Shown piece after piece: positions 1 through 64,000 of a stretch of DNA of 64,000 bases. This DNA comes from Sphingosinithalassobacter tenebrarum (lineage in GTDB: Bacteria; Pseudomonadota; Alphaproteobacteria; Sphingomonadales; Sphingomonadaceae). The notes below the pieces were generated by a model. It ran no database searches. It saw only the letters and a list, made by a program, of their open reading frames with translations, and was not told the origin of the DNA. Positions within the stretch are counted from its first letter, which is position 1, and the number at the start of each line of letters is the position of its first letter. The stretch is taken from positions 3,193,001 through 3,257,000 of the forward strand of contig NZ_CP049109.1 of assembly GCF_011057975.1 (NCBI RefSeq), read 5' to 3'. The position numbers and the translations under genes were made by a program.

Positions 1-927
1 GGCCTCCTGGATCTGCGGGATCAGTTCGTTGGCGGCCTCGACGATGTCGAGCGGATTGCCGTCGGGCGTCGGGGTCAGCGCGAGCAGGATCGCGCGCTTG
101 CCATCGGACCAACCGGAACTGTCGTAATTCTGTCCGCCGATCTCGATCGTCGCGACGTCGCCCAGCCGTACGAGCCCGTCCGCTCCGGTCTTCACCACCA
201 TATCGCGAAACTCATCGAGATTGCGCAGATCGGTGGCGGCGGTGATGTCGGTGACGGTCAGCCCGCCATCGAGCCGGCCGGGCGCGGCCTGGACGTTGTT
301 GGCGCGCAGCGCGGCGGCGACATCCGAAGCGGAAAGCTCGCGCGCGGCGAGCTTGGTCGGATCGAGCCAGACGCGCATCGCCAGCGCGCTGCCGCCGGAG
401 ATATCCGCCGATGCCACGCCGGGGATCGACGTAAGCAGCGGCTGCGCGACGCGCGTCACGAAATCGGTGATCTGCGCGGGCGTATATTCGTCGCCGGTGA
501 AGCCGATATACTGCACCGCCGACGCACCATCGGTAATCTTCGCGATCACCGGATCGAACGCGCCGTCGGGCAGCCGGTATTTGACCTGCTGCACCTTCGC
601 CAGAATTTCGGTCAGCGTGCGATCGGAATCGGCGTTGAGCACGAGCTTCGCCTTCACCTGGCTATGGCCCATCGTGGAGGTGGAGCTGAGATATTCGATG
701 CCGCTCGCCGTTGCGATCGCCTGCGCGATCGGCTGGGTGACGAAGCCCTGCATCACTTCCTGTGTGGCGCCGGGGAAGCTTGTGTCGACAGTGATCGTCG
801 CGCTTTCCAGATTGGGATATTGCCGCACCGGCAGGCCGAACATCGCCGCGACCCCGACGAGCAGGATCAGCATGCTGACGACGATCGACAGGATGGGCCG
901 CCGGATGAAGAGATCGGTGAATTTCAT
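1..927 (-). CDS. RND efflux permease, N-terminal part (cut by window edge)
   Basis: This is the inner-membrane proton-antiport subunit of a tripartite resistance-nodulation-division pump. The gene starts at 927 and runs off the left edge, so only about 309 N-terminal residues are visible. They begin with the family hallmark MKFTDLFIRRP and a first membrane helix. The periplasmic porter region follows, with the typical TSFPGA segment and a QTQ-region equivalent. The adaptor gene lies 14 bp upstream on the same strand, so the two are probably co-transcribed. A SoxR box upstream of the adaptor suggests redox-stress control. Family assignment is secure; the substrate cannot be read from sequence. 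Confidence 0.93.
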   Translation of the reverse strand, partial: MKFTDLFIRRPILSIVVSMLILLVGVAAMFGLPVRQYPNLESATITVDTSFPGATQEVMQGFVTQPIAQAIATASGIEYLSSTSTMGHSQVKAKLVLNADSDRTLTEILAKVQQVKYRLPDGAFDPVIAKITDGASAVQYIGFTGDEYTPAQITDFVTRVAQPLLTSIPGVASADISGGSALAMRVWLDPTKLAARELSASDVAAALRANNVQAAPGRLDGGLTVTDITAATDLRNLDEFRDMVVKTGADGLVRLGDVATIEIGGQNYDSSGWSDGKRAILLALTPTPDGNPLDIVEAANELIPQIQEA

Positions 928-941
928 TGTGAGCGACCTCT

Positions 942-2060
942 TCAGCGCGTGGCAGGCTTGGACGTGTCGGCGATCGTCACCGCCGCGCCGGGCTGAAGCC
1001 GCACCTGTCCCGTGGTGACGACGATGTCGCCGGCGGAAAGACCGCGTTCGACGACGGTGCGTTCGCCGACTTCGCTGCCCACGGTCACCGGCACCAGCGC
1101 CGCCTTTCCTTCGCGCACGACGAACACGCTGTCGCCCGAGGCCGAAGTCTGGATGGCGGTGGTCGGAACCAGGATCGCGCCCTGCCGCACCGGCTGTTCG
1201 ACGCCGACGGTGACGAAGATGCCGGGGCGCAGCACGCGGCCGGGATTGGCCATCACCGCCTGCACCGCGATGTTGCGCGTATCGCCCGCAACGACGGGTT
1301 CGATCGCGCTCACCTTTGCCGTGAATTCGCGATCGGGCAGCGCATCGCTGCGCACCGAAACGTCGCCGCCGACTTCGAGCTTGGAAAGATCCTGCTGCGG
1401 CACACTGAAATTGACATGGACGCGATCGAGGTCGGTGAGCGTGGCGATCGCATCGCCCGCGTTCACATATTGGCCGAGATCGACCTGGCGGATACCGATC
1501 TGCCCCGAAAAGGGTGCGCGCACCGTCTTCTGCGCGAGCCGCGCGTCGATCTGGCGGATCGCGGCACGCGCCTGCGCCAGTTCGGCCTCATGCTGTTGCA
1601 GCAGCGCGCGGGGCTCGGCGCCGGTCGGCTCGAGTTCCTTGGAACGATCATACTGGATCTGCGCGAAATTGAGCCGCGCCACCGCCGCCGAGCGATCGGC
1701 GCGTTCGGGGGCGTCGAACAATTGGACCAGCGGCGCGCCGCGACCGACGCGCTGCCCGGCCGTGAATCGGATCGCGACGATGCGACCGGGAACCTCGGGT
1801 GCGAGCACAACCTGCCGTACCGCCTCGATCGAGCCGGTCGCCCGCAGCGCCTGCGGCAGCGTTTCGGACTTCACACGCATCGCCGTGACTTCGACCGGCG
1901 GCGGCGCATAGGCCGCGGCGGAGCCTGCCATCCGCATCGAGCGCCATGCGAAAATCGCGCCAAACACCAGCACCAGCACAATCGCGGCGATCAACAGGGG
2001 CGCCTTGCGGCGGCGCGGCGTTTCGACCGCGAAATCGTCGGTGTCGTCGGTGATGGACAT
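942..2060 (-). CDS. RND efflux periplasmic adaptor (HlyD/MFP family)
   Basis: This 372-residue membrane fusion protein links an RND permease to an outer-membrane channel. It has a short cytoplasmic N-terminus, one membrane anchor at about residues 20-40, and a lipoyl/biotinyl-like half-domain around residues 80-110. An alpha-hairpin (about 110-165) and the second lipoyl half (RAPFSGQIGIRQVDLGQ) follow, then the beta-barrel and membrane-proximal domains. Length and domain order fit the MexA/AcrA/MdtA family. It is the first gene of a minus-strand operon with the permease and is divergent from soxR across a 137-bp region holding a SoxR box. No outer-membrane factor gene is visible within the window. 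Confidence 0.93.
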   Translation of the reverse strand: MSITDDTDDFAVETPRRRKAPLLIAAIVLVLVFGAIFAWRSMRMAGSAAAYAPPPVEVTAMRVKSETLPQALRATGSIEAVRQVVLAPEVPGRIVAIRFTAGQRVGRGAPLVQLFDAPERADRSAAVARLNFAQIQYDRSKELEPTGAEPRALLQQHEAELAQARAAIRQIDARLAQKTVRAPFSGQIGIRQVDLGQYVNAGDAIATLTDLDRVHVNFSVPQQDLSKLEVGGDVSVRSDALPDREFTAKVSAIEPVVAGDTRNIAVQAVMANPGRVLRPGIFVTVGVEQPVRQGAILVPTTAIQTSASGDSVFVVREGKAALVPVTVGSEVGERTVVERGLSAGDIVVTTGQVRLQPGAAVTIADTSKPATR

Positions 2061-2136
2061 GTCGGCTCCGTGTTCGGGTGGCCGACGAATTGCCCCCGTC
2101 GGCAGCCTGTTTCCCGCAGGCCGACGCTTCTATAGA

Positions 2137-2156
2137 ACCTCAACATTGGTTGAGGT
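2137..2156. promoter_or_regulatory. SoxR-box operator
   Basis: A 20-bp inverted repeat with 8-bp perfect arms (ACCTCAAC and GTTGAGGT) and a 4-bp centre. The half-sites CCTCAA and TTGAGG with 18-bp outer spacing match the known SoxR binding site of enterobacteria and pseudomonads. It lies between the divergent efflux adaptor gene and soxR, so it could control either or both. Confidence 0.88.
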
Positions 2157-2197
2157 CAAACAGAAAATTCGCTAGCGGTGGTCCACAAGGAGAAATC

Positions 2198-2683
2198 ATG
2201 TCGACAGGCAAACACGCCCGCGATCCGCTGACCGTCGGCAAGGTCGCGGAGCGCAGCGGCGTCTCGGTTTCGACGCTGCACTTCTATGAAGCCAAGGGAC
2301 TGATCGAAAGCTGGCGGACGAGCGGCAACCAGCGCCGCTATCCCCGCTCGGTGCTGCGCCGGGTCGCGGTGATCCGCGTCGCCCAACGCGCCGGCATTCC
2401 GCTGGCGGTGGTAAAGAACTTCCTCGACAGCATCCCCGCCGACCGCGCGGTGAAAAAGCGCGACTGGCATCGTCTGACCCAGGCGTGGCAGGCGATCATC
2501 GACGAACGGATCACCAGCCTGATGCAGCTGCGCAACGACCTGGAAAGCTGTATCGGCTGCGGCTGCCTTTCACTGGCCGATTGCCCGCTGCGCAATCCCG
2601 ACGACAGGCTAGCCAGCGACGGCCCGGGACCGCGATTGCTGGAGGAGAAAGCGGACCGTACCGCAGGCTCCGAGACATCATGA
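2198..2683 (+). CDS. soxR: Redox-sensitive MerR-family activator SoxR
   Basis: This 161-residue protein has an N-terminal MerR winged helix (about residues 10-80), a dimerisation helix, and the SoxR-specific [2Fe-2S] cysteine cluster at C118, C121, C123 and C129, followed by the usual CPLRNPDD segment. SoxR senses redox-cycling compounds through this cluster and remodels promoters with long spacers. The start at 2198 is chosen for its AAGGAGA ribosome-binding site and because upstream codons would read through the SoxR box. It is divergent from an RND pump, resembling the pseudomonad arrangement in which SoxR controls efflux rather than soxS. Confidence 0.96.
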   Translation: MSTGKHARDPLTVGKVAERSGVSVSTLHFYEAKGLIESWRTSGNQRRYPRSVLRRVAVIRVAQRAGIPLAVVKNFLDSIPADRAVKKRDWHRLTQAWQAIIDERITSLMQLRNDLESCIGCGCLSLADCPLRNPDDRLASDGPGPRLLEEKADRTAGSETS

Positions 2684-3064
2684 GGACCCACCGGTATCTC
2701 TGGCGCGCGCGATATACCCTCCGGCATTGACCGCTGGTCCATGCTCTTGCCCATCGCACTTGCCAAAAGCCGAACCGTTGCGTGGAGCTGTTCCAAGCGG
2801 CCGGCTTCAACACAGGGGGCTTGATTTGGCTATGCGCGAATCACGCGTCGCATCATCTGGATTGCTCCGCCGAACAATCGCCCGGAATCCGGCAGTATCA
2901 AAGATCTGATAAGGTCGGTTGACTTACGAAATACTATGGAAATCACCGAATTAGACCAAGAAATCCAAAACGAACCGATCTCCGCAAGAGAAAACAATTG
3001 ACGCCCCGCGACTGATCGCCCCAAAGTGAATTGGGGCCAGATTTTCATGATCGGGGGGGATGAG
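2684..3064. other. Intergenic region upstream of the GTPase/SEDS/PBP operon
   Basis: About 380 bp without a convincing gene. The right part (about 2890-3000) is clearly more AT-rich than the surroundings and probably carries the promoter of the operon that follows. I could not place a well-spaced -35/-10 pair: the TTGACT at 2919-2924 and TACTAT at 2932-2937 are too close together to form one promoter. Confidence 0.5.
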
Positions 3065-3799
3065 ATGGCCGAGGTCGACGCCGCGAACGTTCGCGAGGAG
3101 TTGAAGGAAGAGCTCTACAAGCTTCTCATCAGCTCGATCGAAACCCGGATTCCTGGTCAGGTTGAAAATCTTCTGGTCGATCGCATCGTCGAGCAGCTTC
3201 AGCCCCGGCTTCAGCAGAAGGCCCAGATTTCGCTGGACGATGCAACGCGCGACCGGCTCGCTGAAGCAATCGCCATGAAATTGGGGCCGGACGAACAGAA
3301 CGGCAGCGGCGGTGGCGGCGCGATGCCGCTTCTCGGCCAAGCCGGGTTCCTTGTCGCCAGCCTCCTTGCGGCGTTCGGCATCGTGGCTCTGATTGCTGCG
3401 GCATTTGTCCTCCTGCGGCCTGCCGAAACGCGGAGCGTGGCGACCGAGGATATCCCCCCGGTCGTGACGGAGCCGGCCGCCAATGACACCGGGAATCCTG
3501 CGTGGCGACAATTCGTCAGCCGACTGGCGTTGGAGCGAAGCGAGTTTTTCAAGAATCATAGCGCACTGATTTGCGGTGCCGACACGCTGTTGCTCGACTG
3601 CAGACCCTATTCCGCCTCGATAGAGGCCTGGAAGCAGCTTTCGGGCGATAGCGAGGTGGCTCAGCTCAAGCAGGTCGCGGTTGCGCTCGCCGACCAGACC
3701 GGTTGCGCGACGTCCTTCGACGACGCGACAGCGTATCAGCGCAACTTCTATATCGAGGGTATCGATCGATGCCTTGCCGATGCGGGAACCGGGCAATAG
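3065..3799 (+). CDS. Single-span membrane protein, first gene of the GTPase/SEDS/PBP operon
   Basis: I do not recognise this 244-residue protein. Residues 1-75 are hydrophilic and helical, with an acidic-basic pattern suggesting a cytoplasmic coiled or helical region. A Gly-rich linker (about 79-86) precedes one membrane helix (about 95-118). The remaining 125 residues carry several cysteines and are probably periplasmic. The start at 3065 is chosen over upstream GTG 3026 and ATG 3047 because a run of G residues at 3053-3059 gives a well-spaced ribosome-binding site. Its TAG stop abuts the ATG of the next gene at 3800, so translation is probably coupled. Its role is unknown; topology suits a scaffold joining cytoplasmic and periplasmic partners. 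Confidence 0.75.
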   Translation: MAEVDAANVREELKEELYKLLISSIETRIPGQVENLLVDRIVEQLQPRLQQKAQISLDDATRDRLAEAIAMKLGPDEQNGSGGGGAMPLLGQAGFLVASLLAAFGIVALIAAAFVLLRPAETRSVATEDIPPVVTEPAANDTGNPAWRQFVSRLALERSEFFKNHSALICGADTLLLDCRPYSASIEAWKQLSGDSEVAQLKQVAVALADQTGCATSFDDATAYQRNFYIEGIDRCLADAGTGQ

Positions 3800-5362
3800 A
3801 TGCCGCTTTCGCTGCCTATGGCTGTTTTCGGCCCGCTGGCGAACGGGGCGGATGTCCGCCTGCTCGCGCGTCCAGAAGGGAACCAGCTGAGTTCGGCCGC
3901 GCAGGCGGAGTTCAGCCGCTTTTATTATGCCGGGTGGCAGGGATCAGCGGTTCGCGAGAAGCCTTACTGGGCCTTTTTTCGCCTTGATAGTGACTATTGG
4001 GGGCTGGCGAAGTCCGAGGTTATCGCCAAGCGGTCGATGGGAGTCATTTTTGTCAGCTGGCTGCTGTTGCTCACCGAAGCGCAACTGAACGAGATCGGCT
4101 GGCAAACCTACTGCCTGTGGAACGAAGCGCTTCCCGCACCGCTAAGGCTTCTCGAGCCGGGAACGCGCCTGGCTCCGGCAGTCGTGCGACCGCACCCTGA
4201 ATACGCGGTCGGCTCCGACGTTTTCGCGCCAGCCGAAAATCTCGCCTTTTCGATTTCCGCCGGTTGGGACCAGCATCGCCCTGTCTTTCTGCCGTCCGTT
4301 CCATCGCTCGGCGGAACGCCGGAATCGACCCTCGCCATTGTCCAGAAAAGGCTGGGCACGATGATTGCCGGACATAGCTATGCGACGTGGCCGGGCATTG
4401 AGGATCATGACTTTCAGACGCTCGACGGTCCGTTCGACCTGCTCGTAGGAGAGCGGCCGGCTGCCAAGAGGGAGCGGCTGACGGCAAACACGGAAACACC
4501 ACCAACCACGGTCTGGCTCGATCGGCGACAACGCGAGTGCGGAATCGAAGGCGTGCCGAAAGAACTGAATGAGAGCGACCTCAAACAGATCGCGGAGGCG
4601 CGGTTCGAAGAGCATCGCAAACAGCTCGTCGAAAGGCGGAACTTCGGCGTATTCGGTGAGATCGCACGCTCCAGTCACGTCAATTCGTTCGCGGCGCCGA
4701 CCCTGCTGTTCCTGGTAGTCGACGCACTGCCTCCCGCAGACAAGGTTACGGCGATCGATACGTTCGTCGCCGACGCGCTGAAGGATGTTCGCGAGGCCGG
4801 GCAGTTCGAGAACGGCAGCGACAAGATCGCGATCGAATCGATGACTCGCGACCTGATATTCCGGCTTGCGCCCCATACCATTGCCAAATTGCATCGCTCA
4901 CTGTTCGGTACGGTCGACGCCCCAACGCTGACATCAGACATCGACAGGGCGCTCGATCGACAACTGGCCCGATGTTCCGATTGGAGCTGGGCGGCGCCCG
5001 CTACGCTGCGCGAAATGGCCGGTTTGCTGGAGCCTTCCGATGTCGCCGACCGGCTAAGGAACAAGCTGCTGGCAACGCTTGGCGCCATGAATGCAGCCGA
5101 AGCGAACGACGACATCGCGGCCTATCTCGACACGTGCCCCGACTTCGGGAGCGCGTGGAGCCGCTATCACAGCATGTCGAGCAGCCTGCCAGAGCGGCAT
5201 CGGACAAGCTTTGAGAAGCATACCGCCCCAATACTGGAAGCGCGGGCGCTCGACTGCATCCGCAATCCCCGCAATGTGACCGAGGCGATGGAGGCGATTG
5301 TGCGAACCCTGTTCATGCTTGCCGATGGCGGTTTGAGCGGTTCGGAAGGAGCGATCCGATGA
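3800..5362 (+). CDS. Cytoplasmic protein sharing a domain with the adjacent GTPase
   Basis: This 520-residue soluble protein has no signal peptide or clear membrane helix and I cannot name it. Residues 281-334 (NFGVFGEIAR through REAG) resemble residues 19-84 of the next protein (DFSVFGELAR through REAG), so the two share a helical domain. The N-terminal 130 residues, with a Trp-rich stretch and VSWLLLLT around residue 90, are only vaguely reminiscent of the N-terminal domains of GTPase-associated proteins (GAP1) from bacterial conflict systems; I could not confirm this. It overlaps the GTPase gene by 4 bp (ATGA), which argues for a direct functional partner, perhaps a regulator or effector adaptor of the GTPase. 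Confidence 0.75.
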   Translation: MPLSLPMAVFGPLANGADVRLLARPEGNQLSSAAQAEFSRFYYAGWQGSAVREKPYWAFFRLDSDYWGLAKSEVIAKRSMGVIFVSWLLLLTEAQLNEIGWQTYCLWNEALPAPLRLLEPGTRLAPAVVRPHPEYAVGSDVFAPAENLAFSISAGWDQHRPVFLPSVPSLGGTPESTLAIVQKRLGTMIAGHSYATWPGIEDHDFQTLDGPFDLLVGERPAAKRERLTANTETPPTTVWLDRRQRECGIEGVPKELNESDLKQIAEARFEEHRKQLVERRNFGVFGEIARSSHVNSFAAPTLLFLVVDALPPADKVTAIDTFVADALKDVREAGQFENGSDKIAIESMTRDLIFRLAPHTIAKLHRSLFGTVDAPTLTSDIDRALDRQLARCSDWSWAAPATLREMAGLLEPSDVADRLRNKLLATLGAMNAAEANDDIAAYLDTCPDFGSAWSRYHSMSSSLPERHRTSFEKHTAPILEARALDCIRNPRNVTEAMEAIVRTLFMLADGGLSGSEGAIR

Positions 5363-7074
5363 GCGTGCAGCAACTCTTCGCAACCTATTCCCCGCGCCTC
5401 TTCGGCACGCGCGATTTTTCGGTCTTCGGTGAACTGGCCCGGGAGATGATCGCAACCGGCGACGATGCCGCGGCCGGCGCCGAGGATGTCGAAGGCCTGT
5501 TGCGCATGACAGTCCGCGCCCTGGCGGCAGATCCATCGGGCTTGCAAACGGCCGCCGACGCGATCGATGCCTATGTCGCCGATGTTCTGCCAATTCGCCG
5601 CGAAGCCGGGCTGGACGGAGGCGAAATTGCGAAGCTGGCCGCAGAAGCAGGCGTACGCAACAAGCTCAAGCCACAGACCAATCTCGCGCTGAGGCAAGCC
5701 GGAGTGCCGCCGGCCCCTGTTGCACCTGAAGCGCAGCCGGAAGCGGGGAACGGGGCAAACGAAGAGGAGAACCCACCCGAAAAGGCGGCCCAGGAAGCGC
5801 AACCGGACACAGAAGAACCGACTGAAGCCGCCGAAACAGAAACGGCATTTGATGAACCCGAGAACGACGAGGGCGCCAGACCCGCGCGACGACCGACCAA
5901 CGACGCGGCGTTCGGCAACCAGCCGATAAATTACGACATCGTCTGCGACATCCTGGTCAAGCGGTACAAGCCGGGCCGCATTCGGGCGGTGATCCTGGGC
6001 CTGGCGACGGCCGGCAAGACCTTCTTTGTCCAACGTCTCGCGCGTAATCTGCCCGACTATGCGCTGCTCAATTATTCCGGTGCGGTACAGTTGGGTGGAA
6101 CGAAGACAGACCGTACGCAGGGACTCATCTATTACGAGCTGCGCGCCATCGAGAAGGGCGTCCCGTCGATCGACCTGTTCGACGTTCCGGGGGAAACGTT
6201 TCGCGAACTGTCCGGTGGCGACGCATCCGAAGAAACGCAGGCGGCTTCACCGCATCTGCAAAGTCTCTATGCGGTCATGGCCGCTGCCGATCTGGTCATC
6301 TTCATCGAACCGGCTTTCGAAGTGCTCGAGCCTGACCAGTATCTTAGCGACGGCGACGACTATGAGCCGTATCGGCGTAAGGATTTTGAAGAAGAAATCC
6401 GCAGCCAGGAACCCGATACGAGTCTGCTCGAGCTTGACCAGGCAGTAGAGGCCAGACTGAGGGCCTTCCGGCAAAACCATCTGAACCTTATCGAACATTT
6501 TCCCAACAATTTCGAGGTCGTCCGCGCCCGCACCGCCCATTTGCGAAACACTGCCCGCCCGGCGCTTCGCAGCGGTGATCTTGATCTCTTCAAGGCGGAA
6601 ATCGCGAATTTTCTCAAACTGGATTTCGCCAGTCTCGACACGCAGCACCGTCCATTGCCCATCCCCGGGATCTACCTGCTGTCCAAGGCGGACGAATATG
6701 AGCGCAGGGTGACGGCGTCGAAGGGACTGTTCGACCGCGACCCTGCGCAAACCTTGGCGGAGTTCGTGCCGGCGCGGTACAAGGCTTATTCTCGCGGGTT
6801 TCGACTGTTCGGCGCGGACTTCATCACCTCGGAACGGAGAATCAGTGAAGACGATCCGGTGCGCGAGTTTGCCGGTGGAAAAGGCGCCGCCGGCTTTTCG
6901 GAATTGCTCCAGCACTGGGTGCACCCCGCCGTCAGGCTGACGCGCCCGGTGCGCTGGTGGGAACCGTGGCGGCTGGGGCAAAGCTGGGCCCAGTCGCCGA
7001 CCAGGGCATTGGCCTGGCGCAAACGGCTCGACCGGGAATTTCGCGACGTCTGGAAGCGAAGGACTGGGGCATGA
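5359..7074 (+). CDS. TRAFAC-like GTPase with N-terminal shared domain
   Basis: This is a predicted GTP-binding protein of 571 residues. Residues 19-84 match a domain of the preceding protein. Residues about 115-180 form a Pro/Glu/Ala-rich linker, probably disordered. The nucleotide-binding domain shows a P-loop (G214, G219-K220-T221), a G3-like motif DVPGE at 275-279 and a G4-like SKAD at 442-445, where SK replaces the usual NK. The G3 motif has Pro before Gly, common in small GTPase relatives of conflict and signalling systems. No membrane helix is seen. ATGA overlaps on both sides put it at the centre of a tightly coupled operon. GTP rather than ATP specificity rests on the G4 aspartate D445. 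Confidence 0.82.
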   Translation: MSVQQLFATYSPRLFGTRDFSVFGELAREMIATGDDAAAGAEDVEGLLRMTVRALAADPSGLQTAADAIDAYVADVLPIRREAGLDGGEIAKLAAEAGVRNKLKPQTNLALRQAGVPPAPVAPEAQPEAGNGANEEENPPEKAAQEAQPDTEEPTEAAETETAFDEPENDEGARPARRPTNDAAFGNQPINYDIVCDILVKRYKPGRIRAVILGLATAGKTFFVQRLARNLPDYALLNYSGAVQLGGTKTDRTQGLIYYELRAIEKGVPSIDLFDVPGETFRELSGGDASEETQAASPHLQSLYAVMAAADLVIFIEPAFEVLEPDQYLSDGDDYEPYRRKDFEEEIRSQEPDTSLLELDQAVEARLRAFRQNHLNLIEHFPNNFEVVRARTAHLRNTARPALRSGDLDLFKAEIANFLKLDFASLDTQHRPLPIPGIYLLSKADEYERRVTASKGLFDRDPAQTLAEFVPARYKAYSRGFRLFGADFITSERRISEDDPVREFAGGKGAAGFSELLQHWVHPAVRLTRPVRWWEPWRLGQSWAQSPTRALAWRKRLDREFRDVWKRRTGA

Positions 7075-8714
7075 CCGGAGCCAAAAAATCTCCGCTTCCG
7101 CAGCCGCGAGACAAGCCGGCGAGAGCGCACGCCATTCTGTTGCGGATGGGCGAATGGCGGCTCCGTCATCCGCGGCGGATGCTCGCGGCAATGACATTGA
7201 TCCTTTTATTGCCTGCGCTGCTCTACCTGGGATTGGCCTGGATCATGACCGCCCCGGGAGAAGCGGGCGGACTTCCCACATCCAGTATCACGCTGATTGC
7301 ACCGGACGACCCTTCGCGGCGGGATCTGCAGCGCGACGTCAACCAGGCAACGCCCGCGGAGCGGGAGCGTATCGCCACACTGAGCTTCGTGCTCCATCCA
7401 TTTCCCTATATGATGCCGCTCCAAAGCGGAATGATTCCGTCGGGCGAGAATTTACAAGGTTCGGATACCGGCGCGCGAACCAAAAGCTATGTCGGAATCG
7501 GACGGCTATTCCAACGATCGGGGTGCGCGGACGACGCGAAACAGATTACCGCCGGGCGCGTCACCGATGCTGCAGCACTGAAGCGAGCCGAAGAAATGCT
7601 GATCCCCCTTCAGGCAGGATCGGACGGCGTCAATCTCGCTCGATATTTCTATTATTCCGGGCTCTTGCAGCTCTGTAACAATGACATGCGGCAGGCCTAT
7701 AACGCCTTCAAAACAGCGCGTGCGACGCTGGAAAAGGTTGATTCCAGCCCGGATCCGAACAGCACGGTCGGCCAATACCGCTATGTCAGCGCTGCGGGGG
7801 AAAGGCTTGCCGCCGCCCAAATAGACGCCACGTTGCCCACCCTGCCCGATGTTCCCGGTGTATTCGGCTCAAGGCTTTGCCCCGAAAGTCAATTCAGCGA
7901 CGGTTGTGCATTGTTTCACTGGCCCAAGCGGCGAACGGCCCTTGTTGAGCTGCATACATTTTTGCTGGATCCACACGCCTCCGCGACATCCTATCGCGAC
8001 GCACTGGCCGACGCCGGCAATGGGTATGGGACTCTCAGCGCGCGCAACTTTGCGAATACGGTTGTCGCGCACGCAAAGGCCGGCGATTACGAAAATGTCG
8101 CCTCCCTGCTGAACCAGACAAGCTCTATCGCCTCGGACCGCGATTGCGATGCGCTCGGCCGCATTGCCAATATCGGCTGGATAACCGGCAAGCTCGACCA
8201 AAGCAGCGACAATTTTACCTGTTCGCGTGGTGGTTTGCCGACGAACGACGGCACGCTGGGGACCGATTTCAAGCGGATCGAGGTATGGGAACAAGTCCAT
8301 CGCTACCGAGCCGCATTGCGTGTCGGCAACTTTCAGGAACTGATCGCCTGGATGCATGCCATCGACAAGCAATCCCCGGACGAGCGTGCATTTCTGGAAC
8401 GAGTCCGCACCGAATTGCTTGCGCGGCTGAGCAAGCGACTTCTGGCACAGGCCGAGCAACTGCGAAAGAAAGGGAGTGGGGAAAAAACCCGAACCGATCT
8501 GCTCAAGCTGTTGCGCCTCGAAGCATTTCCCTTCGCCACGCGCATGTCCGCGGCAATTGCACTTTCGTGGGGCCCCGTTGAATATACCTACTGGGTTCCG
8601 GCGGTTCTCACACTGCTGCTGCTGATCTTGCTCCGGCTGTTTTGGGACTTTTTGGCCGGCTACCGATTGATGTTCACGCAGCGTCACTATCAGGAACGGC
8701 AGAGCCATTCATGA
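7071..8714 (+). CDS. Bitopic membrane protein with large periplasmic domain
   Basis: This 547-residue protein has a basic cytoplasmic N-terminus, a membrane helix at about residues 38-60, a hydrophilic domain of about 440 residues, a second helix at about 506-527 and a short basic tail. The positive-inside rule places both ends in the cytoplasm and the large domain in the periplasm. That domain is helix-rich; residues about 150-250 look like TPR-type helical repeats, and several cysteines could form disulfides. I do not recognise the family. The start at 7071 overlaps the GTPase stop (ATGA), and the stop overlaps the next start the same way. Confidence 0.75.
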   Translation: MTGAKKSPLPQPRDKPARAHAILLRMGEWRLRHPRRMLAAMTLILLLPALLYLGLAWIMTAPGEAGGLPTSSITLIAPDDPSRRDLQRDVNQATPAERERIATLSFVLHPFPYMMPLQSGMIPSGENLQGSDTGARTKSYVGIGRLFQRSGCADDAKQITAGRVTDAAALKRAEEMLIPLQAGSDGVNLARYFYYSGLLQLCNNDMRQAYNAFKTARATLEKVDSSPDPNSTVGQYRYVSAAGERLAAAQIDATLPTLPDVPGVFGSRLCPESQFSDGCALFHWPKRRTALVELHTFLLDPHASATSYRDALADAGNGYGTLSARNFANTVVAHAKAGDYENVASLLNQTSSIASDRDCDALGRIANIGWITGKLDQSSDNFTCSRGGLPTNDGTLGTDFKRIEVWEQVHRYRAALRVGNFQELIAWMHAIDKQSPDERAFLERVRTELLARLSKRLLAQAEQLRKKGSGEKTRTDLLKLLRLEAFPFATRMSAAIALSWGPVEYTYWVPAVLTLLLLILLRLFWDFLAGYRLMFTQRHYQERQSHS

Positions 8715-11326
8715 CATTGACTCTGCTGCTCGGCGGGATCGTCTGGTTCGCGATTGCATGCACGCTCGTCTGGTTCGGCAGTGCCGGTTCTGGCCTGCGC
8801 CGCGTCATCGGGATAGTGCTTGCTCTGCTCGGGCCCGTCATGGGCATCGCAATGTTTTATTTCGCGCTGGCCGAGGGTGCGGCGAGCGCTGGCGCGCCAG
8901 ACGCCTCCGGCCGTCGCGCCGGTCAGACCCGGATCGTGCTGCTGGAAGCCGATATTCAGCGGAGCGAAGGTTCGCAAACGCTGAGCATGGGCGGTGATCC
9001 TGCAACCGACGATATCGTGCTCGACGGGTTTCCGCCCGCGGTTGCGATTGTAAAGGAGGTCGATGGCACGACGCGCGTGAGCGTTAAAGAGCGCGCTGCC
9101 GAAGAACCCGCCGTTGCGCTTTTTGCGGGGAACAACCGTATCCTTCCGGGCAATTCGCTTGCCGTGCCGAAGACAGTGACGCTGAGGTTCGCCACGGTCG
9201 AGGACGGAAACGACATCCCCGCCGAAATCGACGATCTGCCCACCACGCACCTGAGCCTGTCGGTATCGCGGACCGAAAAGCGCTGGAACATCGCCTTTCT
9301 GGATCCCGAAGCCGAATACACATCGGGCGGAAACGTCCAGCCCGCCAGCGCGGATCTCGAACATCAGCCGCGAGAGGGCGACAATGTCGTTGCGTTCGGC
9401 ATGCTCGGCGGGACGTTTGCGCCACTGCTCGAACATGTCGAGCTCGTCCTGCCCCAAGAAGCCGGACTGCACACCTATGTCAGCGGCAACAGCCCGGGAT
9501 ACAAGGACAATCAGCGGATCGAGGTCAGGGAAGGCGGCCTCGGCATCGTTCTTCGTGTCGACCCGTTAAATTTGACCTCCGGCTTGCGCGGCTATGCGGG
9601 GCAAGTCGCCAGCCTGATCTTGGTTGCTTCGATGATCGTGACCTGGCGAGTCCGGCGCGATGTACCGCTAGCCGCAATGTTGCTGGCAACGGCCGAAGTG
9701 CTTCTCTCGCTCCGCATAATCGTCGCGATGGAGGGCGGACTGGTCGATGAAACGGTGCGTTCGCGAGCCGCCCTGGGAGATGCACTGGTGGCACTGCCCC
9801 TTGGCCTGCTGGCGCTGAGCGCCGCCATCGGATCGATCAAACGTCTGCCGATTCAGGGCGTGGTGTTCGGCGGGTCCGCGATCTGCGTGATGCTGCTGAT
9901 CAAGGCGGTGCATCATGATATCCCGGAGACGAGCTGGCAGGTCGTCAAGTTGCTGATGGCGCTGACGCTACTGGCAATCACCATACGGTATTCGCTCATT
10001 CCTAGGGGATATCGCCTTGCGCGCAGGCTGCTCGAACAGGCCAAAAAGCGCGCTCCGGCTGCGTGGAGGGCGCGGCTCGCTTCGCTTCGAAACGGCAGAG
10101 TGTCGCTGATTATCAGAGATTGGGTCGCGCGCACCCGAGCGCTGCCGCTGTTGCATTGGTTACGGCGGCAATGGTGGCTGCCGATTCTGGTGGCATATGC
10201 GTTCGGTGTGGCGCTGGTCTCGTTACGCATCATCCTCGCAGAGCTGGGAATGCAGGAACGCATCAGCGCAGGCCAGAGCAGCAGCGGCGCGCTGAGCATC
10301 GGCTTCGTACCGCTGACATTACTTGCCGCAACCCCGCTTTTACTGTTGCTTTCGCGCGTCAAGGAGCGCCGCCATATCTTCTTTTGCGGGATCGCCTTCC
10401 TGGTATTTCTGGCCCTGTTCGTGCTCCTCCTTAATTATCGGGTCGGCGATAGCGGCCTGGGCATTGTCCTGATGGTGAGCCTGGCCTTGGCCGGCGCTGG
10501 AGGCCGGCTGGAACGCACGCCTGCGGTAGGTCGCAATGCGTGGCTGACGATCACGCTCACGGCGTTCGCACTGGCATATGGCATGTCCGGTTATCTGGCG
10601 GGCAACAGCGGCTGGTGGATCATACCGCTGCTGCTGCTTCTAGGCGCGGTCGGATTGCAGCTATGGGTGCGTTCATGGGACAGCGCCTGTTCCATCCCCT
10701 GGCTGCTTCCGGCGGCGACGTTGAGCGCAATCATCCTGTTGACCTCCTTCCCGCAATTGCGGCCGGAAATGTCCTCCCCGCCAGGCAATGTGGAAGCGAT
10801 GTCGGGCAGCTCGGTTCCCGAACTGCGTCTGATGGCAGCGCTGGCCCCGGAACGCCTGGCGTTTCAGGCGGGCCAGTCAGCGGACGACATCCGGGAGACC
10901 TTCGGGCATCTTTCCTACTATATCGATGACTGGGATGGGCACGGGATGCTGAACTTTCCGCAGCCGCCGCCGGGTCTGAAGAAGCAGCAATTCAGCGACT
11001 ATGCGCTGGCCTTGCACGTCGTTTCCCCGTTCGGCAGGTTTGCCGCCATTGGTCTTTTACTGATGCTTGCGGGTCTGGCTGCGCTGGCCTTTTCCCGGGT
11101 CCAAGAGAATCGCGGCGAAATTTGGTTCGGCGCACTGGCGATCACTGCCTTCGCGGGCACATCTGCCTATATCGCGCTCGCAAACCTGCTGCAGGCTCCC
11201 TTTACCGGCCGCAATTTTTACCTTTTGGCCGTGCAATCCTCCAGCGACCTGGCGGAAGGACTGCTGTTGCTGATTCTTGGCGCGGTAACGCTGGCGGCCG
11301 TCGACACCGAGGTGCGCGATGAATAA
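8711..11326 (+). CDS. Polytopic membrane protein, divergent SEDS (RodA/FtsW)-like
   Basis: This 871-residue protein has two N-terminal helices (about 3-22 and 32-53), a beta-rich soluble region (about 74-300) and then a dozen or so membrane helices. The soluble part has an FHA-like pattern (a GGDPATDDIVLDG segment near residue 94) but lacks the Ser-Arg-x-His core, and charge bias suggests it is periplasmic. The membrane part resembles SEDS peptidoglycan polymerases: a GLGIVL segment like the RodA/FtsW DLGTAL motif, an extracytoplasmic loop ending in FSDYALALHV like the SEDS TDFIFAV motif, and PFTG at 830-833 followed by SSS at 843-845, like the SEDS PxTG...SYGGSS signature. The transpeptidase gene directly follows, as in rodA-pbpA pairs. 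SEDS assignment is an inference from motif order. Confidence 0.6.
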   Translation: MTLTLLLGGIVWFAIACTLVWFGSAGSGLRRVIGIVLALLGPVMGIAMFYFALAEGAASAGAPDASGRRAGQTRIVLLEADIQRSEGSQTLSMGGDPATDDIVLDGFPPAVAIVKEVDGTTRVSVKERAAEEPAVALFAGNNRILPGNSLAVPKTVTLRFATVEDGNDIPAEIDDLPTTHLSLSVSRTEKRWNIAFLDPEAEYTSGGNVQPASADLEHQPREGDNVVAFGMLGGTFAPLLEHVELVLPQEAGLHTYVSGNSPGYKDNQRIEVREGGLGIVLRVDPLNLTSGLRGYAGQVASLILVASMIVTWRVRRDVPLAAMLLATAEVLLSLRIIVAMEGGLVDETVRSRAALGDALVALPLGLLALSAAIGSIKRLPIQGVVFGGSAICVMLLIKAVHHDIPETSWQVVKLLMALTLLAITIRYSLIPRGYRLARRLLEQAKKRAPAAWRARLASLRNGRVSLIIRDWVARTRALPLLHWLRRQWWLPILVAYAFGVALVSLRIILAELGMQERISAGQSSSGALSIGFVPLTLLAATPLLLLLSRVKERRHIFFCGIAFLVFLALFVLLLNYRVGDSGLGIVLMVSLALAGAGGRLERTPAVGRNAWLTITLTAFALAYGMSGYLAGNSGWWIIPLLLLLGAVGLQLWVRSWDSACSIPWLLPAATLSAIILLTSFPQLRPEMSSPPGNVEAMSGSSVPELRLMAALAPERLAFQAGQSADDIRETFGHLSYYIDDWDGHGMLNFPQPPPGLKKQQFSDYALALHVVSPFGRFAAIGLLLMLAGLAALAFSRVQENRGEIWFGALAITAFAGTSAYIALANLLQAPFTGRNFYLLAVQSSSDLAEGLLLLILGAVTLAAVDTEVRDE

Positions 11327-13751
11327 TCAGCAGCTGGCACTTGCATCCCGCCGTTCGCCGCTGCTGGCATGTATACTGGCAGGAGCGGCGTTGCTGGTTG
11401 CCCTCGGCCCGACCGGTACGCAATGGCGACAGAGCCATCTCAGTATCGTCGCGCAACGTCTTGTCGAGGCCGGCTGGTTCAAGGTGTCGGATACCGACAC
11501 GCGACGCGAGATCGTTCTGGCCGACACCGAAGGTAATACGGATACTCTCGCGAACCGCGCAAGCGTGGTCGAAGCAGTGCCCGGACTGACGCGACATATG
11601 CGCCGGCTCGATTTTTGGCTGACGGGAAGCGAAGACAGGGTCCTGGGTTTCGAGGCAAATGACAATATCCGAAGCCCTTTCGAAAACGGTGACACCTGGT
11701 CGGGTGAAATGCACTATGGCCGGCGCCCGGACATTGATGTGATCCCCCTTGTCCGCAGCGGCGAGACTGGCGGACAGATCCTGCTTTCAGCCGACCCCGC
11801 TCTGGATCTTCGCATCAGGAGACGCTGGTCACGAATCGACATAAGGCACCCGGAAGCTGGGCCCCGCTCGGGCAATGTCTTCGAGTTGATGTGCGGCAAT
11901 GAGCCCGGCGCGCTGGTCTATCGAATAGCGGACGCAGTGATCGTCAATACGGACGCCCGCGGTAAATGCGAGGTCAAACTGCGAGGCCAGCGTCTGGGAG
12001 ACAGCGACTATTGCCAAAGCCACGACATCCCGATGGCGCGCTGCGGCTTCGGCGTCTTGCGGCCCGGCGACCTGCTGACATTTTCGATGCCGGAGGGCGG
12101 GGAGAACAGCTTTGTTGCTCGCTATCAGCGCCGCGCGCTGCCCAGCTCCGCAATGGTGATGCGCCGGAACGCCAACATGGACAAGATACCCGCCCCGGGC
12201 CTTGGCGATTTCGTCAGGGCGACTGCGCTCGATCTGGGCGGGGCGTTGATCGGGTGCGAGAATGGCGCGGCGAACCTGACGATCGGCTGTAGGCAGGATC
12301 TGAAACTGTCACTGGACTATCAGGTCCAGCAGCAGGTCCAGTCGATCTTGACCGCAGATCGTGCAAGCCGACAGGAACAGGGGCTCCGCGGCGTCGCTGC
12401 CATTGTGGTAATGAACTCGCGCTCCGGCGAAGTGCTGGCAATGGGCGGCTACAGCATGCCGGACAACCGCTATTGCCCGATGGCGGCACTATGCCTTCTT
12501 CCTGTCGGGTCGGCTGCAAAACCGGTCTTCGCGACAGCAATGATCGGCGGCGTCACCGACAATGACCTGTCTACGCTGAAAATTCCCCATCGCGGCGCCG
12601 AACTGAGTGACATTCTCGGGCTTCAATTCAACGGAACCGTTCAGAATACCAATCGCAACACTCCGATCAACGATCCCGTGAGTTTGTCGACGTTCCTGCG
12701 ATACAGCGACAACCACTATATCGAATCAATGCTGATCCTGGCTTCCGGGACAGGAAACGAGTCCACGTGCCCCATGACGGCAGAAGACTGGTACGAACTC
12801 GACGGGAAGCGAGTGACCGGTGAACGGCCTCGTTCAAGCTTTGAGGATGAAAACTGCGCGCCGCTACGCCGTGGTTTCCAGGCAAGGTTCCGGCCCGGCT
12901 GGGCGGACAAGCTGGACGAATATTTCGGGCTTACCCCGTACGGACGGGACACGATGGATCCTGAAACATTGTGCAAAAATTCCCGGATGGCCGGTAATAT
13001 GAGCTATGATGCCATGCCTTGGCACGCCTTGTTTCAGCCCGAGGCCGATCGGTGCCTGATGGCGAATTCTGGACTGCAGCGCAATTGGATGCAGATCGAT
13101 CGCATGCGGGACTTTCGCACGGAAGCCGTGCCGTTCCTTCTGGGTAACAACGGGGGACATTGGAGCGCCGTCAAGCTGGCTGAAGCGCACGCTCGTATCG
13201 TCACCGGTCGCGCTGTCTGGGCCAGCTTTGTATACTTAGGGGGCGAACCAGCTTCGCAAGCCATCGACTTCAGCAACGGAAGGACCGATGCCCGGGTGGC
13301 CGTAAGCGCCGGCATGGCCAAGGTGATCGTGGGCACTGCCGCCCACTCGGAAGTCCCGGCGGCGGTACGCAGGCTACGCGACAGATTGCCCAGAGGCTAT
13401 GCGCTCGGCGTCTTCGCCAAGACGGGCACGATGCAATTGCCAAGCGAGAGCGCTATCGCGCAGGACTGCATCGGAGAAGTTCCTATGCGCGAATGCGTCG
13501 GCAAGGCATTTGTCATCACACTCGCCGTCTATAACGACACCGGCTCGCTTTCGCGCGACCCCGAGACAGGGCTGGTAACGGACGCTGCCCTTCGGCCGCG
13601 CTGCGCGATTACCACCGTAGTCAACTTTCCGCGCTGGAACGGACACGGTGGCGCCTTCGCTGCCGTCAATACTGCCGCTACGTTGATCGACGGCAAGATC
13701 GGTGAGCGTTTGCTCGAAACGGAAGGGATCTTTTGTGGGCCACGCGATTAG
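11319..13751 (+). CDS. Penicillin-binding-protein-like transpeptidase
   Basis: This 810-residue protein has one N-terminal membrane anchor (about residues 13-31), an unrecognised periplasmic region (about 40-320) and a C-terminal penicillin-binding transpeptidase domain. All three active-site motifs are present: SxxK (S398-A-A-K401, within VGSAAKP), SxN (S463-D-N465) and KTGT (K701-T704). It should therefore cross-link peptidoglycan or act on a related substrate and bind beta-lactams. The N-terminal half is unlike the standard class B pedestal. The gene overlaps the SEDS-like gene by 8 bp, supporting a polymerase-transpeptidase pair. Many cysteines are present for a periplasmic enzyme, suggesting disulfides. 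Confidence 0.82.
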   Translation: MNNQQLALASRRSPLLACILAGAALLVALGPTGTQWRQSHLSIVAQRLVEAGWFKVSDTDTRREIVLADTEGNTDTLANRASVVEAVPGLTRHMRRLDFWLTGSEDRVLGFEANDNIRSPFENGDTWSGEMHYGRRPDIDVIPLVRSGETGGQILLSADPALDLRIRRRWSRIDIRHPEAGPRSGNVFELMCGNEPGALVYRIADAVIVNTDARGKCEVKLRGQRLGDSDYCQSHDIPMARCGFGVLRPGDLLTFSMPEGGENSFVARYQRRALPSSAMVMRRNANMDKIPAPGLGDFVRATALDLGGALIGCENGAANLTIGCRQDLKLSLDYQVQQQVQSILTADRASRQEQGLRGVAAIVVMNSRSGEVLAMGGYSMPDNRYCPMAALCLLPVGSAAKPVFATAMIGGVTDNDLSTLKIPHRGAELSDILGLQFNGTVQNTNRNTPINDPVSLSTFLRYSDNHYIESMLILASGTGNESTCPMTAEDWYELDGKRVTGERPRSSFEDENCAPLRRGFQARFRPGWADKLDEYFGLTPYGRDTMDPETLCKNSRMAGNMSYDAMPWHALFQPEADRCLMANSGLQRNWMQIDRMRDFRTEAVPFLLGNNGGHWSAVKLAEAHARIVTGRAVWASFVYLGGEPASQAIDFSNGRTDARVAVSAGMAKVIVGTAAHSEVPAAVRRLRDRLPRGYALGVFAKTGTMQLPSESAIAQDCIGEVPMRECVGKAFVITLAVYNDTGSLSRDPETGLVTDAALRPRCAITTVVNFPRWNGHGGAFAAVNTAATLIDGKIGERLLETEGIFCGPRD

Positions 13752-14046
13752 GCCACTTCGCCATCTACGAGCCTATGTAACGCTCCGCGATGCCATTCCG
13801 CTCGGCATCTTGATCCTTCTCGCGATCACGAGCTACCAGGCGTTTGAAGTTCCGAAATCGGAGCGCGTAAGCCAACCGGTGCGCGTGACGGTCGCGCGTC
13901 GGGACGGGGAAACCGCCACGCAGATCTGCCATCGTTACGGGATCCCGGTAGACAGCTACTGCCAAAGCATGGAGGTCGAGGCCGATCGCGCGACGCTGAC
14001 GCTTGATCCAGACCCGCTTTCAACCGATGCCGGTTCGTCGCGCTGA
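13735..14046 (+). CDS. Small membrane-anchored LysM-like protein
   Basis: This 103-residue protein has a basic N-terminus, one membrane helix (about residues 20-35) and a short periplasmic domain. Residues 51-90 follow the LysM pattern: a strand, then RDGET (like GDT), ICHRYGI (like IAxRYGV) and a hydrophobic end. C65 and C76 could form a disulfide. LysM domains bind N-acetylglucosamine polymers, which fits the cell-wall character of the operon. I chose the GTG at 13735, preceded by AAGGG at 13723-13727; the frame also opens at GTG 13702. It overlaps the end of the PBP-like gene by 17 bp. The LysM reading is tentative because the domain is short and divergent. Confidence 0.6.
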   Translation: MGHAIRPLRHLRAYVTLRDAIPLGILILLAITSYQAFEVPKSERVSQPVRVTVARRDGETATQICHRYGIPVDSYCQSMEVEADRATLTLDPDPLSTDAGSSR

Positions 14047-14051
14047 TCGCG

Positions 14052-14423
14052 TCAGTGCGGCTGCCCTTGTGCCTGCTCCAGATTGGTAAATGATGTGTGA
14101 AATCCGGCCCAAGAGCGGCGGACCGGGATTCTCCGATCCGTATATTTCGCCACTTCAAGCACTTCCGACATGGTTCGTCCTTCGCCGTTGATCCACACGA
14201 CCAACGGCGCCGTGGCGGCGCTCGAACCGCATTTCGCCACGCGAAATTTCACGCCGACCCGACCGCCGCGAACGATGGTGCATTCAGGTTCGGCGGAAAG
14301 CATGAAGGTCTGATGCGCCGCCTGTTCGAGAGCAGACTGCAGATCGGCAATGGCAGTGTCCGCTGCAGGTCCGTCGCCCACTGTTTCAGCGTGCTGGCCA
14401 AGAAAATTTGCATGAATGTTCAT
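14052..14423 (-). CDS. Hypothetical protein
   Basis: This 123-residue soluble protein has no recognised domain. It is convergent with the preceding operon, with only 5 bp between the stop codons. The start at 14423 (MNIHANFLG) is preceded by a G-rich ribosome-binding site, which the longer TTG-started frame lacks. The N-terminal half is helical and the middle contains a TIVRGGRVGVKF strand pair. There is no signal peptide. Function unknown; it is oriented against the operon and is probably unrelated to it. Confidence 0.6.
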   Translation of the reverse strand: MNIHANFLGQHAETVGDGPAADTAIADLQSALEQAAHQTFMLSAEPECTIVRGGRVGVKFRVAKCGSSAATAPLVVWINGEGRTMSEVLEVAKYTDRRIPVRRSWAGFHTSFTNLEQAQGQPH

Positions 14424-14738
14424 GATCGCCGTCCCCCATTGGGCTTTGGCAAGCAATGAAGGAAATAGGCTAAAGAGAGGTTAAACAGGGCTCCGTAGCC
14501 TACCGGTACGGTTCCTTACTGATCTGGAGTCGCAGCCATTGAGCGCCGGCTTCGAGCCTCCCGCCACGGATGACGGGATCTTTGAATGTCCGCTTTTGGG
14601 GGCACCGGCGGGTTGGCCAACTGCAAGTGGAAAGGCGTTGACGGCACTCTCGCCAGGTGCCATCGGCGGACGGATCGAGTGCATAGCTGTGAGACGCTCT
14701 CTCAACTGAGCTTCAAGATCCGGCCAGGCCCTTGAAAT
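14424..14738. other. Intergenic region, no feature recognised
   Basis: About 315 bp between a minus-strand hypothetical gene and tRNA-Gly. It should contain the promoters of both. I see no coding pattern, strong hairpin or repeat in it. Confidence 0.4.
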
Positions 14739-14812
14739 GCGGGTGTAGCTCAATGGTAGAGCAGAAGCTTCCCAAGCTTACGACGAGGGTTCGATTCCCT
14801 TCACCCGCTCCA
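14739..14812 (+). tRNA. tRNA-Gly (anticodon CCC)
   Basis: A 74-nt cloverleaf with acceptor arms GCGGGTG (14739-14745) and CACCCGC (14802-14808), an encoded CCA end, a T arm containing GGTTCGATTCC, and an anticodon loop TTCCCAA giving anticodon CCC. It reads glycine GGG codons. Confidence 0.96.
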
Positions 14813-14844
14813 GCCTTTCACCACCCCGGCGCTGCGCCTCCTTC

Positions 14845-17043
14845 TCAACCGTCGACCGCGGGAAGCTGATCGAGATATTTGTCGAGCGTGAGCGGATAGG
14901 CGCGCGTGCGTACGCCGGTGGCGTTGTAGACTGCGTTGGCGACCGCCGCCCCCGGGCCGCAAATGCCCAGTTCGCCGACACCCTTTGCCTTCATCGGCGA
15001 GATGATCGGATCGAGCGTGTCGAGGAACACCACCTCCTGATGCGGGATATCGGCATGCACCGGCACTTCGTACCCGGCCAGATCGTGATTGACGAAGAAG
15101 CCGAAGCGCTTGTCGACCGCCAGTTCCTCGGTCAGCGCGGCGCCGACCGACATCACCATCGCCCCGATCACCTGGCTGCGCGCCGACAGCGGGTTGAGGA
15201 TGCGCCCCGCATCGCACACCGAGAGCATCCGGCGGACATGCGTTTCGCCGGTATAGGCATCGACCGCGACTTCGCAGAAATGCGCGGCATAGGTGCCGAC
15301 GTCATAATCCTGTTTGAAATCGCCATAGGTCATTGAATCCTCGGCGGAGATCGGCCCGGCATCGGCCAGCGCGATGCTGCGGTTGCCCAGGCCGATGCGG
15401 CCATTTTCGAACGTCGCGGCGTCGCCATCGAAGCCCAGCTTCTCGCCGATCGCGCGACGCAGATTGACGCAGGCGGCATAAACGCCCGCCGTGGAGCTGG
15501 CCGCCCCCCACTGCCCGCCCGACCCGGCCGAGACCGGATAGCGGGAATCGCCCAGCTCGACCTGCACATGGCTGAGCGGCACGCCCATCACTTCGGCCGC
15601 GGTCTGCGCGATGATGGTGTAGCTGCCGGTGCCGATATCGGTCATGTCGGTTTCGACGGTGATGCGCCCATCGGCGCCCAGCCGGATGCGCGCTGCCGAT
15701 TGCAGCGCAGGGCCGCTGCGATAGCCGGCGGACATACCCATCCCCATCAGCCAGCGCCCCTCGCGGCGGCTGGCGGGCCTGGGGAACTTCCCCCCATGCG
15801 CCCAGCCGAATTTCTGCGCGCCTTCGCGCAGGCAGCGATCGAGATGCCGGTCCGAAATCCGGGTTTCGGGATCGCCGGGAACGACGTCCTTGGAATCGTT
15901 GAGCAGGCGCAGGCGAACCGGACACATGTCCAGCTTTTCGGCCAGTTCGTCCATCGCCACTTCGAGCGCGAGATGCCCCGCCGCCTCGCCCGGCGCGCGC
16001 ATCGCATTGCCTTCGGGCAAGTCGAGCCGCGCCAGATAATTGGCATTGAGGCGATTGGCGCCGGCATAAAGTTTGGGCGTCTGGAGCGTCCCGTCCTCAC
16101 CCCCGCCGCCGGGCAGGTTGCCTGACCAGTTTTCATGCGCGATCGCAGTGATCCGGCCATCCTGTCCGGCACCCAGCCGGACGCGCTGGATCGTCGCATG
16201 GCGATGCGTGGTGTTGTTGAACACCAGCGGACGCTGCATCGCGATCTTCACCGGCCGCCCGGACGCCTTCGCCGCAAGCGCCGCCAGCACCGCATCGGCG
16301 CGCACGAACAGCTTGCCGCCGAAGCCGCCGCCCAGAAACGGCGAATCGACGCGAATCTTGTCGGGCGAAATGCCAAGGATCTTCCCCAGGCTCTGCTTGC
16401 CCCACTGGATCATCTGGTTCGACGTCCACAGCGTCAGCCGATCGCCGTCCCACGCCGCGATGGTGGCGAAAGGCTCCATCATCGCATGACTTTCGTCGGG
16501 CGTATGATAGGTCGCGTCGACGGTCACCGGCGCGGCGGCGAAGGCCGATTCGAAATCGCCGAGCGTCTGAGGGCCTGAATCGCTCGCAAGCGGCGCATCT
16601 GCCTTGGCCGCGGCAAGATCATATTGTCCTTCGGCGCGCTCATAGCGCGTCTGGATCAGATTCGCCGCGGCACGCGCCTGTTCAAAGGTTTCCGCGACGA
16701 CACAGGCAATCGCCTGATGATAATGCGCGATTTCGCTGCCGCCGAACAGCGGCGCATAATTCGCCATCCCCTTGCCGACCGGATCGGTTTCGGGCGCAGC
16801 GACGACGGCGATCACCCCCGGCGCATTGCGCGCGGCCGTGACATCCATCGAAGCGATCCGGCCCTTGGCGATCGCCGATCCGACGATCCAGCCATAGGCC
16901 TGATTGGGCGCGACATCGTGCCGTTCATAGGCGTAGGGCGCCGTGCCCGTCGTCTTGAGCGGGCCATCGATGCGCGGCGTCGATTTGCCGACCACCTTGG
17001 CATTGTCGAACAGATTGTTTCCGGCGGGAGCATTAAATTCCAT
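14845..17043 (-). CDS. paoC: Aldehyde oxidoreductase, molybdenum-binding subunit
   Basis: This is the large subunit of a xanthine-oxidase-family enzyme that oxidises aldehydes to acids, 732 residues, matching E. coli PaoC (YagR). The N-terminal aldehyde oxidase domain starts near residue 20. The molybdopterin-binding domain includes the Gly-rich FLGGGFGGK segment (about residue 240) and the catalytic Glu in GVGELG near the C-terminus. It is the last gene of a minus-strand three-gene operon, 4 bp after the FAD subunit. No signal peptide is present, so export would be by hitch-hiking with the Tat-targeted small subunit. No paoD/xdhC-like maturation gene is adjacent. Confidence 0.93.
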   Translation of the reverse strand: MEFNAPAGNNLFDNAKVVGKSTPRIDGPLKTTGTAPYAYERHDVAPNQAYGWIVGSAIAKGRIASMDVTAARNAPGVIAVVAAPETDPVGKGMANYAPLFGGSEIAHYHQAIACVVAETFEQARAAANLIQTRYERAEGQYDLAAAKADAPLASDSGPQTLGDFESAFAAAPVTVDATYHTPDESHAMMEPFATIAAWDGDRLTLWTSNQMIQWGKQSLGKILGISPDKIRVDSPFLGGGFGGKLFVRADAVLAALAAKASGRPVKIAMQRPLVFNNTTHRHATIQRVRLGAGQDGRITAIAHENWSGNLPGGGGEDGTLQTPKLYAGANRLNANYLARLDLPEGNAMRAPGEAAGHLALEVAMDELAEKLDMCPVRLRLLNDSKDVVPGDPETRISDRHLDRCLREGAQKFGWAHGGKFPRPASRREGRWLMGMGMSAGYRSGPALQSAARIRLGADGRITVETDMTDIGTGSYTIIAQTAAEVMGVPLSHVQVELGDSRYPVSAGSGGQWGAASSTAGVYAACVNLRRAIGEKLGFDGDAATFENGRIGLGNRSIALADAGPISAEDSMTYGDFKQDYDVGTYAAHFCEVAVDAYTGETHVRRMLSVCDAGRILNPLSARSQVIGAMVMSVGAALTEELAVDKRFGFFVNHDLAGYEVPVHADIPHQEVVFLDTLDPIISPMKAKGVGELGICGPGAAVANAVYNATGVRTRAYPLTLDKYLDQLPAVDG

Positions 17044-17047
17044 CGGT

Positions 17048-17998
17048 TCAGCTCCTTGCTTCGGCGATCACTCCGGCCAGCGTGCGTTCCGCCAGCGGGA
17101 TCTTGAATGCGTTGTCTTCAGTCGGGCGGGCGTCGGCAAAGGCGCGGTCGACCACCGCCTTCGCCCCCTGCGGCAGCAGCGCATCGGCGGCCTCGACACG
17201 CCAGGGCCTGGGCGCGACGCCGCCGAATGCGACGCGGCCCGTGCCGTCGGGCTGGATCACCGCCGCGACCGAAACCAGCGCAAAGGCATAGGAGCGCCGG
17301 TCGCGTACCTTGTGATAGAGATGGGTACCGCCCAGCGGACGCGGCAGCGTGACCGCAGTGATCAGCTCGTCAGGCTCGAGCACCGTTTCGATATGCGGCG
17401 TATCGCCCCACAGGCGATGAAAGTCCGCGATCGGAATCGCGCGGGTTTCGCCGTTCGATTTCACCGTTTCGACCACTGCGTCGAGCAGCCGCATCGCGAC
17501 CGCCATGTCGCCGGGATAGGTGGCGATGCACTTGTCCGACGTGCCGATCACGCCAAGCTGCCGCGAAGCGCCCGCGATCGCCGCGCAGCCGCTGCCGGGC
17601 TTGCGCTTGTTGCACGGCATGTTGGGGTCATAGAAATAGGGGCAGCGCGTGCGCTGGAGCAGATTGCCGCCGGTGGTCGCCTTGTTGCGCAACTGGCCGG
17701 AGGCACCGGCGACGATCGCGCGGGTCAGCACGCCGTAATCGCGGCGCACGCGCGGGTGCGCGGCAAGCGCGGTGTTGGTCACCAGCGTGCCGATACGCAA
17801 GCCGCCATCTTCGGTTTCCTCGATGTCGTCGAGCCCGAGATCCTGCACATCGACCAGGTGAGTCGGCGTTTCGATCTCCAGCTTCATCAGATCGAGCAGA
17901 TTGGTGCCGCCGGCGATGAACTTGGCGCCCTGCCGCGTGGCGATCGCCCCGGCCGCATCGGCGGGCGAAGCGGCGCGTTCATAAGTGAATGCTCGCAT
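17048..17998 (-). CDS. paoB: Aldehyde oxidoreductase, FAD-binding subunit
   Basis: This 316-residue FAD subunit of the xanthine-dehydrogenase family transfers electrons from the FeS clusters to the acceptor. The N-terminal FAD domain holds the [12 protein letters not shown] motif (about residues 30-40) and a C-terminal CO-dehydrogenase-flavoprotein domain follows. An insertion with several cysteines (CPYFYD...CNKRK...GC, about residues 122-140) matches the extra [4Fe-4S] cluster region typical of PaoB-type subunits, separating it from ordinary XdhA/CoxM proteins. It lies between paoA and paoC with gaps of 3-4 bp, so it is clearly one operon. Confidence 0.92.
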
Positions 17999-18001
17999 CG
18001 A

Positions 18002-18637
18002 TCAGCCCTCCGCGACTTCGGTCATGGCATCGAGAATGTTCGAATAGGCGCCGCAACGGCAGATATTGCCGCTCATCCGCTCGCGCATTTCCATATTGCT
18101 CGCCTGCATGTCGCCGGTCAGATCCTCGGTGACGTGGCTGGGCACGCCGGCGCGGATTTCCTCGAGCGTCGCAACCGCCGAACAAATCTGCCCCGGCGTG
18201 CAATAGCCGCATTGATAGCCGTCATGCTTGACGAACGCCGCCTGCATCGGGTGCAGATTCTCGGGATCGCCGAGCCCCTCGATCGTCGTCACTTCGTCGC
18301 CTTCGTGCATCACCGCCAGACTGAGACAGCTGTTGATGCGCGTGCCGTTGACCATCACCGTGCAGGCGCCGCACTGGCCGTGGTCGCACCCCTTCTTGGT
18401 GCCGGTCAGCCGCAGATGTTCGCGCAGCGTATCCAGCAGCGTCGTTCGCGGATCGAGCTGCAATTCATGTTGCGTGCCGTTGACCGTCATCGTCGTGGTC
18501 ATCGTCGGAGTGCCCGTCTGCGTCGCCATGCGTTCGGCCTTTGCTTCGTTTCCGGCGATGGTGGAAGCGGCCATGCTGGCGGCACCTCCCATCAGGATGC
18601 CGCGCCGCGACACCGTGAAGTGATTGTCGTCACGCAT
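18002..18637 (-). CDS. paoA: Aldehyde oxidoreductase, [2Fe-2S] subunit with Tat signal
   Basis: This 211-residue iron-sulfur subunit starts the operon. A twin-arginine signal (SRRGILMGG, about residues 9-17) predicts folded export to the periplasm with its partners. The plant-type [2Fe-2S] cluster ligands (CDHGQCGAC) and the C-terminal cluster ligands (CGYCTPGQIC and CRCG) are all present. Length and motif layout fit E. coli PaoA (YagT). The likely function is periplasmic detoxification of aromatic and other aldehydes. Upstream is a 450-bp intergenic region that includes a dispersed repeat. Confidence 0.93.
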   Translation of the reverse strand: MRDDNHFTVSRRGILMGGAASMAASTIAGNEAKAERMATQTGTPTMTTTMTVNGTQHELQLDPRTTLLDTLREHLRLTGTKKGCDHGQCGACTVMVNGTRINSCLSLAVMHEGDEVTTIEGLGDPENLHPMQAAFVKHDGYQCGYCTPGQICSAVATLEEIRAGVPSHVTEDLTGDMQASNMEMRERMSGNICRCGAYSNILDAMTEVAEG

Positions 18638-18912
18638 AGGGCCAAACCTCCTTCAGGCGCAGTATTCCAGCATGATGCTAGGGCATGCCGGACCAAGTGA
18701 TTACCGCCATAAAGCGGCATGGGCTTTTGCACGCAATTCAACAATGGGCGCGCTATGGCACCGTCCTCCAGACAAGAGGAACGCATCCCGGCGCAAAAAG
18801 GCTTCCTCGTCCGGTCACTTTCCGTCTGCGCGCGGCGTTGCCGGATCGGGCGCGCGCGGCAAACCGGTTTGCGCCGCCAACCGGCTGTCGGGGCGATAGC
18901 GCGAAAACGGCG

Positions 18913-19063
18913 GAAATCCGTATAAAGTTCGCACCGGGTCGCGACGTAACGCGCGCACACGCGCCTGCATGTGCGCACGCGCGGGCGCGCGAGGGAGGGA
19001 GTATAACGAAATCAAAGAACCCGGCGGCGATGGCACGAACCATGTCGTGTAGGACAGCGTTTT
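18913..19063. repeat. Dispersed intergenic element, copy 1, with alternating Pu-Py tract
   Basis: This composite element occurs again at 47367-47546. A 38-bp block (18913-18950) matches the other copy at 32 positions, with a 19-bp identical core at 18924-18942. It is followed by about 40 bp of nearly alternating purine-pyrimidine sequence (GCGCGCACACGCGC-type), which can adopt Z-DNA. The element ends in TGTAGGACAGCG at 19048-19059, about 30 bp beyond the stop of the minus-strand gene to its right. The remainder of 18638-19088 (outside the element) shows no gene. Function unknown. Confidence 0.65.
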
Positions 19064-19088
19064 GTTGTTCAGCTGCTGTCGGAAGGGA

Positions 19089-19856
19089 TCAGATCCCGCC
19101 TTCGACCACGGTACGCCCCTGCCCCTCCAGCCCGGCGGTCAGATCGGCGATGCTGGCATCGACATCCTCCTGCGACGTGGAGCGGACGACGAAATTGGCG
19201 CCGACCCGCCCTTCGCGGAAAAAGGGATAGCTGCCGATCGTCACGCCTTCGCGGGACCGCTCCACCGTCGCCAGCAGTTCGGCAATTTCGCTTTCGGCGA
19301 CCCAGCAGCCGATGGTCCGCGCGACCAGCGGCAACCCGCCCTCGAGCTGACCGGTCAGCGCATCGAGCATGCCCGCGGCGATATGCGGCACGCCGGCGAG
19401 CACATAGATATTCCCGATATGGATGCCCGGCGCGCCCGACATGCGATTGGCGATCAGGCTCGCGCCTTCGGGGACACGCGCCATGCGCAGCCGCATGTCG
19501 GTGAGCCCGCCGCGCGTTTCGTAATGCGCTTCCAGCATCGCGCGCGCTTCGGGATGGATGACCACCGGCACGCCGAGCGCGGCGGCGATCGCATCGACAG
19601 TGATGTCGTCATGCGTCGGGCCGATGCCGCCGGTGGTGAAGCAATAATCATAGCGGGCACGCAGCGTGTCGACCGCCTCGACGATGGCTTCCTGGCGATC
19701 GGCGACGACGCGCACTTCGCCCAGGCGAATCCCCTGCGCGTTGAGCCAGGTGGCGAGTTGCGCCACATTCTTGTCCTGCGTGCGGCCCGACAATATCTCG
19801 TCGCCGATGACGGTCAGGCCCGCCGTCCAGATCCTATCCGACATGCACAGCGCCAT
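19089..19856 (-). CDS. CinA-type molybdopterin-binding domain protein
   Basis: This 255-residue protein is the MoCF_biosynth (CinA N-terminal/COG1058) domain alone, without the C-terminal nicotinamide-nucleotide amidase of full CinA. Diagnostic segments are the N-terminal VIGDEILSGRTQDKN and the central TTGGIGPTHDDIT, which bind the pterin or nucleotide substrate. Single-domain versions are widespread, and their exact reaction is unsettled; some hydrolyse ADP-ribose or related nucleotides. A second possible start lies at 19844 (MSDRIW) and neither has a clear ribosome-binding site. It is divergent from map, with 53 bp between starts. Confidence 0.88.
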   Translation of the reverse strand: MALCMSDRIWTAGLTVIGDEILSGRTQDKNVAQLATWLNAQGIRLGEVRVVADRQEAIVEAVDTLRARYDYCFTTGGIGPTHDDITVDAIAAALGVPVVIHPEARAMLEAHYETRGGLTDMRLRMARVPEGASLIANRMSGAPGIHIGNIYVLAGVPHIAAGMLDALTGQLEGGLPLVARTIGCWVAESEIAELLATVERSREGVTIGSYPFFREGRVGANFVVRSTSQEDVDASIADLTAGLEGQGRTVVEGGI

Positions 19857-19909
19857 AGACCAGCCAACCGGTCTCGCAAAGCGCGATGCAATCGCCTATA
19901 TCCCCCGCC

Positions 19910-20737
19910 ATGACCGAATATGTAAGCGTAACCGAAGCAACGCCGCAGGCGCGCACCGGCGCCATCAAACTGCATGGCCCCGAGGGATTCGAGGGGATGC
20001 GCAAGGCCGGGCGCCTTGCCGCCGAAATTCTCGACGCGCTGGTGCCGCATGTCGTGCCGGGCGTGACGACCGGCGAACTCGACGACATCGTCCGCACCAT
20101 GACGTTCGACGGCGGCGGCACGCCCGCGACGCTCGGCTATCGCGGCTATACGCACAGCTGCTGCATTTCGATCAACCATGTCGTGTGCCACGGAATTCCG
20201 GGCGATCGCGTGATCAAGGACGGCGATATCCTGAACATCGACGTGACGCCGATGGTCGATGGCTGGCACGGCGATACCAGCCGCATGTTCCTGGCGGGCG
20301 ACGTGCCGATCAAGGCGAAGCGGCTGGTCGACGTTACCTATGAGTGCCTGATGCTCGGCATCGACCAGGCGAAGCCGGGCAACTATCTGGGCGACATCAG
20401 CCATGCGATTCAGCAGCATGCCGAAAAGCACCGCTATGGCGTGGTGCGCGATTTCTGCGGGCACGGGCTGGGGCAGATATTTCACGACGCGCCCGAAGTC
20501 GTCCATGTCGGCCGCCCGGGCACGGGGCCGGAGCTGAAGCCCGGCATGTTCTTCACGATCGAGCCGATGATCAATATCGGCCGCCCCGATGTGAAGCTGC
20601 TCGACGACGGCTGGACGGCAGTGACGCGCGACCGCTCGCTGTCGGCGCAGTTCGAACATTCGATCGGGATTACCGAGGAAGGGTGCGAGATCTTCACCAC
20701 CAGCCCCAAGGGTCTCAACGCGCCGCCCTATTCCTGA
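19910..20737 (+). CDS. map: Methionine aminopeptidase, type I
   Basis: This 275-residue cytoplasmic metalloenzyme removes the initiator methionine from new proteins. Metal ligands typical of the pita-bread fold are visible: Asp in NIDVTP, Asp in GWHGDTSR, His in GHGLG, Glu in FTIEPM and Glu in the C-terminal QFEHSIG. The substrate-pocket His in the NHVVCHGIP segment is also present. The start at 19910 (MTEYVSV) is preferred over an upstream frame start because the N-terminus then has normal length. The gene is essential in most bacteria. Confidence 0.97.
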   Translation: MTEYVSVTEATPQARTGAIKLHGPEGFEGMRKAGRLAAEILDALVPHVVPGVTTGELDDIVRTMTFDGGGTPATLGYRGYTHSCCISINHVVCHGIPGDRVIKDGDILNIDVTPMVDGWHGDTSRMFLAGDVPIKAKRLVDVTYECLMLGIDQAKPGNYLGDISHAIQQHAEKHRYGVVRDFCGHGLGQIFHDAPEVVHVGRPGTGPELKPGMFFTIEPMINIGRPDVKLLDDGWTAVTRDRSLSAQFEHSIGITEEGCEIFTTSPKGLNAPPYS

Positions 20738-20825
20738 GCGCGCAACCGGGTCTCCCCGCCCCCTTGCCGGCTGCGGCCAGGAGTGCGCCCGGTGCGCATC
20801 GCGTGCCGGTGAGAGACAAAGGCGG

Positions 20826-21053
20826 TCAGATGCCGCGGTTCATCCAGTCGCGCAGGCACTGGCGCGCTTCGCGTGCGGACATGCGCCCGGCCGGGCCATC
20901 GATCCAGCATTCGGCCGTGTCGTCGGCATAAGCCATCGCCGACAGGCCGTATGCCATGATGACCAGCGGCCCGCTGGCGACCGCCACGACCGCGCCGTCT
21001 TCCGGCATACGCCGGTAGACGGTCACTCGCACGTCCCTGCCGATAGCCCTCAC
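20826..21053 (-). CDS. Small hypothetical protein
   Basis: A possible 75-residue protein with a hydrophobic middle (about residues 22-42) and a hydrophilic C-terminus ending DWMNRGI. No family is recognised. The GTG at 21053 lacks a close ribosome-binding site; an internal GTG at 21026 preceded by AGGGAC would be better placed. It is convergent with map and codes in the same direction as the secreted protein to its right. Support is codon pattern only. Confidence 0.4.
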   Translation of the reverse strand: MRAIGRDVRVTVYRRMPEDGAVVAVASGPLVIMAYGLSAMAYADDTAECWIDGPAGRMSAREARQCLRDWMNRGI

Positions 21054-21139
21054 GATCCGCGTGCTCCAAGGTCACTTGCCCGTCACAACATCTGCATAAC
21101 TTCGCAGAAGCTGCAACGGTTCCCTCGGAGGGAACGAAT

Positions 21140-21628
21140 TCAGTCTTCGTCGAGCGCGGCGCGACAGCTGTCGAATGCGTCGAAAAGCTGTCCGGTCTGG
21201 CCATCGTCGGGAAGGTCGAGATCGAACACCGTCGCTCCACCCTGCCGGCTGAGCCGCACGCGCGGCCCGTAGCGCAAAAGCTTGACGCCCGATTCCATCG
21301 GCGTCTGGAAGACCAGGCCGTCATTGCTGGCCGTGGTGCTGACGGCGAGATCCATTTCCTGGCCGGTGCCGAAGGTCCAGAGCATGTCCATCGTCTGGGT
21401 CGTGCCGTCGGCGGTACCCCTGGTCTGATCGCTGGTCAGCGATATCAGCCCATCGGTCGGCGTACTCGCCATGATTTCGAAACGCTGACTGCCCGAATCA
21501 TAGCGCGCGAGGCAAGCCTCACCGTTCGCAGCGAGCTTCCACGGCCCGAACTGCTGCACCTGGGCTTGCGCCGATCCGGCGACGGCGAAGGAAATGAAGG
21601 CAAGCGAGGCAACAATCGTCTTCCGCAT
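21140..21628 (-). CDS. Secreted hypothetical protein
   Basis: This 162-residue protein has a standard Sec signal peptide (MRKTIVASLAFISF... with an AQA-Q cleavage site near residue 23). The mature part is rich in beta strands, with two cysteines. The start at 21628 is supported by a GGGAGA ribosome-binding site. The mature sequence opens with a FGPWKLAA segment like the invasion-associated-locus-B class of periplasmic proteins, but the match is weak. A single gene; nothing in the context defines its role. Confidence 0.7.
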   Translation of the reverse strand: MRKTIVASLAFISFAVAGSAQAQVQQFGPWKLAANGEACLARYDSGSQRFEIMASTPTDGLISLTSDQTRGTADGTTQTMDMLWTFGTGQEMDLAVSTTASNDGLVFQTPMESGVKLLRYGPRVRLSRQGGATVFDLDLPDDGQTGQLFDAFDSCRAALDED

Positions 21629-21771
21629 GAAGGCTCTCCCTGTTGGTCGCCGCCAGCATGCAGGGCCGACGCCGCGCGCGCCAGTTACAATAGCGGTTAA
21701 CCCTGACCCGCGCGATCCCTTTCGCATTGCCATCCTTTCGGGCAAGACAGGCGCCGCTGCTCATTCGCTAG

Positions 21772-22233
<462 letters not shown>

Positions 22234-22328
22234 CGCGACGCAGCATTTTTTGAAAGATGCATGACGAAAGCGTAACAATGTTGCCCGAGTCGCAGGGCAA
22301 ACGCATTCATCAGAAAGGGACTGACTAA

Positions 22329-23741
22329 ATGGCGAATGATGCGGGTACGATCCTGAAGATGATCAAGGAGCAGGAGATCGAGTGGGTCGACCTGCGTTTC
22401 ACCGACCCGAAGGGCAAGTGGCAGCATCTGACGATGGTGTCGGGCGTGATCGGCGAGGACGAACTGACCGACGGGCTGATGTTCGACGGTTCGTCGATCG
22501 CGGGCTGGAAGGCGATTAACGAATCCGACATGATCCTGAAGCCGGATCTCGACGCTGTTTACATCGATCCGTTCTCGGCGACGCCGATGATGATCCTGTT
22601 CTGCGACATCGTCGAACCGTCGACCGGCGAATGGTATGCGCGCGATCCGCGCTCGACCGCCAAGCGCGCCGAAGTGCACCTCAAGTCGCTCGGCATCGGC
22701 GACACCGTCTATGTCGGCCCCGAAGCCGAATTCTTCATGTTCGACGATGTCCGGTTCGAAACCAGCTATTCGACCAGCTATTTCGCGATCGACGACATCG
22801 AACTGCCGACCAACAGCGGCAAGGAATATGAAGCCGGCAACCTGGCCCACCGGCCGCGCGCCAAGGGCGGTTATTTCCCGGTCGCGCCGGTCGACAGCGC
22901 CACCGATATCCGCGGCGAAATGGTTTCGACCATGATGGAAATGGGCCTGCCGTGCGACAAGCACCACCACGAAGTGGCGGCCGCGCAGCACGAACTCGGC
23001 CTCACCTTCGGCACGCTGGTCGAAACCGCCGACCGCATGCAGATCTACAAATATGTCGTCCACATGGTCGCGCAGGCCTATGGCAAGACGGCGACGTTCA
23101 TGCCCAAGCCGATCAAGGAAGATAACGGTTCCGGCATGCACACCCACATGTCGATCTGGGACGGCGGCAACCCGCTGTTCGCAGGCGACGGCTATGCCGG
23201 CCTTTCGGAAATGTGCCTCTATTTCATCGGCGGCGTCATCAAGCACGCCAAGGCGCTCAATGCCTTCACCAACCCGACCACCAACAGCTACAAGCGTCTG
23301 GTGCCGGGCTATGAAGCGCCGGTGCTGCTCGCCTATTCGAGCCGCAACCGTTCGGCGTCGTGCCGCATTCCGTACGGCGCAGGCAGCAAGGCGAAGCGCG
23401 TCGAATTCCGCTTCCCCGATGCGATGGCCAATCCGTATCTCTGCTATGCGGCGCTGCTGATGGCCGGCCTCGACGGCATCCAGAACAAGATCCATCCGGG
23501 CGACCCGATGGACAAGAATCTCTATGATCTGCCGCCGGCCGAGCTGGAAGCGGTGCCGACCGTCGCCGGCTCGCTCCGCGAAGCGCTCGACAGCCTCGAG
23601 GCGGACATGGACTTCCTGCTCAAGGGTGACGTGTTCACCAAGGATCAGGTCGAAGCCTATATCGAACTCAAGCGCGAAGACGTCGCGGCCTGGGAAATGA
23701 CCCCCAGCCCGGTCGAATTCGACATGTATTACAGCGCCTGA
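22329..23741 (+). CDS. glnA: Glutamine synthetase, type I
   Basis: This 470-residue dodecameric enzyme makes glutamine from glutamate, ammonia and ATP. Visible landmarks are the N-terminal beta-grasp domain ([12 protein letters not shown]), metal-binding EAEFF and the HHEVA segment, the ATP-site KPI-x-DNGSGMH motif, and Y399 in the NLYDLPP adenylylation loop. The adenylylation site makes it GSI-beta, consistent with control by GlnE and P-II. It is preceded by glnB and followed by a strong terminator hairpin. Confidence 0.98.
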
Positions 23742-23764
23742 TCCCAGGTCTGCTGGACAGCGGG

Positions 23765-23798
23765 AACGCCCGGGCAGCGATGCCCGGGCGTTTTCGTT
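23765..23798 (+). terminator. Rho-independent terminator of glnBA
   Basis: A perfect 12-bp stem (AACGCCCGGGCA, a GCGA loop, TGCCCGGGCGTT) is followed by a T-rich tail, 24 bp after the glnA stop codon. Confidence 0.92.
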
Positions 23799-23825
23799 TG
23801 TACCGCAGACTCGTTTGCCGAGCGG

Positions 23826-24800
23826 TTACGGAATCAACAACGTCGCGCCCTGCGTTTCGCCCGCTTCGATGCGGCGATGCGCCTCGGCCGCTTCCGACAG
23901 CGCGAAACGCTGGCCGATTTCGGGTCTGAGCACACCATCGGCAAGCAGTTCGAACAGCCGCCCCGCCCCGGCCTCGCGCGCTTCGGCCGTCGCATAATAG
24001 TCGAACAGCTTGGGGCGCGTGACGAACAGCGATCCGTGCCGGTTCAACGTCGCAAGCGCGACGCCCTCGACCGGGCCGCTGGCATTGCCGTAGCTGACGA
24101 TCAGCCCGCGCGGCGCGGCGCTGTCGAGCGACGCCTGCCAGCTGTCCGCCCCGACCCCGTCGAGAATCACCGGCACGCCCTTCCCGTTGGTGATCTCGCG
24201 CACGCGCTCGGCGATCGACTCGCGTTTGTATTCGATCACATGATCGGCGCCGTGACGGCGTGCGCGTTCGGCCTTTCCGGGGCTGCCGACCGTCCCGATC
24301 ACAGTCGCGCCGATATGCTTCAGCCACTGGACGAGCAGCGAACCGACCCCGCCCGCCGCGGCATGGACGAGCACGGTCATCCCTGCCTCCACGCGCGCGC
24401 AACGCTCGATCAGGAATTCGGCGGTACAACCCTTGAGAAAGGTGGCGGCGGCGATTTCATCGTCCACGCCCTCCGGCAGCTTGAAAAGATGCTCGGCGGC
24501 AAGGGTGCGGTGCGTGGCATAGGCGCCGAGCTGCGGACCATAGGTGACGACATGGTCGCCCTCGGCAAGACCGTCGACGCCCTCGCCCACGGCCTCGATG
24601 ACGCCGGCGCCTTCGAGGCCGAGCACAGCGGGCAGTGCGACCGGATAGAGGCCGCTGCGATGATAGGTATCGATGAAATTCAGGCCGGCCGCGGTGGTGC
24701 GTATCCGCACCTCGCCCGGTCCGGGATCGGGCACCGCAACTTCGCTCCACTGGATAACCTCGGGCCCGCCGGTCCGTTCGATACGCGCTGCATGTGCCAT
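23826..24800 (-). CDS. NADPH:quinone oxidoreductase, zinc-independent MDR family
   Basis: This 324-residue medium-chain dehydrogenase/reductase of the QOR class reduces quinones with NADPH. It has the GroES-like N-terminal domain (AAGLNFIDTYHRSGLYP, the typical QOR active-site segment) and a Rossmann domain with HAAAGGVGSLLVQW. Zinc-ligand cysteines are absent, as expected for QOR. The start at 24800 has a GGAGA site. It leads a minus-strand run with two SDR genes and a transporter, although gaps of 65-145 bp leave operon structure open. Confidence 0.93.
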   Translation of the reverse strand: MAHAARIERTGGPEVIQWSEVAVPDPGPGEVRIRTTAAGLNFIDTYHRSGLYPVALPAVLGLEGAGVIEAVGEGVDGLAEGDHVVTYGPQLGAYATHRTLAAEHLFKLPEGVDDEIAAATFLKGCTAEFLIERCARVEAGMTVLVHAAAGGVGSLLVQWLKHIGATVIGTVGSPGKAERARRHGADHVIEYKRESIAERVREITNGKGVPVILDGVGADSWQASLDSAAPRGLIVSYGNASGPVEGVALATLNRHGSLFVTRPKLFDYYATAEAREAGAGRLFELLADGVLRPEIGQRFALSEAAEAHRRIEAGETQGATLLIP

Positions 24801-24865
24801 GATTATCTCCGCCTGGGCACCGCATCTGTGGCGCCCGGCGGAGCGTTGCAAGGCCAGGCGCGCGA

Positions 24866-25630
24866 TCAGCGCTGGTCGGGCTGGCCGTTCGATGCCGAAG
24901 CGCCGCCATCGACGGGCAGGTTGACGCCGGTGACGAAGCGCGCGTCGTCACTGGCAAGGAACGCCATCACATCGGCGACATCCTCCGGCTCGCCCGGACG
25001 GCCGAGCGGGATCCGCGCCATGAACCTGTCGATCATCTCCGGGTCGTCCTGAATCGCCTCTGTCATTCCCGTCTTCGTGAAGCTGGGATTGACCGCGTTG
25101 ACGCGCACGCCATGCGCGCCTTCATCAAGCGCCATCGCGCGGACCATGTTGGTCACTGCGCCTTTCGACGTGTTATAGGCGAGCATGCCCCAGTCGCCGC
25201 CGGTCCCCGAAACCGAGGAGGTCATTACGATCGCCCCCCTGGCCTTGCGCAATTCGGGCAAGGCGGCCTTGGCCATGTGGAAATAGCCGTTCACATTGAC
25301 GTCGATCACGCGATCCCAGTCGTCTTCCGATGTCTGCACCGCATCGCCCTGCACCACCGTTCCGGCATTGTTGATCAGCACGTCGACGCCGCCGAAGCGA
25401 TCGACCGCGTCGGCGACGGCGCTGCGCGCGGTATCGCTGTTGGCGGTATCTCCGGCCTTCTTGAGAAGCCGGTCGGCGGGCAGATCGGCGCACGCCCCGT
25501 CAAGCGCATCGGCGTCGAGGTCGAGCGCGACGACATTGGCGCCCTCTTCGGCGAAACGATGGGCGGCGGCCGCGCCCATGCCCGACGCGGCGCCGGTGAC
25601 GATGACGGTTTTTCCTGCGAAACGCTCCAT
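24866..25630 (-). CDS. SDR family oxidoreductase, paralogue A
   Basis: This 254-residue classical short-chain dehydrogenase/reductase has the TGAASGMG nucleotide-binding motif, an NNAG motif at about residue 86, and catalytic Ser-Tyr-Lys (TSSVSG, then YNTSKGA). The Asp after the second beta strand (LDLDAD) favours NAD over NADP. It is a close paralogue of the next gene to the right (25776-26534) and the pair probably arose by tandem duplication. The substrate is unknown. Confidence 0.9.
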   Translation of the reverse strand: MERFAGKTVIVTGAASGMGAAAAHRFAEEGANVVALDLDADALDGACADLPADRLLKKAGDTANSDTARSAVADAVDRFGGVDVLINNAGTVVQGDAVQTSEDDWDRVIDVNVNGYFHMAKAALPELRKARGAIVMTSSVSGTGGDWGMLAYNTSKGAVTNMVRAMALDEGAHGVRVNAVNPSFTKTGMTEAIQDDPEMIDRFMARIPLGRPGEPEDVADVMAFLASDDARFVTGVNLPVDGGASASNGQPDQR

Positions 25631-25775
25631 TTTCGGGCTCCTGATATCGGGTAGGGAATAGGTACCGAACGCAGGCGCCACGCGCGCCGTTGCTCCGCCC
25701 GTCGCAACCGTCCGACGGCACATCCCTCGCCGCAACGGCGGCGCACCGGGCCATCCGGCCCGGCACGCCGGCCGC

Positions 25776-26534
25776 TCAGAGCGCCTGCGTGCTCGACGCG
25801 GTCGATCCGCCGTCGACAGGCAGGTTCACGCCGGTGATGAACCCCGCCTCGTCACTGGCGAGAAACAGCATCGCCTTGGCCAGGTCATCAGGCTCGCCGG
25901 GGCGCCCCATCGGGATGCGCGCGACGAATTTCGCCACCGTTTCGGTATCCTCCTGCATTTCCTCGGTCATGCCGGTGCGCGTGAAGGTGGGGTTGACCGC
26001 ATTGACGCGAACGCCGTCGGGCGCGTGATCGATCGCCATTGCGCGAACCATGTTGGTCACCGCACCCTTCGACGTGTTGTAGGCCACCAGATGCGGATCG
26101 CCGCCCAGCCCCGACAGCGACGACGTCATCACGATCGCGCCCTTGTGCTTGCGCAGTTCGGGCATCGCCGTCTTCGCCATCAGGAAATAGCCGGTGACGT
26201 TCACAGTCATCACACGGTTCCATTCCTCGATACTGGTTTCGGTCACATCGCCGAAGGTCACCGTTCCGGCATTGTTGATCAGCACGTCGATTCGACCGAA
26301 GCGATCGACAGCCAGGTCCACCGTGGCCTGGATATCTTCGGCGTTCGCGGCGTCGCCGGTTTGCGTTACAAACCGGTCTACCGGCAAATCGCGCGCCAGC
26401 GCGGCGAGCTTTTCGCCGCTCAGATCGAACGCCACGACATTGGCGCCTTCGCCCAGAAAACGGCGGACCGCGGCGGCACCGATCCCCGAAGCCGCGCCCG
26501 TTACGATGACGGTCTTTCCTGCAAATCGACCCAA
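25776..26534 (-). CDS. SDR family oxidoreductase, paralogue B
   Basis: This 252-residue classical SDR is highly similar along its whole length to the gene at 24866-25630. It shares near-identical N-terminal (RFAGKTVIVTGAASG), catalytic (YNTSKGAVTNMVRAMA) and C-terminal (VTGVNLPVDGG-like) segments. Catalytic Ser, Tyr and Lys are intact in both copies, so neither is obviously a pseudogene. The two may differ in substrate or be a recent gene-dosage duplication. Confidence 0.9.
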   Translation of the reverse strand: MGRFAGKTVIVTGAASGIGAAAVRRFLGEGANVVAFDLSGEKLAALARDLPVDRFVTQTGDAANAEDIQATVDLAVDRFGRIDVLINNAGTVTFGDVTETSIEEWNRVMTVNVTGYFLMAKTAMPELRKHKGAIVMTSSLSGLGGDPHLVAYNTSKGAVTNMVRAMAIDHAPDGVRVNAVNPTFTRTGMTEEMQEDTETVAKFVARIPMGRPGEPDDLAKAMLFLASDEAGFITGVNLPVDGGSTASSTQAL

Positions 26535-26657
26535 GACATCTCTCCTTCATTTTCATGGTCTGCATTGGCCGCCGCCCTGCCCGGCTCCCGCCCGGCCGAC
26601 GCGCGGCATTCGCTTGCTATCGGAAGGATGACGGCCAGGGCAAACGCCCGGGCGCCG

Positions 26658-28427
26658 CTAGACCGCCGGCCAGAACCACATGATCAGCGGCGTGCCGAAC
26701 AGCAGGACAAGCAGCGACAGCGGCGCGCCGAGACGGGCATAGTCACCGAACTTGTAGCCGCCCGGGCCCATCACCAGCGTGTTGCACTGATGCCCGATCG
26801 GAGTGAGGAAATCGCATCCAGCGCCGACCGCCGTCGCCATCAGGAAGGGCTCGGGGCGATAGCCCAGGCCGCTGGCGAAAGTCGCGGCGATCGGCGCCAT
26901 CACCAGCACCGTCGCGGCATTGTTGAGGAAGGGCGTGACCGCCATCGCCGCGGCCATGATCAGCATCACCGCGCCCCAGGGCGGCAATGTCGACGCCAGC
27001 ACCGAAAGATGCTCGCCGATCAGCGTGCTGGCGCCGGTGGTGCGCAGGCTGTCCGACACCGGGATCAGCGCGGCGAGCATGATCAGGATCGGCCATTCGA
27101 TATGCGAATAGGCTTCGCGCACCGGCAGCGCGCCCGAAATCACCACCAGCCCCGCCGCCGCGAAAAAAGCGACCGCGACCGGCACCAGCCCCAGCGCCGT
27201 CGCGCTCATCGCTGCGGCCAGGATGACGAGCGGCAACAGCGTGCGCCGGGCATTGTTGCCGAGCCGGAGCGAGCGTTCGGCGAGCGGCAGGCAGCCGAGA
27301 TCGCGCAGCCGCTCAGGCAACAGATCGAGCGGCCCCTGCAGCACGATGACGTCGCCCGCCGAGAGCATGATATTGCCCAGCCGCCGGACCAGCCGTTCAC
27401 CCTGCCGCGACACCGCGATCAGATTGACGCCGAATCGCTCGCGCAACTGCATACGGCTGGCAGTGCGCATCACCAGCGGCGAATCGGTGCCGACCACCGC
27501 TTCGATCACGCCTATGTCGGAGCCGTTGTCGCTGATCGTCTCGCGCCCCTCGAGCTCGAGCCGGTCGCCGGCGATCACGCGTTCGAGACTGTCGGGCGAA
27601 CCGCCGAGGATCAGGATGTCGTCGGCATGCAGCACCGTATCGGGAAAGGGTGCGCTGCGGGTGTGATCGCGGATCAGATTGGTGATCGTCACTTCGTGGT
27701 CGTGCCGCGCGATGAAATCGGCGACGGTCTCGTCGATCGCAGGCGAGCGTGGGCCGATGCGCACCTCGGTGACATAATCCTGGATGTCGAGCGCTTCGCC
27801 GAGCGTCGGCGCCGCCCGCCGGTCACGCGGCAGCATGCGATAGCCGATCGGAAGGAACGCCAGCCCGATCAGCGTCAACCCGAGCCCGACCGGCAGATAA
27901 TCGAACATCCTGAACGGCTCGCCTGTCATTTCCTCGCGCACGCTCGACACGATGATGTTCGGCGACGTGCCGATCAGCGTCATCAGCCCGCCAAGCAGCG
28001 AGGCGAAGGACATCGGCATCAGAAAGGAGGACGGCGCGGTGTTCGAGCGTTTCGACATCTGGAAGGCGACGGGAATCATCATCGCCAGCGCGCCGATATT
28101 CTTGACCAGCGCCGAGGCGAATCCGACGCTGGCGGTGAGCACAAGCAGCTGCGCCTCGGTCCGCTTCACGCGCTTTTGCAGGAGCAGCATCAGCCGCTCG
28201 ATCACGCCCGATCGCTGCACCGCGCCCGAAAGCACCAGCGCCGATCCCACGATGATGACGATATCGTCGGAAAAGCCGGTAAAGGCCGCTTCGGGCGAGA
28301 CGATGCCGGTGGCGATCCCGGCGAGCAGCGCCATCACCGCAACGACGTCATATCGGAACCGGCCCCAGATGAAGAGCGCCATCATCACCGCAAGAACGAT
28401 GACCGATAATGTCTGGGGCAGCGTCAT
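26658..28427 (-). CDS. SLC13-family (DASS-like) transporter with TrkA-C domains
   Basis: This 589-residue inner-membrane protein of the divalent anion:sodium symporter superfamily has N- and C-terminal blocks of membrane helices. They flank two cytoplasmic RCK-C/TrkA-C ligand-binding domains (about residues 215-295 and 305-385). The conserved SNT-like segments of the superfamily appear as GTSPNIIVSS and, in the C-terminal half, NNAATVLVMAP. Members move sulfate, dicarboxylates or related anions; the substrate cannot be assigned here. The four minus-strand genes to its left run in the same direction. Confidence 0.88.
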   Translation of the reverse strand: MTLPQTLSVIVLAVMMALFIWGRFRYDVVAVMALLAGIATGIVSPEAAFTGFSDDIVIIVGSALVLSGAVQRSGVIERLMLLLQKRVKRTEAQLLVLTASVGFASALVKNIGALAMMIPVAFQMSKRSNTAPSSFLMPMSFASLLGGLMTLIGTSPNIIVSSVREEMTGEPFRMFDYLPVGLGLTLIGLAFLPIGYRMLPRDRRAAPTLGEALDIQDYVTEVRIGPRSPAIDETVADFIARHDHEVTITNLIRDHTRSAPFPDTVLHADDILILGGSPDSLERVIAGDRLELEGRETISDNGSDIGVIEAVVGTDSPLVMRTASRMQLRERFGVNLIAVSRQGERLVRRLGNIMLSAGDVIVLQGPLDLLPERLRDLGCLPLAERSLRLGNNARRTLLPLVILAAAMSATALGLVPVAVAFFAAAGLVVISGALPVREAYSHIEWPILIMLAALIPVSDSLRTTGASTLIGEHLSVLASTLPPWGAVMLIMAAAMAVTPFLNNAATVLVMAPIAATFASGLGYRPEPFLMATAVGAGCDFLTPIGHQCNTLVMGPGGYKFGDYARLGAPLSLLVLLFGTPLIMWFWPAV

Positions 28428-28565
28428 TCGGCCTCGGTACGGATCATTCGCCCCTGAACCCTCGAAACGGCGTTAGGGTCCGCGAGCGCCTCGCCCGGCG
28501 GACAATAATCCGGGGCTGCTACCGGGAAAAGCCGTGCGCGATCAAGCGATACGCGCCGGAGAGGC

Positions 28566-28778
28566 TCAGTGAATCGTACCGACCGCGCGCCCGACCGACA
28601 TCAGCACCACCAGCCGCTCGATCTGGCGCCAGCGGCAGAAATGGATGTGATTGCCCAGATCCCGGCTGCGATCGGCGCGCGCGGCGGCTTCGAATCCCGC
28701 ATCGTCGCCGAATTTACGGATCAGATCGAATGCGTCGGACACGGCCGCGCGATCGTTGAGATAGGGCATCTGGTCCAT
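28566..28778 (-). CDS. Small conserved-looking hypothetical protein
   Basis: This 70-residue protein has no named domain. It is mostly helical, with an NHIHFCRWRQIERL segment that looks conserved-type rather than random. A GGAG ribosome-binding site lies at correct distance from the ATG at 28778, which supports it being real. It has no signal peptide or membrane helix. The 138 bp between it and the transporter start show nothing else. Confidence 0.6.
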   Translation of the reverse strand: MDQMPYLNDRAAVSDAFDLIRKFGDDAGFEAAARADRSRDLGNHIHFCRWRQIERLVVLMSVGRAVGTIH

Positions 28779-28951
28779 ATGCTACTCCGCTACCGGCGAC
28801 GAAGCGCCTGGCGCCGCCGCATGCCCCGTTGATAGGCGGCAAAGGCGAAAAACCAGTGGAAGACGAAGGTTAACCGTCCGCGAATCGATGCCGGGCGCGG
28901 CCAGGGCGCCGGAGTGTGGCATCGCGGCGCCGGACGTGGCAGAGCAGCGCA

Positions 28952-29140
28952 ATGAGCAACGAATCCAAGACGCCGACCACAATGGCGGGTGGTTTTCCCA
29001 TATTCGCCGGGATTTTCCTGGGCGCGATCTTCGGCGTCGTGGCGGGCCAGCCCTCGCTCGGGATCATGGCGGGCTTCGCACTGGGCGCGGCCACGGCGAT
29101 CGTGATCTGGCTGCGCGATCGGCAGCGCAAGGGAAGCTGA
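28952..29140 (+). CDS. Small two-helix membrane protein
   Basis: This 62-residue protein has two hydrophobic segments (about residues 14-32 and 37-53) separated by a GQPS turn, and a basic C-terminal tail (RDRQRKGS). The hairpin topology predicts a small inner-membrane protein with both ends in the cytoplasm. The family is unknown. It is convergent with the S24 repressor gene, 23 bp away. Confidence 0.6.
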   Translation: MSNESKTPTTMAGGFPIFAGIFLGAIFGVVAGQPSLGIMAGFALGAATAIVIWLRDRQRKGS

Positions 29141-29163
29141 CCCCCGCGCATCGGGCAATCTGC

Positions 29164-29790
29164 CTAGATCAGCGCGCGTGACAGCCAGACGACACGGCCG
29201 ATCACATCGATTGCCCCGCCCGGCACGATGCGCGGGCCGCCATGCGCCGGATTGGCGCTGGCGATTTCGACGTCGCAGCCGATCGCGCGAAGCTGTTTCA
29301 CCTTGAGCGTCTCCTCGATGCGCAGGACGAACAGGCCGGCGCGTGCCGATGGCGTGCGGCGATCGCGATCGACGAGGATTTCGTCACCGTCGGACAGCAG
29401 CGGCTCCATCGAGTCGCCGAGTACGCGAATCATCGACGCCGCGCTCGCCCGCACGCCGAGACGGCGCAGCAACGCGGGATCGAGCGCGGCCGGGCGCTGA
29501 CGCAGATCGCCTTCCGCGAGCCCGCCGGGACCGGCGGCGGCATCGACGTCGAGCCGGGGGATCGGAGTCATCCCCACCGCCGCCGGCCCGCCCAGCGTTT
29601 CTTCCGCCACGCCGAAATAGCGCGCGAGCAGCGCACGATCGCGCTCGGGCAGCAATCGGGGCGACCCACGCCGCATATATTGCTGGAAATACGCCGGGTT
29701 ACGGCCCAGCAGCCGCGACATCGACGCATGGCTTTCGCCATGTTCCGCCATCAGGGCCGCGATTGCCGCGCGTTGCGCCATTTCATCCAT
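29164..29790 (-). CDS. S24/LexA-like repressor-protease
   Basis: This 208-residue protein has an N-terminal helix-turn-helix region (about residues 1-60) and a C-terminal S24 peptidase domain. The catalytic dyad is S127 in GDSMEP and probably K165 in LKVKQL. Such CI/LexA-like proteins repress genes and self-cleave when RecA is activated by DNA damage. The expected Ala-Gly cleavage region is approximated by DAAAGPGG (about 83-90). A perfect 14-bp palindrome sits 17 bp upstream of its start, and a small HTH-like gene is transcribed divergently, resembling a phage immunity switch. No other phage genes are nearby, so it may be a chromosomal stress regulator. Confidence 0.85.
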   Translation of the reverse strand: MDEMAQRAAIAALMAEHGESHASMSRLLGRNPAYFQQYMRRGSPRLLPERDRALLARYFGVAEETLGGPAAVGMTPIPRLDVDAAAGPGGLAEGDLRQRPAALDPALLRRLGVRASAASMIRVLGDSMEPLLSDGDEILVDRDRRTPSARAGLFVLRIEETLKVKQLRAIGCDVEIASANPAHGGPRIVPGGAIDVIGRVVWLSRALI

Positions 29791-29806
29791 CTTCGATCGA
29801 CTTCCA

Positions 29807-29820
29807 TAGGAATTTTCCTA
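29807..29820. promoter_or_regulatory. Palindromic operator upstream of the S24 repressor
   Basis: TAGGAATTTTCCTA is a perfect 14-bp palindrome located between the divergent repressor gene (start 29790) and the small gene at 29882. A second related half-site (TAGGATTTT) begins at 29827. The placement suggests autoregulation by the S24 protein. Confidence 0.6.
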
Positions 29821-29881
29821 GACATGTAGGATTTTAAAGAACAAATCAAGATCATTCGGAGCGAATCGGAGGATTGGGCGG

Positions 29882-30070
29882 ATGACCGTGTTGCGGAAGG
29901 TGGAGCAATATCTGCGGCGGACCGAGATGCCGGAAACCAAGTTCGGAAGGCTCGCCGTGCGCGATCCGCGGCTGGTGCGCGATCTGCGCAACGGACGCGA
30001 ACCGCGCCCGCCGATGGTGGCACGGATCGAGGCCTTTATCGCCGCCGGGCAGAATGGAGACGCGCGATGA
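29882..30070 (+). CDS. Small HTH-like (Cro-like) protein
   Basis: This 62-residue protein has a TKFGRLAVRDPRLVRDLRNGR core that follows a helix-turn-helix spacing, and a final amphipathic helix (VARIEAFIAAG). I infer a small DNA-binding partner, Cro-like in size and position relative to the divergent S24 repressor. It overlaps the next gene by 4 bp (ATGA), so the two are translationally coupled. Confidence in DNA binding is moderate. Confidence 0.6.
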   Translation: MTVLRKVEQYLRRTEMPETKFGRLAVRDPRLVRDLRNGREPRPPMVARIEAFIAAGQNGDAR

Positions 30071-30381
30071 GCCGGGGACCCGATGCCGCCACGCAGTTCG
30101 AGCGCGCCTTGCTGGCACAGGCTGCAAGGGCTGGTTGTCCGCTGACGCTGGTCGAAAGCGACTGGACGCGCTGGGCCAGCGCAACGTTCAACGGCGCGCG
30201 GCACGTTGTGACGGTGAGCGCGCCCGCGTCATCGGCGCTGGAACGCTGGCTGGAGGAACTGCCCGAAGCCGAATTCGCGCTGCGCAACCATCTGGTCGCG
30301 GATGTCGCCGTCACCGTGCAGCGGCGTTGCGCGGACGCAGTAACCGCGACGGTCGAAGCGCTGACGGTGGAGGAACGATGA
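30067..30381 (+). CDS. Hypothetical protein
   Basis: This 104-residue soluble protein has an alpha/beta pattern and no recognised family. It is coupled to the HTH-like gene by a 4-bp overlap and is therefore probably under the same S24-linked operator. It contains a single SDWTRWASATF segment with aromatic residues and no catalytic motif that I can identify. It converges on the gene at 30389 with 7 bp between stops. Confidence 0.6.
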   Translation: MSRGPDAATQFERALLAQAARAGCPLTLVESDWTRWASATFNGARHVVTVSAPASSALERWLEELPEAEFALRNHLVADVAVTVQRRCADAVTATVEALTVEER

Positions 30382-30388
30382 TCGCGCC

Positions 30389-31297
30389 TTAGGCGCGGCG
30401 GGCGAGATTGCGGAGCGTCACCAGCGCTTCCTGAAGCCCGTGTTCGGGTTCGTGCGACGGTTCGCCGTCGTTGGCGCCGCCCAGCCCGCGCCTGACCACG
30501 CCCTTTTCCAACCTGTCGAGCAGCGCATGGATCGAGGCGTCGGTTTCCGGTCGCGTGAATTCGCTGCCCGACGCGGGAACCGAAGGCGGAGGCGCGGCGC
30601 GAACCTGCGGCGTCAGTTCGAAGGTTTCGAAACGCTCCTGCGGCTCGAACACCGCCGGACGCGACGGCCGGCGCAGCGGCAATACCGAGGAGGGCGCGGC
30701 GATCGGCGCTTCGCGGATCGCGCCGGGATCATATTGCGCCATTGGCTGGTTCAGGTCCTCCGGCAATTCGGCTTCGGCCGGAGATGGCGGCGCGACCGGC
30801 GCGGGAGCGGCTACCGCCTGCGCCTCGGCGGCTTCGGTCAGGTCGAGAATTTCGACGATCTCGTCCGATCGAATCTCTGCCGATTCGGAGCCCTTGCGCA
30901 GCTTGGCGGTAACTTCGAGAAACGGCGTGCCGAGGTCGCGCGTGGCGCGCAGCGGCGGGCGCGGCGGCGCGTCGGGATGCGCATCGGCGCGGCGGACCGC
31001 CGGTTTTTCCTCGATTTCGGGCGCGGCTTCGCGCGCGCCCTTGCCCACGCCGATCGAACGCGATCCGACCAGCAGGAAGGCGGCGAACCAGGAGAAGAGC
31101 GCGACCAGCCCGCCGACGCCCAGCGCCAGCAGCGCACGCGCTGTAATCCCAAGCGGCGGTTCGGCAGCGGGAAGCAGCGCGGGCAACCCGCTTTCCATCA
31201 CCAGTTCGCCCAGCATCGGCGCGGGGACGATGGCGATGGTCGCCGCGGTGGCGACACCCAATATGGCTGCGGACGAGGGGGCGATTGGCAGGTTCAT
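30389..31297 (-). CDS. Membrane protein with long disordered tail, coupled to a glycosyltransferase
   Basis: This 302-residue protein has two hydrophobic N-terminal segments (about residues 8-28 and 50-77) followed by a long Ala/Pro/Glu-rich hydrophilic region that looks disordered. A short helical C-terminus ends in LVTLRNLARRA. No enzyme motif is seen. Its start overlaps the stop of the upstream exosortase-A glycosyltransferase by 4 bp, so it probably acts in the same polysaccharide pathway, perhaps as a scaffold or chain-length factor; this is inference from context only. Confidence 0.65.
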   Translation of the reverse strand: MNLPIAPSSAAILGVATAATIAIVPAPMLGELVMESGLPALLPAAEPPLGITARALLALGVGGLVALFSWFAAFLLVGSRSIGVGKGAREAAPEIEEKPAVRRADAHPDAPPRPPLRATRDLGTPFLEVTAKLRKGSESAEIRSDEIVEILDLTEAAEAQAVAAPAPVAPPSPAEAELPEDLNQPMAQYDPGAIREAPIAAPSSVLPLRRPSRPAVFEPQERFETFELTPQVRAAPPPSVPASGSEFTRPETDASIHALLDRLEKGVVRRGLGGANDGEPSHEPEHGLQEALVTLRNLARRA

Positions 31298-32532
31298 GTC
31301 TTTGCCGGGGAAGGTTGCGACCAGTTGGTTCCTATCGCCTCCCCTTTTGCGAGAATTTGGTAAACAGAATCATACCGAGCGACGTTGGTCGCCCAATTGC
31401 GTTCCTTTTCGACATAGGCGCGCGCGCGTTCGCGGCGCGCATCCCAGTCGTCGCGGCTGGCGAAAAGATCGGACACGGCCATTGCCAGCGCACTGGGGTT
31501 GTCGGCGGCAAACAGCGTGCCGGTATCGCCGTCGCGAATCAGCTCGCAATGGCCGCCGACATCGGATGCCGCGACCAGCCGGTTCTGCGCCATCGCCTCG
31601 AGCGGCTTGAGCGGCGTGACCAGTTCGGTGAGCCGCATCCGCTTGCGCGGATAGACCAGCACGTCGATCAGGCTGTAATAGCGCTCGACCTGATCGTGCG
31701 GCACGCGACCGACGAAACGGATATGCCCGCCGACCGGCGACGCCTCCGCCTGCGCGCGCAATGCCTTTTCAGCCGGACCGCCGCCGACCAGCACCAGTTG
31801 CAGCGTCGGGCGGCGGCGCACCAGATCGGGCATCGCGTCGATCAGCACGTCGAGCCCCTCATAATCGTAGAAACTGCCGATGAAGCCGATCGTCTCGGCA
31901 CCCTGCAGCCCCAGCTGGCGTGCCAGCGCGACATCGGGCGCCGCCGGCGTGCCGAACAGCTCCATATCGACGCCATTGGGCGAAACGAGAATCTTGGCGG
32001 GATCGACACCGCGCCCGATCAGGTCGCCGCGCAGCCCTTCGCAGATCACCGCCACCGCATCGGCGCGGCGCACCGCCCAGTTTTCGAGCATGCGCGTTGC
32101 GCGATAGCGCAGCGATCCCTCGCGTCCGGTGCCGTTGCCCACCGCCGCGTCTTCCCAGAAGGCGCGGATTTCATAGAGCATCGGCAGCTTCAGCCGCCGC
32201 GCCGCGCGATGCGCTGCCAGCGCGTCGATAACCGGCGAATGGACATGGAGCAGATCGGGGCGATAGTCGCGCGCGACTTGCTCGATTCGGCGCGAAAACG
32301 CCTTGATCTCGCCGAATTCGCGCAGCGGAAACGTCCCCGGCCGCTCGGTGGTGCGAAAGAAGCGCAGCCCGTCGACCATTTCCTGCGCGACCGTGACCGC
32401 CCCCTGCCGCGGACCGGTGACCGAAGCGACTTCCCAGCTGCGCGCGCGCTGCGCTTTGAGGATCGCCCGCGTGCGGAACGCATAGCCGCTGTGCAGCGGC
32501 AGACCATGATCGAGAACGTGCAGAATCCGCAT
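31294..32532 (-). CDS. Exosortase-A-system-type glycosyltransferase (GT4)
   Basis: This 412-residue GT-B fold glycosyltransferase begins HVLDHGLPLHSGYAFR, characteristic of the PEP-CTERM/exosortase-A-associated family. The C-terminal nucleotide-sugar domain shows GFIGSFYDYEGLD and the later LVTPLKPLEAMAQ motif with the GT4 Glu. It should add a sugar in extracellular polysaccharide synthesis on the cytoplasmic face of the membrane. Its neighbours are an exosortase-A-type ligase and an acyltransferase, divergent across about 100 bp. The exosortase gene itself is not in the window. Confidence 0.9.
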   Translation of the reverse strand: MRILHVLDHGLPLHSGYAFRTRAILKAQRARSWEVASVTGPRQGAVTVAQEMVDGLRFFRTTERPGTFPLREFGEIKAFSRRIEQVARDYRPDLLHVHSPVIDALAAHRAARRLKLPMLYEIRAFWEDAAVGNGTGREGSLRYRATRMLENWAVRRADAVAVICEGLRGDLIGRGVDPAKILVSPNGVDMELFGTPAAPDVALARQLGLQGAETIGFIGSFYDYEGLDVLIDAMPDLVRRRPTLQLVLVGGGPAEKALRAQAEASPVGGHIRFVGRVPHDQVERYYSLIDVLVYPRKRMRLTELVTPLKPLEAMAQNRLVAASDVGGHCELIRDGDTGTLFAADNPSALAMAVSDLFASRDDWDARRERARAYVEKERNWATNVARYDSVYQILAKGEAIGTNWSQPSPAKT

Positions 32533-32633
32533 GCTCGCGGCCTTGCCACGACAGGCCTTAACGGCACGTCAACCGCGTGGCCCGTACACCTGCGTCTCAA
32601 AGGAAAAACCTGGCCCGGGCGGACAGCGCAAAG

Positions 32634-32801
32634 ATGATCGACAATCTATCGCTCGGACTATCGCACGGCCTGATGATTCTGGCCGCCTGGATCTTGCTGC
32701 GCCGGCCCGATCTGGACGTCGAGGACACCGCCCGCGACGGCGCGAAGGAAGCGGCCGAAAAGCGGCGCAGGCTACTCCGAAAGGGGCGTTTCCGTGCGTG
32801 A
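32634..32801 (+). CDS. Small hypothetical protein upstream of the ligase gene
   Basis: This 55-residue protein has one hydrophobic segment (about residues 8-22) and a charged, basic C-terminal tail (EKRRRLLRKGRF). It overlaps the ligase gene start by 8 bp, suggesting translational coupling. No family is recognised. It could be a small membrane accessory protein or simply a leader that couples translation. Confidence 0.55.
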   Translation: MIDNLSLGLSHGLMILAAWILLRRPDLDVEDTARDGAKEAAEKRRRLLRKGRFRA

Positions 32802-34161
32802 CGTCGCCTTTCTCGCCTTTCTCGCGGCGATCTTCGCGATGGGCTTTCGCAAGCCCTTCGTCTTCGTCCTGACCTATGTCTATATCGACATCGTGTCGCC
32901 GCAGCGGCTGACCTATCTGTTGCTCAACAGCATTCCGATCTCGATGGTCGCCGCCGGATTGACAGTGCTCGGCTGGCTGGCGCTCGACGACAAACGTGAC
33001 GTACGCGTGGTGCCGCGCCAGGGCGTATTGCTGCTGCTGCTGCTCTATTGCGCCTATACGACGCACAATGCCGACTTCCCGATCGAGGCACAGGATAAAT
33101 GGGAATGGGTGTGGAAGGCGCTGGCCTTCGCGATCTTTCTGCCGCTGACGCTGCGCACCAAGCTGCGGATCGAGGCGCTGCTGCTGTTCATGGTGCTGTC
33201 GGCTTCGTCGATCATCATCACCGGCGGGGTCAAGACGGCGCTGGGCGGTGGCGGCTATGGCCAGCTGAGCCTGATGGCCGACATCAATGCCGGTCTCTAT
33301 GAAGGCTCCACCATCTCCACCGTCGCGATCGCGATCATTCCGCTGATCCTGTGGTTTTCCAGATACGGGACCATTTTCCCGCCCGACTGGCGGGTACGAA
33401 CCTTCTGCTACGCATTGTGCTTTGCATGCCTGTTGATCCCGGTGGGGACTTCGACGCGCACCGGGCTGCTGTGCATCGCGCTGCTCGCGATCCTGATGCT
33501 GCGCGACGCCAAGCGGCGGATGCTCTATATCGGGCTGATGGGCGCGGCGGGGGTCATGGCGATCCCCTTCCTCCCCTCCGCCTTCACCCAGCGGATGGAA
33601 ACGATCCAGTCCTATCAGCAGGACGAATCTGCCTCGACTCGCATCGCGGTGTGGAAATGGACGATCGACTATGCATCGGAAAACCCGCTCGGCGGCGGGT
33701 TCGAGGCGTATCGCCAGAATCGCATCCGCTACAATATGGTCACGACCGAAGGCTCGGAGAACAACGCCAAGCTCGACACGCGCGTCGCGATCGACGCGGG
33801 CCGTGCCTATCACAGCGCCTATTTCGAAATGCTCGGCGAGCAGGGCTATCCCGGGCTGCTGATGTGGCTGATCATCCATCTGGGCGGACTGTTCCGCATG
33901 GAAGTGCTGCGACGGCGCTATCGCGCCTCGGAAGGCGAATGGGCCTGGGTCGCCCCGCTGGCGACGGCGTTGCAGCACGGCCATATGATCTATCTGCTCG
34001 GCGCCGCCTTCATCGGCATCGCCTTCCAGCCGTTCATCTATCTGCTGATCGGCGCGCAGATCGGGCTGGACAGCTATTGTGGACGGCGGCGCGCCGAAAT
34101 GGCCTGGCGCCCGATCCGCCGCAAGCATCGCCACGGACACACGGAACCGGCAACGGCATGA
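32794..34161 (+). CDS. Exosortase-A-associated O-antigen-ligase-like protein
   Basis: This 455-residue polytopic membrane protein with about ten helices is of the Wzy/O-antigen-ligase superfamily. It matches the putative O-glycosylation ligase of exosortase-A clusters (N-terminal FRKPFVFVLTYVYIDIVSPQRL). A long periplasmic loop in the C-terminal half (about residues 260-360) contains Arg and His residues typical for the catalytic loop (RVAIDAGRAYHSAYFEMLGE). It probably polymerises or transfers a lipid-linked glycan in the periplasm. The GTG start at 32794 has an AAGGGG site. It overlaps the acyltransferase gene by 4 bp. Confidence 0.88.
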   Translation: MRDVAFLAFLAAIFAMGFRKPFVFVLTYVYIDIVSPQRLTYLLLNSIPISMVAAGLTVLGWLALDDKRDVRVVPRQGVLLLLLLYCAYTTHNADFPIEAQDKWEWVWKALAFAIFLPLTLRTKLRIEALLLFMVLSASSIIITGGVKTALGGGGYGQLSLMADINAGLYEGSTISTVAIAIIPLILWFSRYGTIFPPDWRVRTFCYALCFACLLIPVGTSTRTGLLCIALLAILMLRDAKRRMLYIGLMGAAGVMAIPFLPSAFTQRMETIQSYQQDESASTRIAVWKWTIDYASENPLGGGFEAYRQNRIRYNMVTTEGSENNAKLDTRVAIDAGRAYHSAYFEMLGEQGYPGLLMWLIIHLGGLFRMEVLRRRYRASEGEWAWVAPLATALQHGHMIYLLGAAFIGIAFQPFIYLLIGAQIGLDSYCGRRRAEMAWRPIRRKHRHGHTEPATA

Positions 34162-35258
34162 GCGCGAAACCGGAATTGCGCGCGCTGACATCGGTGCGCG
34201 GGATCGCCGCGCTGCTGGTGGTCTTCTATCACATCCGCATGTCGATCGCCGGGCTGCCGCAACCGCTGCTCGAGTTTTTCGCAAAGGGCTATCTGGCGGT
34301 CGATTTCTTCTTTCTGCTGTCGGGCTTCGTGATCTGGCTCAGCTATGCGCAGCGGCTGCGCGACGGCGGACTGGCGGCGATCCCGACATTCCTGAAACGG
34401 CGAGTCGCGCGCATCTGGCCGCTGCACCTGTTCGTGCTGGCGGGCGGCGTTGCGCTCGCGCTGCTGCTCGCCGCGACCGGGCGACACGACGCGAACGAAT
34501 TTCCCTTCGCGCAACTGCCGCTGCACATCTTCCTGCTCCAGAACTGGGGCTTCACCCAAGGCCTCTCCTGGAATGATCCGGCCTGGTCGATTTCGGCGGA
34601 ACTGGGTGCCTATCTCCTCTTCCCGCTGCTCGCCGTCGCCATCGACTGGCGGCGCATTCCCGGCTGGGCGATAATCGCGGCTATCGTCGCGCTGGCACTG
34701 CTGCTCGCATCGGTGATGGCGATGGGCGGCGCGCAGACGCTGGGCGAGGATATTGCGCGGTTCGGCCTGCTGCGCTGCCTTATCGAATTCGCGGCGGGCA
34801 ATGCGCTGTGCGCGCTGTGGCTGCGCTGGCGCGAACGACCGATGGTCCCGGCCGTCGCCGCTTCCCTGCTTGCCCTGCTATGTTTCGCCGCCTGGGCCGC
34901 GGGGATGCCGGAAACGCTGGCGGTGCCGCTCGCTTTCGCGGCATCGTTGCTCGCGCTTGCGCTCACATCGGGGCGGCGCGGCAATCCGCTTGAAGGGCGG
35001 ACCCTGCACTGGCTAGGCGAGATCAGCTATGCCGTCTATCTCGGCCATTATCTGCTCTGGACCGCCTTCAAGCTGGCTTTTGTAAGCGACGTCGGCGCCG
35101 TGCCGCCGGCATTGATCGCGCTCTATATGGCAATGGTGATCGTCAGCGCCGCCATGCTTTACCATTGGATCGAGCGGCCGGCGCAACGCTGGATCAACGG
35201 GCTCGCCCCCGCCCGCCGGCGCGAACCGGTGGCCCGGGACGCGGCCCTGCCACGCTAG
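34158..35258 (+). CDS. Acyltransferase 3 family membrane protein
   Basis: This 366-residue protein with about ten membrane helices is of the OafA/NodX (acyltransferase 3) family, which adds acetyl or other acyl groups to surface glycans. Hallmarks are RALTSVRGIAALLVVFYH, in which the Arg and His are conserved, and AVDFFFLLSGFVI. The C-terminal WIERP segment fits the family. The start at 34158 overlaps the ligase stop (ATGA), so it probably decorates the polysaccharide made by the preceding genes. Confidence 0.92.
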   Translation: MSAKPELRALTSVRGIAALLVVFYHIRMSIAGLPQPLLEFFAKGYLAVDFFFLLSGFVIWLSYAQRLRDGGLAAIPTFLKRRVARIWPLHLFVLAGGVALALLLAATGRHDANEFPFAQLPLHIFLLQNWGFTQGLSWNDPAWSISAELGAYLLFPLLAVAIDWRRIPGWAIIAAIVALALLLASVMAMGGAQTLGEDIARFGLLRCLIEFAAGNALCALWLRWRERPMVPAVAASLLALLCFAAWAAGMPETLAVPLAFAASLLALALTSGRRGNPLEGRTLHWLGEISYAVYLGHYLLWTAFKLAFVSDVGAVPPALIALYMAMVIVSAAMLYHWIERPAQRWINGLAPARRREPVARDAALPR

Positions 35259-35259
35259 C

Positions 35260-35817
35260 TTATTCGGCCGCTTCGACCGCCAGTTCCTGCAGCGCGCTCG
35301 CAAGCGCCTGATTGAAGGCGGGAATGTCGTCCGGGTTGCGGCTGGTGATAAGATTGCCGTCGACGACCACCTTTTCATCGACGACATCGGCGCCCGCATT
35401 CTTCAGATCGGTACGCACCGAAGGCCAGCTCGTCGCGCGCTTGCCGCGCACCATATCGGCTTCGACCAGCAGCCAGGGGCCGTGGCAGATCGCCGCGATC
35501 GTCTTTCCGTCGCGGGCGAATTCGCGGACGATCTCGACCGCGCGATCCTGCATGCGCAGGGTATCGGGATTGAGCACGCCGCCGGGCAGTACCAGCGCAT
35601 CGAACCCGCTGGTATCGACGGCATCGATCGTCGTGTCGGGCGTGATCGTGTCTCCCTTTACATCATGCTTCATCCCCTGAATGGGATCAGTCTTGATCGA
35701 CGCCAGCGTCACCTTCGCGCCGGCATCGAGCAGCGCCTTGCGCGGCTCGAAGAGTTCGGACTGTTCGAAACCGTCGGTCGCCACGAACAGGACGCAGGCA
35801 TGCGACAAACTAGCCAT
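35260..35817 (-). CDS. DJ-1/PfpI family protein
   Basis: This 185-residue protein of the DJ-1/PfpI superfamily carries the nucleophile-elbow Cys in AAICHGPWLL and a VLPGGVLNPD segment. Members act as glyoxalases or deglycases in carbonyl stress or as chaperones; the PfpI subgroup forms hexamers with a Cys-His dyad. It is convergent with the acyltransferase gene, 1 bp between stops. It faces the topoisomerase gene across a 115-bp divergent region. Confidence 0.92.
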   Translation of the reverse strand: MASLSHACVLFVATDGFEQSELFEPRKALLDAGAKVTLASIKTDPIQGMKHDVKGDTITPDTTIDAVDTSGFDALVLPGGVLNPDTLRMQDRAVEIVREFARDGKTIAAICHGPWLLVEADMVRGKRATSWPSVRTDLKNAGADVVDEKVVVDGNLITSRNPDDIPAFNQALASALQELAVEAAE

Positions 35818-35932
35818 GAGTGTAGCTCCTTGATTTGATTGCGGTTTGCACGAACAACCGATCAGGCGCCGCGCATGTTCCGGAACGAAGCGACGGATCG
35901 CGCATTGGGCACGACGCTACGAAGAGAGAAGC

Positions 35933-36952
35933 ATGTCGCCCGCCCACCTTGTCTATGTCGATGACCGACAACCCGGAATATCGCGTCGCAAGGTCCGCCA
36001 CGGCTGGGGATACTGGGATGCACGCGGGCGCCGGATCACCGCACGCGAGGAAATCGAGCGGCTGAACGGTGTCGGCATGCCGCCCGCCTATACCGATTGC
36101 TGGTTCTGCGCCGATCCGCACGGACATATTCAGGCTACCGGCAAGGATGCGCGCGGCCGCAAACAATATCGCTATCACTCCGAGTATCGCGCCGCGCGCG
36201 AGGAAGCCAAGTTCGACCGCTGCGTGGCGTTCGGGCAGGCGCTGCCCGATCTGCGGCGACAGGTTGCGAGCGACCTGCGCAAGCGCAGCCATTGCCGCAG
36301 CAAGGCCGTGGCCGCTGTCGTCCGGCTGCTCGACCTGGGGCGCCTGCGCGTCGGCAACGAGGATTATGCGCGCGAGAATCGCAGCTATGGCGCGACAACG
36401 CTGCGCAAGCACCATGCCGAAGTGACCGGAAAGCGGCTGCAACTCGAATTCCGGGCAAAGTCGGGCAAATTGCGTACGGTGAGCATCACCGACGCCACAT
36501 TGACTCGCTTTGCCAAGCGCTGTCAGGACCTGCCGGGACAGCATCTGTTCGGCTGGCTGGACGATGCCGGCGCGGCGCACCCGGTGACCTCCACCGACGT
36601 CAACGCCTATATCCATGACGCAATGGGCGCGGATTTCACGGCCAAGCATTTCCGTACCTGGGGCGCCAGCGTGATCGCATATCGCGCCCTGTACGATGCC
36701 GCCGAACCGATCACGCTGAAAGCGATGCTGGAGCCGGTGACTCAGGCACTGGGCAACACGCCGGCCATCGCGCGCAAATCCTATGTCCATCCCGATCTGA
36801 TCGCACTTGCCAAGGACAAGGACGGTCAGACCGACTTTTTCGATGATTTGCGTCTGCCCCGAACCACTCGCTATCTCGACCGGTACGAACGCGGCCTGAT
36901 CGCGTTCCTCGACCCGGTCGATGCCGCCCCATCCCTCCCCCAAGCAGCCTGA
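35933..36952 (+). CDS. DNA topoisomerase IB
   Basis: This 339-residue type IB topoisomerase of the poxvirus/bacterial family relaxes DNA supercoils through a 3'-phosphotyrosyl link. The nucleophile is Y284 in ARKSYVHP. Upstream active-site residues include Arg in the RVGNEDYARENRSYGATTL segment, Lys in FRAKSGK, and the FTAKHFRTWGAS motif with Arg and His. The start at 35933 is chosen for its ribosome-binding site and normal N-terminal length. The mscS-like gene follows after 10 bp, so the two form an operon. Confidence 0.95.
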   Translation: MSPAHLVYVDDRQPGISRRKVRHGWGYWDARGRRITAREEIERLNGVGMPPAYTDCWFCADPHGHIQATGKDARGRKQYRYHSEYRAAREEAKFDRCVAFGQALPDLRRQVASDLRKRSHCRSKAVAAVVRLLDLGRLRVGNEDYARENRSYGATTLRKHHAEVTGKRLQLEFRAKSGKLRTVSITDATLTRFAKRCQDLPGQHLFGWLDDAGAAHPVTSTDVNAYIHDAMGADFTAKHFRTWGASVIAYRALYDAAEPITLKAMLEPVTQALGNTPAIARKSYVHPDLIALAKDKDGQTDFFDDLRLPRTTRYLDRYERGLIAFLDPVDAAPSLPQAA

Positions 36953-36962
36953 AGAAGGAAGC

Positions 36963-38162
36963 ATGAGCAACAATCAGGCGGCGCAAGCCGCATCCACCGA
37001 AGCGTCCGCCGTAACCATGCAGGAATTCGTCGAAACCAGCATGGCATGGGTGCAGAGCCACTGGCTGGAATTGCTGATCGCACTGGGCGCCGGTGTCGCG
37101 ATCGCGGCGCTGCTATATGCGTTGCGCGGCTGGGGCGCGAAGCTGTGCAAGGAACCTGCCGGAATAACCGGATGGCGCTCGATCCTCGGCAAGGCAGTCG
37201 CCAAGACGGGCAGTTTCTTCATCATCATGACCGCCGCGAAGCTGGTGATCGGCTATGCCGCCGCGCCGCCGCTGGTCGAACAGACCGTCGATTTCCTGTT
37301 CACGATCGCCGCAGTGTTCCAGGGCGCCTTGTGGGCGCGCGAAGTGATCCTCGGCTTCATCGAAATGCGTACCTCGAGCGATGAATATCACGGCGAGACG
37401 CTGGCGACGGCGATCGGCATCATCCGCGTGCTGGTGAGCTTCACGGTCTTCGCCATCGCGCTGGTGGTGGTGCTTTCGAATCTCGGCGTGGACGTTACCG
37501 GGCTGGTCGCCGGTCTCGGCGTGGGCGGCATCGCCATCGGTCTCGCCGCGCAGGGAATCTTCGCCGACCTTTTCGCGGCGCTTTCGATCATCTTCGACAA
37601 GCCGTTCCGGCGCGGCGACAGCATTGCCTATGACAACACCTTCGGGTCGATCGAAGCGATCGGGCTGAAATCGACGCGCGTTCGCGCCTTTACCGGCGAG
37701 GAGCTGATCATTTCCAACCGCAACCTGCTCGACAAGGAAATCACCAACAACACCCAGCGCAAGCATCGCCGTGCCAAGCTGGCTATCGGCGTGATCTATC
37801 AGACCTCGCCCGAGGTCTGCGCGCGCATTCCGGGCATGCTCAAGGATATCGTCGAGGCACATGACCGGATTTTCGTGCGTTGCGGCTTTGTTGGGTTCGG
37901 GGCGTCGAGCCTCGATTTCGAGCTGGAGTTCGACAGCGACGGCGCCGACTTCGTCGCCTTCTATGAAGGGCGTACCGCCATCGGCATCGCGATCCTGGAC
38001 AAGTTCAACAAGGAAGGCATCGAAATCGCCTATCCGACCCAGACGACCTTCACCGCCGATCCCGACGGCCGGATGATCCTGCCCTATCCCAAGGTGCAGC
38101 CGGTGGTCGGCGTGGAAGGCACGCACATGACGCGGGACGAGGGACAGCAGAAGGACGGGTAA
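36963..38162 (+). CDS. MscS-family mechanosensitive channel
   Basis: This 399-residue inner-membrane channel has three to four N-terminal helices, the pore-lining Gly/Ala-rich TM3 (VAGLGVGGIAIGLAAQGIF), and then the MscS beta and alpha/beta cytoplasmic vestibule domains. It opens on membrane tension to release solutes on hypo-osmotic shock. The C-terminal tail is hydrophilic. It follows the topoisomerase IB gene by 10 bp with a GAAGGAAG ribosome-binding site. Confidence 0.95.
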   Translation: MSNNQAAQAASTEASAVTMQEFVETSMAWVQSHWLELLIALGAGVAIAALLYALRGWGAKLCKEPAGITGWRSILGKAVAKTGSFFIIMTAAKLVIGYAAAPPLVEQTVDFLFTIAAVFQGALWAREVILGFIEMRTSSDEYHGETLATAIGIIRVLVSFTVFAIALVVVLSNLGVDVTGLVAGLGVGGIAIGLAAQGIFADLFAALSIIFDKPFRRGDSIAYDNTFGSIEAIGLKSTRVRAFTGEELIISNRNLLDKEITNNTQRKHRRAKLAIGVIYQTSPEVCARIPGMLKDIVEAHDRIFVRCGFVGFGASSLDFELEFDSDGADFVAFYEGRTAIGIAILDKFNKEGIEIAYPTQTTFTADPDGRMILPYPKVQPVVGVEGTHMTRDEGQQKDG

Positions 38163-38204
38163 ACGGCATCGGGTGCGGCGATTTGCGCCGCCCCGCCGCC
38201 CTGT

Positions 38205-38244
38205 GGCACATTTCGTGTCATGGCGGTTTGACACAAATTGTGCC
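38205..38244. promoter_or_regulatory. Paired palindromic operator of the TetR gene
   Basis: Two 15-bp sites (38205-38219 and 38230-38244) form a near-perfect inverted repeat of each other, with GGCACA-type outer ends. Each is itself palindromic at its core (CACATTTCGTG and CACAAATTGTG). They end 18 bp before the TetR-family start codon, the expected place for an autoregulatory operator. Confidence 0.7.
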
Positions 38245-38262
38245 CGGTGCCACCGGGCGGCG

Positions 38263-38895
38263 ATGGTGATGCGTAAATTCCTGCTCGAAGACCCGGCCCG
38301 GCCGGCGAAGACATCGGACAACAAGGCGACGCGCGAGCGGATCGTCGATGCGTTGATGGCGCTGACCGCCGAAGGCGCCGTGATCAATCATGATCTCGTC
38401 GCGGAACGGGCCGGTGTGTCGCGCCGGACCGCCTATCGCTATTTCCCCGATCAGGAAGCGCTGCGCAGCGCCGTGCTGCAGCGAATGAACAATGTTTCGG
38501 CAAGCCCGCGCTCGCTCGACGCGCTGCTCGACGGGCTGGAATCGCGCTTTGGCGACTATGACGCGCATGCCGATGCGATGATGGTGCTGACGACGACTGC
38601 CGAAGGCCGCACGACGCGCAACATGGCCAAGCCCGAGCGCGTGACTGCGTATCGCGCGATGCTGGGCGATGCCACCGCCTATCTGCCCGAACCGGACCGG
38701 CGCTGGGCGATCGCCGCGATCCAGCTGATGGGCAGCGACTTCGCCTGGCGCGAGATGCGCGACCAGTGGGACATGGACGGCGAGGAAAGCGCCGCAGCGG
38801 TGCGCTGGGCGATCGAGACGCTGCTCGCCGATCTGGAGCGGCGCGGCAACAAGCCGTTGTCCGAAGGACCGGTAGCGGCGTCTGAAGCAGCCTGA
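38263..38895 (+). CDS. TetR-family transcriptional regulator
   Basis: This 210-residue repressor has an N-terminal TetR HTH (about residues 20-65, LVAERAGVSRRTAYRYFPDQEAL) and an all-helical ligand-binding C-terminal domain. The ATG at 38263 is chosen because the upstream frame would read through the palindromic operator pair at 38205-38244. No divergent target gene is present; mscS is upstream on the same strand and tRNA-Val downstream on the other, so it may control only itself or distant genes. Confidence 0.9.
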   Translation: MVMRKFLLEDPARPAKTSDNKATRERIVDALMALTAEGAVINHDLVAERAGVSRRTAYRYFPDQEALRSAVLQRMNNVSASPRSLDALLDGLESRFGDYDAHADAMMVLTTTAEGRTTRNMAKPERVTAYRAMLGDATAYLPEPDRRWAIAAIQLMGSDFAWREMRDQWDMDGEESAAAVRWAIETLLADLERRGNKPLSEGPVAASEAA

Positions 38896-38902
38896 AAAGG
38901 CA

Positions 38903-38938
38903 AAGGCCCGCCGCTTCTTCAAAGAAGCGACGGGCCTT
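38903..38938. terminator. Bidirectional-type terminator hairpin
   Basis: A 15-bp stem with one mismatch and a 6-nt loop sits 8 bp past the TetR stop and 6 bp from the 3' end of the minus-strand tRNA-Val. The minus strand continues into TTTGCCTTTT, so it is best placed to terminate the tRNA transcript; it may also serve the TetR gene. Confidence 0.75.
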
Positions 38939-38944
38939 GGAAAA

Positions 38945-39019
38945 TGGTGGGCGTGGCAAGGATTGAACTTGCGACCCCTGCGATGTCAACACAGTGCTCT
39001 ACCACTGAGCTACACGCCC
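38945..39019 (-). tRNA. tRNA-Val (anticodon GAC)
   Basis: A 75-nt minus-strand cloverleaf starting GGGCGTG at 39019 and ending with an encoded CCA at 38945. The D arm is TAGCTCAGTGGTAGAGC, the anticodon loop TTGACAT gives GAC, and the T arm contains GTTCAATCC. Confidence 0.96.
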
Positions 39020-39080
39020 CCGAGAGCCGCGCGCTTTAGCGAGTGGATTCGCAGCACGCAAGCGAAAGCGTATGGAATTT

Positions 39081-39458
39081 TCAATTCCGGCTGGGAACGC
39101 TCTCCACCTCGAACATGCGATCGACTTCCAGCACCAGGTCGCGCAAGTGGAACGGCTTGGAAAGCACGCGCGCCTGCGGCACCTGCTTGCCCGCCTTCAG
39201 CGTCACCGCCGCGAAGCCGGTGATGAACATCACGCGCATGTCGGGCGCGATATCGGCGGCGCGCTGCGCCAGCTCGATCCCGTCCATTTCGGGCATGACG
39301 ATATCGGTCAGGAGCAAGTCGAACTGCTCGTTTTCCAGCAAGGGAAGCGCCGCCGTCCCGCGGTCGACCGCGGAAACGCCATAGCCCGAACGTTCCAGCG
39401 CACGCGTGAGATATTCACGCATCACCTGATCGTCCTCAGCCAGCAAAATCTTGATCAT
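39081..39458 (-). CDS. cpdR: CpdR-type single-domain response regulator
   Basis: This 125-residue stand-alone receiver domain has the acidic pair at D9/D10 (LLAEDD), phospho-acceptor D52 (LLTDIVMPEMDG) and the conserved Lys in VLSKPFHLRDLV. In Caulobacter and rhizobia, CpdR is dephosphorylated at the G1-S transition and then primes ClpXP to degrade cell-cycle proteins. The start at 39458 is preceded by GGGAGTGAC. It is divergent from an N-formylglutamate amidohydrolase gene, an arrangement often seen for alphaproteobacterial cpdR. Confidence 0.9.
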   Translation of the reverse strand: MIKILLAEDDQVMREYLTRALERSGYGVSAVDRGTAALPLLENEQFDLLLTDIVMPEMDGIELAQRAADIAPDMRVMFITGFAAVTLKAGKQVPQARVLSKPFHLRDLVLEVDRMFEVESVPSRN

Positions 39459-39571
39459 CGTCACTCCCGGCCCCGCAAAGCGCATTGCAATATGCGAAAA
39501 CCACTTAACATTTTCCAGCACCGAACGGCAGCGACTTGTCGGCCCGCTGTCCCGCTTCTAAGCATTTTAGC

Positions 39572-40414
39572 GTGAATGACGCTGCGACATTCGAACGCCA
39601 CGGGCCGATTGCGCCGATCAGCCCCATCGTGCTGTCCGTTCCCCATGCCGGGCGCGATTATCCGCTGGCGCTGCGCGCGGCATTGCGCGTTCCGGTCGAA
39701 TCGCTGCGCGCGCTGGAGGATCGGCATGTCGATGCAGTCGCCCGCGGGGCGCATGGGCAGGAAACGCTGCTGATCGCACGCCGGGCGCGCGCCTGGATCG
39801 ACCTCAATCGCGCCGAGGACGAGCGTGACCCGCAACTCGACGACGGCGCACGAAGCAGCGGCCGGCCGCTGTCGGCCAAGCTGCGCAGCGGCCTGGGGCT
39901 GGTGCCGCGCCGCGCGGCGAACGCCGACATCTGGCGCCGACGCCTGTCGGACGCCGAAGTGCGCGCACGGATCGCGGGCGATCACCGCCCCTATCACGCC
40001 GCACTGCACGATGCGCTGGCAGCCGCCCATGCCCGTTTTGGCGTGGCGGTACTGATCGATGTGCATTCGATGCCGCCGATCGGCGCGATCGACGAAGCGC
40101 CGCGTATCGTCTTCGGCGACCGGTACGGTAAATCGGCGGCACCGCACCTGATCGCGCGGCTGCAAGGCGTCACGCATGCGCACGGCACGACCAGCGCAGT
40201 CAATACTCCCTATCCCGGCGGCCATATCCTGCAGCGGCACGGCGACCCGCGCCGCGGCATCCATGCCGTGCAGATCGAAATCGACCGGACCTTGTATCTC
40301 GACGGCCAGCTCGACCAGCCCGGACCGGGCGCGGATCGCACCGTCGCCCTGTTGCGCGACATGATCGCCGCGATCAGCGACGCCGTCGCGCCGCACGCCA
40401 TCGCCGCGGAATGA
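39572..40414 (+). CDS. N-formylglutamate amidohydrolase family protein
   Basis: This 280-residue hydrolase of the HutG-like family has the SVPHAGRDYP signature (about residue 20), a DLNRAEDERD segment and the metal-site motif DVHSMPP around residue 155, plus NTPYPGG further on. Members remove formate from N-formylglutamate in histidine degradation, but copies beside cpdR lie outside hut operons and their substrate is open. The best start in frame is GTG 39572; its ribosome-binding site is weak. Confidence 0.88.
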   Translation: MNDAATFERHGPIAPISPIVLSVPHAGRDYPLALRAALRVPVESLRALEDRHVDAVARGAHGQETLLIARRARAWIDLNRAEDERDPQLDDGARSSGRPLSAKLRSGLGLVPRRAANADIWRRRLSDAEVRARIAGDHRPYHAALHDALAAAHARFGVAVLIDVHSMPPIGAIDEAPRIVFGDRYGKSAAPHLIARLQGVTHAHGTTSAVNTPYPGGHILQRHGDPRRGIHAVQIEIDRTLYLDGQLDQPGPGADRTVALLRDMIAAISDAVAPHAIAAE

Positions 40415-40435
40415 TCCCGATCGGCCACCGCCCAT

Positions 40436-40468
40436 AAAAAACCACCCCGCGCTTATCGCGCGAGGTGG
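40436..40468 (-). terminator. Rho-independent terminator of the candidate sRNA
   Basis: Hairpin with an 11-bp stem and one mismatch (40442-40468) followed on the minus strand by six T residues (40441-40436). It may also stop any read-through from the cytochrome b561 gene. Confidence 0.85.
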
Positions 40469-40541
40469 CCAAGGTTCAGGGAGGAGACACGCCCGAAGGC
40501 GTGCCGCACGAACCCGCGAAAGGGGGAACACGTGTCCGTGC
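40436..40541 (-). ncRNA. Candidate trans-acting small RNA (about 106 nt)
   Basis: No protein is encoded here, yet the minus strand carries a complete small-gene structure. A sigma-70 type promoter (TTGAAG, exactly 17 bp, TATATT) predicts a start near 40541. The transcript has a hairpin with a C(UUCG)G tetraloop (40488-40504), then an unpaired CUCCUCCC stretch (40479-40486) able to pair with Shine-Dalgarno sequences. It ends in a GC-rich hairpin with a U6 tail. CU-rich anti-SD loops of this kind are typical of alphaproteobacterial Hfq-dependent sRNAs such as the suhB and AbcR-like families. Exact ends and family are inferred. Confidence 0.75.
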
Positions 40542-40547
40542 CTAATC

Positions 40548-40576
40548 AATATAGGTCAGTGCACAGACCGCTTCAA
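40548..40576 (-). promoter_or_regulatory. Sigma-70-type promoter of the candidate sRNA
   Basis: On the minus strand, TTGAAG (40576-40571) and TATATT (40553-40548) are separated by exactly 17 bp. The initiation site is expected about 7 nt beyond, near 40541. Confidence 0.75.
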
Positions 40577-40593
40577 GACTTGGTCAAGCGATC

Positions 40594-40635
40594 ACAAATA
40601 TTTGTTTTCCAAGATGAATATTTGTTCATCTTGGA
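40594..40635. promoter_or_regulatory. AT-rich palindromes upstream of the sRNA promoter
   Basis: Two perfect palindromic structures sit in a short AT-rich patch: ACAAATATTTGT at 40594-40605 and an 11-bp inverted repeat (TCCAAGATGAA, 6-nt loop, TTCATCTTGGA) at 40608-40635. They lie 18-60 bp upstream of the sRNA -35 element, a position suited to activator binding. The longer one is also directly after the cytochrome b561 stop but lacks a T tail on either strand. Confidence 0.5.
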
Positions 40636-41166
40636 TCAGCGCGCCATTCGCGACAGGACGCGATCCCGCAGGATGAACTGGTGGCGCAGCGCCGCCGCGA
40701 TGTGCAGGACGACCAGCGCCAGCATCGCGAAACCCAGTATCTCGTGCGCCTCATGGCCGAATCCGGCCAGCGCCTCGTTGATCGGCAGCACCGGGAAATC
40801 GAACAGGCCGAACCAGCCGACGGGCCGCGGCCGTTCCGGGTTGGACGACATCATCCAGCCGGTAAGCGGCAGCAACAGGATCAGGCCATAAAGCGCCAGA
40901 TGCGTCGCATGCGCGCTCGCCTTCTCCCAACCCGGCATCTGCGCGGGCAGCGCAGGCGCCCGATGCCCGAGCCGCCACACGACCCTGGCGATGCTGAGCA
41001 GCAGCACCGTCATGCCGATCGATTTATGCAGCGGGATCACCTGCCGCGCATCGAACAGCGATTCGTGGAACAGGCCCAGAACCAGATTGATGATCACCAG
41101 CGCGGCGACCAGCCAATGCAATGCAATCGCCACGCGGTCATAGCGGTCTGCATCGGTGGTCGCCAT
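40636..41166 (-). CDS. Cytochrome b561
   Basis: This 176-residue four-helix membrane protein binds two b-type haems and shuttles electrons between quinone and periplasmic or superoxide acceptors. Haem-ligand histidines appear in IALHWLVA (helix 1), PLHKSIGM (helix 2), and the GHEAHEILGF and VLHIAAALRHQF segments (helix 4). The length is typical of the CybB class. The start at 41166 (MATTDADRYDR) follows from homology. The gene runs toward the sRNA locus and is 25 bp after the SapC gene. Confidence 0.93.
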   Translation of the reverse strand: MATTDADRYDRVAIALHWLVAALVIINLVLGLFHESLFDARQVIPLHKSIGMTVLLLSIARVVWRLGHRAPALPAQMPGWEKASAHATHLALYGLILLLPLTGWMMSSNPERPRPVGWFGLFDFPVLPINEALAGFGHEAHEILGFAMLALVVLHIAAALRHQFILRDRVLSRMAR

Positions 41167-41191
41167 CGCCTGTGTCTCCGGTTGGTTGGGT

Positions 41192-41977
41192 TCAGCCTGC
41201 CGGCTGCTGCATCGTCGGCTGCGGCGCCTTTCCGATGGCGACCTGCCGCGCGAAAATGTCACGCATCAGCGACAGCGAGAAGAGGTGCGCGTGGATGAGC
41301 GGCAGCATGCCGTTCTGCGCGATCTTGCGCAGCTGATCGCCGCGAAGGTCCTTCAGCTTGTTCTCGTCGACCATCTGGAAGCCGCGATAGGTGAAGGGCT
41401 GCGCCGCACCTTCGGGCTGGATCGAGACTTCGCCGTCCATCAGGACACCGAGTTCCTTCAGCTCACGCATGAACTGGCCCGAACGCTGACCGGCCTGTTC
41501 GAACTGCTCGTTGAACGTCAGGACCGACTTGGTGGTCTCGGTCGGCTGGCCGTCCTCGAACAGCTTTTCGCCGTCCTCGAAGGCGCCGATGGTTTCGCTG
41601 CTCGGATCGAAGCACAGCGACAGCTCCTCGCTGTCGGGACGCAGCCGCGCGAGCATGAAGGGATAGCGGCGGACATAGGCCGGCATGTAGAGATGCGGCT
41701 CGCGCACCTTGCCTTCATCGTCGACGAAGACGTTGACGCCTTCATTGAGGCCCATCAGCGCCAGCGGCACCGGATTGTCGCCCGCCGAAAAGACGATCGG
41801 CATGTGACGCTGCGCCAGCGGAAATTCCTCCACCGTCAGCGGCACGGCATGCTGGCCGACCAGGAACGGCGCGCGATCGGTGCGGCGTGCCCGGAAATCG
41901 GCGTGCTCCTGGCTCGAAAGCGGCACGAGGTCGTTGTAGAAAAGCGGAAGCGACTGCTGGGTCGGCGCGGTGGCCAT
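41192..41977 (-). CDS. SapC family protein
   Basis: This 261-residue cytoplasmic protein of the SapC family was first named from the Campylobacter S-layer locus. The family signature is seen in the N-terminal FYNDLVPLSSQEHADF and the YPFMLARL and LCFDPSS segments. In sphingomonads such genes often sit near TonB receptors or tryptophan halogenases, but here the neighbours are cytochrome b561 and an FAD oxidase. The biochemical role is not established. ATG at 41977 has better spacing from AGGAG than the adjacent ATG at 41980. Confidence 0.88.
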   Translation of the reverse strand: MATAPTQQSLPLFYNDLVPLSSQEHADFRARRTDRAPFLVGQHAVPLTVEEFPLAQRHMPIVFSAGDNPVPLALMGLNEGVNVFVDDEGKVREPHLYMPAYVRRYPFMLARLRPDSEELSLCFDPSSETIGAFEDGEKLFEDGQPTETTKSVLTFNEQFEQAGQRSGQFMRELKELGVLMDGEVSIQPEGAAQPFTYRGFQMVDENKLKDLRGDQLRKIAQNGMLPLIHAHLFSLSLMRDIFARQVAIGKAPQPTMQQPAG

Positions 41978-42008
41978 CATGATCTCCTGAAACGCGTTTG
42001 GCCGCTGT

Positions 42009-43457
42009 CTATGGCGCCCCGCGCGCGGGCGCAAGCGCCACCAGCTTCCCCGGATTGAAGATTCCGCCCGGATCCATCGCCTGCTTGATCGCACGCAGCG
42101 CCGCCATCCGCGCCGGCGGGCTCAATCGCTCCAGCTCGGCGCGCTTCATCTGTCCGATCCCGTGCTCGGCCGAGATCGATCCCCCTGCCGCGACCACCAG
42201 ATCATGGACGAAGCGGGAGATTTCGGGCGCATCCCCGGCATACCAGGCGTCGCGATCGACACCCGCGGGCGCACGAACATGGAAGTGAACGTTACCATCG
42301 CCGAGATGCCCGAACGCCGTGGCATGGGTTCCGGGATAGCGCTGCTCGGCCGCCGCCGCCGCCTCGATCATGAAACGCGGCATGTCCGGGACCGGGACGG
42401 AAATGTCGTGCTGGACCGCCGGGCCGCTCGCGCGCTCCGCTTCGGACAGCGAATCGCGCAGGTGCCAGAAGGCTTCCGCCTGCGCCTCGCTGGCGGCGAT
42501 GACCGCGTCCTGCGCCACCCCCGCCTCGAGCGCCTCGAACAAGAGGCGTTCGAGCAGTTTGCTCGGCGGCTCGTCCGAAACGCCAGCCGCGACGCTTTCG
42601 ATGAGCACATGCCAGTCATGCCGCCCCTCAAGCGGCGACCGCGTGCCGGGCACATGCCCCAGCACGGCGTCCAGCGAATCGCCGGGGATGATCTCGAAAC
42701 TCTCGATCGTCGTCGTGCGCTCCTCCATCCGGCGCAGCAGATCGAGCGCCGCTTGCGGGCTTTCGAGGCCCACCCAGGCCACAGCCCTCGCGGCGATCGC
42801 CGGCACCAGCTTGAGGCTCGCCGCAGTAACGACGCCCAGCGTCCCTTCCGCGCCGATCATCAACTGGTTCAGATCATAGCCGCGATTGTCCTTCTTGAGC
42901 GCGGCGAGCCCGTCATGCACCGACCCGTCGGGCAGCACCGCCTCCACCCCCGCGACCAGCGCGCGCATCGTGCCGAAGCGCAGCACCTGCGTACCGCCCG
43001 CATTGGTGGAAACCAGCCCGCCGATCGTCGCACTGCCCCGCGCGCCCAGCGTCAGCGGAAACCGCCGCCCCTTCTCCAGCGCGGCGGCGTGGAGATCGGC
43101 GAGGATCACGCCCGCTTCGGCGACGGCGAGCATATCGGGCGCGGACAGCGACCGGATCCGGTTCATGCGCCGAAGCGAGAGGATCAGCGCCGATCCGTCC
43201 GCCGGCGGCGTCGCTCCGCCGACCATCGAGGTATTGCCGCCCTGCGGCACCAGCGCCACGCCCGCATCGGCGGCGAGCGCGACGATCGCAGCGACTTCCT
43301 CGGTTGCGGCCGGTGACAGGATTGCGGGCGCGGCGCCGTGATAGCGGCCGCGCCAGTCGCTGTTCCACGGCGCAACATCGTCGGGATCGGTGGTCACCGC
43401 CTTGTCGCCAAAGCGCGCGCGGACGGTTTCTATCAGTCGGGTCTGGTCAGGAGTCAT
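42009..43457 (-). CDS. FAD-linked 2-hydroxyacid dehydrogenase (D-2HGDH/D-LDH type)
   Basis: This 482-residue flavoprotein of the PCMH/VAO family has an N-terminal FAD domain with VPQGGNTSMVGGATP (about residue 75) and GTQVLRFG. The C-terminal FAD-oxidase domain shows the HLGDGNVHFHVRAP metal-binding motif and the final SAEHGIGQMKR. These motifs match D-2-hydroxyglutarate and D-lactate dehydrogenases, which pass electrons to quinone or an electron-transfer flavoprotein. The ATG at 43457 has an adjacent AGGAGTC site region and normal length. Confidence 0.92.
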   Translation of the reverse strand: MTPDQTRLIETVRARFGDKAVTTDPDDVAPWNSDWRGRYHGAAPAILSPAATEEVAAIVALAADAGVALVPQGGNTSMVGGATPPADGSALILSLRRMNRIRSLSAPDMLAVAEAGVILADLHAAALEKGRRFPLTLGARGSATIGGLVSTNAGGTQVLRFGTMRALVAGVEAVLPDGSVHDGLAALKKDNRGYDLNQLMIGAEGTLGVVTAASLKLVPAIAARAVAWVGLESPQAALDLLRRMEERTTTIESFEIIPGDSLDAVLGHVPGTRSPLEGRHDWHVLIESVAAGVSDEPPSKLLERLLFEALEAGVAQDAVIAASEAQAEAFWHLRDSLSEAERASGPAVQHDISVPVPDMPRFMIEAAAAAEQRYPGTHATAFGHLGDGNVHFHVRAPAGVDRDAWYAGDAPEISRFVHDLVVAAGGSISAEHGIGQMKRAELERLSPPARMAALRAIKQAMDPGGIFNPGKLVALAPARGAP

Positions 43458-43574
43458 GGGCGAAACCAATATCAGCGTGCGCACGCGACGTCTCCCTTTT
43501 CGCCTGCAGGCACGCGGTGCGACGCCCCCGCAACGAGCGGCTCGCATCCGCGGCATTTCGTGGCAGCATGTGGC

Positions 43575-44114
43575 ATGGCACGGATATGGGAAGCGACCGG
43601 CCAGGTGATCCGGGCATTGTTCAGCGCGATTTTCACGCTGGTGCTGGGCTTGCTGATGCTCGCCGGCTCGGTTCGCATTGCCGACGCGTTCGCGCTGCCG
43701 CTTTACGTCTATGCGCTGGGCGTGATCGCCTTTCTCGCGTTGACGACCGCCTATCTTGTCGGTGCCATCCTGCTGCTGCGCCCGCGGTATCTCGCCCATT
43801 TCCTCTACATGGTCTTGCTGATGCCCGCTGTCTTCATCGCAAACCGGTTTGCAGGGCAGCTTGTGGAGTTGTGGCAAGTGCCGCGATCGATCCCGGCGAT
43901 CTCGCTGCTGCTTCATGTGAACGGGCTGATCGAAACGGCGCTGGCACGCGTGACACGGGCGGCAGGCGTTCCGCCGCCCGCACTGCCGGAGACGCCCTTT
44001 GGGCAGGGTGATTTCCTTCCCTGGTCATCACATTCGATGGCGCTGATCGCGGCAAGCATCGCCGGCTGCGCGCTTTGCGCCCTGATCTGGGGGAAACATG
44101 GCGCAAAAACTTGA
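43575..44114 (+). CDS. Hypothetical multi-span membrane protein
   Basis: This 179-residue protein has about four membrane helices (about residues 10-32, 40-65, 70-92 and 155-173) and a short hydrophilic loop rich in Pro. No family is recognised. It reads away from the FAD oxidase gene and ends 76 bp before the RhlE-like helicase gene. The ATG at 43575 is the first in frame after the divergent gene's start. Confidence 0.6.
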   Translation: MARIWEATGQVIRALFSAIFTLVLGLLMLAGSVRIADAFALPLYVYALGVIAFLALTTAYLVGAILLLRPRYLAHFLYMVLLMPAVFIANRFAGQLVELWQVPRSIPAISLLLHVNGLIETALARVTRAAGVPPPALPETPFGQGDFLPWSSHSMALIAASIAGCALCALIWGKHGAKT

Positions 44115-44190
44115 CATTCGCGCCTGAATCCGCAAGCGCGTGTCGCGCTAGCACCGGCGCTCTTTCGCGCCCGATTTTCCGGACATTTGC

Positions 44191-45636
44191 ATGAACTTTG
44201 CCGATCTCGGCCTTTCCGATGAACTCCTACGCGCCGTAAACGAGTCAGGCTATACCGAGCCGACTCCGATTCAGGCGAGCGCGATCCCCAGTGTGCTGAT
44301 GATGCGCGACCTGATCGGTGTCGCGCAGACCGGCACGGGCAAGACCGCCAGCTTCGTGCTGCCGATGATCGACATCCTGGCACAGGGGCGCAGCCGCGCG
44401 CGGATGCCGCGCAGCCTGATCCTTGCCCCGACCCGCGAACTCGCCGCGCAGGTGGCGGAGAATTTCGAGAAATACGGCAAATATCACAAGCTGAGCCTTG
44501 CCCTGCTGATCGGCGGCGTTTCGATGGGCGATCAGGTCAAGGCGCTCGAAAAGGGTGTCGACGTGCTGATCGCAACGCCGGGCCGCCTGCTCGACCTGTT
44601 CGGGCGCGGCAACATCCTGCTCACCGGCTGCGAATTGCTGGTGATCGACGAGGCGGACCGGATGCTCGACATGGGGTTCATCCCCGATATCGAGGAAATC
44701 TGCACCAAGCTGCCCAAGACGCGGCAGACTTTGCTCTTTTCGGCCACTATGCCCGCGCCGATCAAGAAGCTGGCCGACAAGTTCCTCTCCAATCCCAAGA
44801 CGATCGAAGTCGCCCGCCCCGCGACGACGAACATGAACATCACGCAGAAGCTGGTTCCGGTCTCCTCCGCGGGCCACGCCAAGCGCAAGGCGCTGCGCGC
44901 GATGCTCGACAGCGAGGACATCCACACCGCCATCATCTTCTGCAACCGCAAGACGACGGTGCGCGAGCTCAACAAGAGCCTGAAACGCTACGGCTATCGC
45001 TCGGGCGAGATTCACGGCGACATGGATCAGCCGGCGCGGCTCGCCGAGCTCGACCTGTTCAAGAAGGGCGAAGTCAACATCCTCGTCGCGTCGGACGTCG
45101 CGGCGCGCGGGCTCGACATCAAGGGCGTCAGCCACGTCTTCAATTTCGACGCGCCCTGGCATCCCGACGATTATGTCCACCGCATCGGCCGCACCGGCCG
45201 CGCGGGAGCGAGCGGCGTCGCCTATACCTTCGTGACGTCGGACGATGTCGAGAATATCGAGAATATCGAGAAGCTGACCGGCCAGAAGATCGAGCGGATG
45301 GGTGAAACGCCGGGCAGCGGTGACGCCGCGACCGACGCGGCCGAGGAAAAGCCCGCCCGCAAACGTGCGCCGGCCAAGAGCCGGAGCGGCACCGGCCGCC
45401 GGTCCGGCGCCAAGGACAAGGCGAGCGAAAGCGAAACGCCGCCTGCCGAGGAAGCGGCACCCGAACCGGCCGAGACCGCCGAAGCGGCACCCAAGCCCAA
45501 GCGGACGCGCGGGGGCAGCAAGGCATCGGCGCGCAAGAAGCCCGCCGAAGAACCGGCTTCCAGCGCCGCCGACGGCGAGGAAGCGGGCTGGAACGGCCCG
45601 GTGCCGGACTTCCTCAACTACGGCTTTGGCGGCTGA
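44191..45636 (+). CDS. DEAD-box RNA helicase, RhlE-like
   Basis: This 481-residue ATP-dependent RNA helicase has a Q motif near residue 25 ([10 protein letters not shown]), motif I AQTGTGKT, motif Ia APTRELA, motif II DEAD ([13 protein letters not shown]), motif III SAT, and motif [13 protein letters not shown] basic, Ala/Pro/Lys-rich disordered tail of about 120 residues follows the core and is probably for RNA or ribosome binding. It acts in ribosome assembly or cold adaptation by family analogy. RhlE, rather than CsdA/DeaD, is favoured by length and motif context. Confidence 0.94.
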
Positions 45637-45676
45637 TCCGCGACGCGGACGGCATCGAACGGCTGCAGGCAGCGCG

Positions 45677-45883
45677 ATGGACGACGGACTGATCGAATAC
45701 GAAACGCCGCAGCCGGTAGAGAGCCCCTGCGTCAATATCTGCCGCATCGATCGCAAGACCGGCTGGTGCGAAGGCTGCGCCCGGACGAGCGACGAAATCG
45801 CGCGCTGGGGCGGCACGAGCGACGCCGATCGGCGTGCGATCCTCGACGCGCTGCCGGGACGGCGCGAGCGACAGGGCGACTGA
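45677..45883 (+). CDS. DUF1289 family protein
   Basis: This 68-residue protein carries the DUF1289 signature: [10 protein letters not shown], then [17 protein letters not shown], with four cysteines that probably bind zinc or an FeS cluster. It lies 40 bp after the helicase gene on the same strand. DUF1289 proteins are common in proteobacteria, often as fusions to oxidoreductases; their function is unknown. Confidence 0.92.
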
Positions 45884-45929
45884 ATCGCTGACCCAAAGGC
45901 AGGCGCTATCCTTTATCGCGCCATTTTCC

Positions 45930-46023
45930 GTCATCCCTGCGCAGGCAGGGATCCATGTCTCTCTCCGCATGGGGCACCGCTCGCGGCAAGAGAGACGGGC
46001 CCCTGCCTTCGCAGGGGCGACGA
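45930..46023. repeat. Palindromic intergenic repeat (REP/MITE-like)
   Basis: A mosaic inverted repeat whose outer arms read CGTCATCCCTGCGCAGGCAG and, at the other end, CTGCCTTCGCAGGGGCGACG, with inner arms TCTCTCTC and GAGAGA. Sequences of this design are common between convergent genes in sphingomonads. It lies between convergent genes here (DUF1289 and UPF0114) and may act as a transcription stop. Confidence 0.75.
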
Positions 46024-46054
46024 AAGAGAGGATCGCTGTAGAATTCGCTTCCGC

Positions 46055-46582
46055 TCACCCCGACGAGCTCTTGCTGCCCCGCGCCGAGAGGTAATCGGTG
46101 AGCGCCGAAAGCACCGCCGTCACAACGAAGGCGAAGTGGATGATCGTCGCCCACATCAGATCGTGGCCGTCGACCGGCTTCTGGCCGATGCCCATGAACA
46201 GCTTGAGCAGCTGAATCCCCGAAATCGCGACGATCGAGGCATAGAGTTTGAGCTTCAGCCCCGAGAAGGTCGTCGTCCCCATCCAGCCGGGGCGATCCTC
46301 ATGCCCCTCGGTGTCGATCTTCGACACGAAGCTCTCATATCCCGCGAGGATCACCACCAGGATCAGGTTCGCCGCCAGCGCGAGATCGAGCAGAGTCAGC
46401 ACCTTGAGGATCGCGACTTCGACGGTCATCGTCAGCGCCTCGGGCACCGCGCCGAGGAAGGTGCGGACGAAGACGACCAGCAATAGCAGCAACGCCGCGA
46501 TCAGCCCGACATAGAAAGGCGCCAAAATCCAGCGCGACGCGAACAGCGCCGTTTCGAACCAGTGCTCAAGCTTCTTCCACAT
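46055..46582 (-). CDS. UPF0114 (YqhA) family membrane protein
   Basis: This 175-residue inner-membrane protein of the UPF0114/YqhA family has three to four helices. Family features are the ALFASRWILAPFYVGL helix, the VVILAGYESFVSKI segment and KLYASIVAISGIQLL. Function is unknown; E. coli YqhA is a dispensable membrane protein. The start at 46582 has a strong GGGGGAAG site. It is downstream of, and on the same strand as, a GST gene. Confidence 0.92.
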   Translation of the reverse strand: MWKKLEHWFETALFASRWILAPFYVGLIAALLLLLVVFVRTFLGAVPEALTMTVEVAILKVLTLLDLALAANLILVVILAGYESFVSKIDTEGHEDRPGWMGTTTFSGLKLKLYASIVAISGIQLLKLFMGIGQKPVDGHDLMWATIIHFAFVVTAVLSALTDYLSARGSKSSSG

Positions 46583-46644
46583 GCACGCTTCCCCCTTGCC
46601 GCATTGTTTCCTCAAGCGCGGACAAGGCGCAAGCGAAAGCGCGC

Positions 46645-47274
46645 TCAGGCGGCGGGGGCTTGCTGCGGCATCAGCGCGTCGTCCTTTTCGTTGCCGCGCC
46701 TGTACGCGTCGCGCTCGGCGAGGCGTCCGGCATAGTCCTGGAACGCCGCGCGGTCGGGCATCCAGCCGAACTGCATCCCCCACATCACCTGCGATCCGAC
46801 ATAGACATCGGCCGCAGTGAAACGGTCCCCGGCGATATAGGGGTGCGCCGCGACTGCCTTTTCGAACGTGGCGATCGCCCGGTCGTAATCGCCATAGCCG
46901 AACGACCGCCCCTGTTCGGCACTCGGCTCGAACTTGGCGTTGTGGTTGGTGACTGCCTGTTCGAGCGGCCCGGCGGCAAAGAACAGCCAGCGATAATAGT
47001 CCGCGCGCTCCTCCTCGGTCGGCGCCAGCCCGGCATCGGGGAAGGCATCGGCGAGATAGGCGCAGATCGCGGCGCATTCGGTGACCACCCGCCCCTTGTG
47101 GACGATCGCGGGCACTTTCCCCATCGGATTGATCGTCAGATATTCGGCGCCCTTCATGCTGTCGGCATAACCGAGCACGCGCGTCTCGTAATCGGCGCCG
47201 GTCTCCTCCAGCATCCAGCGGATGATCCGCCCGCGCGACATCGGGTTTGTGTAGAAAACCAGTTCGTCCGTCAT
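46645..47274 (-). CDS. Glutathione S-transferase family protein
   Basis: This 209-residue GST has an N-terminal thioredoxin-like domain (LVFYTNPMSRGRIIRWMLEE) containing the active-site Ser region and the cis-Pro motif GKVPAIV. The all-helical C-terminal domain holds AGDRFTAADVY, the usual N-capping box. It conjugates glutathione to electrophiles or acts as a peroxidase. Start 47274 (MTDELVFY) is set by family length. Confidence 0.93.
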   Translation of the reverse strand: MTDELVFYTNPMSRGRIIRWMLEETGADYETRVLGYADSMKGAEYLTINPMGKVPAIVHKGRVVTECAAICAYLADAFPDAGLAPTEEERADYYRWLFFAAGPLEQAVTNHNAKFEPSAEQGRSFGYGDYDRAIATFEKAVAAHPYIAGDRFTAADVYVGSQVMWGMQFGWMPDRAAFQDYAGRLAERDAYRRGNEKDDALMPQQAPAA

Positions 47275-47366
47275 CCGAAACCTCCCTGCCCGCGACTCAT
47301 GCAGCAACGGAACAAATAAAGAACGCAATTCCGGGGGCGGTCAAGATACCTTCCCCGGAAACCGCA

Positions 47367-47546
47367 GAAATACGTGCAAAGTTCGCACCGGGTCGCAATG
47401 CAACATGCGTGCGCGCGCTCACGCGCTCACGCGCGCGCGTACGCGCGAGTCAGGCCCCGCCCTGCGGCGTGATATCGCCAACGAAAAGCCCCTCTGCCGC
47501 ATGGGCAAAGGGGCTATCGAATTGCTTGCCTGTAGGACAGCGCTTT
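47367..47546. repeat. Dispersed intergenic element, copy 2, with alternating Pu-Py tract
   Basis: This is the second copy of the element at 18913-19063. The 38-bp block is at 47367-47404, with its identical 19-bp core at 47378-47396. A tract of about 45 bp of GCGCGC/TACGCG alternating sequence (to about 47447) and the TGTAGGACAGCG end (47531-47542) follow. In this copy a terminator hairpin lies between tract and end. As in copy 1, it sits just downstream of a minus-strand gene and upstream of another. Confidence 0.65.
47484..47515 (-). terminator. Rho-independent terminator of trcR
   Basis: An AGCCCCT/AGGGGCT plus TGCC/GGCA stem with one mismatch (47487-47515) continues on the minus strand into TTTTCGTT, about 50 bp beyond the trcR stop codon. 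Confidence 0.82.
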
Positions 47547-47564
47547 CTCGCGCCGCCCGGAAGG

Positions 47565-48257
47565 TCAGCGCTTGAACGGATCCTCGAACGCCGGCTTGGG
47601 CGCTTCGCCTTCGCCCGCTTCGGCGGCGGCCGCCGCTTCGGCGTCGCGCGCGGCCTGTTCACGCTGCATCCGCAGTTCCTCGATCAGCGCTTCGCGATCG
47701 CCTTCGAGGCGGCTGTCGGTCGGCGCTTCGATGCCCGCCTGCTTGGCGGCCTTGGCGACGATCGCGTCGAGTTCGCGCTGCGAGCACAGGCCGAGCGTCA
47801 CCGGATCCTTCGGAACGATGTTCGCGATGTTCCAGTGCGTGCGGTCGCGGATCGCGGCGATCGTCGTGCGCGTGGTGCCGATCAGCTTGCCGATCGCACC
47901 GTCGGAGATTTCCGGGTGGTTGCGCAGGATCCAGGCGATGCCGTCGGGCTTGTCCTGCCGCTTCGACACCGGCGTGTAGCGCGGCCCCTTGGTACGGCGG
48001 ACCTGATCGGGCCCCTTCGACATCTTGAGGCGATAATCGGGGTTTTCCTGACCCTTCTCGATCTCCTCCATCGTCAGTTCATGCGCACGAACCGGATCAC
48101 GACCGGTCAGCTTGGTCGCGGCCATATCGTCGGCGATCGCCTGCACTTCCAATATGTGCAGACCGCAGAAATCCGCGATCTGATCGAAGGAAAGCGCGGT
48201 GTTGTCGACCAGCCAGGAAGCGGTCGCGTGCGGCATCAGCGGCTGGGCTTGGGCCAC
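47565..48257 (-). CDS. trcR: Cell-cycle regulator TrcR (DUF1013)
   Basis: This 230-residue protein is the DUF1013/TrcR family, almost restricted to alphaproteobacteria, where it is reported as a cell-cycle transcriptional regulator associating with RNA polymerase. Signature regions are WLVDNTALSFDQIADFCGLH at the N-terminus and DGIAWILRNHPEI followed by IGTTRTTIAAIRDRTHWN, an HTH-like segment. The C-terminal 40 residues are Ala/Glu-rich and probably disordered. A terminator follows inside a dispersed repeat. Confidence 0.93.
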   Translation of the reverse strand: MAQAQPLMPHATASWLVDNTALSFDQIADFCGLHILEVQAIADDMAATKLTGRDPVRAHELTMEEIEKGQENPDYRLKMSKGPDQVRRTKGPRYTPVSKRQDKPDGIAWILRNHPEISDGAIGKLIGTTRTTIAAIRDRTHWNIANIVPKDPVTLGLCSQRELDAIVAKAAKQAGIEAPTDSRLEGDREALIEELRMQREQAARDAEAAAAAEAGEGEAPKPAFEDPFKR

Positions 48258-48396
48258 GGGACATTCTCCAGAAACAATAAGGGCCGCCCTACCCGGGCGG
48301 CCGTAAACATGGCTGACTTAGTGCGAGCCGCGCGCGGGGGCAAGGTTTCAGTTGCGCGACAGCGCGATGAATCGGGCGCCGAACGGGCGTGACGGA

Positions 48397-49419
48397 TCAG
48401 GCCGCGATCCGCACGTCGCCGATATAGACGAGCGCGCTGAGAAACTGGCGCGCGCTCGATGCCCAGGTGAAGGTGCTGCCATAGGCCGCGCATGCAGCCC
48501 GATCGCAGGTCAGCGCGCGACCGATGGAATCGGTAAGGTCTTCACCCATCGCGCCGACGCGATCGTCGAGGATGTCGACCGGCCCGGTCACCGGATAGGC
48601 GGCGACGGGCACGCCGCAGGCCAGCGCCTCGATCATCACCAGCCCGAATGTGTCGGTCCTGCTGGGGAAGACGAACACATCGGCGGCGTTATAGGCGCTC
48701 GCCAGCTCGGCCCCGAACATCGCGCCGAGGAAGCGCGCCTCGGGATATTTCGCCTCGAGCGCCGTCCGTGCCGGGCCGTCGCCGACCACCACCTTGGTCC
48801 CGGGGTACGAGGATTTGAGGAACGCCTCGAGATTCTTCTCCACCGCGACGCGGCCGACATAGAGCTGTATCGGCCCTTCCAGCCCGCGCATTTTCGGATG
48901 CGGGACGATGCCCGGACGGAAATTGTCGAGATCGACGCCGCGACCCCAGTGGCGAACCTGCGGCAATCCGTGATCGACCAGCGACTGCCGAATCGACGGC
49001 GTCGACGCCAGGATCGCCGCCGACGGCCCGTGGAACCAGCGGATATAGCGCCAGATCCACTCCGCCGGCACGCCCGAGCGCGCCGATACATAATCGGGAA
49101 ACTGCGTGTGATAGGCAGTGGTGAACGGCAATTGCCGGCGCAGGCACCAGCGCCGCGCGGCGACGCAGAGCGGGCCTTCCGTCGCCAGGTGAATCGCCTC
49201 GGGTTCGAATTCGCGCAGCAGCGCGCCGACCTGCGCCACCCGTGCCAGCGCCAGCCGGATTTCGGGATAGGTCGGGCACGGCACCGAATAGAAACGGTCG
49301 GGCGAGATCACCATGACCTCATGCCCCATCTTTTCCAGTTCGCGCTGAACGGACTGGAGCGTGCGCACGACGCCGTTTACCTGCGGCTCCCAGGCGTCGG
49401 TGACGATTGCGATGCGCAC
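48397..49419 (-). CDS. GT4 glycosyltransferase (mannosyltransferase-like)
   Basis: This 340-residue GT-B glycosyltransferase starts RIAIVTDAWEPQVNGV, the mark of the MgtA/alpha-mannosyltransferase branch that uses membrane lipid acceptors. The C-terminal domain contains GRVAVEKNLEAFL and the ExFGLVMIEALACG-like motif. GTG 49419 is chosen because AGGAG lies six bases upstream; another GTG at 49437 overlaps the upstream gene. It follows an LpxH-like phosphoesterase gene by 14 bp, so the two may act together in glycolipid synthesis or remodelling. Confidence 0.9.
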   Translation of the reverse strand: MRIAIVTDAWEPQVNGVVRTLQSVQRELEKMGHEVMVISPDRFYSVPCPTYPEIRLALARVAQVGALLREFEPEAIHLATEGPLCVAARRWCLRRQLPFTTAYHTQFPDYVSARSGVPAEWIWRYIRWFHGPSAAILASTPSIRQSLVDHGLPQVRHWGRGVDLDNFRPGIVPHPKMRGLEGPIQLYVGRVAVEKNLEAFLKSSYPGTKVVVGDGPARTALEAKYPEARFLGAMFGAELASAYNAADVFVFPSRTDTFGLVMIEALACGVPVAAYPVTGPVDILDDRVGAMGEDLTDSIGRALTCDRAACAAYGSTFTWASSARQFLSALVYIGDVRIAA

Positions 49420-49433
49420 GCTCTGCTCCTCGC

Positions 49434-50309
49434 TCACGCGGCCGCCAGTGCCGCGACTCCTGACGCGCTGCGCGCTGCCATCTCGTCGGCCCAATGAAGA
49501 ATCTCCATCGTGCCGTCGTAATGCTCGACCAGCGCAGTGCAACCCTCGACCCAATCGCCGTCGTTATAATAGGCGACGCCATCAATCTCGCGCATCTCGG
49601 CGGTGTGGATGTGCCCGGCGACGACGCCGTCCACGCCGCGCGCGCCCGCTTCGCGCGCCACGATTTCCTCGAACCGGCCGATGAACTCGACGGCGTTCTT
49701 GACCTTCGCCTTGGCGTATTTGCTGAGCGACCAATAGGGCAGGCCGAAGACGCGCTGGAAGCCCGCCACCCAGCGATTGAGCGCCATCATCGCGGTGTAG
49801 GCGGCGTCACCCAGATGCGCGAGCCAGCGGTGCGACAGCGTGATCGCGTCGAATTCGTCGCCGTGCAGCACCAAGAGGCGACGGCCGTCGGCGGTTTCGT
49901 GGATCGCCTGACGCCGGATTTCGACACCGCCGAAATTGAGCCCGGTGAACTGGCGGAAAATCTCGTCGTGGTTGCCCGGGATATACACCATCCGCGTGCC
50001 GCGCTTGGCGCGCTTGAGCACGCGCCAGAGGATGTCGTTATGCGTGCTGGGCCAGTAGAATTTCTTCTTCATCTGCCAGCCGTCGATGATGTCGCCGACC
50101 AGATACATGGTGTCGCTGTCGACATGGTCGAGAAAGTCGATCAGCATCGCCGCGTTGCAGCCGCGCGTGCCGAGATGGACGTCGGAAATCCAGACGGTCC
50201 GGTATTTGCGCCGCTCGGTCACTGCCTTTTCGGGCGTGGACGGACGCGAAACGGCAAATTCGGAAAGCGCGGCAAGATCGCGAGAACGAAGCTTGGTGAC
50301 GGAAGCCAT
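49434..50309 (-). CDS. LpxH-like UDP-2,3-diacylglucosamine diphosphatase family phosphoesterase
   Basis: This 291-residue calcineurin-like metallophosphoesterase has all metal-binding motifs: DVHLG, GDIIDGW, GNHDE, HGDEFD and GHIHTA. Sequence and size match the UDP-2,3-diacylglucosamine diphosphatase family found in alphaproteobacteria, but the members with a GT4 partner may act on other glycolipids. Its gene precedes the mannosyltransferase-like gene by 14 bp. It carries about 35 extra N-terminal residues compared with LpxH. Confidence 0.85.
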   Translation of the reverse strand: MASVTKLRSRDLAALSEFAVSRPSTPEKAVTERRKYRTVWISDVHLGTRGCNAAMLIDFLDHVDSDTMYLVGDIIDGWQMKKKFYWPSTHNDILWRVLKRAKRGTRMVYIPGNHDEIFRQFTGLNFGGVEIRRQAIHETADGRRLLVLHGDEFDAITLSHRWLAHLGDAAYTAMMALNRWVAGFQRVFGLPYWSLSKYAKAKVKNAVEFIGRFEEIVAREAGARGVDGVVAGHIHTAEMREIDGVAYYNDGDWVEGCTALVEHYDGTMEILHWADEMAARSASGVAALAAA

Positions 50310-50414
50310 ATGCCCCTGGGCCCTCGTGCAATTCTTCGAATGCCGACGGCCTATGCAGGGGAATTGTTACATTTCGAATCGTCGCGACGTCATCCTATCG
50401 TCACATCACGGCGA

Positions 50415-50573
50415 TTATTTCGAAGCGCGCACCAGCCGCCAGCGCGGCCCGCTGCGCACCATCCGCCGCCCGCAACCGATGCAGCGGCTGTACATCACCC
50501 CGTCCTTGACGGTGACTCCGCGATCTCTCTTGTGTCGCCCGATCAGACATCGGGTCAATTGCATGAGCTTCAT
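50415..50573 (-). CDS. Small cysteine-containing hypothetical protein
   Basis: This 52-residue basic protein has one CxxC pair (CIGCGRRM) in a half zinc-ribbon-like setting and one further Cys near the N-terminus. The start at 50573 (MKLMQLTRC) is favoured over an upstream frame start by length. No family is recognised; small proteins of this type are frequent in sphingomonads. Confidence 0.55.
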   Translation of the reverse strand: MKLMQLTRCLIGRHKRDRGVTVKDGVMYSRCIGCGRRMVRSGPRWRLVRASK

Positions 50574-50707
50574 GGCCGATCTCCCGCTCGGCCTTTCCGC
50601 ACCGCTCCCCTGAGCGGAATGTATCAAAACAGTCGAACTACCTCAAATCGGCCAGGTGATCGCACCGGCTCGCCCGATTGCACTTCGAACCGGCGCGCGC
50701 GACGCGC

Positions 50708-51706
50708 TCACGCCATCGTCAGAACGATCTTCCCGATATGCTCGCTGCTTTCCATCCGCCGGTGCGCCTCGGCGGCCCGGTCGAGCGGAAATGTGCGATC
50801 GAGGACCGGCTTCAACTGGCCGGCCTCCACGTGGGGCCACACCGTGCGCGCCAGTTCGTCGGCGACGAGCGACTTGAACGCGGTATCGCGACCACGCAGC
50901 GTCGATCCGGTCAGCGTCAGGCGGCGGCGCATGATTTCGAAGATCGGAATTTCCGCCTTCGCCCCGCCCATGATCGCGATTGAGACATGGCGGCCGTCCT
51001 CGGCCATGCATTTGATGTTGCGCGCGACATAATCGCCACCGATCATGTCGAGCACGGCGTCGACTCCCGCCCCGCCGGTGATTTCCTTCACCCGTTCGAC
51101 GAAGTCCTCGGTCTTATAGTTGACTGCATGATCGGCGCCGTGCGCTTTCGCGGCGGCGCATTTTTCGTCCGATCCGGCAGTGACGATGATGGTCACTCCG
51201 AACAGGTTGCACAGCGAAATCGCCATCGTGCCAATGCCGCTGGTGCCACCATGAACCAGGACGGTGTCACCTTCCTGGGCATAGGCGCGCTCGAACAGAT
51301 TGGTCCACACGGTGAACAGCGTTTCCGGCATCCCCGCAGCCTCGGCCATCGTCAGCGATTCGGGCACCGGCAGGCACTGGCCCTCGGGCGCCACGGCATA
51401 TTCGGCGTAACCGCCGCCCGCGATCAGTGCACAGACCGGCTGACCGAGAATTTCCTGCGGCACGCCTTCGCCAAGCGCGACCACTTCCCCGGCGACTTCG
51501 AGCCCCGGAATGCTCGGCGCGCCCGGCGGCGGCGGATACATTCCCCTGCGCTGCATGACATCGGGCCGATTGACGCCCGCGGCGGCGACGCGGATCAGCA
51601 CCTCGCCCGCCCCCGGCTGCGGCACCGGTCGTTCGACCGGCACAAGCAGATCGGGCCCGCCGGCCTCGGCGGGATCGATCGCATGCATTGTCGCTGGCAC
51701 CGGCAT
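50708..51706 (-). CDS. Quinone oxidoreductase, PIG3-like MDR family
   Basis: This 332-residue NADPH-dependent medium-chain reductase has the GroES-like segment RVAAAGVNRPDVMQRRGMYPPPPG, which is the PIG3/TP53I3-type signature, and a Rossmann motif VHGGTSGIGTMAI. No zinc ligands are seen. It is a second, distantly related QOR besides that at 23826-24800. It is divergent from the DUF1192 gene. Confidence 0.93.
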   Translation of the reverse strand: MPVPATMHAIDPAEAGGPDLLVPVERPVPQPGAGEVLIRVAAAGVNRPDVMQRRGMYPPPPGAPSIPGLEVAGEVVALGEGVPQEILGQPVCALIAGGGYAEYAVAPEGQCLPVPESLTMAEAAGMPETLFTVWTNLFERAYAQEGDTVLVHGGTSGIGTMAISLCNLFGVTIIVTAGSDEKCAAAKAHGADHAVNYKTEDFVERVKEITGGAGVDAVLDMIGGDYVARNIKCMAEDGRHVSIAIMGGAKAEIPIFEIMRRRLTLTGSTLRGRDTAFKSLVADELARTVWPHVEAGQLKPVLDRTFPLDRAAEAHRRMESSEHIGKIVLTMA

Positions 51707-51817
51707 CGCCCGCTACGCCCCCCGGCTCTAGATGGCTGAACGGGCCCGGAGATTTCCGGGTCCGGTTTTGAACGGGGCCTTATTGACTTCATGCGCCGGA
51801 CGGTCAACGCTAGAGAC

Positions 51818-52015
51818 ATGGACGCCGACGAGAATCTCCCGCGTCGCAAGGACGATCCGGTGGGTCAGCTGGCCCGCCAGGATCTCGATCCGCTTTCGGT
51901 CGAGGAACTGGAAGCGCGGATCGCCGCGCTGGAAACCGAAATCGTCCGAACGCGCGAGAAAATAAAACGCGCCGTTAACCATCGCGCAAGCGCGGACGCT
52001 CTATTTAAGAAATGA
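51818..52015 (+). CDS. DUF1192 family protein
   Basis: This 65-residue protein of the DUF1192 family has the typical LDPLSVEELEARIAALETEI segment, a short coiled coil, and a C-terminal helix. Family members are confined to alphaproteobacteria and have no assigned function. The start at 51818 fits the family; the longer frame start at 51791 is less likely. It is 139 bp upstream of clpA. Confidence 0.9.
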   Translation: MDADENLPRRKDDPVGQLARQDLDPLSVEELEARIAALETEIVRTREKIKRAVNHRASADALFKK

Positions 52016-52154
52016 GCACAGTCGCACCGGAGCCGGGCACTATGCCGAAAACCTCCGGGGCGGAGCCGCTGCGCTTGATGCGAAGGCTCGCCATCCCGAC
52101 ATTGGGAGAAAGGAGCCGGTGTGTCACTACCGGCTCGACTGGAGTAACTAACTG

Positions 52155-54470
52155 ATGCCAAGCTTTGCTTCCGCACTCGAATCCACGCTGCACAAGGCGC
52201 TCGAAGCCGCTTCGTCGCGTCGTCACGAATATGCGACGCTGGAGCACCTGCTTCTCGCACTGATCGATGACGAACACGCATCGAAAGTGATGAGCGCATG
52301 CGGCGTCGATCTCGGCGAGCTGAAGACCACGGTCGCCCATTATCTCGACACCGAGCTCGAGGCGCTCAAGGTCGACCAGTCGACCGACCCCTCCCCCACC
52401 AGCGGGTTTCAGCGCGTGGTTCAGCGCGCGATCCTGCACGTCCAGTCCTCGGGCCGCGACGAAGTGACGGGCGCCAACGTGCTCGTCGCATTGTTCAGCG
52501 AGCGCGAAAGCTATGCCGTCTATTTCCTGCAACAGCAGGATATGAGCCGCCTCGACGCGGTCAGCTTTATCAGCCACGGCGTCGGCAAGGGCGGCCAGCC
52601 GGTCGAATCGAACACGCCCAAGGGCGCCGAGGAGCAGAAAGAGGCCAAGCAGGACAAGGGCGGCAAGGGCGAAAGCGCGCTCAAGCAGTTCACCGTCGAC
52701 CTCAACGAAAAGGCCAAGAACGGCAAGGTCGATCCGCTGATCGGCCGCTCCGCCGAAGTCGATCGCACCGTCCAGATCCTGTGCCGCCGCAGCAAGAACA
52801 ACCCGCTCTATGTAGGCGATCCGGGCGTGGGCAAGACCGCCATCGCCGAGGGACTGGCGCGCAAAATCGTCGAAGGCGACGTGCCCGATGTGCTCAAGGA
52901 AGCGGTGATCTATTCGCTCGACATGGGCGCGCTGCTCGCCGGCACGCGCTATCGCGGCGATTTCGAGGAGCGGCTGAAACAGGTCGTGTCGGAGCTGGAA
53001 AAGCTGCCGCACGCGATTCTGTTCATCGACGAGATTCACACCGTTATCGGCGCCGGCGCGACCAGCGGCGGGGCGATGGACGCGTCGAACCTTCTCAAGC
53101 CCGCACTGTCGGGCGGTACGATCCGCTGCATCGGATCGACCACCTACAAGGAATTCCGCAACCATTTCGAGAAGGACCGGGCGCTGCTCCGGCGTTTCCA
53201 GAAGATCGACGTCAACGAGCCGTCGGTCGAGGATACGATCAAGATCCTGACCGGGCTGCGCACGGCGTTCCAGGAGCATCACGACGTCCGCTACACGCCC
53301 GACGCGATCAAGGCGGCGGTCGAATTGTCGTCGCGCTACATCAACGACCGCAAGCTGCCCGACAAGGCGATCGACGTGATCGACGAGGTTGGCGCGATGC
53401 AGATGCTGGTGCCGCCCAGCCGCCGGAAAAAGACGATCACGCCCAAGGAAGTCGAGGCCGTGATCGCGACGATGGCGCGCATCCCGCCGAAGAGCGTTTC
53501 GAACGACGACACCAAGGTGCTCGCCAGCCTCGAAACCGATCTCAAGCGCGTCGTGTTCGGCCAGGATCATGCGATCGAAGTGCTGTCATCGGCGATCAAG
53601 CTGTCCCGTGCGGGTCTGCGCGATCCCAACAAGCCGATCGGCAACTACCTCTTCTCCGGCCCGACCGGCGTCGGCAAGACCGAGGTGACGCGCCAGCTCG
53701 CCGAGATCCTGGGCATTCCGCTCCAGCGGTTCGACATGTCCGAATATATGGAACGCCATTCGGTCAGCCGGCTGATCGGCGCGCCTCCAGGCTATGTCGG
53801 CTATGATCAGGGCGGCCTGCTGACCGACGCGGTCGACCAGCAGCCGCATTGCGTGCTGCTGCTCGACGAAATCGAGAAGGCGCATCCCGATCTGTTCAAC
53901 ATCCTGTTGCAGGTGATGGACAACGGCAAGCTGACCGATCACCACGGCAAGACAGTGGATTTCCGCAACGTCATCCTGATCATGACGACCAATGCGGGCG
54001 CCAGCGACATGGCCAAGGAATCGATCGGCTTCGGCAACATCAGCCGCGAGGACGTGCAGGAAGACGCCGTGAAAAAGCTCTTCACGCCGGAGTTCCGCAA
54101 CCGCCTCGATGCGATCGTACCGTTCGGATACCTGCCGACCGAAGTGGTCGAGCGCGTGGTCGAGAAGTTCATCCTGCAGCTCGAACTGCAGCTGGCCGAC
54201 CGCAACGTCCATATCAGCCTCGACGACGAGGCGAAGGCGTGGATGACCGAGCGCGGCTATGACAAGCTCTATGGCGCGCGCCCGATGGGGCGCCTGATCC
54301 AGGAGAAGATCAAGCAGCCGCTCGCCGAGGAACTGCTGTTCGGCAAGCTTGTCCACGGCGGCGAAGTGAAGGTGCGGATGAAGGACGAGGCGCTTTCGTT
54401 CGAAATCACGCCCGCCCCGCCGAAAAAGCCGGGCGGCAAGAAGAAGAAGGCACCCGCCAAGGCGAAGTGA
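52155..54470 (+). CDS. clpA: ATP-dependent Clp protease ATP-binding subunit ClpA
   Basis: This 771-residue AAA+ unfoldase feeds substrates to ClpP. It has an N-terminal Clp repeat domain (about 1-145) and two AAA+ modules with P-loops at G221-T228 (GDPGVGKT) and G502-T509 (GPTGVGKT). The ClpP-binding IGL/IGF-type loop is represented by SIGFGN (about residue 625). A Lys-rich tail (GGKKKKAPAKAK) ends the protein. The middle domain of ClpB is absent, which separates it from ClpB. The adaptor clpS usually lies just upstream, but here the neighbour is DUF1192. Confidence 0.96.
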   Translation: MPSFASALESTLHKALEAASSRRHEYATLEHLLLALIDDEHASKVMSACGVDLGELKTTVAHYLDTELEALKVDQSTDPSPTSGFQRVVQRAILHVQSSGRDEVTGANVLVALFSERESYAVYFLQQQDMSRLDAVSFISHGVGKGGQPVESNTPKGAEEQKEAKQDKGGKGESALKQFTVDLNEKAKNGKVDPLIGRSAEVDRTVQILCRRSKNNPLYVGDPGVGKTAIAEGLARKIVEGDVPDVLKEAVIYSLDMGALLAGTRYRGDFEERLKQVVSELEKLPHAILFIDEIHTVIGAGATSGGAMDASNLLKPALSGGTIRCIGSTTYKEFRNHFEKDRALLRRFQKIDVNEPSVEDTIKILTGLRTAFQEHHDVRYTPDAIKAAVELSSRYINDRKLPDKAIDVIDEVGAMQMLVPPSRRKKTITPKEVEAVIATMARIPPKSVSNDDTKVLASLETDLKRVVFGQDHAIEVLSSAIKLSRAGLRDPNKPIGNYLFSGPTGVGKTEVTRQLAEILGIPLQRFDMSEYMERHSVSRLIGAPPGYVGYDQGGLLTDAVDQQPHCVLLLDEIEKAHPDLFNILLQVMDNGKLTDHHGKTVDFRNVILIMTTNAGASDMAKESIGFGNISREDVQEDAVKKLFTPEFRNRLDAIVPFGYLPTEVVERVVEKFILQLELQLADRNVHISLDDEAKAWMTERGYDKLYGARPMGRLIQEKIKQPLAEELLFGKLVHGGEVKVRMKDEALSFEITPAPPKKPGGKKKKAPAKAK

Positions 54471-54490
54471 GCTTCTTCACACGACATGCG

Positions 54491-54522
54491 AACGGGCCGG
54501 GGGCAACTCCGGCCCGTTTTTT
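54491..54522 (+). terminator. Rho-independent terminator of clpA
   Basis: A perfect 10-bp GC-rich stem (AACGGGCCGG and CCGGCCCGTT) with an 8-nt loop is followed by a run of T residues, 20 bp after the clpA stop. Confidence 0.92.
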
Positions 54523-54601
54523 GGTCGCACCGTCGCTGGGCAGTTGCGCTCGGCCTCAGCGCCCGGCTTTCGGCATTGATGGTTAGGCAATCCTACCACC
54601 T

Positions 54602-54731
54602 GATCCTCCCCCGCCAGGGGGAGGTGGCGCCAACGGCGTCGGAGGGGGCGGGCGGCGGTGTCCTTCGAAGGATTTCCTGCCCTCCCCCTCCGTCACGCTG
54701 CGCGTGCCACCTCCCCCTGGCGGGGGAGGAT
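54602..54731. repeat. Long palindromic intergenic repeat (MITE-like)
   Basis: The element is bounded by inverted arms of about 26 bp that are nearly perfect (54602-54628 and 54706-54731, GATCCTCCCCC... and its complement). An internal region contains a second smaller inverted repeat around GGTGTCCTTCGAAGGA. It has no coding potential. Elements of this type are scattered in sphingomonad and caulobacter genomes. Confidence 0.8.
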
Positions 54732-54762
54732 TGGCAGCTATTTGTCCTGATGGGGGTCATGA

Positions 54763-55731
54763 ATGCATCTTGTTCGCACGGGGCTGCTTGCCATTCTGCT
54801 GGCGCTGACAACCATCCGACCCTCTCTCGCTCAGGACCGCCCCGATCCACGCAACTTCGTCTTCCTGGGTGGCGATGCCGCCGCCGATCATGCCGCGCTG
54901 ATCGCCCGGCCAGATATCGAAGGCGCGCAGATCGTCTATAGCTGGCGCCAGCTCGAACCGCGCGAAGGCGAATATGACTTTTCGGCCATCGAAGCCGATC
55001 TGGCGACGCTCGACGCGCTCGACGCCGTGCTGTTCGTGCAGCTTCAGGACCGGTTCTTTTCGGCCGCGGCGCGCCGTCTGCCCGACTATCTGCTTACCGA
55101 ACCGCGCTATGGCGGCGGGCTGGCACGACAGTATGACAATCCCGGCGAAGGCGAACCGGTGGGGCATGGCTGGACGGCGATGCAATGGAACGATGCGCTG
55201 CGCGCGCGTTTCCAGGCGCTGATCGCGGCGCTGGGCGAGCGGTTCGACGGGCGGCTATACGGCATAAACCTGCCCGAAACTGCGTTCGACCGCGTCGAGG
55301 GAAGCGACCCGCAGGGCTTTACCTGCGACGCCTATTTCGACGCCGCGCTCGACAATATGCGCGCGCTGCGGGCGGCGTTCACGAAGACGCAGGTCGTGCA
55401 ATACGTCAATTTCTGGCCGTGCGAATGGAATAACGACCATCGCTATATGGAGCGCGTCTTCGTACTGGCGGCGGCCGAGGGCATCGGCATGGGCGGACCC
55501 GATATCGTGCCACACCGTCCCGGTCAGATGCGCAACAGCTATCCCTTTTTCCACTGGCATCACGACGCATTGCCGCTGGTCGCGATGGCAGTGCAGGAAC
55601 CGACGCTGACCTATACCAATCCGCAGACCGGCGAGCGCTTCACTCGCGAGGATTTCGTCGCCTTCGCGCGCGACTATCTGGGCGTCGACATCATCTTCTG
55701 GAGCGCTCGGGCGCCGTGGCTCGCCGAATGA
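54763..55731 (+). CDS. Secreted TIM-barrel glycoside-hydrolase-like protein
   Basis: This 322-residue protein has a signal peptide (about residues 1-23, cleavage after SLAQ-like). The mature region shows barrel-like repeats such as YSWRQLEPREGEYDFSAIEADL, a motif seen at the start of family 5/42-like clan A hydrolases, and NLPETAFDR, a candidate acid/base Glu. The nucleophile is not obvious. Three cysteines are present. It may hydrolyse an extracellular or periplasmic glycan, but the family is not one I can name with confidence. Confidence 0.6.
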   Translation: MHLVRTGLLAILLALTTIRPSLAQDRPDPRNFVFLGGDAAADHAALIARPDIEGAQIVYSWRQLEPREGEYDFSAIEADLATLDALDAVLFVQLQDRFFSAAARRLPDYLLTEPRYGGGLARQYDNPGEGEPVGHGWTAMQWNDALRARFQALIAALGERFDGRLYGINLPETAFDRVEGSDPQGFTCDAYFDAALDNMRALRAAFTKTQVVQYVNFWPCEWNNDHRYMERVFVLAAAEGIGMGGPDIVPHRPGQMRNSYPFFHWHHDALPLVAMAVQEPTLTYTNPQTGERFTREDFVAFARDYLGVDIIFWSARAPWLAE

Positions 55732-55790
55732 GACCAAGTGTTCGCCGGGGCTTTTCCGGTGGCACCGGATGACTATGCTGGCGCGCAACG

Positions 55791-56468
55791 ATGGGGGGAC
55801 GAAATTTGCGCATCACCATACTGGTTCCGGCCCTGGCACCGATACTCGTGGCAGGCTGCGGCCCGAGCGAGGACGAAATCGCCAATCGCGTCGCCGCCGA
55901 AGTGTCGCGTCGGCTGAACGCCCAGCAGGCCGATGAAAAGGCCAAAGCCGAAGCCTCCGAAAAAAGCGCGGCCGAGCGCGCTCGCGAGCAGCGGGCGCTG
56001 CGTGAGGATATCGCCGATGCCCGTACCATCGTGCTCGAACGGATGGACGAGATTCGCGATCTGGCGATCGAAGGCAGCGGCGGCCGGTCGATGCGCTTCC
56101 AGCTCGCTGTCACCAATCTCGACAATGTCTCCTGGGAATGGAGCGAACGGCTGCTGGTGGTGAACGAGGATGCCGAGGGCAATGGCAGCGGCTTTGCCGA
56201 CGACATCAAATACACGATCGACCCGCGCGATATCGGCCGCGTGCGCAAGGCGACGTTCCACGGCTATCCCGCCGTCCGGTTCGACTGCGCGAGCGGCGAA
56301 TGCATCACCGCGCGCGGCGAGAAGCGCGAAGGCACCGATGACGGGTTCACCGAGCGCGAGGTCAATGAACGGCGCGCCTACAATGTCTGGCCGGTAGCGA
56401 GCGAAAGCGATGCGGAGCGGGTGGTACGCGCGCTCGATACGATCGTCACCGCGTCGAAGGCGCTCTAG
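55791..56468 (+). CDS. Putative lipoprotein with coiled coil
   Basis: This 225-residue protein has a hydrophobic signal ending in a lipobox (LVAGC, Cys about 23). A charged, Ala/Glu/Lys-rich helical stretch (about residues 30-95) probably forms a coiled coil, and a C-terminal globular domain of about 130 residues follows. I do not recognise the globular part. It is convergent with and overlaps the DUF418 gene by 4 bp. Confidence 0.6.
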   Translation: MGGRNLRITILVPALAPILVAGCGPSEDEIANRVAAEVSRRLNAQQADEKAKAEASEKSAAERAREQRALREDIADARTIVLERMDEIRDLAIEGSGGRSMRFQLAVTNLDNVSWEWSERLLVVNEDAEGNGSGFADDIKYTIDPRDIGRVRKATFHGYPAVRFDCASGECITARGEKREGTDDGFTEREVNERRAYNVWPVASESDAERVVRALDTIVTASKAL

Positions 56469-57679
56469 AAAGCCGCCGGCGCCGCCGGCTTCGCTTCGCG
56501 CCGAAGCAGCGGCACCTTGCGCCCCCAATAGGTCAGCGCGCGCCAGACCCATTCGAGCGGACCGTATCGGAACCAGTGCAGCCAGACCGCCGCAAAGGCC
56601 ATCTGCAGCGCGATCCCGCCCAGCCCGAGCCATAGCCGCTGCCACGCGTCGAGCTTGTCGTGCAGCGCAAGGCCGAAGCCGTAGAAGAGCGGCAGGCAGA
56701 CGATCGACTGCGCCACATAGAGCGTCAGCGTGAGGCGGCCCATCGGCACCAGCGGCTGGAGGATGTGGCGAACGAAGGTACGGCTGAGCGCGACGATCAC
56801 CAGCATCCAGGTCATCGATCCGGCGAAATCATACCAGCTGCCGATCAGCCAGGTGAAGGCGCGCACCGCGCCATCGCTCCATCCGGCCGTGCGGAATGCC
56901 TCGATCAGCGGATGGAGCGCGAAATACATGATCAGGGCGAAACCACCGATCAGCACGAAGGCGATCCAGCGCTGCCTGGTATAGCGGCCGGGGTCGGCGA
57001 AAAAGCCGATCCGGCCGAGCAGCAGCCCGATCAGATACAGGCCGAAAATCTGCACCATCCGGCCCGATTCGATCGCGTACCACCATTTCGGCCATTGCCC
57101 GATCCACAGGTTGGTGCGCAGCACGTCCCAATAGCTGCCGTGGAGATAGACGCGCATCGCCGGGTCCTGCCAGTGCGTCGGCGGATTGCCGGGGCCGGGA
57201 TAGCCGGTGAACCACGATATCGCGATCTGGGCGATGCCGATCGGCCCGGCGAGGCAGAAGATCGCGATCGCCAGGATGACGCGATTGTCCTTGATCCGGT
57301 TGACCAGCAGCAGCGGAAATCCGAGCAGCGCCAGCGTCTGCATGATGTCTCCGCGATAGATATAGGTGTGGATCGTCGCGATCCCGAACAGCAATGTCAG
57401 CCGCCAGGCGAAGCGCGCGGTAAAATCCTCGCCGCGCTTTTCGGCGCGGTCCATCAGGATGAAGAAGCTGAATCCGAAGCACATGGCGAGGAGCGCGAAG
57501 CTCTTGCCCATCAGCAGCATGAAGACCGCGTCGGACGGCGGCGCCGATACCGGATGCATCCAGTGCAGCTCGAAGCTTTCCATGACATGGACGAGGAACA
57601 GCCCCGCCAGCGCGAATCCGCGAAGCATGTCGACGGTTTCGATGCGCTGATTTCCGCGCGCCTGCCCCGTTTGCACCAT
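56465..57679 (-). CDS. DUF418 family membrane protein
   Basis: This 404-residue polytopic protein with about ten helices has the DUF418 signature near the N-terminus (DMLRGFALAGLFLVHV) and a conserved C-terminal MGRLTLTLYVAQSI segment. Members are related to acyltransferase-like membrane proteins and are thought to modify or move a lipid or glycan, but no activity is proven. Start 57679 (MVQTGQARGNQRIETVD) is plausible by length; a later Met would cut into the signature. Confidence 0.85.
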   Translation of the reverse strand: MVQTGQARGNQRIETVDMLRGFALAGLFLVHVMESFELHWMHPVSAPPSDAVFMLLMGKSFALLAMCFGFSFFILMDRAEKRGEDFTARFAWRLTLLFGIATIHTYIYRGDIMQTLALLGFPLLLVNRIKDNRVILAIAIFCLAGPIGIAQIAISWFTGYPGPGNPPTHWQDPAMRVYLHGSYWDVLRTNLWIGQWPKWWYAIESGRMVQIFGLYLIGLLLGRIGFFADPGRYTRQRWIAFVLIGGFALIMYFALHPLIEAFRTAGWSDGAVRAFTWLIGSWYDFAGSMTWMLVIVALSRTFVRHILQPLVPMGRLTLTLYVAQSIVCLPLFYGFGLALHDKLDAWQRLWLGLGGIALQMAFAAVWLHWFRYGPLEWVWRALTYWGRKVPLLRREAKPAAPAAF

Positions 57680-57812
57680 ATATTTCCTCCCCGGCGGGCA
57701 CCATGAACCGTTACGTTCGGCCGAGCGCGGTCCCTTCGCGGAAAATTGGTAAATGTCCAGCCGGGCAGCGCGTGTTTACGCTTTATTCGCTACGCGGGCG
57801 CAAGGACGAATC

Positions 57813-59501
57813 ATGTCCGGTTTTCAGATCGCGCGCCGTTTCGCGGTGTTGTGGGCCCTGGTGGTGGCCTGCCTCTGCGCGCCTGCCGGATATGCCCAGA
57901 CGCCGGTGCCGGGCAACAGCCTCTCGACATGCATCGCGCGCGACACCGGTCAGGCGGCGACGGCGATGCTCGCAGATCCGGCGGCGTTCGACTGTTCGAC
58001 CAGCCAGACCGATTTCGGCCCCGGTGATTTCTGGGCCATCTCGCAACCGTTCAGTCGACAATCGACGGAGGCGCTGCCGCTGACGGTGCGCGTCGCGAGC
58101 CTCTGGCAAGGCGGCCTCGATCTTCACATCGCCTATGCCGACGGACATGTCGAAACGATCGTCGCCGATGCGCGCGGCGTCACGCAGCGGATCCAGCTCG
58201 GGGCGCTTGTCGAATATGCCATTCCGCCGCGCGACGCGCCCGCCGTCCGGCTGCTCTGGCATGTCCGGGAATCGGCCAACATGCGCGGCATCCTGCTGGG
58301 CGCACGGCTTTCGGATGCGCAGGCGAGCAACCGGGCCAATCTGCTCTCTGCGGCGATCTATGCGGGATTTGCCGGGCTCTGCCTCGCGCTGCTGATCTAT
58401 AACTTCGCGCTGTGGGGAGCGCTGCGCCACCGGTTCCAGCTTGCCTATTGCGCGATGGTGGCGGCGCTGCTGCTTTATTCGGTGTCGGCATCGGGCGCGA
58501 TGGCGTGGCTGATGCCGGACATTTCGAACAATCTGCGGCTGCGCGTGAATTATTTCACGATCAGCCTCGCCGCCGCCGCCGCGCTGCAATTCATGCGCTT
58601 CTATTTCGAGCCGCACATCTTCGCGGGGCGGATGGACCGGTTGATGAAGCTTGGCTCGATCGCGCTGGCACTCGGCGGCGGCGCCTTCTTCCTCTTCGCG
58701 CCATTGCACGTCCGGTCGATGGATATGCTGGTGACCGCGCTGTTCGTCGGTTGCGGGCTGCTGATCCCGGCCGCCTTGTGGCGCACCTTTCGCCGGCGCA
58801 GCACCTATCGCTGGCTGTTCACCTTTGCCTGGGCGGCGCCGGTGGTGGGCGTCGTGGCCCGGTCGATGGGCAATATGGGGCTGATCCCCTGGAGCTTCTG
58901 GCTCGACAATTCTTCGATCGCGGCAATGGCGGCCGAGGCCGCGATCTCCAGTCTGGCGATCGCCTATCGCATCCGCGTGCTGAGCCGCGAGCGCGACAGC
59001 GCGATCGAAGGCGAAGTGATGGCGCGCCGCCTGGCCGACACCGATCCTCTGACCGGTCTGTTCAACCGACGCGCGTTCCTGGTCGCGGCGATCGGCCGCG
59101 AAGGCACGCAGCAGTTGCTGCTGGCCGACATCGATCATTTCAAGCGCGTCAATGATACGCTGGGCCATGACGGCGGCGACGAAGTGCTGCGCGTCTTCGC
59201 CCGCACGCTGCGCCTGTGCGTTCCGCCCGATGCGCTGGTCGCGCGGATCGGCGGCGAGGAATTCGCGATCGTCAGCGATGCCGGCGATCCGGTCGAGCCG
59301 GGCGACTTGCTTGCGAAGCTTCGCCGCGCGCCCTTCCCCTTCGATCTGCGCGTAACCGCCAGCATCGGTACGTGCAGCGGGCCGCTGACCAGCGAGGCAG
59401 ATTGGAAGCGGCTGTATCGCTGCGCCGACGAGGCGCTGTTCGAAGCCAAGGCATCGGGCCGCGATCGCTGGCGGGGCAGCGACACGCGCTTTGCGGCCTG
59501 A
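57813..59501 (+). CDS. 7TM-DISM diguanylate cyclase (GGDEF)
   Basis: This 562-residue signalling enzyme has a signal peptide, an extracytoplasmic 7TMR-DISM extracellular domain (about 30-170), seven membrane helices (about 185-390) and a cytoplasmic GGDEF domain. The catalytic motif is intact as GGEEF at residues 480-484, preceded by DPLTGLFNRR (substrate binding) and DIDHFKRVNDTLGHDGGDEVL. No RxxD inhibitory site is visible five residues upstream, so product inhibition may be absent. It makes cyclic-di-GMP in response to an extracytoplasmic cue. Start 57813 is supported by AAGGACGAATC. Confidence 0.93.
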   Translation: MSGFQIARRFAVLWALVVACLCAPAGYAQTPVPGNSLSTCIARDTGQAATAMLADPAAFDCSTSQTDFGPGDFWAISQPFSRQSTEALPLTVRVASLWQGGLDLHIAYADGHVETIVADARGVTQRIQLGALVEYAIPPRDAPAVRLLWHVRESANMRGILLGARLSDAQASNRANLLSAAIYAGFAGLCLALLIYNFALWGALRHRFQLAYCAMVAALLLYSVSASGAMAWLMPDISNNLRLRVNYFTISLAAAAALQFMRFYFEPHIFAGRMDRLMKLGSIALALGGGAFFLFAPLHVRSMDMLVTALFVGCGLLIPAALWRTFRRRSTYRWLFTFAWAAPVVGVVARSMGNMGLIPWSFWLDNSSIAAMAAEAAISSLAIAYRIRVLSRERDSAIEGEVMARRLADTDPLTGLFNRRAFLVAAIGREGTQQLLLADIDHFKRVNDTLGHDGGDEVLRVFARTLRLCVPPDALVARIGGEEFAIVSDAGDPVEPGDLLAKLRRAPFPFDLRVTASIGTCSGPLTSEADWKRLYRCADEALFEAKASGRDRWRGSDTRFAA

Positions 59502-59564
59502 ATCCGCCCAAGCCCCCGCAACTGCTTGCTTGCCGAACAGCCGGTTTTTCATTAACGAAAGCCA

Positions 59565-59771
59565 ATGGATCGCAAGACCCTTCCCGTCTTCGCGGCAATC
59601 GCGCTGATCGTGGCGGCTGTGGCTGTTACGCCGCGTCCGCATGCCGATATCCAGCTGATGACGCACGACGCCGCCGACACCGCCCCGCACAAATTGCAGG
59701 CGGCGGTCGATCTGGGCGTGGTCGTGATTTCGTTCCTCTATACCTGGACGGGCAACGCCGTAGCGCGATAA
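59565..59771 (+). CDS. Small secreted or membrane hypothetical protein
   Basis: This 68-residue protein has an N-terminal hydrophobic segment (about residues 7-23) that could be a signal or anchor, and a second hydrophobic stretch (about 46-60). No family is recognised. It lies between the GGDEF and fadD genes on the same strand, with gaps of 63 and 52 bp. Confidence 0.5.
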   Translation: MDRKTLPVFAAIALIVAAVAVTPRPHADIQLMTHDAADTAPHKLQAAVDLGVVVISFLYTWTGNAVAR

Positions 59772-59823
59772 TCCGCCAAAACGCGTATTGCCCCGCGCGG
59801 GCAGCAGACTTACATCGCTGTCA

Positions 59824-61527
59824 ATGACTACTCCCGAAGAAGCTTGGCGCAGCAGCTATCGCCACCCCGGTCCGTGGGACATGGACTTCCCGCCGATGTC
59901 GCTCGTCGACTTGTTCGAGGAGAGCGCGCGCCGATGCGGCGACAAGCCGCTGCTCGATTTCATGGGGCGGCACTACAGCTATGCCGAAACGCTGGACGGC
60001 GCCAATCGCGTCGCCTGCGGGCTGCGCAAGCTGGGCTATGGCGAAGGCGACCGGATCGGCCTCTTCCTGCCGAATGTCCCGCACTATGTCGCGGCCTATT
60101 ACGGCATCCTCAAGCTCGGTGCGACGGTGGTCAATTTCTCGCCGCTCTACACCGTCGACGAACTGGCGCATCAGGTCGAGGATTCGGGGACGCGCGCGCT
60201 GTTCACGATCTCGGCCAAGGCGCTGCTGCCGACCGCGCTCAAGGTGCTCGACGCGAGCAAGCTCGACCGGCTGGTGGTGGGATCGGTGGCAGGCGCGCTG
60301 CCGACGACCAAGTCGATCTTCTACCGCCTGTTCCGCGGCTCCGAAGTCGCCAAACGGCCCGACGACCCGCGGATCATGGCCTTTTCGAAACTGATCGAGA
60401 ATGACGGCGCCTGCCGCGCGCCCTCACTCGATCCCGAAACCTCACTGGCGCTGATCCAGTATACCGGCGGGACGACCGGCACACCCAAGGGCGCGATGCT
60501 GACGCACCAGAATCTGTCGGCCAATGCGCGGCAGGTGGCGCGGCTCGACCCGCAGCTCGGCGCCGCGGTCGATCGCGTGCTCGGCGTGCTGCCGATGTTC
60601 CATGTCTTCGCCAATACCTGCGTCCTCAACCGCACCGTGGCAACGGGCGGCGAGATCGTGATGCTGCCGCGCTTCAACGCCGCGCAGGCGCTGTCGGCGA
60701 TCGAACGGACCAAGGTGACCGCCCTGCCCGGCGTTCCGACCATGTACCAGGCGCTGCTCGACAATCCCAAGCTGGCGAGCACCGATTTTTCGAGCCTGCG
60801 CGTCTGCATTTCGGGCGGCGCGCCGCTCGCCGCCGAGCTCAAGACCAAGTTCCAGAACGCGACCGGTGCGACTCTGATCGAAGGCTATGGCCTGTCGGAA
60901 AGCTCGGGCGTGGTTTCAAGCAATCCCTATGAGGCCGAAGGCAAGGCGGGCACGATCGGCCAGCCGATCGCGGGGACCAGGGTCAAGCTCGTCGACAAGG
61001 CCGATCCGCACAAATCCGTCCCCGAAAGCGAACCGGGTGAAATCGTCGTCAGCGGCCCGCAGATCATGAAGGGATACTGGAACCGCCCCGAAGCGGATGC
61101 CGCGGTATTCCTCGACGAAGGCGGCGGCCACCGCTGGCTGCGCACCGGCGATGTCGGCACGATCGACGAGGACGGCTTCATCCGCATCGTCGACCGGTTG
61201 AAGGACATGATCGCCGTCGGCGGGTTCAAGGTGTTCCCCAGCCAGCTCGAATCGGTTCTTTATCGTCATCCGGCGGTGAAGGAAGCGCTCGTGATCGGCA
61301 TCCCGGACGATTATCACGGCGAAATGCCCCGCGCCTTCGTGACACTGAACGAAGGCGAATCGGTAAGCGGCGGAGAGCTGCTCGAATGGCTCAACCCGCA
61401 ACTCGGCAAGCATGAACGCTGCGACAAGGTGGTGATCCGCGAGGAGCTTCCCAAGACGATGATCGGCAAGCTGAGCCGCAAGGATCTGGTCAAGGAAATC
61501 GAGGCCGAAAACCAGTCTGGATCGTAA
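59824..61527 (+). CDS. fadD: Long-chain fatty-acid--CoA ligase
   Basis: This 567-residue ANL-superfamily acyl-CoA synthetase activates fatty acids through an acyl-AMP intermediate. Visible motifs are the P-loop-like YTGGTTGTPKGAM, the adenylate-binding GYGLSESSG, the hinge TGDVGTIDEDGF and VDRLKDMIAVGGFKVFP, and the catalytic Lys in MIGKLSRKDL near the C-terminus. Length fits the FadD family. The ATG at 59824 is at the expected N-terminus. Confidence 0.93.
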   Translation: MTTPEEAWRSSYRHPGPWDMDFPPMSLVDLFEESARRCGDKPLLDFMGRHYSYAETLDGANRVACGLRKLGYGEGDRIGLFLPNVPHYVAAYYGILKLGATVVNFSPLYTVDELAHQVEDSGTRALFTISAKALLPTALKVLDASKLDRLVVGSVAGALPTTKSIFYRLFRGSEVAKRPDDPRIMAFSKLIENDGACRAPSLDPETSLALIQYTGGTTGTPKGAMLTHQNLSANARQVARLDPQLGAAVDRVLGVLPMFHVFANTCVLNRTVATGGEIVMLPRFNAAQALSAIERTKVTALPGVPTMYQALLDNPKLASTDFSSLRVCISGGAPLAAELKTKFQNATGATLIEGYGLSESSGVVSSNPYEAEGKAGTIGQPIAGTRVKLVDKADPHKSVPESEPGEIVVSGPQIMKGYWNRPEADAAVFLDEGGGHRWLRTGDVGTIDEDGFIRIVDRLKDMIAVGGFKVFPSQLESVLYRHPAVKEALVIGIPDDYHGEMPRAFVTLNEGESVSGGELLEWLNPQLGKHERCDKVVIREELPKTMIGKLSRKDLVKEIEAENQSGS

Positions 61528-61575
61528 ACCGGGCCGAAGCTTGCCCAGCTGTGTTATACGTGCAATACAGTGGAG

Positions 61576-62586
61576 ATGAAGAAACATCTCCTCGCTTCGG
61601 CGCTTTCGATTTCTACCGTCGTCATGCTGGCCACGCCCGCGCTGGGCCAGGAAGTGCAGCAGCAGTCGAGCTATGTCGAAACCCGGCTGAACGCCGAGGG
61701 CGACTTCGTCACGACGCCGCATGGCGCGGGCCGCGAGAACGCGCTCTATCAGGCCGGGTCGATTTCCAAATATGCCTGCTCGATCGCCGCGCTGGACCTG
61801 CAGCGGCAAGGCAAGCTGAGGCTCAGCGACACGCTGGCCGATCTGCTTCCCGGCTATACCGGCACACGGGCAGGCGAGATCACGCTCGAACAGCTGCTGC
61901 GGAACCGGTCCAGCATCGCCGACGGACTGATGGCGGCGGTGCGCGAGGACCCGCAAGCCACGCTGGCGCTGGAGCTCACTCCGCTCGAAGCCGCCAATCG
62001 CTTCGGCACCGGCTATACCGGGCATCAGCCCGGCGAAGCCTTCGAATATATGATCCTCAACTGGGCGTTCGTGCAGGCGATTCTGGAGCGCGCCGCCGAC
62101 AAGCCGATCGCCCGGATCCTGGACGAGACCGTGTTCGCGCCCGCGGGCATGGCGCATTCGACCAGCTTCGTCGGGTCGCTGCCCGGTCCCGATCCGGTCG
62201 CGCCGGTGGGTCAGGTATTGCCGATGCCGAGCTATCTGGTCTGTGCCGGCGGCGTTGCTTCGACGCCCGCTGATCTGATCCGGCTGCTGCGCTATCCCTA
62301 TACCGACGGCTATCCCGAAGCCGATCGCCGCGCGCTGGAGGCTGTTGCGAGCCCCGACAGCCATTATGCGCTCGGCGGCCGCACGCGCTATTTCACTGTC
62401 GAAGGCGTGACGCACAATCTGAGCTGGAAGAGCGGCAGCAACGGCGCGTTCAAGTCGCGCGCCGCCTATGATCCGGTCACCGGGCTCGGCTATGCGGTCG
62501 TCACCAACGAAGGCGACAACGGACTGCTTTACGACCTGACGGCAGGCTGGGTGCACGATATGCTGGGCGTCGAGATCACGGACTGA
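61576..62586 (+). CDS. Serine hydrolase, class C beta-lactamase-like fold
   Basis: This 336-residue secreted protein has a signal peptide (MKKHLLASALS...PALG-Q) and a beta-lactamase/transpeptidase-like fold. The SxxK nucleophile motif is S62-I-S-K65. The Tyr of the second motif may be in FEYMIL, although the usual YxN Asn is not preserved there. WKSGSNGAF stands where the third motif lies. It is probably an esterase or peptidase rather than a true beta-lactamase. The ATG at 61576 overlaps a GGAG at its edge, so the start is uncertain; a GTG at 61570 is an alternative. Confidence 0.8.
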   Translation: MKKHLLASALSISTVVMLATPALGQEVQQQSSYVETRLNAEGDFVTTPHGAGRENALYQAGSISKYACSIAALDLQRQGKLRLSDTLADLLPGYTGTRAGEITLEQLLRNRSSIADGLMAAVREDPQATLALELTPLEAANRFGTGYTGHQPGEAFEYMILNWAFVQAILERAADKPIARILDETVFAPAGMAHSTSFVGSLPGPDPVAPVGQVLPMPSYLVCAGGVASTPADLIRLLRYPYTDGYPEADRRALEAVASPDSHYALGGRTRYFTVEGVTHNLSWKSGSNGAFKSRAAYDPVTGLGYAVVTNEGDNGLLYDLTAGWVHDMLGVEITD

Positions 62587-62653
62587 GCCGGCGTGATGAT
62601 CGCCGCCGCATCTCCGGTTGCAATCGCGCCCGCCCCTGCCGCATAGCGATGTC

Positions 62654-62899
62654 ATGGCAGAGGAAGCGGAAATCGCCGAACTTTCGTTCGAGCAGGCGTT
62701 GAAGAAACTCGAATGGATCGTGGGCCGGCTGGAGAGCGGCGAAGCCGAGCTTCAGGAGGCGATCGACCTCTATGAGGAAGGCGACCGTCTGCGGCGCCAA
62801 TGTGCCTCGCGGCTCGATGCGGCGCAGGCGCGGATCGAAGCGATCAAGCTCGATTCCACGGGCGAGCCCTCGGGCACCACGCCCTTTTCGGCAGGCTGA
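62654..62899 (+). CDS. xseB: Exodeoxyribonuclease VII small subunit
   Basis: This 81-residue helical-hairpin protein of the XseB family forms the long scaffold around XseA in the ExoVII single-strand nuclease. The family signature LSFEQALKKLEWIVGRLESGE is followed by LQEAIDLYEEGDRLRRQC. It is followed after 5 bp by ispA, the conserved xseB-ispA pairing. xseA is not in the window. Confidence 0.95.
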   Translation: MAEEAEIAELSFEQALKKLEWIVGRLESGEAELQEAIDLYEEGDRLRRQCASRLDAAQARIEAIKLDSTGEPSGTTPFSAG

Positions 62900-62904
62900 G
62901 CGCA

Positions 62905-63804
62905 GTGGGCCAGGCCTCGCTCGCGCTCGGCGCGGCACTCAGGGACGTCGCCGAGGAAATGGACCGGCAGTTCGACCGGCTGCTGGCCGTTCCCGACGAT
63001 TCCCGCGCCGAACTCTATCAGGCGATGCGCCATGCGGCGATGGGCGGCGGCAAGCGGCTGCGGCCGCTGCTGGTATTCGCCACCGCCAGGCTGTTCGGGG
63101 TTGATCGCGCCTGTACGGCGCGCGTCGCGCTCGCAGTCGAGTGCATCCATGTCTATTCGCTGATTCACGACGATCTGCCGTCGATGGACGATGACGACAC
63201 GCGCCGGGGCAAGCCGACGGTGCATCGCATGTTCGACGAGGCGACCGCGGTGCTGGCCGGAGACTGTCTCCACGCGCTCGCCTTCGAAGTGCTTGCACAC
63301 GAAGCGACGCATCGCGATCCCTTTGTCCGCAGCGAGCTGATCGCCGCGCTTGCCCATGCGTCCGGCCCGGCGGGCATGGCGGGCGGGCAGATGATGGACC
63401 TGAAGGCGGAGAGCGAAAGCTTCGACCTGCCGGCGGTCACGCGGCTGCAGGCGATGAAGACCGGCGCGCTGATTGGCTTTTCGGTCGAGGCGGGCGCGAT
63501 CCTCGGGCGGCTTTCGCATGAGGGGCGGCGCGGGCTGCATGGCTATGCGCACGATCTCGGCCTCGCCTTCCAGATCGCCGACGATATTCTCGACGCGACG
63601 GGCGACGAGGCAAGCGTCGGCAAGAAGCTGCGCAAGGACGGCGAGCAGGGCAAGGAGACGTTCCTGACGCTGCTCGGGCTCGAACGTGCGCGCGAACAGG
63701 CCGAGTTGCTGGTCGCCCAGGCGATCGAGCATCTCCACGGCTATGGCGAGGAGGCAGATCTGCTGCGCGACATCGCCCGTTTCGTGCTGGAGCGCGACCG
63801 GTAA
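62905..63804 (+). CDS. ispA: Farnesyl (polyprenyl) diphosphate synthase
   Basis: This 299-residue all-alpha prenyltransferase condenses isopentenyl diphosphate with allylic diphosphates to make farnesyl diphosphate. The first aspartate-rich motif is in HDDLPSMDDDD and the second in ADDILD. GGGKRLRP provides the substrate-binding Arg/Lys. The GTG start at 62905 gives family-typical length and lies 5 bp after xseB, suggesting translational coupling. dxs, which often follows, is absent here. Confidence 0.95.
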   Translation: MGQASLALGAALRDVAEEMDRQFDRLLAVPDDSRAELYQAMRHAAMGGGKRLRPLLVFATARLFGVDRACTARVALAVECIHVYSLIHDDLPSMDDDDTRRGKPTVHRMFDEATAVLAGDCLHALAFEVLAHEATHRDPFVRSELIAALAHASGPAGMAGGQMMDLKAESESFDLPAVTRLQAMKTGALIGFSVEAGAILGRLSHEGRRGLHGYAHDLGLAFQIADDILDATGDEASVGKKLRKDGEQGKETFLTLLGLERAREQAELLVAQAIEHLHGYGEEADLLRDIARFVLERDR

Positions 63805-63811
63805 CGGCACG

Positions 63812-64000
63812 ATGCTTCGCCGCACCGCATTTTTCGTCCTGACGCTTGCCGCGCTGCTGATCATCGGCTGGATGATCGCGGCGGACTGGCGCCCGGCGGA
63901 GGCCGATTATCCGCGCCAGGGCATCGACGTGTCGCACCATCAGGGCGCGATCGACTGGGACGCGCTGCCCGACGAAGTCGACTTCGCCTATATCAAGGCG
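63812..64000 (+). CDS. GH25 lysozyme-like protein, N-terminal part
   Basis: Only 63 residues are visible before the window ends. One membrane anchor or signal (about residues 6-24) is followed by PRQGIDVSHHQGAIDWDAL, the characteristic start of glycoside hydrolase family 25 muramidases with the first catalytic Asp. It begins 8 bp after ispA, so it may be co-transcribed. Confidence 0.88.
   Translation, partial: MLRRTAFFVLTLAALLIIGWMIAADWRPAEADYPRQGIDVSHHQGAIDWDALPDEVDFAYIKA

Follow-up and report, generated by a model that had tools for sequence, protein, structure and literature searches.

A sporadic seven-gene operon that may encode a GTPase-gated, SEDS-like envelope-glycan synthase

Operon layout and distribution

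Seven genes (g1 to g7) occupy positions 3065-14046 on the forward strand of the window, the 64,000-nucleotide stretch analyzed here, and all translate without internal stops. The g1/g2 joint is 0 bp (TAGATG), the g2/g3 and g3/g4 joints are 4-bp overlaps (ATGA at g2/g3), and the remaining overlaps measure 4 bp (g4/g5), 8 bp (g5/g6) and 17 bp (g6/g7, where g7 starts with GTG). Translation and re-measured joints thus bear out the packing and joint sizes of the original prediction. None of the seven proteins scored above a Pfam or NCBIfam cut-off, and none matched PADLOC at E<=1. Between 2000 and 15600, no repeats of at least 16 nt involving the tRNA-Gly gene were seen.

The same gene order, with all seven slots filled, is found in three further genomes (L092, L093 and L096), one of which belongs to another family. 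In addition, a public MAG carries adjacent g5 and g6 homologues (locus tags V4475_11900/11905), and the entries of a g3 homologue and a g6 homologue share the same longest contig value (1,400,310). The question of co-occurrence raised by the original prediction is therefore answered by a neighborhood that recurs. Since order and motifs are repeated in three other genomes, the gene set and its order are more than chance. Among the six genome pairs, g5 was homologous in all (hhalign P<=2.3e-10), as was g6 (P<=1.4e-4), and g3 in five (P<=0.0013). The sixth g3 pair, L092/L093, gave P 0.026 and did not exceed the controls (best P 0.018 in 30 cross-slot comparisons of window against L093, g5 excluded). 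For g7, and for g1, g2 and g4 in single genomes, the matches are positional only.

The operon is sporadic, occurring in 3/397 genomes of the family and 2/250 of the class, with the window genome counted in both. We found no relatives of g3 in phages or, with its profile, in IMG/VR, and none of g5, g3 or g2 in a plasmid search. Contig scans with exact peptide patterns (g5 profile; g3 profile) also returned no relative; profile searches later found the three operon genomes, so such patterns look too strict for this family. An order-wide search of 196 genomes, made with g3 alone, recovered the window genome along with two weak hits (E 6.2e-5 and 9.6e-4), which lie ahead of the G domain and were counted as chance. 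The g6 profile matched 64 of 398 phylum genomes, with at most two candidates scored per genome; in the other 63 the alignment spans no more than about 150 positions and falls almost entirely within the transpeptidase region, and we take these to be ordinary PBPs or chance.

The putative polymerase and transpeptidase

The protein encoded by g6 (11319..13751; 810 aa) consists of one N-terminal transmembrane segment (residues 15-33), a domain of about 290 residues and a transpeptidase domain. The latter aligns with PBPs by hhalign at P 7.7e-12 with its motifs in register: SAAK (SxxK; residues 398-401, 12510..12521), SDN (SxN; 463-465, 12705..12713) and KTGT (701-704, 13419..13430). S398, K401, S463, N465 and the whole of KTGT are invariant in six sequences. 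Together with the PDB relatives, this upholds the predicted transpeptidase with SxxK, SxN and KTG motifs. Of 30 PDB relatives at E<=1e-3, 28 are named FtsI, PBP2, PBP3 or PbpB and two otherwise, the matches covering about 100 residues around SxxK. Judged by its sequence, g6 is probably a class B PBP (bPBP). The best NCBIfam model is PBP_1a, a class A model (E 1.1e-5), with PBP2 at E 0.0014; in Pfam, g6 stays below the cut-off. No GT51 domain was found in g6 (no Pfam family at E<=1). Residues 1-310 matched no PBP region (P 0.12), and a pedestal domain was not recognized in them. The structure model of g6 is poor (mean pLDDT 39).

Immediately upstream, g5 (8711..11326; 871 aa) encodes a divergent SEDS-like polytopic protein with an N-terminal extension, as profile comparison, hydropathy and charge suggest. 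Its SEDS-like core (10184..11326) comprises seven spans, one placed by hand, a loop at residues 680-776 and three further spans. In the hhalign register, D763 (10997..10999) aligns with the catalytic aspartate of SEDS loop 4, which is D262 in E. coli RodA according to PMC10449877, and it is invariant in 7/7 homologues. The last outer loop carries TGRNF (residues 832-836, 11204..11218), aligned in register to the P-x-x-G...SYGGS loop of SEDS proteins; P830, T832, G833, N835 and S843 are invariant in the seven homologues.

The SEDS-like nature proposed for g5 held up in profile-profile comparison. Against 30 FtsW/RodA proteins, a profile of six sequences that included distant homologues gave an hhalign P of 3.6e-5 and one of seven sequences 1.9e-4, with 0/100 shuffles as high in each case. 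A profile of the four closer homologues only was not above background (2/40 shuffles higher). When the g5 proteins were searched by hmmsearch with a SEDS model, 4/4 stayed within their shuffles, and the reverse search was only slightly above them (best 6.1 vs 5.7; rank test p 0.001). Likewise, g5 gave no match to PF01098 and escapes single-sequence searches, and its profile matched no SEDS chain in the PDB at E<=10. The AlphaFold model is poor (mean pLDDT 52); compared with the PDB it retrieved nothing at E<=0.001, and FtsW first appeared at rank 21 (E 1.2).

Hydropathy alone yields 15 spans for g5 in the window, 13 in L092 and 17 in both L093 and L096. At threshold hydropathy the core reads 7+3 in L093 only, 6+3 in the window, and in L092 and L096 not 7+3. 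With two spans placed by hand, the charge pattern fits the SEDS span order in 7/7 proteins. In each of the seven, loops shorter than 60 residues carry 15-23 K+R on one face of the membrane and 3-7 on the opposite face, an asymmetry that puts the D763 loop outside. On this placement, a topology consistent with the SEDS span order is supported. Charge counts also place outside a domain between spans (residues 54-296, 8870..9598), which is partly beta in the AlphaFold model (strands, with a block of pLDDT 69-81 over residues 111-190) and which is not known from RodA or FtsW. An FHA-like reading of this domain, made by eye from GGDPxxDDI, was unsupported in Pfam.

It is possible that g5 makes or transfers another lipid-linked glycan, similar to a capsule, O-antigen or exopolysaccharide, and that g6 anchors it to peptidoglycan. 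The position of g5 far outside the SEDS family proper and its large extra domain would suit such a role. We nevertheless consider it unlikely, given that g5 fits the SEDS profile with its catalytic loop in register, that Pfam matches at E<=1 for the scanned window, L092 and L093 proteins include neither an O-antigen ligase nor any other glycosyltransferase, and that none of the seven is a recognized sugar-nucleotide or export gene. Much less probable still is that g5 and g6 are inactive relatives serving as a membrane sensor or scaffold. In sequence as a whole they are now very distant from RodA/FtsW, yet the presumed catalytic positions are invariant, while the remainder has fallen in L092 and L093 to 23-28% identity with the window proteins.

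The GTPase and the remaining proteins

A long linker precedes the G domain of g3 (5359..7074; 571 aa), identified as a P-loop GTPase by motifs and homologues. Its Walker A motif is GLATAGKT (residues 214-221, 5998..6021), DVPGE (275-279, 6181..6195) corresponds to Walker B/switch II, and SKAD (442-445, 6682..6693) is a possible G4 motif. Across the five sequences of our alignment, G214, G219, K220, T221, D275, P277, G278, E279 and D445 are invariant, in agreement with the GTPase originally predicted, and the possible G4 motif reads SKAD, TKAD or TRSD. The L096 counterparts are GFSYSGKT, DLPGE and, by eye, SIAD. Pairwise comparison of the window g3 with the other three genomes gave P 8.6e-6, 3.3e-8 and 1.3e-3. 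The protein contains one marginal hydrophobic stretch (1.77 vs threshold 1.6).

The gene that precedes it, g2 (3800..5362; 520 aa), is conserved over its N-terminal ~110 residues, with homologues in L093 (P 2.8e-6) and L096 (P 1.8e-4) and a positional partner in L092. It probably encodes a soluble protein, with a single marginal hydrophobic stretch (1.65 vs threshold 1.6), and had no Pfam match above cut-off. Separately, the g2 profile weakly matched a protein of capsular biosynthesis (E 0.0062).

These two proteins raise the question of whether the operon is a conflict or defense system of the DO-GTPase kind, with a change of the envelope as its output. The DO-GTPase/GAP1 systems described in PMC7159879 resemble it in being sporadic operons with membrane components and a P-loop GTPase bearing D-x-PGE, and the glutamate after D-x-P-G in g3 recalls the conserved Walker B glutamate reported there. 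Against DO-GTPase2, the g3 profile (P 0.0021) scored higher than any of 60 shuffles, and g3 reached 12 bits against the DO-GTPase family PF19993, under the cut-off of 27. The L092 GTPase has, by eye, a zinc-ribbon-like N-terminal stretch; N-terminal zinc ribbons are given for 60% of DO-GTPases (PMC7159879). With a two-sequence GAP1-N1 model, single-sequence g2 scored above 489/500 of its own shuffles and below 11/500. However, g2 was rejected as a GAP1 protein: its profile was equaled by 16/40 shuffles, the single-sequence hits were off register, and Pfam gave no match. No GAP1 or GASH domain was found among the scanned window, L092 and L093 proteins, nor was FNIII recognized in the operon. 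There is one GTPase here, and what stays constant in the operon is its cell-wall enzymes, which do not vary as an effector would. Considering also the lack of a PADLOC match at E<=1 and of phage (g3) or plasmid (g5, g3, g2) relatives, we regard a defense function as rather improbable.

The membrane proteins of the original prediction are recognizable in g1 and g4, with one and two hydrophobic spans, respectively. In g1 (3065..3799; 244 aa), a helical N-terminal part and a C-terminal domain flank one transmembrane segment (residues 99-117) and would thus lie on opposite sides of the membrane. Its N-terminus is homologous to that of the L096 counterpart (P 0.0012; L092/L096 P 1.8e-4); in L093, where the protein was compared in a form truncated at its N-terminus, the match is positional only. 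The g4 protein (7071..8714; 547 aa) has a large part between its two segments (37-55 and 511-529). It is weakly homologous to its L093 counterpart (P 0.0097; L093/L096 P 0.0011), its positional partner in L092 is just 238 aa long, and a TPR match remained weak and below the Pfam threshold (E 0.067). The last gene, g7 (13735..14046; 103 aa), encodes an N-terminal transmembrane segment and a short tail with two cysteines. It has positional partners in L092, L093 and L096, with weak similarity to the L093 protein only (P 0.01). Its proposed LysM-like character was lost on inspection: there is no Pfam match at E<=1, and the motif is missing from the positional g7 genes elsewhere.

A proposed model for gated glycan synthesis

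The composition of the operon is well supported, and its genes appear to encode a genuine and hitherto undescribed machine. We propose, with a probability of roughly 60%, that this is an accessory envelope-glycan synthase of SEDS-like/bPBP type, with a dedicated GTPase acting via membrane partners to gate it; complex formation, gating and substrate are what we infer from the gene set. In this model, g5 would be a far-diverged SEDS-type glycan polymerase fed by a lipid-linked precursor, most simply lipid II, and would polymerize it using the aspartate in its large outer loop. The product might then be cross-linked by g6 as its transpeptidase, probably of class B. In the cytoplasm, g3 would act as the GTPase with g2 as its likely soluble partner, and g1 and g4 could pass the state of the GTPase through the membrane on to g5/g6, comparable to MreC or FtsQLB acting on RodA-PBP2 and FtsWI. 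A small membrane-bound accessory would be provided by g7. SEDS-bPBP pairs are activated via loop 4 and the bPBP pedestal, as described in PMC8078798.

Like RodA-PBP2 and FtsW-FtsI, the operon combines in adjacent genes a polytopic protein bearing a SEDS-like loop and aspartate with a single-span transpeptidase. Unlike RodA and FtsW, g5 is extended at its N-terminus by several spans and has an insert of 243-386 residues, and Pfam is blind to it; g6 has no recognizable pedestal, and a GTPase and four more proteins are encoded alongside the pair. The presence of single- and double-span proteins beside the pair is reminiscent of the Rod and divisome regulators MreCD, RodZ and FtsQLB-FtsN, but the scanned window, L092 and L093 proteins gave no Pfam match to these. 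In the Rod complex and the divisome, control originates from MreB and FtsA filaments, whereas here we propose that it comes from a GTPase. More tentatively, and with slightly less than even confidence, we suggest a third SEDS-bPBP lineage beside elongation and division, switched by a dedicated GTPase rather than a cytoskeletal filament.

How SEDS-bPBP pairs are switched on is an open question that has mostly been studied in two essential complexes. The only PF01098 matches in the genome are two other, canonical SEDS genes, presumably FtsW and RodA, so the operon would constitute an added, sporadically inherited synthase, and it is apparently non-essential. With polymerase, cross-linker, switch and membrane relay all encoded in one compact operon, the system could be freely deleted and rebuilt, and each step between nucleotide state and wall synthesis could be tested separately. 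Such a system would, moreover, place SEDS-type enzymes well beyond the range that current family models detect.

Operon layout and conservation

Seven genes on one strand, g1 (3065-3799), g2 (3800-5362), g3 (5359-7074), g4 (7071-8714), g5 (8711-11326), g6 (11319-13751) and g7 (13735-14046), form an operon (3065-14046) in which every joint agrees with the original prediction. None of the seven rose above any Pfam or NCBIfam cut-off (longest frames being used for g1, g4, g5 and g7), and a PADLOC scan of the operon proteins gave no match at E<=1. Co-occurrence beyond this genome was borne out: all seven slots are filled, in the same order, at loci L092, L093 and L096 of three other genomes (G129, G930 and G1154).

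Slot homology was tested by pairwise hhalign among the window and these loci, with 30 cross-slot controls giving 0.018 at best (window versus L093, g5 left out). Both g5 and g6 were homologous in all six genome pairs, and g3 in five at P<=0.0013 (the sixth, L092/L093, gave 0.026). The g2 protein was homologous between the window and L093 and between the window and L096, with 0.011 for L093/L096 and no homology seen for L092. Two pairs supported g4 (0.0011 and 0.0097), two supported g1, and g7 matched in one pair only (0.01), being a positional match elsewhere. Searches scoring at most 8000 candidates added a MAG in which g5 and g6 homologues carry neighboring tags, V4475_11900 and V4475_11905, as well as g3 and g6 homologues listed with an identical length for the longest contig (1,400,310).

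By eye, the genes flanking the operon are unlike among the window, L092 and L096. In the window, a membrane-fusion protein gene (942-2060, minus strand) and a MerR-family regulator (2195-2683, plus strand) lie upstream; genome G279 has this pair too, and the 19 kb examined there gave no match to g1-g7. Downstream lie a tRNA-Gly, a molybdopterin enzyme and, adjoining the operon, a minus-strand orphan reading frame (14052-14420) that had no Pfam match at E<=0.1 and found no match in 40/40 other relatives searched. The G+C content of the operon is 61.1% versus 64.2% for the window, and the window profile dips between roughly 2 and 15 kb. Since a second low stretch occurs at 21-24 kb, these values do not prove that the operon is foreign.

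A transpeptidase and a SEDS-like protein

Judged from its sequence, g6 is a transpeptidase of the PBP type that lacks a GT51 domain. Its four-member profile aligned with 21 PBPs over the transpeptidase part (P 7.7e-12; reversed control, P 0.51), placing the predicted SxxK, SxN and KTG motifs in register with theirs; the motif residues do not vary among six homologues. The first 310 residues showed nothing similar in PBPs in this alignment. The best NCBIfam match was to PBP_1a, a class A model, at E 1.1e-5 and 24.5 bits, where the cut-off is 508.75. A profile search matched 30 PDB sequences at E<=1e-3, spanning ~100 residues around SxxK; 28 bear the names FtsI, PBP2, PBP3 or PbpB, and the remaining two have other names, one being 'Peptidoglycan glycosyltransferase'. 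Class B is the likely assignment. For P0010, a distant g6 homologue (28% over 48%), the longest contig listed is 846,350 bases.

Neither single sequences nor the four closer homologues allow g5 to be called SEDS. A single sequence gave no Pfam match; with hmmsearch, the SEDS model scored 4/4 g5 proteins inside the shuffle range, and the reverse search was only slightly above it (best 6.1 vs 5.7 for shuffles; rank test p 0.001). With hhalign, 2/40 shuffles outscored the four closer homologues, but aligning residues 600-871 globally gave P 3.2e-4. The four-member profile recovered two distant homologues, plus the window's own, from 397 family genomes, and an enlarged profile recovered one more, in a genome of another family, from 250 class genomes. 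Against 30 aligned FtsW/RodA proteins, drawn from 16 genomes, the six-member profile scored 50.1 (P 3.6e-5), compared to at most 26.6 for 100 column shuffles, which preserve the hydropathy pattern, and 21.4 for the reversed profile. The seven-member profile scored 44.9 (P 1.9e-4; shuffle maximum 32.2). Seven unrelated polytopic proteins reached at most 20.0, a value exceeded by six of the seven single g5 proteins, four of them modestly (20.8-26.8), and one fell below it (16.6).

The catalytic loop and the last loop mark the two ends of the alignment. In g5, KQQFSD aligns with SEDS E-x-H-T-D-F, whose Asp, by our own letter correspondence, would be D262, the catalytic Asp of E. coli RodA according to PMC10449877; APFTGRNFYLL..S aligns with P-x-x-G...SYGGS. 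Invariant in all seven g5 proteins are D763, A767, H769, P773, F774, G775, N825, P830, T832, G833, N835, S843, D846, E849 and G850 (window numbering). Hydropathy alone gives 15 spans for the window protein, 13 for L092 and 17 each for L093 and L096; the 17-span window layout includes two spans hand-placed (residues 297-315 and 612-630) at helices of a poor AlphaFold model. In this layout, loops under 60 residues carry 15-23 K+R on one face versus 3-7 on the other in 7/7 proteins, an asymmetry that would put the D763 loop outside, with seven core spans before it and three after. The case for a SEDS-like g5 thus draws on profile and residues, with topology supporting; the fold forms no part of this basis, as the model had a mean pLDDT of 52 and a Foldseek search of the PDB gave nothing at E<=0.001 (FtsW rank 21, E 1.2). 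A g5 domain between spans (8870-9598) has a GGDPxxDDI stretch that appears FHA-like by eye, with no family match.

The GTPase and a possible mechanism

The g3 motifs GLATAGKT, DVPGE and SKAD are kept in distant homologues, except for SIAD in place of the last in L096. DO-GTPases resemble g3 in the first two motifs and slightly in profile (P 0.0021; 0/60 shuffles as high), a likeness that other G domains might share. Classical DO-GTPase/GAP1-N1/GASH systems at L069 and L070, in two genomes, served as a yardstick. As a GAP1 candidate, g2 was not recognized (16/40 shuffles as high by profile; g2 alone borderline, 11/500 higher), and we therefore keep the operon apart from DO-GTPase/GAP1 systems as outlined in PMC7159879. 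The L092 GTPase (7213-8616) has an N-terminal Cys stretch, zinc-ribbon-like by eye, that window g3 lacks. Among the membrane proteins, a single span is present in g1 and two in g4. The short g7, with a single span and two cysteines, had been taken for LysM-like; it is not LysM and has no Pfam match at E<=1.

The simplest reading is that g5 and g6 would form a dedicated SEDS-like/bPBP pair, the activity of which could be set by the GTPase g3 via g1 and g4. Identification of the enzymes is well supported; the GTP link of the synthase, and its substrate, we infer. Activators of known SEDS-bPBP pairs act in a comparable way, via loop 4 and the pedestal of the bPBP (PMC8078798). As g6 has no recognizable pedestal, activator contact would differ. 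No description of an operon of such composition was found in titles or abstract starts of the open-access papers searched.

Distribution

Window genome included, the operon was detected in 1/295 genomes of the genus (profile of close g3 homologues), 3/397 of the family (g5 profile) and 2/250 of the class (enlarged g5 profile). These counts are lower bounds, because G129, in the order-level sample by its handle number, was missed by a single g3 query. The window genome also holds two canonical SEDS genes and six other places above the transpeptidase cut-off, which argues that the operon is an addition to the genome.
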